From positions 1 through 25,351 of IMG/VR virus record IMGVR_UViG_3300043446_001392: a stretch of DNA of 25,351 nt, one strand, 5' to 3'. Positions 1-25,351 of the stretch are shown here, in pieces. The translations under genes were made by a program, and so were the position numbers. The first letter of the stretch is position 1; each line of letters begins with the position of its first letter. This DNA is from a virus. The notes under the pieces were generated by a model, which made no database searches, was not told where the DNA came from, and worked only from the letters and a program-made list of their open reading frames with translations.

Positions 1-466
1 TCACGTTCATTTGGGCGGACGTTTGCAGGAAACGCAATCAATCGATTGGTCGGCAAACACGCGCGAAAAAAACATTCAATTGATTATGGCGCAAATCACG
101 GATGCAATCGCAATGTATTTGAATCCGGAATATTTGGGTAAGGCAATCGACACGTTGGTTGCGGACGGTCAAACGGCGGTTCAAAATCCGGTTGATGCAA
201 TTACAAACGTTGGGCGCGATTTGATGTTTTCGGATGACGCGCAAAAACAATTGTTGCAATATTTCATGGCGGGCGGCGATTACACCGGGTTTGGTGTTGT
301 GCAGGCAATTACATATTACGCACACGATGCCGCCGCAAATGCCGATGAACGGTACGAATTGGAATCATGCGCGGTTGATTACATTGACCCAAAAAAATAC
401 GACAAACAAATTGTCGTCGCTGAAAAAACGAAACGCAAATCAATGAAATCGTTTTCCAATAACTAA
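1..466 (+). CDS. DUF932-like phage/plasmid protein, C-terminal part (5' partial)
   Basis: The reading frame is open to the left window edge with no in-frame ATG, so only the last ~154 residues are present. The segment FGVVQAITYYAHDA followed by a Glu/Arg-rich stretch and a basic tail resembles the end of DUF932 / TIGR03299 phage-plasmid proteins, where a G-x-x-QA(V/I)T-Y motif precedes the C-terminus. The role of that family is not well established, though it is common in mobile elements near recombination genes. The gene ends in TAA and is followed within 10 bases by a perfect 9-bp terminator hairpin, so it closes a transcription unit. The family call rests on recall of one motif and is tentative; the reading frame itself is secure. 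Confidence 0.5.
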   Translation, partial: HVHLGGRLQETQSIDWSANTREKNIQLIMAQITDAIAMYLNPEYLGKAIDTLVADGQTAVQNPVDAITNVGRDLMFSDDAQKQLLQYFMAGGDYTGFGVVQAITYYAHDAAANADERYELESCAVDYIDPKKYDKQIVVAEKTKRKSMKSFSNN

Positions 467-476
467 TTTCAAAAAC

Positions 477-510
477 ACCGCGCCCGGTAAAATGGGCGCG
501 GTTTCATTTC
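477..510 (+). terminator. Rho-independent-type terminator after the DUF932-like gene
   Basis: Perfect 9-bp GC-rich stem (ACCGCGCCC at 477-485 pairing with GGGCGCGGT at 494-502) with an 8-base loop, followed by a T-rich but interrupted tract (TTCATTTC). It starts 11 bases after the TAA and ends just before the next start codon at 517. Confidence 0.8.
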
Positions 511-516
511 AACAAC

Positions 517-723
517 ATGGCAACAAAAATCGACAACACGGTATCGCGCGCAATCCGTATGGATGCGATACGGCGCAAACAAATTGAATTGTACGGCGCG
601 CCGAAAAAATGGATTACGCAATCATTGGCAAACGAAATTATGAGTATGACAACGGCGCAAATGGTAATATTCGCGCACAACGTTGATACCGAAACAAACA
701 AATCAAAAACGGTTAACGCATGA
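517..723 (+). CDS. hypothetical protein, 68 aa
   Basis: Short basic, probably helical protein rich in Ile, Met, Lys and Arg, with no recognised domain. It starts with ATG 7 bases after the terminator tract, preceded by an AACAAC leader rather than a Shine-Dalgarno sequence. Its stop codon overlaps the next start (ATGA at 720-723), which suggests translational coupling. Codon choice (TTG Leu, CGC Arg, GAA, CAA) matches the neighbours, supporting real coding. Function unknown. Confidence 0.6.
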   Translation: MATKIDNTVSRAIRMDAIRRKQIELYGAPKKWITQSLANEIMSMTTAQMVIFAHNVDTETNKSKTVNA

Positions 724-968
724 CAAATCAGAAAATGAAAATCATTATTCAACGGGCGTTGAAAATGTACATGTCGCGATTGAATGACATATCGCACGAA
801 ACCGATATTTCATCAATGGGTATTGATGAATCGGATGATTCAAAATTGCGCGATGCAATGGCGGATGAAAAATACGCGGTGGCGAAAATCGCAACCGGAT
901 TGAAAAACGGGAAAATCACAATCAACCATGTACCAACGGAATCATTCGCACGGAACAACGAAATATAA
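720..968 (+). CDS. hypothetical protein, 82 aa
   Basis: Overlaps the previous gene by ATGA. A second in-frame ATG at 735 is possible. The protein has a basic N-terminal helix, an acidic middle (DESDDSKLRDAMADEK) and a C-terminal segment. No recognised family. The next gene's ATG lies inside its last 41 bases in another frame. Codon usage follows the window's AG-poor style. Confidence 0.55.
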   Translation: MTNQKMKIIIQRALKMYMSRLNDISHETDISSMGIDESDDSKLRDAMADEKYAVAKIATGLKNGKITINHVPTESFARNNEI

Positions 969-1386
969 CAAACCAAAAACGGGTATTGAACAAATCATTC
1001 GCGATTCGGCAGGCAATGCAATTGTCGCACATAATGACGGAAATACAATCACGTTGCGTTTGCGCATAATTGATATTTCCGGTCATGTCGCAACGCGTTC
1101 GTTGGGCGTTATTGAAAAACAATCACGAATATTTACCGTGCGCAGGAAACGCGCGGTGCATTTGCACCGGAAATCGAATTCGTATGGATTCAATCATTAC
1201 GTTTTGGAAAACGCAAAAACATTTGACCGGGTTGAAATCATTGATGACGCCGGGACATACATTGTTCCCGTTGACGTAATGTTGACGAACGGGAAAATAT
1301 TGTATTTCAAACAAATGGGATTCGAACGCCAAATATTTGTTCCATTGGACATCATAACCAAATACAAAACCGCAAACATATTTTGA
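928..1386 (+). CDS. hypothetical protein, 152 aa
   Basis: Reads from ATG 928 to TGA 1384-1386, just before the ParB-like gene. The protein is beta-rich and basic, with alternating hydrophobic stretches in the middle (TITLRLRIIDISG) and near the end (VDVMLTNGKILYFK). No known domain is recognised. The 41-base overlap with the upstream gene is longer than others here. No later in-frame ATG occurs before residue ~130, so 928 is the best start seen. Confidence 0.6.
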   Translation: MYQRNHSHGTTKYNKPKTGIEQIIRDSAGNAIVAHNDGNTITLRLRIIDISGHVATRSLGVIEKQSRIFTVRRKRAVHLHRKSNSYGFNHYVLENAKTFDRVEIIDDAGTYIVPVDVMLTNGKILYFKQMGFERQIFVPLDIITKYKTANIF

Positions 1387-1387
1387 C

Positions 1388-2113
1388 ATGAAACCAAACA
1401 TTAAAACATCGCGCAATTATGACCAATTCGTATTGCGCAAAACGAATCGCCCGGTATCGCAGGCATACGTTAAACAATTGATTGAATCAATTGACAAAAA
1501 TGATTTGACCGCCAATTTCCCGATATTGGTAAATGAGCGCAACGAAATCATTGATGGACAACATCGATTCGCCGCGTGCGTCGAATTGGGTTTGCCAATT
1601 CATTACACGGTCATTGATGCGACGGGCGCACGGACAACCGACGACATAATGGTTGACATTAACACGCATCAACGCACATGGCGTTTGGATGAATTCGTGA
1701 ACATGTATGCGCGGCGCGGCGTTCAATCATACATTGACGTTGAAAATTGCATGAATCATTACAAGGTCGGCGCATCAAATGCGTTTGCGATTGTATCCAA
1801 TGGTGAAAAAAATAATTCAACGGCGATTCGCGCAGGTAAATTCAAATCCGGCAAAATCCATTATTCACAAATTTGTGAGGCGTTATTGCAAATGCGCGAC
1901 ATTTGCCCGTTCGCATTGAATTTGAAATTCGTTACGGCATTCACCAAATTGTATTGTTCAAAAGGATACAACCATGACAACGAATACAAAAAATTCGTTC
2001 GTTATCGAATGGACATGCAACAATGCGCAACGTCGGGTCAATACGCCAAAATGTTTGAATCGATTGTCAACAAACGAAAATCAGCAAACGAAAAAATATC
2101 AATCAACGTTTAA
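1388..2113 (+). CDS. ParB-like nuclease-domain protein
   Basis: 241 aa. Residues ~15-85 match the ParB/Srx fold: conserved start region, then PILVNERNEIIDGQHRFAAC, with the family's G-x-HR signature as IDGQHR at about 55-60. In plasmid ParB this fold binds CTP; in many phage proteins it is attached to nuclease or regulatory functions. The remaining ~150 residues show no helix-turn-helix I can identify, so segregation is not implied. A role in DNA transactions or gene control is inferred. The gene ends at TAA 2111-2113 and is followed by the window's best terminator, so it is last in its transcription unit. An alternative is a phage-specific ParB-type DNase. Confidence 0.85.
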   Translation: MKPNIKTSRNYDQFVLRKTNRPVSQAYVKQLIESIDKNDLTANFPILVNERNEIIDGQHRFAACVELGLPIHYTVIDATGARTTDDIMVDINTHQRTWRLDEFVNMYARRGVQSYIDVENCMNHYKVGASNAFAIVSNGEKNNSTAIRAGKFKSGKIHYSQICEALLQMRDICPFALNLKFVTAFTKLYCSKGYNHDNEYKKFVRYRMDMQQCATSGQYAKMFESIVNKRKSANEKISINV

Positions 2114-2149
2114 CCCGTATATTGCAAAAGGATTTTTTGGTTATTGGTT

Positions 2150-2188
2150 ATGCCCGGTGTCCGCGATGGATGCCGGGCATTTTTTTTT
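2150..2188 (+). terminator. strong Rho-independent terminator after the ParB-like gene
   Basis: ATGCCCGG (2150-2157) pairs with CCGGGCAT (2173-2180). The stem extends inward through TGTCC/GGATG with two wobble pairs and a 5-base loop, giving ~13 bp. It is followed by an uninterrupted T tract to 2188. It lies 36 bases after the ParB-like stop, so translation of the resolvase cannot sensibly start upstream of it. Confidence 0.92.
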
Positions 2189-2195
2189 GCATGAT

Positions 2196-2203
2196 TATTT
2201 TTG
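2196..2203 (+). promoter_or_regulatory. possible -7 element of a Bacteroidota-type promoter
   Basis: TATTTTTG fits the TAnnTTTG -7 consensus known from Bacteroidota and sits directly downstream of the terminator, where a promoter for the resolvase-terminase unit is needed. No matching TTTG/TTG -33 box was found at the usual spacing, and the octamer also occurs inside a gene at ~5157, so this is only a positional guess. Confidence 0.28.
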
Positions 2204-2212
2204 CACATTTGA

Positions 2213-2273
2213 TTCAACATCCGTTATTTCATTATTCAACAACCGTTCAACGAACGTTCAACGTGCATTCAAT
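2213..2273 (+). repeat. TTCAA iterons at 11-bp spacing upstream of the resolvase
   Basis: TTCAA starts at 2213, 2235, 2246, 2257 and 2268. The last four are exactly 11 bases apart and the first is 22 bases from the second. TTCAAC is complete in four of the five. The period is not a multiple of three, so codon repetition does not explain it. About one helical turn per repeat would put the copies on one DNA face. TTCAA is common in this AT-rich, AG-poor sequence, so chance is possible. Confidence 0.4.
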
Positions 2274-2799
2274 CAAATCAAATTATCCGGGAATATCCAT
2301 TGCCCGGTTCATCGGAATTGATGCGGGCGTCAATACGGGTTTTGCCGTTTGGGATGCGAACGCGTCCCGGTTTGATAAAATCATTACGACGACGTTTTGG
2401 GGCGCAATAAACGAATTGCAATCCGAACACATGGCGTTGGCAGGCAAACGAATTGACGTCAACACAACGCCCGGAATCGCGGTGTACATTGAAAATCCAA
2501 ATGGCAACCGCCCGACCTTTGCCCGGCATGGTGCATACCGGGAAAAAATATCGCAAAACGTCGGAATGAATAAACGCGATGCACAATTGTTGATTCAATA
2601 TTGCATGGACAACGGAATGTTATTTTTCCCGGTAACACCCGGCAAACATTCCATGACGAAAATGAAACCGGACGCATTCGCAAAATACACCGGATACAAC
2701 GGGCGCACGTCGTCGCACGGGCGCGACGCGGCAATGTTGGTATTCGGTAAAACAAAAATATCAATGTCACATTTCCAATTGAACGAAATGTTGAAATAA
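2263..2799 (+). CDS. RuvC-like Holliday junction resolvase
   Basis: 178 aa from GTG 2263. This is a RuvC/RNase H-fold endonuclease expected to resolve branched DNA before packaging. Visible motifs are the first catalytic Asp in IGIDAGVNTG (D20), Glu in VYIENP (E77), and the C-terminal HGRDAAMLV block (Asp 155). The spacing and total length agree with phage RuvC homologues of about 170 aa. The frame stays open upstream to TTG 2122, but that runs through the terminator hairpin. ATG 2191 is also possible but adds an unconserved leader that covers the 11-bp repeats. Position just before terminase is typical for a resolvase that trims replicative DNA for the packaging motor. Confidence 0.85.
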   Translation: MHSIKSNYPGISIARFIGIDAGVNTGFAVWDANASRFDKIITTTFWGAINELQSEHMALAGKRIDVNTTPGIAVYIENPNGNRPTFARHGAYREKISQNVGMNKRDAQLLIQYCMDNGMLFFPVTPGKHSMTKMKPDAFAKYTGYNGRTSSHGRDAAMLVFGKTKISMSHFQLNEMLK

Positions 2800-2818
2800 C
2801 AAACGCAACACATTGAAA

Positions 2819-3343
2819 ATGAAAAATCAAAATCCTGAATTGGACGAAAAATCAAAACGGTTTTGTCACGAATACATGATTGATTTGAACGGAACGCAGG
2901 CGGCAATACGCGCCGGGTTTTCCGCCAAATCCGCCCGAACGCAGGCGTCAATATTATTGAAACGCCCAAACATTCAAACGTATTTGGAATCGTTGCGGAA
3001 TGAACAACAACATCGAACGCAAATAACATCCGACCGTGTATTGCAGGAATTGGCAAAAATAGGATTCGCCAATTTCAAAAATTATTTGGATGAATCGAAC
3101 AACATTGTTGGTTTGGATACGATGAATACGGAAATCACGGCGGCGGTTCAATCAATACAAATCGAACGCAAAACAATTGGTGAACAACCCGTTGACATAA
3201 CGAAATTCAAATTGCATGATAAATTGCACGCGTTGGAATTGATTGGAAAACATTTGGGAATGTTTGTTGACCGTATCAAAAACGAAGGCGACATGCAAAT
3301 AACGGTGAACAGGAAATTGATTGGCAATTCAAAATCGAAATGA
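2819..3343 (+). CDS. terS: terminase small subunit (Terminase_2 family)
   Basis: 174 aa from ATG 2819 (a TTG two codons earlier is less likely). The N-terminal ~70 residues fit the Terminase_2 DNA-recognition domain: LDEKSKRFCHEYMIDLNGTQAAIRAGFSAKSARTQAS-like pattern with the signature NGTQAAIRAGF followed by helices ending LKRPNIQTYL. The middle is helical and probably mediates oligomerisation. The C-terminus is basic and may contact the large subunit. It recognises viral DNA and loads the packaging motor. The stop overlaps the ATG of the Cys-rich gene (ATGA at 3340-3343). Confidence 0.92.
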   Translation: MKNQNPELDEKSKRFCHEYMIDLNGTQAAIRAGFSAKSARTQASILLKRPNIQTYLESLRNEQQHRTQITSDRVLQELAKIGFANFKNYLDESNNIVGLDTMNTEITAAVQSIQIERKTIGEQPVDITKFKLHDKLHALELIGKHLGMFVDRIKNEGDMQITVNRKLIGNSKSK

Positions 3344-3561
3344 CGATGCATGATTGCAAATGTTGTTTCAATTGTGCGTATTGGAAATCAATACCAATTT
3401 GGTATGTTCGTTTTAATATTTTGATTCGTCAACCTAAATTTGGAACGTGCAATGCAAACAACGTTCGCAAATCAACCGTGCGATTCAACGGGCGTTTGCA
3501 AACGCATCGAAACCATTATTGCACGATGCACAAATTGAAACAGGATGACAAAACAAATTGA
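3340..3561 (+). CDS. Cys-rich putative zinc-binding mini-protein
   Basis: 73 aa, starting at ATG 3340 (ATG 3346 is an alternative). An N-terminal CKCCFNCAYW cluster, a middle GTCN and a C-terminal HYCTMH give enough Cys/His for one zinc site. The pattern CxxCxYW...GxC...YC resembles small phage zinc-ribbon proteins, but no function is known for that group to my knowledge. The gene sits between the terminase subunits and overlaps both: ATGA with the small subunit, and 17 bases with the large subunit. That suggests co-translation and possibly a packaging-related role (inference). Confidence 0.65.
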   Translation: MTMHDCKCCFNCAYWKSIPIWYVRFNILIRQPKFGTCNANNVRKSTVRFNGRLQTHRNHYCTMHKLKQDDKTN

Positions 3562-4888
3562 TGTTGATATTTCATATTTGAAATGGCAGGTATCCGTATT
3601 TTTTGAAACAACCGCCAAATTTGTAATTGTTCCAAAAGGTCGTCGCGTTGGTGCGACGCGCGGCGGAATCAATGCAATGTTCGAATGGGCATTGGATGGA
3701 ATGTCGCCGATGTTGTGGGTTGATACAATCAACGGAAACATTGACCGATATTTCGAACGGTACATGTTACCGAATTTGAAACAATTGAATCCGAAAAATT
3801 GGAATTGGAATGCAAACAAAAAAATATTGCACATATTCAATTCGGTAATTGATTTTCGTTCGGCGGATGCGCCCGAATCAATTGAGGGATTCGGATACAA
3901 ACGAATCATATTAAATGAGGCGGGAATTATTTTGAAGGATGATTATTTATTCAACAATGCAATATTGCCGATGATGTTGGATTACCCGGAATCACAATTA
4001 TTTGCAATCGGTGTTCCAAAAGGAATTCACAAACGCGACGGCAACGAACACATGTTCCATGTATTGTATCAACGCGCATTGAACAATGAACCCGGTTATG
4101 CATTGCGGCAATTGTCAACGTTCGATAATGAAATGTTGGATGCAATCGAAATCAATATGTTGATGGATGAAATGGCAACCGATGCGCAACGGTCGCAGGA
4201 AATACACGGAATGTTCGTTGATGACGCCGGAACAAATCCATTTGCAACGGCATACAATCCGGATGTTCACGCATCAACGCGCGCGATTGCACAACGCGAC
4301 AAACAATTATTCATTTCAATTGATTTTAATTTGAATCCATTTGGCGCGATATTTTCGCACATTTGGCGCGATGTTAACGGAACACATATTCACACGTTCG
4401 ATGAAATTGAAATACAACGAGGTTCGATTCCGGCAATGATAACCGAAATCAAAAATCGATATTCGGCATGGTTGCCGAATTGTGTTATTACAGGCGATTC
4501 GGGCGGGCGTCGCGGCGATTTGTCGCAATCCGACCAACAATCATATTTCGAACAATTGCGGCGCGGTTTGAATTTGCGCCCGTCACAAATCGTTGTTCCA
4601 AATGTTCCGTCGCATGAACAATCGCGGAATGATTGCAATTATGTTTTGCATTGGACAACAAACGATTCAACCGGGTTTGATGTTGCGATTCATCCGGAAC
4701 GGGCGTCAGGGTTGTGCCGGGATTTGTCGAACGTGCAATGCGATTCGTTCAATCAAATATTAAAACGCAATCGTCGGGATGCATCTCAACGGGCGGATTT
4801 GTTGGATTGTTGGCGTTATTTAATTAACACATTTTTAAGGAAATCAATTGATGCGCACACCAAAATAAAACCGCGTTTTCATGCATGA
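3545..4888 (+). CDS. terL: terminase large subunit (ATPase/nuclease)
   Basis: 447 aa packaging motor. The N-terminal ATPase has a Walker A-like PKGRRVGATRG (residues 30-40), Walker B KRIILNEA (119-126) and a motif III-like AIGVPKG (154-160). The C-terminal RNase H-type nuclease shows three acidic positions: ISIDFN (D260), ITGDSG (D318) and ADLLDCW (D418/D421). Walker A lacks Lys at the classical GK[ST] position but has Lys 31 at its front, as in the lysine-shifted variant of phage lambda gpA. The start overlaps the Cys-rich gene and the stop overlaps the next start (ATGA). It would act at the portal vertex. Confidence 0.95.
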   Translation: MTKQIDVDISYLKWQVSVFFETTAKFVIVPKGRRVGATRGGINAMFEWALDGMSPMLWVDTINGNIDRYFERYMLPNLKQLNPKNWNWNANKKILHIFNSVIDFRSADAPESIEGFGYKRIILNEAGIILKDDYLFNNAILPMMLDYPESQLFAIGVPKGIHKRDGNEHMFHVLYQRALNNEPGYALRQLSTFDNEMLDAIEINMLMDEMATDAQRSQEIHGMFVDDAGTNPFATAYNPDVHASTRAIAQRDKQLFISIDFNLNPFGAIFSHIWRDVNGTHIHTFDEIEIQRGSIPAMITEIKNRYSAWLPNCVITGDSGGRRGDLSQSDQQSYFEQLRRGLNLRPSQIVVPNVPSHEQSRNDCNYVLHWTTNDSTGFDVAIHPERASGLCRDLSNVQCDSFNQILKRNRRDASQRADLLDCWRYLINTFLRKSIDAHTKIKPRFHA

Positions 4889-5076
4889 TTGAAAATAAAT
4901 ATTCATACCAATATGATTTGATTGATACAAAAACACAAATGGTTGTTCGAACCGTTGCGTTCGATGCAACGTTCACATTGGAACGTATGCAAATGAAATT
5001 GGAATCCGAAAAACAAATGTACATGCGTGCAAATGGAATCAACCCGCGCACAAAAAACCGTTATCAATGGCGATAA
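4885..5076 (+). CDS. hypothetical protein, 63 aa
   Basis: Starts by ATGA overlap with the terminase stop. A short beta-prone first half (YSYQYDLIDTKTQMVVRTVAF) is followed by a charged helix (LERMQMKLESEKQMYMR) and a basic C-terminus. No family recognised. It overlaps the next gene by 10 bases. Coding is supported by the AG-poor codon style and overlaps on both sides. Confidence 0.6.
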   Translation: MIENKYSYQYDLIDTKTQMVVRTVAFDATFTLERMQMKLESEKQMYMRANGINPRTKNRYQWR

Positions 5077-5561
5077 ATAAAACAAAACCCAAAACGAAAA
5101 AACGCGATTCATTATCGAACCGTTTGAAAATGGCGCGCACCCGGAATTTGTTTGGGTATTTTTGGAATGGTGCACCGTGTAATGCATCGTTCCATGTTTG
5201 CAAAATAACAGGTTCAACGGATGTTCCGTTGTATTGGGCAAACGTTTATTCAAATACCGAACGTGAAATTGCAATTGTAAAAATTCCGAATCAAACTGAA
5301 TTTGCAATTGACAATGGCGATGGGACGGGATGGGTTAAAATGTTGCGAACGTCAAACGTTGGCAATGTATTTTATCGCGGATTGTTACCGGGAACGTATG
5401 AAATCGTTTCCGATGTTACGCCGGATGACGCGCAAAAATTCGATATTGTAAAATACAACGATACCGAAAAACAATTGTTGGAATGGATGAAAACACAACA
5501 TCCTGAAATCATGGAACAATTATCGGGTGTTGACAAATCAATTGAGCAATCCGGCGAATGA
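5067..5561 (+). CDS. hypothetical protein, 164 aa, possible small virion protein
   Basis: Starts at ATG 5067. The first ~27 residues are strongly basic (KTKPKTKKRDSLSNRLK). A beta-rich domain of ~100 residues follows, with PLYWANVYSN, FAIDNGDGTGWVKM and LPGTYEIVSD, and then a helical acidic tail. The domain looks like a small Ig-like or jelly-roll module. The G-x-GTGW element recurs in the protein at 6322 (DSGTGWIEL), suggesting two related or same-fold proteins. Location in the late region suggests a structural role, but this is not shown. The stop overlaps the next ATG (ATGA). Confidence 0.6.
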   Translation: MAINKTKPKTKKRDSLSNRLKMARTRNLFGYFWNGAPCNASFHVCKITGSTDVPLYWANVYSNTEREIAIVKIPNQTEFAIDNGDGTGWVKMLRTSNVGNVFYRGLLPGTYEIVSDVTPDDAQKFDIVKYNDTEKQLLEWMKTQHPEIMEQLSGVDKSIEQSGE

Positions 5562-6319
5562 TAACGGCATTATTGTTTATTGTGGTCACATTGTTTGCCG
5601 CAATAATGACGGCAATTATGTATTGCATTTATTGGTTTGATACCAACACAAACAAATACTTAAAACGAAAAATGCACAACATCGAATCACACGATTTTTT
5701 GGATGACGACGACGGGCGTTACATATTCACGGAAACAAACGATACGGGCACGCAAATAATTGCAATTGCAAATCGATTGAATTGTTGCAATGGAAATGTG
5801 TATTCGTTGCAATTATTGAAATTCGAAAAATTCGTTTTGTATGTCAGGATAAAAAATCATGACGTCGCAGGCGAAATATTAGCGGATTGTGTTTCGGCAT
5901 TATCCGATATTGAATTGCCGGATGCAAAACCAAAAATTCCAATTTGGTTCAAACATTCGGATTGTCACCCGATACAATTTGAACAATGGTATGCACGCAC
6001 CAAAAAATTGTTCGATGAACCCGACGATTACCAATACGTTATTTCATCAATGATTCCGGCAGGCGTTGAACAACCGGATGAAATACAAATAATGAAAAAC
6101 GAAAATAGGCGTTTGCCGTTGTCCGCGTCGGAATCGGTAATGGGTTTTGTTGAACAGGTAATACGGTATGCGGTTGATGAAAATGAAAATACCGATGAAC
6201 AAATAAAATTATTGCGCAACAATTTGATTACCATTGCACAACAATATTGCGACGTTAACGATTTGCCGTCAACCCGCGCAGGATTTTTGAAACACGTTAC
6301 ATTTGTAAAAAACGATTGA
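5558..6319 (+). CDS. hypothetical membrane-anchored protein, 253 aa
   Basis: Residues ~2-27 form a strong hydrophobic helix (ALLFIVVTLFAAIMTAIMYC) with few charges before it, followed by Lys/Arg after ~36. This fits a single N-terminal anchor or uncleaved signal with an otherwise soluble acidic body containing HDFLDDDDGRY. No enzyme motif is recognised. The gene begins by ATGA overlap with its upstream neighbour. A membrane protein between terminase and tail genes could act in superinfection exclusion, lysis or DNA entry, but nothing in the sequence decides among these. Confidence 0.62.
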   Translation: MITALLFIVVTLFAAIMTAIMYCIYWFDTNTNKYLKRKMHNIESHDFLDDDDGRYIFTETNDTGTQIIAIANRLNCCNGNVYSLQLLKFEKFVLYVRIKNHDVAGEILADCVSALSDIELPDAKPKIPIWFKHSDCHPIQFEQWYARTKKLFDEPDDYQYVISSMIPAGVEQPDEIQIMKNENRRLPLSASESVMGFVEQVIRYAVDENENTDEQIKLLRNNLITIAQQYCDVNDLPSTRAGFLKHVTFVKND

Positions 6320-6321
6320 AC

Positions 6322-6705
6322 ATGTCATGTACAAATTGCAAACCAACATTGCCGATTCCAACATGTGTAAATGAATTGACAATTGGCGTCATTGGTTCAA
6401 ACAACGCGCCCGTTATGGTTATGATTCGGGACATTTCACAAAACCGAACAACATTGTATCCGGCAACATCGGATGCAAACGGCGTTGTAAAAATATCGCC
6501 CGATATTACGTTTGCCGAAAACCATTCATACGAAATTTCAATATTGGATGATTCGGGGACGGGATGGATTGAATTGTCATTCGATAATACAAACGGCGAT
6601 GGAATCGGCGATAAATGCATTGCGCCGCGATTCGAACGTATATTCGATAATGCAGGAAACGCAATGGTATTCGCAACACATACAATAACCATAATTGAAC
6701 CATAA
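6322..6705 (+). CDS. hypothetical small beta-rich protein, 127 aa
   Basis: Start chosen at ATG 6322 (MSCTNCK), 2 bases after the previous stop, rather than the in-frame TTG at 6316. It begins with a CxxC pair and has a third Cys at ~15. The rest is beta-rich: LTIGVIGSNNAPVMVMIRD, a Gly/Asp turn region, then YEISILDDSGTGWIELSF. The DSGTGW element echoes GDGTGW in the protein starting at 5067. It resembles small Ig-like decoration or tail accessory proteins, though no family can be named. It ends at TAA and the next ATG follows after one base. Confidence 0.6.
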   Translation: MSCTNCKPTLPIPTCVNELTIGVIGSNNAPVMVMIRDISQNRTTLYPATSDANGVVKISPDITFAENHSYEISILDDSGTGWIELSFDNTNGDGIGDKCIAPRFERIFDNAGNAMVFATHTITIIEP

Positions 6706-6706
6706 C

Positions 6707-7108
6707 ATGGAAATCGAAATTCAAAAATTCATATTGGTTTGTATTGCAAATGCGTTTGCAATTTATGGTTTGTATTGGGCAATGTATTTTGATTGGAAAC
6801 CGTCGGGCGCAAAACAAATCGATATTACCAAACCCAAAAAATCAATGGTTGATGAAAATTCAAAAATGATTTTATGGTTTGTCAGGTATTACGCGCCAAT
6901 TGTATTTGGTAAAAAATTATCAAAACCAATTGCGTTGTGCCCGGTGTGCATGGCATCAATACATTCAACGTATTGGTATTTGCCGATGTTTGGATTTGAT
7001 GCAACAACAATCGCAACCGTTTTAATATCCATTTTCAAATACGGTTTGTACATGGTAACGTTGGCAGGATTCAATGCAACAATCATTTCAATAACGAACG
7101 AAAAATAA
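6707..7108 (+). CDS. hypothetical multi-pass membrane protein with CPxC motif, 133 aa
   Basis: ATG 6707 follows the upstream stop by one base and is preferred over TTG 6695. There are two to three hydrophobic segments: ~7-27 (FILVCIANAFAIYGLYWAMYF), an amphipathic middle, and ~87-130 (two close helices including IATVLISIFKYGLYMVTLAGF). The cytosol/membrane boundary motif LCPVCMASIHSTYW resembles the Cys-pair plus aromatic pattern of DUF1360-type small membrane proteins, which is a tentative match. It probably inserts in the host inner membrane. Function unknown. Confidence 0.6.
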   Translation: MEIEIQKFILVCIANAFAIYGLYWAMYFDWKPSGAKQIDITKPKKSMVDENSKMILWFVRYYAPIVFGKKLSKPIALCPVCMASIHSTYWYLPMFGFDATTIATVLISIFKYGLYMVTLAGFNATIISITNEK

Positions 7109-7109
7109 T

Positions 7110-7841
7110 ATGGCGACGTCAAAACAACCGGACAATCAAAACAATATTGATGATAAATTGAAATCGATTCCCGCATCGGAATTGGTTGATTACGCGATTG
7201 AACACCATTCGCAGGAAATCAAAAAACGTTTGGTTGATTTGCAACGGAAACCAATTGGATTCAACGAATTGGAATTCCGGTTTTTTGATTCCAACGGTCG
7301 GAAATATTATGGATTCCCAAAAAATATGCCGTTACCAATTGAGCGATTCGGTCGGATGCGCGATTTTATGACATGGATGACCGTTGGAATTTCACCGGAT
7401 GAATTCGAACAATTGATTGATGTTGCGGACAAATCATGGGTGAACACATTGAAAACAAATAAAAATCACCAACGCGTCGGATTGATATTGCAGGAATTGA
7501 AATTGCGATTGAACATGGTTGTTCATACGGATTTGGTGTACAATTTTTTGGCGGTTCAATGGGTTCGTGAGGATGAAAACCCGCAAATATTTGATTCGTC
7601 AATACAGGATGAAAAGGTAGAAATGTTCAAACACGATGCCGCAACGGGCGACGCGTATTTTTTTTTTCATCAACCCGAATTGATGAAATTGAACGAACTA
7701 TGGAATTTTACACCGGGCGAATGGGAAAAATATTGGCAGGAATCCAAAATGAAACAAACATGGTTGAAAACCGCTTTGAAAACAATTTCATCCGGAATCG
7801 AATTCAACAACGAACAAACGATTGGAAAAAAGGAATCATGA
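7110..7841 (+). CDS. probable tail assembly chaperone, zero-frame product
   Basis: 243 aa, ATG 7110 one base after the preceding stop, with an AATAAT leader. No domain is recognised by sequence. The assignment comes from position and architecture: it is the gene directly before the tape measure, and it ends in a slippery A_AAA_AAG two sense codons before its stop, with a short -1-frame extension. That is the arrangement of lambda gpG/gpGT-type tail chaperones, which coat the tape measure during tail assembly. It is longer than gpG (~140 aa). The N-terminus is charged and disordered-looking and the middle is helical with many Trp. An internal tract of ten T (7658-7667) encodes FFF. Confidence 0.6.
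   Translation: MATSKQPDNQNNIDDKLKSIPASELVDYAIEHHSQEIKKRLVDLQRKPIGFNELEFRFFDSNGRKYYGFPKNMPLPIERFGRMRDFMTWMTVGISPDEFEQLIDVADKSWVNTLKTNKNHQRVGLILQELKLRLNMVVHTDLVYNFLAVQWVREDENPQIFDSSIQDEKVEMFKHDAATGDAYFFFHQPELMKLNELWNFTPGEWEKYWQESKMKQTWLKTALKTISSGIEFNNEQTIGKKES
7826..7832 (+). other. candidate -1 programmed ribosomal frameshift site (A_AAA_AAG)
   Basis: In the zero frame the codons are GGA AAA AAG GAA TCA TGA, so the heptamer A_AAA_AAG has exactly the X_XXY_YYZ phase, identical to the E. coli dnaX slippery site. A -1 slip continues as Gly-Ile-Met and reads on to TAA 7949-7951. The fusion would have ~241 residues of the zero-frame product plus 39 new residues. Confidence 0.65.
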
Positions 7842-7951
7842 TTGTTTGTGACGGCGACATGACGCAATTTGAGGCGATGAATCGAATGACAATTGCGGAT
7901 TATTTATTACGTTTGGAAATCCATGTGAAAAAATATGAATCAATAAAATAA
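7838..7951 (+). CDS. -1-frame extension of the tail chaperone (or separate 37-aa ORF)
   Basis: From ATG 7838 the frame encodes 37 aa: an acidic start (CDGDMTQFEAMNRMTIADYL) then an amphipathic helix with a basic end. The ATG overlaps the upstream TGA (ATGA), so coupled re-initiation is possible. The frame is also open well upstream of the slippery site, allowing a -1 fusion. A short C-terminal domain joined by frameshift immediately before a tape measure gene matches the T domain of lambda gpGT, which recruits the tail tube protein. Whether it is made alone, as a fusion, or both cannot be told from sequence. Confidence 0.6.
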   Translation: MIVCDGDMTQFEAMNRMTIADYLLRLEIHVKKYESIK

Positions 7952-7962
7952 TTGATTCACCG

Positions 7963-8015
7963 TTGCCAATTGACCCGGCATTGTTTGGTCAAATGATTTT
8001 CAAAATAATTGGCAA
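7963..8015 (+). promoter_or_regulatory. inverted repeat reaching the tape measure start codon
   Basis: TTGCCAATT (7963-7971) is perfectly complementary to AATTGGCAA (8007-8015), whose last base is the A of the ATG. Inside lies GACC (7972-7975) complementary to GGTC (7987-7990), directly continuing the 5' arm. In mRNA this could pair away the start region of the tape measure gene and tie its translation to the upstream chaperone. It is AT-rich and only moderately stable. Confidence 0.4.
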
Positions 8016-11000
8016 TGGCTGACGAAATATTAACACGATACCGGGTTGACGTTTCCGGATTACGGGCGGATATTGACAATGTTGTTGGTGAATTCAAACG
8101 CGCGGATAATGCGGGCGTTGAATCCGCACAAAATGTTTCCGCCGCGTACAATGAACAAAACAAATCATTGACGGCATTGCAAAAAACAATTGCCCGGTTG
8201 ACTGAATTGCGCAACAATGAATCCGACCCGGCAAAAGTTGAATCGTACAATAAAGCGATTGCGCAACAATCGGCATTGTATGTAAAAATCACGCAGGCAA
8301 TTGCAACGAAAAATGAATTTGAAAAAAATTCATTGGCAAATGCAAAGGCAATCGCGGATGCAAACGCAAAACAAATAACATCAGTTGAGCGATACCAACA
8401 ATCAATTGCGCAATTGACCGCGATGTTGGAAAAAATGAACGCGGCGGGCGGTCGCGATTCATTGAACGTTGACCCGGACAAATACGATAAAATCGTACAA
8501 AAAATTGACGATTACAACGGGTTGTTGGCATTGGCGCGCGATAAGGAAAAACAGGGAATCGGATTGATTGATAATATGCGCGCGCGTATTGAATCATTAA
8601 CGCGTGCACGCGATGCATCGAATGACCCGGCAAAAATTACCCGGTACAATTCATTGATTCAAAAACAGGGTGAAATAATAAATGGTTTGATGGGTGAATC
8701 CGCAATTGCGGAACAGTCACCCGCCGTTGAGGCATTATCCGGCGGAATCAAAAAATTGGGAACGGCAATTGTTGCGGCATTTGCAACGGATAAAATAATT
8801 GAATTCGGTTCTGAATGTGTAATGGCATTTGGTGAGGCGGAACAGGGCGCAATAAAATTAAATGCGGCGTTGGGTTCGAACGGCGGCACGGGTGAACAAA
8901 TGAATATGTTGATTGAACAGGCGGAACAATTATCGTCGCAATCGGTATTCAGCGCGGATGCAATTAAAAATGTTCAAACAATGGCGGCGCAATTTGGTTT
9001 GTTGCCGAATGACATTCAAACATTATTGCCCGTCATAACCGATTTTGCATCGGCAACGGGTCAGGATTTGCAATCGGCATTCACGGCGGTTGCGGGTGCA
9101 ATCAATGGAAACGTTCGCGGATTGCAGGTGTACGGCGTTGCATTAAAAGAGGGACAAACAACGCAACAAAATTATCAAAACGTTATTGACCAATTGACAA
9201 AAAAATTCGGCGGTCAATCGAAGGCAATGGCGGAAACAACATTGGGTTCGTTACAACAATTGTCGAATGCGTGGGATGACATAAAACAGGCAATCGGCGG
9301 CGCGATTGCACCAACGGTTGCGGCGATTGCGAATTTTGCAACGGGAAAATTAAACGCGGCAAAGTCAACCGAAACGTTGGAACAAAAAATAAATGCCGAA
9401 CGTCAATCATTAAATGTATTGGTTATTCAATTGATGGCGGCGGGCACGGGAACGCGACGACGAAAAGAATTGATTGAACAAATACAAACACAATACCCGA
9501 ATTTTTTGGCAAACTTAAATGCTGAAAAATTAACGAATCAACAATTGGCATCGCGATTGGCGGAGGTCAATAAACAATATATTGCAAAGGCGGCATTGGC
9601 GGGCGTTTCCGCAAAGGTAGAGGAGCAACAAAAAAAAGCAGGTGAGGCGTATTCTAAATATTGGGACGCGAAGTCAAAAATACAATTGATTGCGGAACAA
9701 AAGGGATGGTTGAATTTAATTGATACGAAAAAAACGGCGGGTGAACAGGGCGCGCAATTGATTCAACTATTAAAAAATGAACAAACGTCATTGATTGCAT
9801 CAAACAATGCGTTGTCGTCAGAAGAAAAGGCAAACAACGCCGGAAAACTGAATACACAAATTGCGCGAATATCAACAACAATGCAGGATGTTTATGGCGC
9901 AATGAACGATGCAAATGTTGCGGGCGGCGAATACAATGAATCGGTTAAAACGTTGACGACCGAACAAAAAAAGTACAACGACATGCAAGCCGAATTTGGT
10001 AATGTATTAAAAGAAAACGGCGATGAAACAGTTGACTATTCCAAAAAAACAAAGGCGGAATTAGAAAAAATATTAGAGGTACAACCAAATAATAAATTTG
10101 CAAACGATGCATTGCAGGCAATAAAGGATGCCGAAGATAAGGCACGCGATGAAAAGGCGCAGGCGGAACAACGCGCGCAGGATAAGGCGGACGCGGCATC
10201 GGAACAGGCGCAACAAAGGCGTGAACAGGCGTTGGCGGCATTGCAACAAATGGAACAACAATTCAACGATAACAGGTTGAATGCATTGGCGCGAACCGAA
10301 TTGGATGCGTTGGAAATACAACGTGCCGCCGAAATTAAAAAGGCGCAAATGTTATTCGCGGCAACGGGCGGGAAAATTGATGCTACCGGAAATGCCGTTG
10401 GAAATCCGGATGCCGTGCAAGCATACAACAATACCGTTGAATCAATCAATGCGGCGACGGATGAAAAAATAAAACAAAACAAAATAAAATCCGCGCAGGA
10501 AACCGAACAATTTATTCGTGAATTAAATGACGATGCCGTTGCAAATGAATTGACCGTCGCGTTGGATAATGCCGACATTCAATCAACCGCACAAATCAAC
10601 GCATTGAAACAGGGGTATGTTCAAAAGGGTGTATTCACCGCAGGGGCGGAACAGGAATTGCAAAATAAAATATTAGCAATTGAATTTGATACGCAACAAA
10701 AAAAGATTGAAATACAAAAACAATTTGCGGCGGAACAATTAAAAATTGCAACCGACCGTGTTGATTCCGATACATTGAAAATAAAACAGGATGAAATCGA
10801 TGCGTTCAATCAACGCGGCGATAATTCAGCATCGGCAACACAACGATTGAATGACCGTTTGGCTGAAATTGATAAAAAGGCAAATGAAAAAAAACAAAAG
10901 TTATCGCAGGATGCAAACCAAAAAATTGCAGGATACGAACGCGATTTGACAAAGGCAAAACAGGATGAACAAACAAAACAAACTGAAAATGCCGTACAAA

Positions 11001-11896
11001 ATGCCGAAACCGAAAAACAGGATACGTTAAAAATTCGGCAGGAAATATTTGAGAAATCGAAAGAATTGGCGAACGAATTATTTGATTTGAACGCGGCATT
11101 TAGTCAGGCAAAAATTGCAAATTTAGAAGGTGAAAAGGATGAAAACCAAAAACGATACGACGATGATTTGGCGGCATTGCAAACGCAATTGGACAACCGT
11201 TTGATTACGGAACAACAATTTAATTTGCGTAAAAAAGATTTGGATAATAAAAAGGCGGCGGATGAAAAGGAAATTCAGAAAAAAATAAATGAGGTTAAAA
11301 AGAAACAGGATGTCGCAAACCGCGTTCGTGCGTTGTTTGAAATTGGATTGAACACCGCCGTTGCAATTACACGTTTGGGACGTGACCCGGGATACCCGGC
11401 GGCAACACCATTGGTTGTTTTGGTTTCGGCATTGGCGGCAATTCAGGCGGCGGCGGTATTGGCGCAACCATTACCGAAATACAAACGCGGTACAAACTAT
11501 TTACGCCGTATGAATGGCGAACCGATTGGCGACGATACAATACCAATTTATGCCGATGAGGGCGAACGTATTGTTCCGCGAAACCAAAATATCCGGCATT
11601 GGAAAATATATGAATCATTGGACAACAATTCATTTGACAAATTGATTCGTGAAAAATATGTTGCGCCCGCATTGATGCAACAACAACGGGATTTTGAAAT
11701 GACCCGTGAAAATAATTTCACAAACAATATTGCAAAGTCAATTGTGTTGAATTCAAATAACGGCGTTACGGATGCAACGCATTTTTCAACCGCGTTTTAT
11801 GAATTCAGTCGAATGTGGAAAAAAGGTATTCGCATTTCGAACATCGATGAAATACAATTTGAAAACAACACAATAAAATCCATTTACAACCGATAA
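8015..11896 (+). CDS. tail tape measure protein
   Basis: 1293 aa from ATG 8015 (TTG 8009 is an in-frame alternative). It sets tail length and is injected or forms the channel on infection. The N-terminus ADEILTRYRVDVSGLRADIDN leads into long coiled coils (to ~230 and ~640-1100, rich in Gln/Lys/Glu/Ala). A hydrophobic segment lies at ~240-265. The classic tape measure block TLGSLQQLSNAWDDIKQAIGG lies at ~408-430. A hydrophobic stretch follows at ~1105-1155, then a C-terminal KRGTNYLRRMNGEPIGDDTIP..DEGERIVP motif common in Bacteroidota phage tape measures. At ~1.5 A per residue the length implies a tail of roughly 190 nm. AG dinucleotides are far commoner here than in flanking genes. Confidence 0.93.
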   Translation: MADEILTRYRVDVSGLRADIDNVVGEFKRADNAGVESAQNVSAAYNEQNKSLTALQKTIARLTELRNNESDPAKVESYNKAIAQQSALYVKITQAIATKNEFEKNSLANAKAIADANAKQITSVERYQQSIAQLTAMLEKMNAAGGRDSLNVDPDKYDKIVQKIDDYNGLLALARDKEKQGIGLIDNMRARIESLTRARDASNDPAKITRYNSLIQKQGEIINGLMGESAIAEQSPAVEALSGGIKKLGTAIVAAFATDKIIEFGSECVMAFGEAEQGAIKLNAALGSNGGTGEQMNMLIEQAEQLSSQSVFSADAIKNVQTMAAQFGLLPNDIQTLLPVITDFASATGQDLQSAFTAVAGAINGNVRGLQVYGVALKEGQTTQQNYQNVIDQLTKKFGGQSKAMAETTLGSLQQLSNAWDDIKQAIGGAIAPTVAAIANFATGKLNAAKSTETLEQKINAERQSLNVLVIQLMAAGTGTRRRKELIEQIQTQYPNFLANLNAEKLTNQQLASRLAEVNKQYIAKAALAGVSAKVEEQQKKAGEAYSKYWDAKSKIQLIAEQKGWLNLIDTKKTAGEQGAQLIQLLKNEQTSLIASNNALSSEEKANNAGKLNTQIARISTTMQDVYGAMNDANVAGGEYNESVKTLTTEQKKYNDMQAEFGNVLKENGDETVDYSKKTKAELEKILEVQPNNKFANDALQAIKDAEDKARDEKAQAEQRAQDKADAASEQAQQRREQALAALQQMEQQFNDNRLNALARTELDALEIQRAAEIKKAQMLFAATGGKIDATGNAVGNPDAVQAYNNTVESINAATDEKIKQNKIKSAQETEQFIRELNDDAVANELTVALDNADIQSTAQINALKQGYVQKGVFTAGAEQELQNKILAIEFDTQQKKIEIQKQFAAEQLKIATDRVDSDTLKIKQDEIDAFNQRGDNSASATQRLNDRLAEIDKKANEKKQKLSQDANQKIAGYERDLTKAKQDEQTKQTENAVQNAETEKQDTLKIRQEIFEKSKELANELFDLNAAFSQAKIANLEGEKDENQKRYDDDLAALQTQLDNRLITEQQFNLRKKDLDNKKAADEKEIQKKINEVKKKQDVANRVRALFEIGLNTAVAITRLGRDPGYPAATPLVVLVSALAAIQAAAVLAQPLPKYKRGTNYLRRMNGEPIGDDTIPIYADEGERIVPRNQNIRHWKIYESLDNNSFDKLIREKYVAPALMQQQRDFEMTRENNFTNNIAKSIVLNSNNGVTDATHFSTAFYEFSRMWKKGIRISNIDEIQFENNTIKSIYNR

Positions 11897-13935
11897 TGAT
11901 AATTCGTTTTTTGTTGGACAACATTGTTATTTCCGAAATGCCCGATGGATGGGACAAAAGGAAAACAAAAATTCGTTATGACAACCAAATAAAAGGTCGC
12001 ATTGTAACGATGGATGCAACGTTAGAATGGTTTGATGACGGGTACGCGTACATTAAAAATGTTTTTGATGACAACATTTGCAATGAAATATCGGTACGCA
12101 TTCAGCAATCCGACCAAACATCAAACACATGGGTTGACGTTTACGTCGGGAAAATAAAAATGCCGGATTGCGAATGGCACATTTCACCGTATTACGTCAA
12201 AACGCCAATTGTCGATAACGGATATTTTGCGCGTATTAGTGGAAACAAAGGAATAAAATCGCGTGTCGATAATGCCAAAACAAAAAATGACAAACCATGT
12301 ACCGTTCCAACGCAACGTTCAATTAGTTTTTTTCGACCGCACAATGGAAATTATAGTTACACCGGACGCAAAGGATATTTATTGTATGACCTGTTCAAAT
12401 ATTTAATTTCATTTATGTCCGATAATGAGGTTGGATTCATTAGCGACACATTCAATTACACAACGAACGGTGCGTATCATAATTACGTTGCGTTATTGGG
12501 AATCGAAATTCGTTTGGGCGCAACCAATACCGATAAGGTATTCGAAACATCGTTTGCCGATTTGTTTTCGGAGGTGGACAAAAAATTCAATATCGGTTTC
12601 CGAATGGATTACATTGGCGGAAAACCGCACATGCGAATTGAGGCGATGTCATGGTTTTATGAAAACAACGCGACGGCACAATTCAATTATTTGCGCGATA
12701 TTAAAAAACGCGTTGATGCGAATAGTTTGTATGCATCGGTTGCCGTAGGTTCATCAACAACGTTGGATGAAATCGGATTGAAATTCCCTGAAAACACACG
12801 ATGGAATGGTTTTAAGGATGAACAATTTTATTTGTTAGGTCAATGCAATATCGATAAGGAATTACGATTGGTCGGCAATTGGGTTGTATCGCCAAACGTA
12901 ATTGAGGCGGTTGTCGAAACGAACGACGATGGTTATGACGATGAAATATTTTTGGTTGAATTAACGAACGTTGTTTCATTTCAGGCGCGCAAATCAAATT
13001 GGTTAACCGGAACAACGCCGCCGTTTTATTACAATGAACATTTGAAAAATGCCGATTGTGTGAACCGTTGGTTGGATGGAATACCGCAAACAATTGTTGG
13101 GCAATTGGGTTTGGGGAACAACCGTTTCATTGCATACCGAAAAAACGATGGGTATTATCAAACCGTTTATCCGTCAAACCCGTGCAACAATTGTTATTAT
13201 GACCTTGCCGAATTATCGTCCGCGCCGCGTAGTAAATTTGAGGATGACCATTTGCGCGGTTATGACCCGAATAACCGATACGGTAATGGAACGGCGCAGG
13301 GAACGGATGTTACACAAACAAATGCGCGTTACACCGCACCCGCCGCCGGGCAATATTTATTTGAATCCGCCGCCGTGTTTAATTTTTTACCGTCGTCGTC
13401 ATTCAATCCCGGTAGTGCATGGATTGCAACAATAATAACATTCAATCGTTATTCGTCAACAAACGTTTTGTTGCAAACATTATCGTCGGGAACAATGACA
13501 CAATTGACAACATCAACAACACCAATTACAAAAATGTGGTCAACGCCAATAAATTTGAACACGGGCGATTATGTTGAATGCAAACAATTGGTGCGCGCGG
13601 TTCATCGCGTGTATTATCCGGGCGTTCATATTGATTGTCAGTTATTAAAAGAAAGTTATTTCGCATGTTCATATTGTTCGATTGATGAGGGCGGAACGTA
13701 TGAAATAATTGAAAACGCGGAACAAAAATTCATGACATATTCCGTTGACGACGTACCGATTACCGAAAAACAAATGAATGATATTATTGGCAACACGTCC
13801 GGTTTTATCAATATCAATACCAATGGCGGAAACAATTATTCCGGATGGATAAATGAATTCAATATTGACGTTCAAAACCGTTCGGCATCAATTGAATTGT
13901 TGGGAATAAAAGTTAACGAACCAAAAAACGATTGA
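11896..13935 (+). CDS. large tail/baseplate structural protein with C1q-like module
   Basis: 679 aa. The ATG overlaps the last base of the tape measure stop. Position immediately after the tape measure is where distal-tail, hub and tail-tip proteins lie. The N-terminal ~470 residues are beta-rich and acidic. Residues ~476-565 (YTAPAAGQYLFESAAVFNF, then Ser/Thr-rich strands ending LNTGDYVECKQLV) have the strand pattern of C1q/TNF-like domains used by phage tails to bind glycans. Two CxxC pairs (PCNNC at ~425, CSYC at ~595) could bind metal or form disulfides. The exact baseplate role cannot be assigned; the structural call is by context and composition. Confidence 0.72.
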   Translation: MIIRFLLDNIVISEMPDGWDKRKTKIRYDNQIKGRIVTMDATLEWFDDGYAYIKNVFDDNICNEISVRIQQSDQTSNTWVDVYVGKIKMPDCEWHISPYYVKTPIVDNGYFARISGNKGIKSRVDNAKTKNDKPCTVPTQRSISFFRPHNGNYSYTGRKGYLLYDLFKYLISFMSDNEVGFISDTFNYTTNGAYHNYVALLGIEIRLGATNTDKVFETSFADLFSEVDKKFNIGFRMDYIGGKPHMRIEAMSWFYENNATAQFNYLRDIKKRVDANSLYASVAVGSSTTLDEIGLKFPENTRWNGFKDEQFYLLGQCNIDKELRLVGNWVVSPNVIEAVVETNDDGYDDEIFLVELTNVVSFQARKSNWLTGTTPPFYYNEHLKNADCVNRWLDGIPQTIVGQLGLGNNRFIAYRKNDGYYQTVYPSNPCNNCYYDLAELSSAPRSKFEDDHLRGYDPNNRYGNGTAQGTDVTQTNARYTAPAAGQYLFESAAVFNFLPSSSFNPGSAWIATIITFNRYSSTNVLLQTLSSGTMTQLTTSTTPITKMWSTPINLNTGDYVECKQLVRAVHRVYYPGVHIDCQLLKESYFACSYCSIDEGGTYEIIENAEQKFMTYSVDDVPITEKQMNDIIGNTSGFININTNGGNNYSGWINEFNIDVQNRSASIELLGIKVNEPKND

Positions 13936-13941
13936 CATAAA

Positions 13942-15990
13942 ATGGCAAAACCAATTTGGATACCGAATCAACCGTTGGTGTTTTACACACCGCAACAATA
14001 CAATGATTATTTGGCGGAAATGGAATGTGCAAATTGCGCGGTTGATGAACAATATTGTTTCAAATTCGCAATGAATGATTTGTTGTACGCACAATTCAAA
14101 AATCCGACCGAACCATTATTGGATGTTTCGTGTTTGCAGGATTATTATTTTAATAAAGCGGACATTGACACACCCGGCGGAACACAATATGTTGACGGTC
14201 ATTTTTATTTTCCGGGTTCGGGCGGTGCAATATTGACGGTTGATGAAACCGTTGGACGTTGGTATGCACCATACAATTCGTATGTAATATTGCGGTTGAA
14301 CGTTATTGATATAACGGGCGTAATTCAGGTATTATGGGTTGACGATGCAACAACGACAACAACAACATTAGGAACAATTACGACGTCGGGCACATTTGAT
14401 TTTGGATATTTTTATTCCGCAAAAGGATGGTTTGAAATAAATTACGTTAGCGGAACGGATGCAACATTTGATATTGTTGGCGGATTCATTTTGCCAATTT
14501 CTGAAATATCAAATTGTGCGATTGCAACATGCGATACAATTTGTCAGGGCAAAGGCGAATGCAATGAATTTAGTGTAACATTGAATCAATTATTTGAACA
14601 AACGTTCGGGTCAACATCGTTTAATTATGTTTTGACATTTGAAATATCAAACAACACAACGGGTTATTTAACAATTGGTGGCGCGGGAACATCAACAAAT
14701 ATTGATTCGTCAGTCGGAACATTTTTTGGTAACGGCGTATTCACAACATACATTGATGTTTGGTCGCCGGATTATTTGCAATTTATTGGCGTTGATGGGT
14801 GGGACGGTTGTATTTCAAATATTAAAATCGGTACGCAATGCCGTTCACATACCGTACAATTATGGGACGACAACGATGAAATGATTGGAATTGCAACGCC
14901 CGTTTATTACAATGATTATTTGACAATTGATGGATTCAATCCGGCATATTTTTTTGATTTTACACAATCGGGTAAATGTTTCCGAATGACAATTTCGTCC
15001 GAATGTTCACCGTCAAATGGATATTTGAATAATTGGGGCGATGTTCAATCATGGAATGACCCGAACGCAATTGTCATTGGTTCGGCAACATATACCGATT
15101 CCGATTCAACATTGTATTGCGACGGCGATGGAACATGGACATTTACCGACCCGGATTATCCGTCACCCGATAATTGGAATTTCAAAGACAATTGTTTCCA
15201 TATTGAATTAAAAATAAAATCGTTAGACCCGAACCATAATGAAATATTATTTTGGTTTTTTGGTCAACAATTATTGTTTGGACAACAATTAACAAACGCC
15301 GGAACATTGACGTTTGACCCGGTATTTGTTAACCCGTCCGACCCGTCATTTTTGAATGCAATTACATTGCGGTCACGTCAGGGAATTGTTGAATTTGATT
15401 ACATACGCATTTGGTATTCGAAAAAATGTTTGCCCGTTGATGAACAGGATTTGACAACATCGTGCATTAAATATTTAGGAATGAATCCCGAACCGTGCAT
15501 GCAATTAACGCAGGGTGGAATTGATTCGCAATTGGCATATTATGGATATTATGGGTATGACAAATATGTATTCAATTGGCAATCAAACATAATTCCTGAA
15601 ATTGTTGAATTTGGATTTTTGTTTGATTATTCATTTCGATTTTCATTCCGTGAATATATTGTAATGCACATGTCGAAATGGGAAGGCAAATCGGACAAAT
15701 ACCGTTACAATAACGGATTCATCAAACAAACATCGGCAACATTGGAAAAAAAATGGGATTGCAATATTTATCGCGTTCCGGATACGATGCACGATGCAAT
15801 TGCGGTATTAACCAAATTGGATTGGATAACATTAAAACAGGCGGGCGCATTCGATGAAACAATGTATATTTCACTTGAAAACGATTACGCGCCGAATTGG
15901 GTTAAAACGGCAAAATCATTAACAACGGATGGTGCGTTTGAAATTGCGTTGAAATATCCGTCAACAAAATATCACAATAACAATCCATAA
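13942..15990 (+). CDS. large tail protein, candidate host-recognition protein
   Basis: 682 aa, ATG 13942 six bases after the previous stop. Mostly beta-strand, rich in Tyr, Trp, Asn, Thr and Gly, with a Thr6 run near residue 134. Many Cys occur, including CANCAV near 30 and CDTICQGKGEC near 205. Aromatic-rich Asx/Gly modules such as WSPDYLQFIGVDGWDG are typical of carbohydrate-binding or adhesin-like tail domains. The last ~170 residues (YYGYYGYDKYVFNW through IALKYPSTKY) look like a compact structural domain for tail attachment. No family is named with confidence. It is the best receptor-binding candidate in the window, by inference only. Confidence 0.68.
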   Translation: MAKPIWIPNQPLVFYTPQQYNDYLAEMECANCAVDEQYCFKFAMNDLLYAQFKNPTEPLLDVSCLQDYYFNKADIDTPGGTQYVDGHFYFPGSGGAILTVDETVGRWYAPYNSYVILRLNVIDITGVIQVLWVDDATTTTTTLGTITTSGTFDFGYFYSAKGWFEINYVSGTDATFDIVGGFILPISEISNCAIATCDTICQGKGECNEFSVTLNQLFEQTFGSTSFNYVLTFEISNNTTGYLTIGGAGTSTNIDSSVGTFFGNGVFTTYIDVWSPDYLQFIGVDGWDGCISNIKIGTQCRSHTVQLWDDNDEMIGIATPVYYNDYLTIDGFNPAYFFDFTQSGKCFRMTISSECSPSNGYLNNWGDVQSWNDPNAIVIGSATYTDSDSTLYCDGDGTWTFTDPDYPSPDNWNFKDNCFHIELKIKSLDPNHNEILFWFFGQQLLFGQQLTNAGTLTFDPVFVNPSDPSFLNAITLRSRQGIVEFDYIRIWYSKKCLPVDEQDLTTSCIKYLGMNPEPCMQLTQGGIDSQLAYYGYYGYDKYVFNWQSNIIPEIVEFGFLFDYSFRFSFREYIVMHMSKWEGKSDKYRYNNGFIKQTSATLEKKWDCNIYRVPDTMHDAIAVLTKLDWITLKQAGAFDETMYISLENDYAPNWVKTAKSLTTDGAFEIALKYPSTKYHNNNP

Positions 15991-15995
15991 AATAT

Positions 15996-16003
15996 TATTT
16001 TTG
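15996..16003 (+). promoter_or_regulatory. possible -7 element before the 188-aa structural gene
   Basis: TATTTTTG fits TAnnTTTG and lies 6 bases after the stop of the 682-aa tail gene, in a 120-base gap that leads to a gene likely to need high expression. It shares ATTATTTTTG with the candidate at 2196. No convincing -33 box is seen. Confidence 0.28.
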
Positions 16004-16011
16004 AATTCATA

Positions 16012-16077
16012 ATGTCCCAACGTTGCGAATCGACCGCAATAATAGTCGAACACGTTGCTGAAATATCCGGGCAATAA
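16012..16077 (+). CDS. possible 21-aa ORF in the gap before the structural gene
   Basis: ATG to TAA encodes 21 residues (MSQRCESTAIIVEHVAEISG plus Gln). It has an A-rich leader and lies in an otherwise empty 120-base gap. It contains one GCT and one AGT, so it is slightly less typical of the AG-poor codon style. A leader peptide, an untranslated leader with local hairpins (GTTGCG/CGCAAT with a 7-base loop at 16022-16040) or chance are equally possible. Confidence 0.2.
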   Translation: MSQRCESTAIIVEHVAEISGQ

Positions 16078-16110
16078 AATCAGGATACCAATATTAAAAT
16101 AAAAATTGCA

Positions 16111-16677
16111 ATGGCAAATTGTGTTGAATATTGTAATACGTCGCCAATTGGTACGCCCGACGTTATTGGTTGTGGCAATGACCCGGTTGGCGGTATGTCC
16201 GCAATCATTTGGTTAGCGTGCAATCACACCATTACTGACCCGTCGAATAGTACACAAATCAATTCGAACATTTCAGCGGGTAAGGCATGGTTGTTCCAAC
16301 GTGTTTCGGTTGAATTAACCGAACCGTCACCCGTAACGCAGGAATCGTTAGTCCCGTGCGAAACGGAACAATTGGTAACGTATGACCGCGAATTAACGTA
16401 TGTCAACCCGAACGTGAATGCAACAAACATTGCGGTTCACGATAAATTGTTTGACGGGCGTTCGTTGGGCGGTGCGCTAATTTACGAATGCGGTTCGGAT
16501 GACGACACGGCATATTACGTTACATGGATTGATTCAACAATCCGTATGACGGGAGGTCGCGTTGTCCCAATGAAAAATACCGAATTCCAAAAATTCAGCG
16601 GCAAAGGCAAATGGCGTTCGAAAAAAAATCCGATGCGCTATTCCGCGCCGACGTCCGTTCCCGGTTTCGGTTCATAA
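16111..16677 (+). CDS. structural protein, candidate major tail (tube) protein, 188 aa
   Basis: ATG 16111 with an A-rich leader (AAAATAAAAATTGCA). The start MANCVEYCNTSPIG and a Cys-containing N-terminus lead into a beta-rich body ending in a basic tail (KFSGKGKWRSKKNP). The size, single-gene unit, own leader and downstream hairpin fit an abundant virion protein such as the tail tube. It is less likely a capsid protein, since head genes lie after the portal. The usual order would place the tube gene before the chaperone, so this remains inference; a decoration protein is the main alternative. Confidence 0.55.
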   Translation: MANCVEYCNTSPIGTPDVIGCGNDPVGGMSAIIWLACNHTITDPSNSTQINSNISAGKAWLFQRVSVELTEPSPVTQESLVPCETEQLVTYDRELTYVNPNVNATNIAVHDKLFDGRSLGGALIYECGSDDDTAYYVTWIDSTIRMTGGRVVPMKNTEFQKFSGKGKWRSKKNPMRYSAPTSVPGFGS

Positions 16678-16680
16678 TTG

Positions 16681-16706
16681 ATAACGGGAATTTTTATTCC
16701 CGTTAT
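16681..16706 (+). terminator. perfect hairpin after the 188-aa structural gene
   Basis: ATAACGGGAA (16681-16690) pairs with TTCCCGTTAT (16697-16706) around a TTTTTA loop, 3 bases after the TAA. Only two T follow before the tRNA-like element, so it may act as a weak terminator, as an RNA-stabilising or processing hairpin, or both. Confidence 0.65.
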
Positions 16707-16708
16707 TT

Positions 16709-16798
16709 CGTCAAATGGTGTAATGGCAACATGACATGATATTGCAATAACAATTGCAATTGAATGTTGATGCGGGTTCGATTCCCGTTTTGACGGCA
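16709..16798 (+). tRNA. tRNA-like element with no canonical anticodon arm
   Basis: Acceptor stem CGTCAAA (16709-16715) pairs perfectly with TTTGACG (16789-16795), followed by G as discriminator and CA. The D arm is GTG (16718-16720)/CAT (16730-16732) with loop TAATGGCAA, including the conserved A and GG. The T arm is GCGGG/CCCGT (16772-16776, 16784-16788) with the canonical TTCGATT loop. Between the D and T arms lie 39 bases, about 16 more than a short-variable-arm tRNA. I tested every 7-base-loop register there and none gives a 5-bp anticodon stem. Instead it folds as ACAT/ATGT, a GAT/TGA internal loop and an 8-bp ATTGCAAT stem with an AACA loop. It cannot be assigned an amino acid. It may be a degenerate tRNA, a tRNA with an insertion in the anticodon loop, or a mimic. 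Confidence 0.6.
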
Positions 16799-16828
16799 TT
16801 ATTTATTTATTCATGAATTGAAAATAAT

Positions 16829-19126
16829 ATGTCAAAATCAAAATCACGGGGTGTTGTTTTATGCGCGTATGGAAAACGCGGGTATGTTTATTCAGCATTC
16901 AATTTGGCATATTCAATCAAATACCATTCGCCGGATTTGCCCGTAACATTATTGCATGACGAAACCATTTATTCGGAATTGCAACAATGGCAATTTCAAT
17001 ATTTTGATAAAATGCAGGCGATACCAAACAATGTAAAATACAGGTTTGGCAAATTAGACCCGGCGCAAATCAAAATATCCGTTTACGAATTTTTGCCGTA
17101 TGATTACAATTTGTTTGTTGATGTTGACGCGTTGGCATTATCCGATTGGAATGTAATATTTGATGAATTGATTGCGGACGGTGGATATTATTACACGCAT
17201 ATTATTGGCGAACACAAATTGTCATACGGAAATGAAATTCCGACAATGTATTGGGCATGGGCAAATGACATTTGGCGTCATTACAATTTGGATAATGACG
17301 CAATTTTACCGTCAACAAATTCATCGTTTCAATTCATAAAAAAATGTAGTGAATCCGAATTGTTGTTCAATCGCATCAAATCAAATTACAACAACCCAAT
17401 TCCATTGAATCAATTGCGTTATCAATGGGGTGGAGCGCAACCGGATGAATTGTATTTGAATGTTGCATTGGCGCAAACGGGATTGATGCCGAAAACCAAA
17501 CGCCGTTATTTGTACATGGCAAACGAACGGTTTGAAAAAACGTTCACGGATATTGAAAACGAATTTCCAATATTATGTTTATTTGGTAATTCTGAAATGG
17601 TCATGTCAATTTATTCCGATTGGTATGACCGTTTGTTAATTAACATGTTGCGCGAACACGGGCAAAACCATTATTTCAAATGGCATCATATTTCAGCGGA
17701 CAAACACGCAAACACAAAACCAAAACCCGTGAATCAATCAACCGTACAATACACGGATAATTTCAGGATACCGGAACGTTCGGGTGAAAATGTGAATTTG
17801 TTTGTGCCTTTTTTCATTGATGCAAACGAAACCCGGACGAATGAATTGAAACGATGTTTGCAAAACAATATTGCCAACAATCAAATTGATAAAATTGTTT
17901 TGTTGTGCGATACCAAAATTGACGATTCAATAATTGAATCGGGCAACGGAAAAATTATTGTTGAATATACCAACAAACGGCAAACGTTTTTGGACGCCGT
18001 GAATTCAGCGAACAAACATTCCGAATCACCATTCGATATTTCAATTGTATGCAATGCCGATATTTATTTTGATGAACGCGCAATACAATTGATGCGCGCA
18101 TCCAATTTGGACAAATACGCATTTTCATTGTCACGATGGGACGTCGGGTCGGACGGCGCGGCAACGCATTACAATTATGAATGGTCAAACGATACATGGG
18201 TTTGGTCGGGTCAATTACCATTGGATTCGAAACAGGGCGGCGAATTGAAAATTGATTTTCCATTTGGTGTGCCCGGTTGCGACAATCGATTTTCGTATGA
18301 ATTGAATAAACGCAAATGTGTTGTCAACCCGTCGTATCATATTAAAACATACCATTTGCATTTGACGAACATACGGCATTACAACAACCATGACCGTTTG
18401 CCCGACGATGGATATTTAGCGGTATTTGCCGATGGAATTGAAAAATATTTGAAACCAAAAATGTTGTTTATTCAGCCGGGCAAAACGGGCGACATAATTT
18501 TATGCGCGCCGATTGCAAAATGGTTTTCAAATAATTGGAATGTTGATTGGAAATGTCCGATTCAATACGCATCCATGTTCAAACATTTGCCGTATTGCAT
18601 GCATATTGAAAATGAAATCGGTGAATACGATAAAACGTTGGACATTGCATTTGGTTTGGGCGGCGCGCCGGAATCATATTGGCAGGATAACAAACACAAA
18701 TACAATTCATTTGTAACATTGAAATATGAATTGGCGGGCGTCCCGGTAAATGAAAAAACAAATTTGAAATACACCCGGAACATTGACAATGAAAATCGAT
18801 TGTTCGAATCGATAACTGAAAAATTCGCCGGGAAAAATTATGTATTGGCACACGAAAATTCCGATTATGGTTCGCCAATAAACGTTGTTGCCGAAAACAA
18901 AATATTATTTGAACCGATTGACGGGTATTCAATTTTTGATTGGCGGCGTGTTATTGAAAACGCATCCGAAATACATTGTATTGATTCGTCATTGTGCAAT
19001 TTTGTTGATGCGTTGCCCGGCGCGGCAACAATTAAAAAAGTATATTACAAAACAAATAAAGTCCCGAATCAATGGGACGAAACATTATTGACAAATAATT
19101 GGATTCGTAACGATGTCATTGGATAA
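16829..19126 (+). CDS. three-domain glycosyltransferase
   Basis: 765 aa. Domain 1 (~8-290) is GT-A, GT8-like: VVLCAYGKRGYVYSAFNLAYSI start and a DxD as FVDVDAL (98-100). Domain 2 (~320-535) is a second GT-A-like unit: NLFVPFFIDANETRTNELKRCL start, metal site NAD (409-411), then FPFGVPGCDNRFSYEL and a His-rich end (YHLHLTNIRHYNNHDR). Domain 3 (~545-765) is GT9/heptosyltransferase-like GT-B: MLFIQPGKTGDIILCAPIAKW start and a late IHCIDSSLCNFVDALPG that matches the nucleotide-sugar site. It likely builds a short glycan in successive steps; acceptor unknown. It heads a four-gene cassette and overlaps the next gene by 14 bases. Confidence 0.85.
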   Translation: MSKSKSRGVVLCAYGKRGYVYSAFNLAYSIKYHSPDLPVTLLHDETIYSELQQWQFQYFDKMQAIPNNVKYRFGKLDPAQIKISVYEFLPYDYNLFVDVDALALSDWNVIFDELIADGGYYYTHIIGEHKLSYGNEIPTMYWAWANDIWRHYNLDNDAILPSTNSSFQFIKKCSESELLFNRIKSNYNNPIPLNQLRYQWGGAQPDELYLNVALAQTGLMPKTKRRYLYMANERFEKTFTDIENEFPILCLFGNSEMVMSIYSDWYDRLLINMLREHGQNHYFKWHHISADKHANTKPKPVNQSTVQYTDNFRIPERSGENVNLFVPFFIDANETRTNELKRCLQNNIANNQIDKIVLLCDTKIDDSIIESGNGKIIVEYTNKRQTFLDAVNSANKHSESPFDISIVCNADIYFDERAIQLMRASNLDKYAFSLSRWDVGSDGAATHYNYEWSNDTWVWSGQLPLDSKQGGELKIDFPFGVPGCDNRFSYELNKRKCVVNPSYHIKTYHLHLTNIRHYNNHDRLPDDGYLAVFADGIEKYLKPKMLFIQPGKTGDIILCAPIAKWFSNNWNVDWKCPIQYASMFKHLPYCMHIENEIGEYDKTLDIAFGLGGAPESYWQDNKHKYNSFVTLKYELAGVPVNEKTNLKYTRNIDNENRLFESITEKFAGKNYVLAHENSDYGSPINVVAENKILFEPIDGYSIFDWRRVIENASEIHCIDSSLCNFVDALPGAATIKKVYYKTNKVPNQWDETLLTNNWIRNDVIG

Positions 19127-19781
19127 TAACATTTTACCTGAAATTGGAATCGATGAATTTGGTGTTTCAATATTTGACATTGTATCAATGAAATCAATTC
19201 AATCAGTTTTGGAAATTGGCACGGGGTCGGGTGGCGGTTCAACATCACAAATTATTGATGCGTTGATGCAAAAAACAAATTCCAAAAAAACATTTGATAC
19301 AATTGAAATTAGTAAAACACGAAACAAAACGGCGGCGAATAAATATCGACAAATTGAATTTGCCGAATTTCATTGCGGTTGTTCCGTTCATCCTGACGAA
19401 TATTCAACCGAATTTGATGTTGTTGAATTTTACAACAATAAAAAAACGGCATTGAATCAATATCCGTTGGAAATGGTTTTGCAATGGCGGCGCGATGAAT
19501 TGAATTACATTCAATCACATAAGCCGGAAACACAATTGATTGATAAAATAAAAATCAATCGCGGTTTGAATGCATTTGATTTTGTTTTGATTGACGGTTC
19601 GGAATTTACAGGCATTGCGGATTTGTCAAATGTTTTTGGCTCAAAATATATTGCATTGGATGACATTGACGCATACAAAAACAATATCAATTATTTTCGA
19701 TTGACCGATTCGCGGGAATACAAATTGGTAATTGAAAATTGGAATTTGCGCAATGGGTTTGCAATATTCAAATTGAAATAA
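19113..19781 (+). CDS. class I SAM-dependent methyltransferase
   Basis: 222 aa from ATG 19113, inside the end of the glycosyltransferase gene. The Rossmann SAM-binding motif I is VLEIGTGSGGGSTSQ (~32-46), the acidic post-I position is IEIS, and the motif IV-like FDFVLIDGSEF is followed by KYIALDDIDAYKNNINYFRL. This pattern occurs in sugar/small-molecule O-methyltransferases found beside glycosyltransferases. No target-recognition or DNA-methylase motif (such as DPPY) is seen, so DNA methylation is unlikely. It probably methylates the glycan made by its neighbours (inference). Confidence 0.8.
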   Translation: MSLDNNILPEIGIDEFGVSIFDIVSMKSIQSVLEIGTGSGGGSTSQIIDALMQKTNSKKTFDTIEISKTRNKTAANKYRQIEFAEFHCGCSVHPDEYSTEFDVVEFYNNKKTALNQYPLEMVLQWRRDELNYIQSHKPETQLIDKIKINRGLNAFDFVLIDGSEFTGIADLSNVFGSKYIALDDIDAYKNNINYFRLTDSREYKLVIENWNLRNGFAIFKLK

Positions 19782-19782
19782 C

Positions 19783-20523
19783 ATGGACGTATTATCATTG
19801 CGCAGGAAATCGGAAAACATTAGTATTGATGTTGTCGATGCAACATTGAAAAACATATTTTCATCGAACGATGGATTGAAAAAAAACATATTGTTTATTG
19901 GCGCGCCGTCCGATTGGTCATTTTATGACCGAATAATTTACAACGCGCGCCGTATGAATCAACCGTTACAACAACCAACATACACCGTATCCGTAATTGA
20001 TTATTTGCAGGAATTTATTTCACCGTTGCAAAATAAATATTGGCGTTATCCGGGTGTTAAATTTTATTTTGGAACACCTACGGGCGGCGATGAATTTATT
20101 AGCGCGGAACAAATACATGAATATTACCGCGACAAAAACAATGGCAAAGGTGAAAACGCATTGGCGTATTCCGATGCGATTGATGCGCGCGTAAATGAAA
20201 TTCGTATGGCGTCGCGTTTCGTTGGTAATGGTGACAATGCAATTGAAACGGCATATTCAGAATCAAACAATGGCGATTTTGATGTTATCATATTCAATTC
20301 ATTTTGGTTTGGTGGGTTGAAATCAATTGCATCACGAATGGAAAATGCGCAACATTATGTTGTGTTCAATTCAAATACAATTGCAGGATATGTTGTTGAC
20401 GATGCATTGGGTTTGTCCGAACGTTTTAAGGAATCGAAAAAATATTTGACGGGTTCGGAAACAGGCGACAATTCATACAATGGAAATCGCGGCATTGCAT
20501 ATTACACAAACATTCCAAAATGA
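19783..20523 (+). CDS. unknown protein of the glycosyltransferase cassette, 246 aa
   Basis: ATG 19783 one base after the methyltransferase stop. The N-terminal region KKNILFIGAPSDWSFYDRIIYNARR looks like a Rossmann-type beta-alpha start. Later DFDVIIFNSFWFGGLKSIASRM and AQHYVVFNSNTIAGYVVDDALG give a second beta-alpha repeat. This could be a divergent methyltransferase or sugar-modifying enzyme, but the glycine-rich SAM or NAD motif is not clear. Its stop overlaps the next glycosyltransferase start (ATGA), so it is part of the same translational unit. Confidence 0.6.
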   Translation: MDVLSLRRKSENISIDVVDATLKNIFSSNDGLKKNILFIGAPSDWSFYDRIIYNARRMNQPLQQPTYTVSVIDYLQEFISPLQNKYWRYPGVKFYFGTPTGGDEFISAEQIHEYYRDKNNGKGENALAYSDAIDARVNEIRMASRFVGNGDNAIETAYSESNNGDFDVIIFNSFWFGGLKSIASRMENAQHYVVFNSNTIAGYVVDDALGLSERFKESKKYLTGSETGDNSYNGNRGIAYYTNIPK

Positions 20524-21344
20524 CGCGCATGAAACGAATTGCATTCACAATAATTTACAATGGTCAACACCATTTAACGCATAATTTTTTTGCGTTGAAA
20601 ATGATTGAAATGTTTGATTATTGGGTTGTTGTCGAAGGCGCGGCACAAAATAACGGTTCAACAAATTGGTGCAATAATTTGGATGTTCCCGCGAATTCAA
20701 CCGATGGAACAATTGAATTTATGAATACCATTATTGAAAATCATGACAATGTTCGTTTTGTTGTTGGCGATGGAAAATGGAATTCAAAGGATTCAATGGT
20801 CAATGCGGCATTGGATGAAATACAAAAATTAGTTGATAACGAACGGTGTTTTGTTTGGGAAATTGACGCGGATGAACAATGGGAATTTGACGCATTGATT
20901 GAAAACGAAATTCATTTGATGAAATCGGGTTCGAATTGTGGCGCGGTTCGATGGAATCATTTTGTTGCACATGATTTGGTTGCGGTCGGCGATTGGGGCG
21001 GCAATTTGAATACCCGGTTATGGATAATTGACGAACCGAAAACACAACGTTTTATTTCACACGAACCGCCCGTATTGCAGGGCGCAAACACGCCAATTGA
21101 ATTGCCGCGCAAATGCAATCATTATTCATATTATTTTGAACGCGACGTTCATTTCAAATCGTTGTATTACGGCGGGCATCAAAACATTTATGCAAATTGG
21201 TTTCGATTACAAATGGACGGTGAACGTAAACGTTTGGAATTCCCGTTACATATTTCATATTTATTCGGAAACGATACATACATTGGAAAAACAAACGCAT
21301 TTATTGTACCATTAAAATATGTTCAAAATGAAAACGCAAAATAA
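20520..21344 (+). CDS. GT-A family glycosyltransferase, 274 aa
   Basis: Starts by ATGA overlap (ATG 20529 is a possible later start). The beginning KRIAFTIIYNGQHHL, the segment DYWVVVEGAAQNNGST and the metal-binding FVWEIDADEQW (IDAD at 115-118) are typical of GT2/GT17-like enzymes. Downstream, the aromatic C-terminal half includes CNHYSYYFERDVHFKSLYYGG, which probably forms the acceptor site. The donor sugar cannot be predicted. It ends the cassette; a small basic ORF overlaps its last codons and the portal gene follows. Confidence 0.8.
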   Translation: MTRMKRIAFTIIYNGQHHLTHNFFALKMIEMFDYWVVVEGAAQNNGSTNWCNNLDVPANSTDGTIEFMNTIIENHDNVRFVVGDGKWNSKDSMVNAALDEIQKLVDNERCFVWEIDADEQWEFDALIENEIHLMKSGSNCGAVRWNHFVAHDLVAVGDWGGNLNTRLWIIDEPKTQRFISHEPPVLQGANTPIELPRKCNHYSYYFERDVHFKSLYYGGHQNIYANWFRLQMDGERKRLEFPLHISYLFGNDTYIGKTNAFIVPLKYVQNENAK

Positions 21345-21459
21345 AAGCAAAACAAAAAACAAGGTAATTAAAATGTGCCGTCGCGGTCGCGGATGTTCAC
21401 ACCAAACCGACGAATTGATGCAAACGAATATGAATGTTAAAATGCGCCGTGCCGCGTAA
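21319..21459 (+). CDS. small basic protein, up to 46 aa
   Basis: In-frame ATGs at 21319, 21328 and 21373 give 46, 43 or 28 aa, ending at TAA 21457-21459. The product is very basic: a Lys/Asn/Thr-rich start (KTQNKSKTKNKVIK) and a MCRRGRGCSH core with two Cys, ending MRRAA. It fills the gap between glycosyltransferase and portal, 15 bases before the portal ATG. Codons after 21373 carry no AG or CT, as in true genes here. It could bind nucleic acid; function unknown. The 28-aa form has the cleanest A-rich leader. Confidence 0.45.
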   Translation: MFKMKTQNKSKTKNKVIKMCRRGRGCSHQTDELMQTNMNVKMRRAA

Positions 21460-21474
21460 CACGAAAAAATACAA

Positions 21475-23433
21475 ATGGAAAAACAAGACATTGAACAAAT
21501 TGTCGCATCGGTACGTTCGTTCATAAAACAGGTTGCAATAACGCGAAAACCAATGCGCGATATTGCATTGTCGAAAAAACGAAATTACATTAACGGCATT
21601 GATGAAACATACATGGATTCAATCCGGATGAATGAACGGATACGCATTCATGCCGAATTGGGTACGTTCCCGGAACATTTATTTCGCGACCGTTCACCGC
21701 GCGCAACGCCGGATGAAATGAAATATTTGGCGGACAATTACAAACAATCAACGTTGCCCGTGTATTTGGATTTTTTGTCAACTGTAATGCGCATTTATCA
21801 CGATGCGAATTATTCATTGACATATTACGATGACCCAAATGACCCGAATTCATTTCAACGTTATGTTGAAACACAAATTCCTGAATTCAATTCGTTGGAA
21901 ACATTCATGAAATCATATTTGACGCATTTGAAATTAACGGATGCGATGGGTGTTGTTGCGGTAAAACCGCGCGAAATTGAAATTATGGAATCGGAAACGG
22001 GCGAATATTATGTTGACGATTCAAAATTAACCGAACCGATACCCGTATTTTATCCGTCCGAACGTGTATTAAAATATGATTCCGATGATTATTTATTGGT
22101 AATGTCCGATGAAAAATCAATTGTTCAAACGTCGTCGGGAAATAAGGAACGCACGGGCGTTGTTATGGAATTGTACGACAAACAATACATTTGGCGTATT
22201 GAACAAACAGGAAAAAAGGATGAATACAAATTTAACATTGGAATTTATTTTGAACATGGTTTGAATAAAATTCCGGCAATACGAATGCGCGGCGTTCCTT
22301 CATTGCGCAACAATGAATTGGTTTGGGTATCGCCGTTCATGTATGCCGTTGATTTGTTGGATTTGGTCGCAATCAATTCGGCGTATTTGCAGGTCATAAT
22401 AAACAATTGCGTTTTCCCGTACCGCGTTATGTATGGTGACGATTGCGAATACGAATACACCGATACCAACGGGCAAAAATCAGTTTGCGACATGGGATAC
22501 GTTTTTGATTCGTCGTTGGAATCACGAATGATTTGTCCGCAATGCGCCGGAACGGGTTTGAAATCACGCATCAATCCATTTGGTGTAATGTTGATTCGAA
22601 CCGGGAATTCAGTAAACAAAGGCGACCGGGAAATATCACAAATGCCAATGTCATACGTTGAACCGTCAATTGCAACACCGCAATTTTTGATGTCAAAAGT
22701 AAATGACGATGAAAACAAGGCGCGACGAATTTTGCATTTGAACACGTCAACAACATCGGTTGCCGGAACGGATATTATGAACCCGGCGGCAAATACGGCA
22801 ACGGGAATGATGACGGATTTGAAGGCATTATATGCATTCGTCAAACCAATTTCCGACCAATTGTTTGAAATTTGGGAACACATTATGACATGGATTGGTG
22901 AAATGCGTTACGGTGACAAATTCAAAAAACCAATTTTAACATACCCGACAACGTTTGATTTTTACACCGAAACGGATTACATGAATAATATTTCAATGGC
23001 GGTAAAATCAGGAATGCCGCCGTTTGTAATTCAAACAATATTATTCAAATATTTGCAATCGATTTTTTACAATGAAAAAATTACGGCAAACGTTTTCAAT
23101 CTAATTTACAAAACCGACCGTTTGATTACCATGACGTCAAACGACGTTGCATTGAATTTAGGTCGCGGAACGGTTGAACGTTATGAGGCGGTATTGCATG
23201 ATTCGGCATTGACGTTTGTTCAACAATTGATTACCGAACAACCTGAATTTTTTGACGTCACACCGTTCGATGAACAACAACGCCAATTGATTGATATTGC
23301 AAAGGAACGCGCAACCGAAATTGAAAATGAACAACAACGGATGCAATCAAAAGGCGGAATGACTGACATGCAATTGGTTGATACGGCAAATGCGCAACAA
23401 CCAATGATTCCAAATACAAACATGATTGCATAA
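21475..23433 (+). CDS. portal protein
   Basis: 652 aa. The start ATG has an AAAAAATACAA leader. The call rests on size, position directly before a MuF-type protein, and features expected of portals: an N-terminal helical region, a wing (~90-300) with MKSYLTHLKLTDAMGVVAVKP, a clip/stem area with SPFMYAVDLLDLVAINSAYLQ, and a long C-terminal helical crown ending in a Gln-rich tail. Residues ~330-385 carry CEYEY, VCDMG and MICPQCAGTG, a possible zinc-binding insertion near the clip that is unusual for portals. Terminase docks on this dodecamer during packaging. A different head protein is possible but less likely. Confidence 0.75.
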   Translation: MEKQDIEQIVASVRSFIKQVAITRKPMRDIALSKKRNYINGIDETYMDSIRMNERIRIHAELGTFPEHLFRDRSPRATPDEMKYLADNYKQSTLPVYLDFLSTVMRIYHDANYSLTYYDDPNDPNSFQRYVETQIPEFNSLETFMKSYLTHLKLTDAMGVVAVKPREIEIMESETGEYYVDDSKLTEPIPVFYPSERVLKYDSDDYLLVMSDEKSIVQTSSGNKERTGVVMELYDKQYIWRIEQTGKKDEYKFNIGIYFEHGLNKIPAIRMRGVPSLRNNELVWVSPFMYAVDLLDLVAINSAYLQVIINNCVFPYRVMYGDDCEYEYTDTNGQKSVCDMGYVFDSSLESRMICPQCAGTGLKSRINPFGVMLIRTGNSVNKGDREISQMPMSYVEPSIATPQFLMSKVNDDENKARRILHLNTSTTSVAGTDIMNPAANTATGMMTDLKALYAFVKPISDQLFEIWEHIMTWIGEMRYGDKFKKPILTYPTTFDFYTETDYMNNISMAVKSGMPPFVIQTILFKYLQSIFYNEKITANVFNLIYKTDRLITMTSNDVALNLGRGTVERYEAVLHDSALTFVQQLITEQPEFFDVTPFDEQQRQLIDIAKERATEIENEQQRMQSKGGMTDMQLVDTANAQQPMIPNTNMIA

Positions 23434-23448
23434 TAACTATTTCGCGCA

Positions 23449-25351
23449 ATGGCATTAACACGGAAAAAAAGAAAACGGACGGCGCGTGAAATTTATGAGG
23501 AAATATTCATTGAATTTCAAAAACAAAAAAAACAGTTAATACAGGAAACAACGAATGAATTTTTGGCAACCGCGCAAAATGTGCAGGCGGAAATATTTGA
23601 TGTTGCGAATTCATTAGTTGCAACGTTGGGTACGCAAAACGGGCGTATTGCACAAACGGCGGATAATTTGGCGGTGTTGGACAATATCGGAAATCAATTG
23701 TGGGACACATTGGTAAAATCACAATATGAACGTTCCGTTGTTAAATATATTCAGGGAATGCAACGTCAAAAAATATTGATTGACGGATACATGGACAAAT
23801 CATTTCCGGGATGGTCAACATCGGAATTCGCCGACAATATTTATGAAATGTCAAAAAAAGAGGCGGCATATTTATTGTCCGTTTCAACGGTTCGCACACA
23901 ATGGTTGCGCGGTTATGAAAAAATTATTCAGGATGCAATAACGCAGGCAAAACCATTTACAACAACCGTTCGTGAAATACGACGTTACGGTTTGGGTGAT
24001 GCGGCATCAACAAAAGAAAATCCGCCGGGCGAAAATATACGCGGTCGCGTACCGCCAATGGCTGACGGTAAATTACTGAAATACTCAAAACAAATTGCGT
24101 ATGATTCAATGGCAATTTCCGACCGCACATACACGGATTCAATTATTAAATTGACTGAATTTTATTTTTATGCGGGCGGCGAATTGGAAACATCGCGACC
24201 ATTTTGCATTGAACGCAACGACAAATATTTTCATGAAAAGGAAATTGAAAAATGGGCGGAATTGGATTGGCAGGGTAAAACCGAAAACACAAATAAAGTT
24301 ACAATATTCCGTTTTGCGGGCGGTTACAATTGCCGTCACACATTTATTCCGGCATCGGTTGATGTTGTGCCGCCGGATGTTTTGGAACGAAATAAAAGCA
24401 ATGGAAATTATGTTCCAAAGGGAAAATTACCCGAACCGGAAAAACCAAAACAACCCGAACCCGTTGTTCAACCAACGCCCGAACCCGCACCCGAACCCGC
24501 ACCCGCGCCCGAACCGCAACCATTGATAAAACCAACGCCAATTGAAAATCCGAAATTTGATTATGGTTCGGATGAAATCAAAAAATATTTTGATTCAATT
24601 GCAAGTAATGAGGTTGTACGATTTGATGGATTGCAACACATGGGCGCGCGTGAGGTTGCCGATTACATGACATCAACATATTCATCGTATCGTGCATTTG
24701 AAAGCGGGGATTCAATGCAGGGTTATCGTATGGAAATAATGAACCCGTTGGGAAATAATATTAAAAAATTAAAATTAACACGAACGGAATTATACATTGA
24801 TTGGGAAAAATCGGATGCGCAAAATAAATTGGTGTATTTGCCCGCAAAGGATTTGATAACCGATTTGAATAAACGAATTGAAATTGAGGCGGGCGCGGAG
24901 GTGTATTATGAACGTGTGCGCAGGTATGAACAGGCGGTAACATCGTTTTATCATGTTGGCGAATATTTACAAAATCAACCAATACTTGAAAGTACATTGG
25001 TTAAACGGATTGTTGATAATAAATTAGTTGAGGATAAAGGAATAAAAGTTACGACCGAATGGAAATATACAAACGACCCGACGTTTGGAAAAATTAAAAA
25101 TCGTAGTGAAAAGGGTTCATTTTTAGGTGGCAAATCGGAAATGCACGGTTCAATTCAAAAGGATATTGCATTAAATAAATATGTTCTCGAAATTCCTGAA
25201 ATGGTTGACATGTTCAAATACGAGGATGAAATGCAATTCATTGAACAAATAACCGGAACAATGGCGCATGAATTTGGACATTACATTGATTTTCATTTTG
25301 GCATGCATAAAGTCGAATCGAATTTTTTACCAACGGCATTGTTCAATGGAA
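23449..25351 (+). CDS. MuF-like head protein fused to a metallopeptidase-like domain (3' partial)
   Basis: The frame is open from ATG 23449 to the window end (634 aa seen). Residues ~1-315 look like a phage MuF/minor head protein: helical start, then SRPFCIERNDKYF (Cys 253), WAELDWQG and GGYNCRHTFIPAS (Cys 295), the usual C-terminal MuF signature. A Pro-rich linker of PEP/PAPEP repeats follows (~328-358). Beyond it is a ~250-residue module ending in TMAHEFGHYIDFHFG, a HExxH zinc-protease motif at 607-611. Such MuF fusions are known for phage effectors carried in the virion. Sequence after the motif, including a possible third zinc ligand, is beyond the window. AG dinucleotides are commoner here than in the portal. 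Confidence 0.85.
   Translation, partial: MALTRKKRKRTAREIYEEIFIEFQKQKKQLIQETTNEFLATAQNVQAEIFDVANSLVATLGTQNGRIAQTADNLAVLDNIGNQLWDTLVKSQYERSVVKYIQGMQRQKILIDGYMDKSFPGWSTSEFADNIYEMSKKEAAYLLSVSTVRTQWLRGYEKIIQDAITQAKPFTTTVREIRRYGLGDAASTKENPPGENIRGRVPPMADGKLLKYSKQIAYDSMAISDRTYTDSIIKLTEFYFYAGGELETSRPFCIERNDKYFHEKEIEKWAELDWQGKTENTNKVTIFRFAGGYNCRHTFIPASVDVVPPDVLERNKSNGNYVPKGKLPEPEKPKQPEPVVQPTPEPAPEPAPAPEPQPLIKPTPIENPKFDYGSDEIKKYFDSIASNEVVRFDGLQHMGAREVADYMTSTYSSYRAFESGDSMQGYRMEIMNPLGNNIKKLKLTRTELYIDWEKSDAQNKLVYLPAKDLITDLNKRIEIEAGAEVYYERVRRYEQAVTSFYHVGEYLQNQPILESTLVKRIVDNKLVEDKGIKVTTEWKYTNDPTFGKIKNRSEKGSFLGGKSEMHGSIQKDIALNKYVLEIPEMVDMFKYEDEMQFIEQITGTMAHEFGHYIDFHFGMHKVESNFLPTALFNG
24478..24513 (+). repeat. 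12-bp tandem repeat encoding the Pro-rich linker
   Basis: CCCGAACCCGCA is repeated twice and then degenerates (CCCGCGCCCGAA), encoding alternating PEPA units. This is a typical flexible rigid-rod linker between the MuF and metallopeptidase-like domains and is prone to length change by slippage. Confidence 0.7.

What the first reader, a model, noticed from the sequence alone, without database searches (positions are those of the whole stretch)
16709..16798. tRNA-like RNA in which the anticodon arm is replaced by a long hairpin
Acceptor stem, D arm (with GG) and T arm (TTCGATT) are all well formed, with only G:T wobbles at stem ends, yet no register gives a 5-bp stem with a 7-base anticodon loop. 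The middle folds as ACAT/ATGT, then GAT/TGA (which can form tandem G-A pairs), then the 8-bp palindromic ATTGCAAT stem capped by AACA: about 15 stacked pairs. Decay alone would not be expected to leave such a clean hairpin while the other arms stay intact. Possibilities include a tRNA mimic, a decoy for host anticodon nucleases or tRNA enzymes, an RNA-processing or stability device after the structural gene, or a tRNA with a small insertion in the anticodon loop.
Basis: partly seen in the sequence, partly recalled or inferred. Interest (0 to 1): 0.75.

Follow-up and report, generated by a model that had tools for sequence, protein, structure and literature searches.

The report
Phage tRNA-like RNA without anticodon loop
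A small phage carries one RNA gene that folds like a transfer RNA but has a hairpin where the code-reading loop should be, so it cannot read codons in the usual way; other phages carry comparable odd tRNAs, one family of them conserved, which suggests that some phages make tRNA look-alikes for another purpose.

Summary
At 16709-16796 Infernal finds a tRNA (43.9 bits) and ARAGORN calls "tRNA-???". Acceptor, D and T arms and conserved D- and T-loop bases are intact. One correction: the anticodon stem survives (GACAT/ATGTT, one G·U); the 7-nt loop has become a 26-nt extension (GAT - ATTGCAAT/AACA/ATTGCAAT - TGA).

The element starts 3 nt after a terminator-like hairpin between a structural gene and a glycosyltransferase-like gene. 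The same gene junction in at least 12 relatives has no tRNA, so this is a lineage-specific insertion. No homologue of the element was found, so covariation of its hairpin cannot be tested.

Odd anticodon arms recur: of ten tRNA-like genes in the window and its relatives, only one is canonical. A separate pattern scan exposed a phage RNA family (58 contigs) whose anticodon loop is replaced by a conserved ~35-nt module, with strong covariation. It is absent from 395 Bacteroidota genomes, and no credible match was found in 50,697 phage records.

Best reading: a non-decoding tRNA-like RNA, perhaps a decoy (function inferred). Main rival: a recently broken tRNA.

The parts
16111..16677 (+). Gene upstream: small structural (probably tail-related) protein, 188 aa
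   Evidence: Conserved in relatives at 24-42% identity, always between the tail gene region and the glycosyltransferase-like gene; only weak profile hits, one relative to a tail family at E 0.0096
16682..16705 (+). Terminator-like hairpin TAACGGGAAT-TTTT-ATTCCCGTTA, followed by TTT
   Evidence: Perfect inverted repeat; terminator-like hairpins stand at the same junction in several relatives. The consensus scan did not list it, because its T run is short
16709..16715 (+). Acceptor stem 5' strand CGTCAAA
   Evidence: Pairs 7/7 with 16789-16795
16718..16732 (+). D arm GTGT-AATGGCA-ACAT
   Evidence: 4 bp, one G·U, loop with GG
16733..16737 (+). Anticodon stem 5' strand GACAT
   Evidence: Pairs with 16764-16768 ATGTT, one G·U (ARAGORN with introns allowed, pairing probability 0.78-0.92)
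16738..16763 (+). 26-nt structured substitute for the anticodon loop: GAT, hairpin ATTGCAAT-AACA-ATTGCAAT (16741-16760), TGA
   Evidence: Sequence read directly; hairpin pairing probabilities 0.85-1.0
16764..16768 (+). Anticodon stem 3' strand ATGTT
   Evidence: See 16733-16737
16772..16788 (+). T arm GCGGG-TTCGATT-CCCGT
   Evidence: 5 bp, one G·U, consensus T loop
16789..16798 (+). Acceptor stem 3' strand TTTGACG, then G73 and CA; a full CCA is not encoded
16829..19126 (+). Gene downstream: large protein, 765 aa, glycosyltransferase-like from its sequence
   Evidence: N-terminal ~300 aa conserved next to the 16111 gene in relatives; no Pfam match, so the glycosyltransferase label is by inspection only

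Best explanation
It is a non-decoding tRNA-like RNA of a phage that probably infects Bacteroidota. The tRNA body and anticodon stem are kept; the anticodon loop has been exchanged for a hairpin. SHOWN: the anatomy, the absence of an anticodon loop, the insertion behind a terminator-like hairpin, and the absence of the element from the same junction in relatives. INFERRED: it is co-transcribed, cut out by RNase P and 3' processing enzymes and given CCA by the host, and lives as a stable tRNA-shaped RNA. INFERRED, more weakly: it acts as a decoy or sponge for host factors that recognise the tRNA body (tRNA-cleaving or tRNA-modifying enzymes, EF-Tu, synthetases), and it cannot be cut in an anticodon loop because it has none. 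I give about 0.5 to a functional non-decoding RNA and about 0.2 to the decoy mechanism in particular.
For: All four cloverleaf stems pair fully and the conserved tRNA bases are present, although only the decoding part is lost. In relatives the same thing recurs: of ten tRNA-like genes found in the window and its relatives only one (G024, Phe GAA) has a canonical arm, while the others have longer, shorter or rebuilt anticodon arms on intact bodies. An independent phage family (family A, 58 contigs) shows that such RNAs can be maintained by selection: conserved module in the loop, covariation score 0.838 against 0.194 in shuffles, including both inner pairs of the anticodon stem. Engineered 'tRNA scaffolds', with the anticodon stem-loop turned into an insertion region that keeps a hairpin, are made in E. 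coli (PMC3753655).
Against: The element is a singleton: no homologue was found, so selection on it cannot be shown. It is absent from the same junction in relatives, so it may be young and not yet tested by selection. The hairpin is AT-rich and only moderately unlikely by chance in this window. No promoter was recognised and no expression data exist. Phage tRNA genes also decay, and the wider survey was made with patterns that favour odd tRNAs.
Confidence: 0.5

Rival explanations
1. A tRNA gene recently broken by a small palindromic insertion in the anticodon loop. The other arms are intact only because there has been no time for them to decay; no function remains.
For: The element is found in one phage only and is missing from the same junction in at least 12 relatives. 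Taking out 17 or 19 nt gives a plausible 70-72 nt tRNA (Asn ATT by ARAGORN). The direct/inverted ATTGCAAT octamer is also found six other times in the window, so a local sequence origin is possible.
Against: The restored tRNA would carry an ATT anticodon or lack U33, which is unusual for Asn in bacteria. No parent tRNA with similarity over the whole body was found in 198 genomes of one Bacteroidota class. Odd anticodon arms with intact bodies recur in relatives, which a single accident does not explain.
Confidence: 0.32
2. An RNA-processing device ('tRNA punctuation'): RNase P cuts at 16709, three bases behind a stable hairpin, giving the upstream structural mRNA a protected 3' end and freeing the downstream mRNA; the anticodon arm is irrelevant.
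For: The acceptor stem begins 3 nt after the terminator-like stem. In a distant relative (G027) another odd tRNA also starts about 2 nt behind a terminator-like hairpin and T run.
Against: Relatives manage the same junction with a hairpin alone or with no spacer at all. The odd tRNAs of the other relatives lie at unrelated places, without such a hairpin. A normal tRNA would do the job as well.
Confidence: 0.1
3. A tRNA with a short intron in the anticodon loop that is spliced out to give a decoding tRNA.
For: ARAGORN can read it as tRNA-Asn(ATT) with a 17- or 19-nt intron, one option lying exactly at position 37/38.
Against: Much too short for a group I or II intron; no bulge-helix-bulge motif (a symmetric 3x3 internal loop and an 8-bp helix instead), and bacteria have no archaeal-type splicing endonuclease (general knowledge). 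The product would have an atypical anticodon.
Confidence: 0.05

Closest known systems
Phage-encoded tRNAs with altered anticodon loops (van den Berg et al. 2023, PMC10264068)
   Same: Phage-borne tRNA genes in which the anticodon loop is the part that differs, proposed to avoid host anticodon nucleases
   Different: Those are point changes in decoding tRNAs; here the loop and anticodon are gone, so the tRNA cannot replace a host tRNA in translation
Engineered tRNA scaffolds (Ponchon and Dardel; PMC3753655)
   Same: Acceptor stem, D and T arms kept; the anticodon stem-loop becomes an insertion region that maintains a hairpin
   Different: Man-made expression tool; this is natural and in a phage
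Family A seen here: phage tRNA-like RNAs with AAGUCCGAGAC-[hairpin]-GGAGUAGGCAUCCAAAUG in the loop
   Same: Cloverleaf with the anticodon stem kept and a structured module in place of the loop; phage-borne
   Different: Conserved module, many members, mostly in larger contigs with tRNA arrays; no sequence similarity to the insert of the window
T4 stable RNAs C and D of the tRNA cluster (from memory, not found in the library)
   Same: Small stable non-decoding RNAs encoded with phage tRNAs, function unknown
   Different: Different structures; similarity not tested here
tmRNA
   Same: tRNA-like body without an anticodon arm
   Different: Permuted around a long mRNA-like insert; ARAGORN finds no tmRNA in the window

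Membership tests
tRNA (Rfam RF00005) | Cloverleaf body: acceptor, D and T stems with conserved loop bases | tested here: met
   43.9 bits, gathering 29, full model; all stems pair
tRNA (Rfam RF00005) | Anticodon arm with 7-nt loop, U33 and a readable anticodon | tested here: not met
   ARAGORN tRNA-???; 26-nt loop region, no register gives 5 bp + 7 nt
tRNA (Rfam RF00005) | Processing, CCA addition and aminoacylation | not testable with these tools
   No RNA data; CCA not encoded in full
Family A of phage anticodon-loop-substituted tRNA-like RNAs (described here) | Module AAGUCCGAGAC...GGAGUAGGC in the loop | tested here: not met
   The window insert has no such motif; same architecture only
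tRNA with archaeal-type intron | Bulge-helix-bulge at the exon-intron junctions | tested here: not met
   Symmetric 3x3 internal loop and 8-bp helix
tRNA with group I intron | Intron of about 200 nt or more with conserved core | tested here: not met
   Extra sequence is 17-19 nt; no such Rfam hit
tmRNA | tRNA-like ends enclosing a tag reading frame | tested here: not met
   ARAGORN and Rfam find none
Decoy or sponge RNA for host tRNA enzymes (what it may work like) | Binds and titrates a host factor | not testable with these tools
   No experiment available

The most novel reading that the evidence does not exclude
The window element belongs to a broad, largely undescribed class of phage RNAs that keep a full tRNA body and anticodon stem but carry a structured, non-decoding module in place of the anticodon loop. 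One family of the class (family A) is clearly conserved; the window holds a second, independently evolved version that works as a tRNA-shaped decoy or scaffold.
Probability: 0.35. Interest if true: 0.8.

Novelty: new variant of a known kind. Interest (0 to 1): 0.58.

Why it matters
Phage tRNAs are usually explained by codon supply or by resistance to anticodon nucleases; both need a working anticodon loop. An RNA that keeps everything of a tRNA except that loop fits neither and points to a use of the tRNA body itself, for example as a decoy in the conflict over tRNA between phage and host. If the recurrence in relatives and the conserved family A are confirmed, a testable class of phage RNAs has been passed over because annotation tools report such genes as 'undetermined' tRNAs or miss them. 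ARAGORN found nothing in 29 of 120 stretches picked by the tRNA-like pattern, among them the family A members.

Tried and rejected
Direct DNA searches for the element in phages, plasmids, IMG/VR and 198 Bacteroidota genomes of one class: only short local matches. Single-protein searches for close relatives found none; a two-sequence terminase profile (A2) and then a nine-sequence one (A5) opened the group. Group I intron, BHB intron and tmRNA readings were rejected on anatomy. A class II tRNA with a long variable arm was rejected: the hairpin lies between the two strands of the anticodon stem. No sub-threshold Rfam family other than tRNA is credible. Sigma-70 promoter scan uninformative, as expected for a likely Bacteroidota phage with no Shine-Dalgarno sites. 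The octamer ATTGCAAT was considered as a phage-wide binding site: 8 copies in the window, no clear pattern. One search found only Val-like tRNAs with long variable regions, not homologues.

Full report
OBSERVATION. The element is real. ARAGORN reports a single tRNA-like gene in the 25-kb window, 16709-16797 on the + strand, without an assignable anticodon. Infernal matches it to RF00005 over the full model with 43.9 bits against a gathering score of 29; the excess sequence is all in the anticodon arm. Acceptor stem 7/7, D stem 4/4, T stem 5/5, with one G·U each in the latter two, and the conserved A14, G18G19, A21 and TTCGATT bases are present. The stem therefore survives and the loop is what was exchanged, for GAT - ATTGCAAT AACA ATTGCAAT - TGA.

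CHANCE. The tRNA body is not a chance match: a purpose-built scanner that ignores the anticodon arm gave no hit in 1.4 Mb of shuffled sequence. The hairpin alone is less decisive: P about 0.0035 for a perfect 8-bp hairpin in 34 nt, 64 of 5000 arm shuffles at least as stable, and 3.6% of 34-mers in this AT-rich window equally stable. The cloverleaf is 1 kcal/mol above the predicted minimum; unconstrained folding prefers a different pairing of the D arm.

SURROUNDINGS. The window is a virus record of 25,351 bases with terminase, portal and tape-measure genes. Start sites lack Shine-Dalgarno sequences and the closest relative in a cellular genome lies in a Bacteroidetes MAG, 52% terminase identity, so a Bacteroidota host is likely. 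The element lies between a small structural gene (16111-16677) and a glycosyltransferase-like gene (16829-19126). Its first base is 3 nt behind the stem of a terminator-like hairpin (16682-16705).

RELATIVES AT THE SAME PLACE. No close relative was found. A terminase profile reached 40-53% identical phages. The two neighbours of the element are adjacent in at least 12 of them: seven shown by tblastn with both genes, five more by reading on from the first gene. None has a tRNA at the junction; many have a terminator-like hairpin and then the next start codon. The element is thus an insertion into an old junction, peculiar to this lineage.

RELATIVES ELSEWHERE IN THE GENOME. In records of the wider group RF00005 finds tRNA-like genes at unrelated positions. 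Counting one further element seen only by my scanner (G020), there are ten with the window; one is canonical (G024, Phe GAA). The others: G001, 7-bp stem with one mismatch and 7-nt loop (21-nt arm instead of 17); G002, 21-nt arm with a 9-nt loop; G005, anticodon stem prolonged into a long hairpin, 58 nt between D and T stems; G020, two elements, one with 101 nt there; G027, 7-bp stem with 11-nt loop plus long variable arm; G031, one 3-bp stem and one 7-bp stem with 10-nt loop. Bodies stay intact while anticodon arms vary. The numbers are small, arms were partly assigned by eye, and some of these relatives are distant. In 50 still more distant records tRNAs were rare: three matches.

AN INDEPENDENT FAMILY. 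A scan for tRNA bodies with a long middle brought up phage RNAs in which the anticodon loop is replaced by AAGUCCGAGAC-[hairpin]-GGAGUAGGCAUCCAAAUG. A specific pattern found 58 contigs, 26 distinct full elements. On 21 of them, 96.2% of cells pair, and the covariation score is 0.838 against 0.194 in shuffles and at most 0.149 in slid controls; the two inner pairs of the anticodon stem and the three pairs of the module's hairpin change on both sides. Relatedness is only partly controlled by shuffles, but the slid versions control for it. The family has no Rfam entry of its own in the members scanned, which match tRNA at most. The exact pattern is absent from 395 Bacteroidota genomes, and similarity searches found no credible match among 50,697 phage records, although such searches are weak for short RNAs. 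Family A is not homologous to the window element. It shows that phages do maintain tRNA bodies with a non-decoding module in the loop.

MECHANISM. Shown: a tRNA body without a decoding loop, inserted behind a terminator-like hairpin. Inferred: transcription by read-through or an unseen promoter, RNase P and CCA maturation, stability of the kind exploited by engineered tRNA scaffolds, in which the anticodon stem-loop was turned into an insertion region that keeps a hairpin (PMC3753655). Its use is most simply as a tRNA-shaped decoy or scaffold; resistance to anticodon nucleases, proposed for decoding phage tRNAs (PMC10264068), would be a by-product and not the purpose, because it cannot stand in for a lost tRNA. 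The chief rival is a recent accident in a tRNA gene: singleton status and absence in relatives fit it well, and I give it 0.32.

VERDICT. Observation confirmed with a refinement; interpretation partly supported; function open. New variant of a known kind. The recurring odd anticodon arms and family A raise the interest above that of a lone odd tRNA.

Noticed in passing
L013:2971, L040, L064, L343, L360, L372 and 50 more IMG/VR contigs: Family A: phage tRNA-like RNAs with a conserved ~35-nt module AAGUCCGAGAC-[hairpin]-GGAGUAGGCAUCCAAAUG in place of the anticodon loop; GAGA/GAGUA resembles a loop E (sarcin-ricin type) internal loop. Strong covariation; no own Rfam family.
   Followed up: yes
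L054:564, L075 (- strand, 1022), L108 (- strand, 1057), L348:7046: Possible second family: tRNA bodies with a shared insert (GTGATCCTG..AAGGATACG..CAGCA..ATTCCAT..AAGGA) of 67-70 nt between D and T stems.
   Followed up: no
L005, L011, L014, L015, L018, L338, L342, L343, L346, L353: Several phages carry tRNA-like genes with the same or nearly the same acceptor (AGTCAGG/CCTGACT) and similar T stems but quite different inserts, from 17 to 93 nt; the odd tRNA of G027 (ACTCAGG/CCTGAGT) looks alike.
   Followed up: partly
array contigs L002-L121 and L337-L385: In these contigs my scanner typed 866 tRNA-like genes as canonical, 27 as lacking U33 and 64 as lacking a canonical anticodon arm; the set is biased towards odd ones and some of the 64 are misregistered class II tRNAs.
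   Followed up: partly
L207/L125:519 and L302: Odd tRNA-like genes of relatives with an AAA anticodon-like loop (GTAAACG, GTAAAAA) on 7-bp and 3-bp stems; AAA for Phe is unusual in bacteria.
   Followed up: no
window 16829-21344: Several glycosyltransferase-like genes without Pfam match stand between tail and portal genes; the first is conserved at this place in relatives.
   Followed up: partly
window 6743-6762: Another hairpin with a similar sequence, ATTGCAAA-TGCG-TTTGCAAT, inside a coding region.
   Followed up: no
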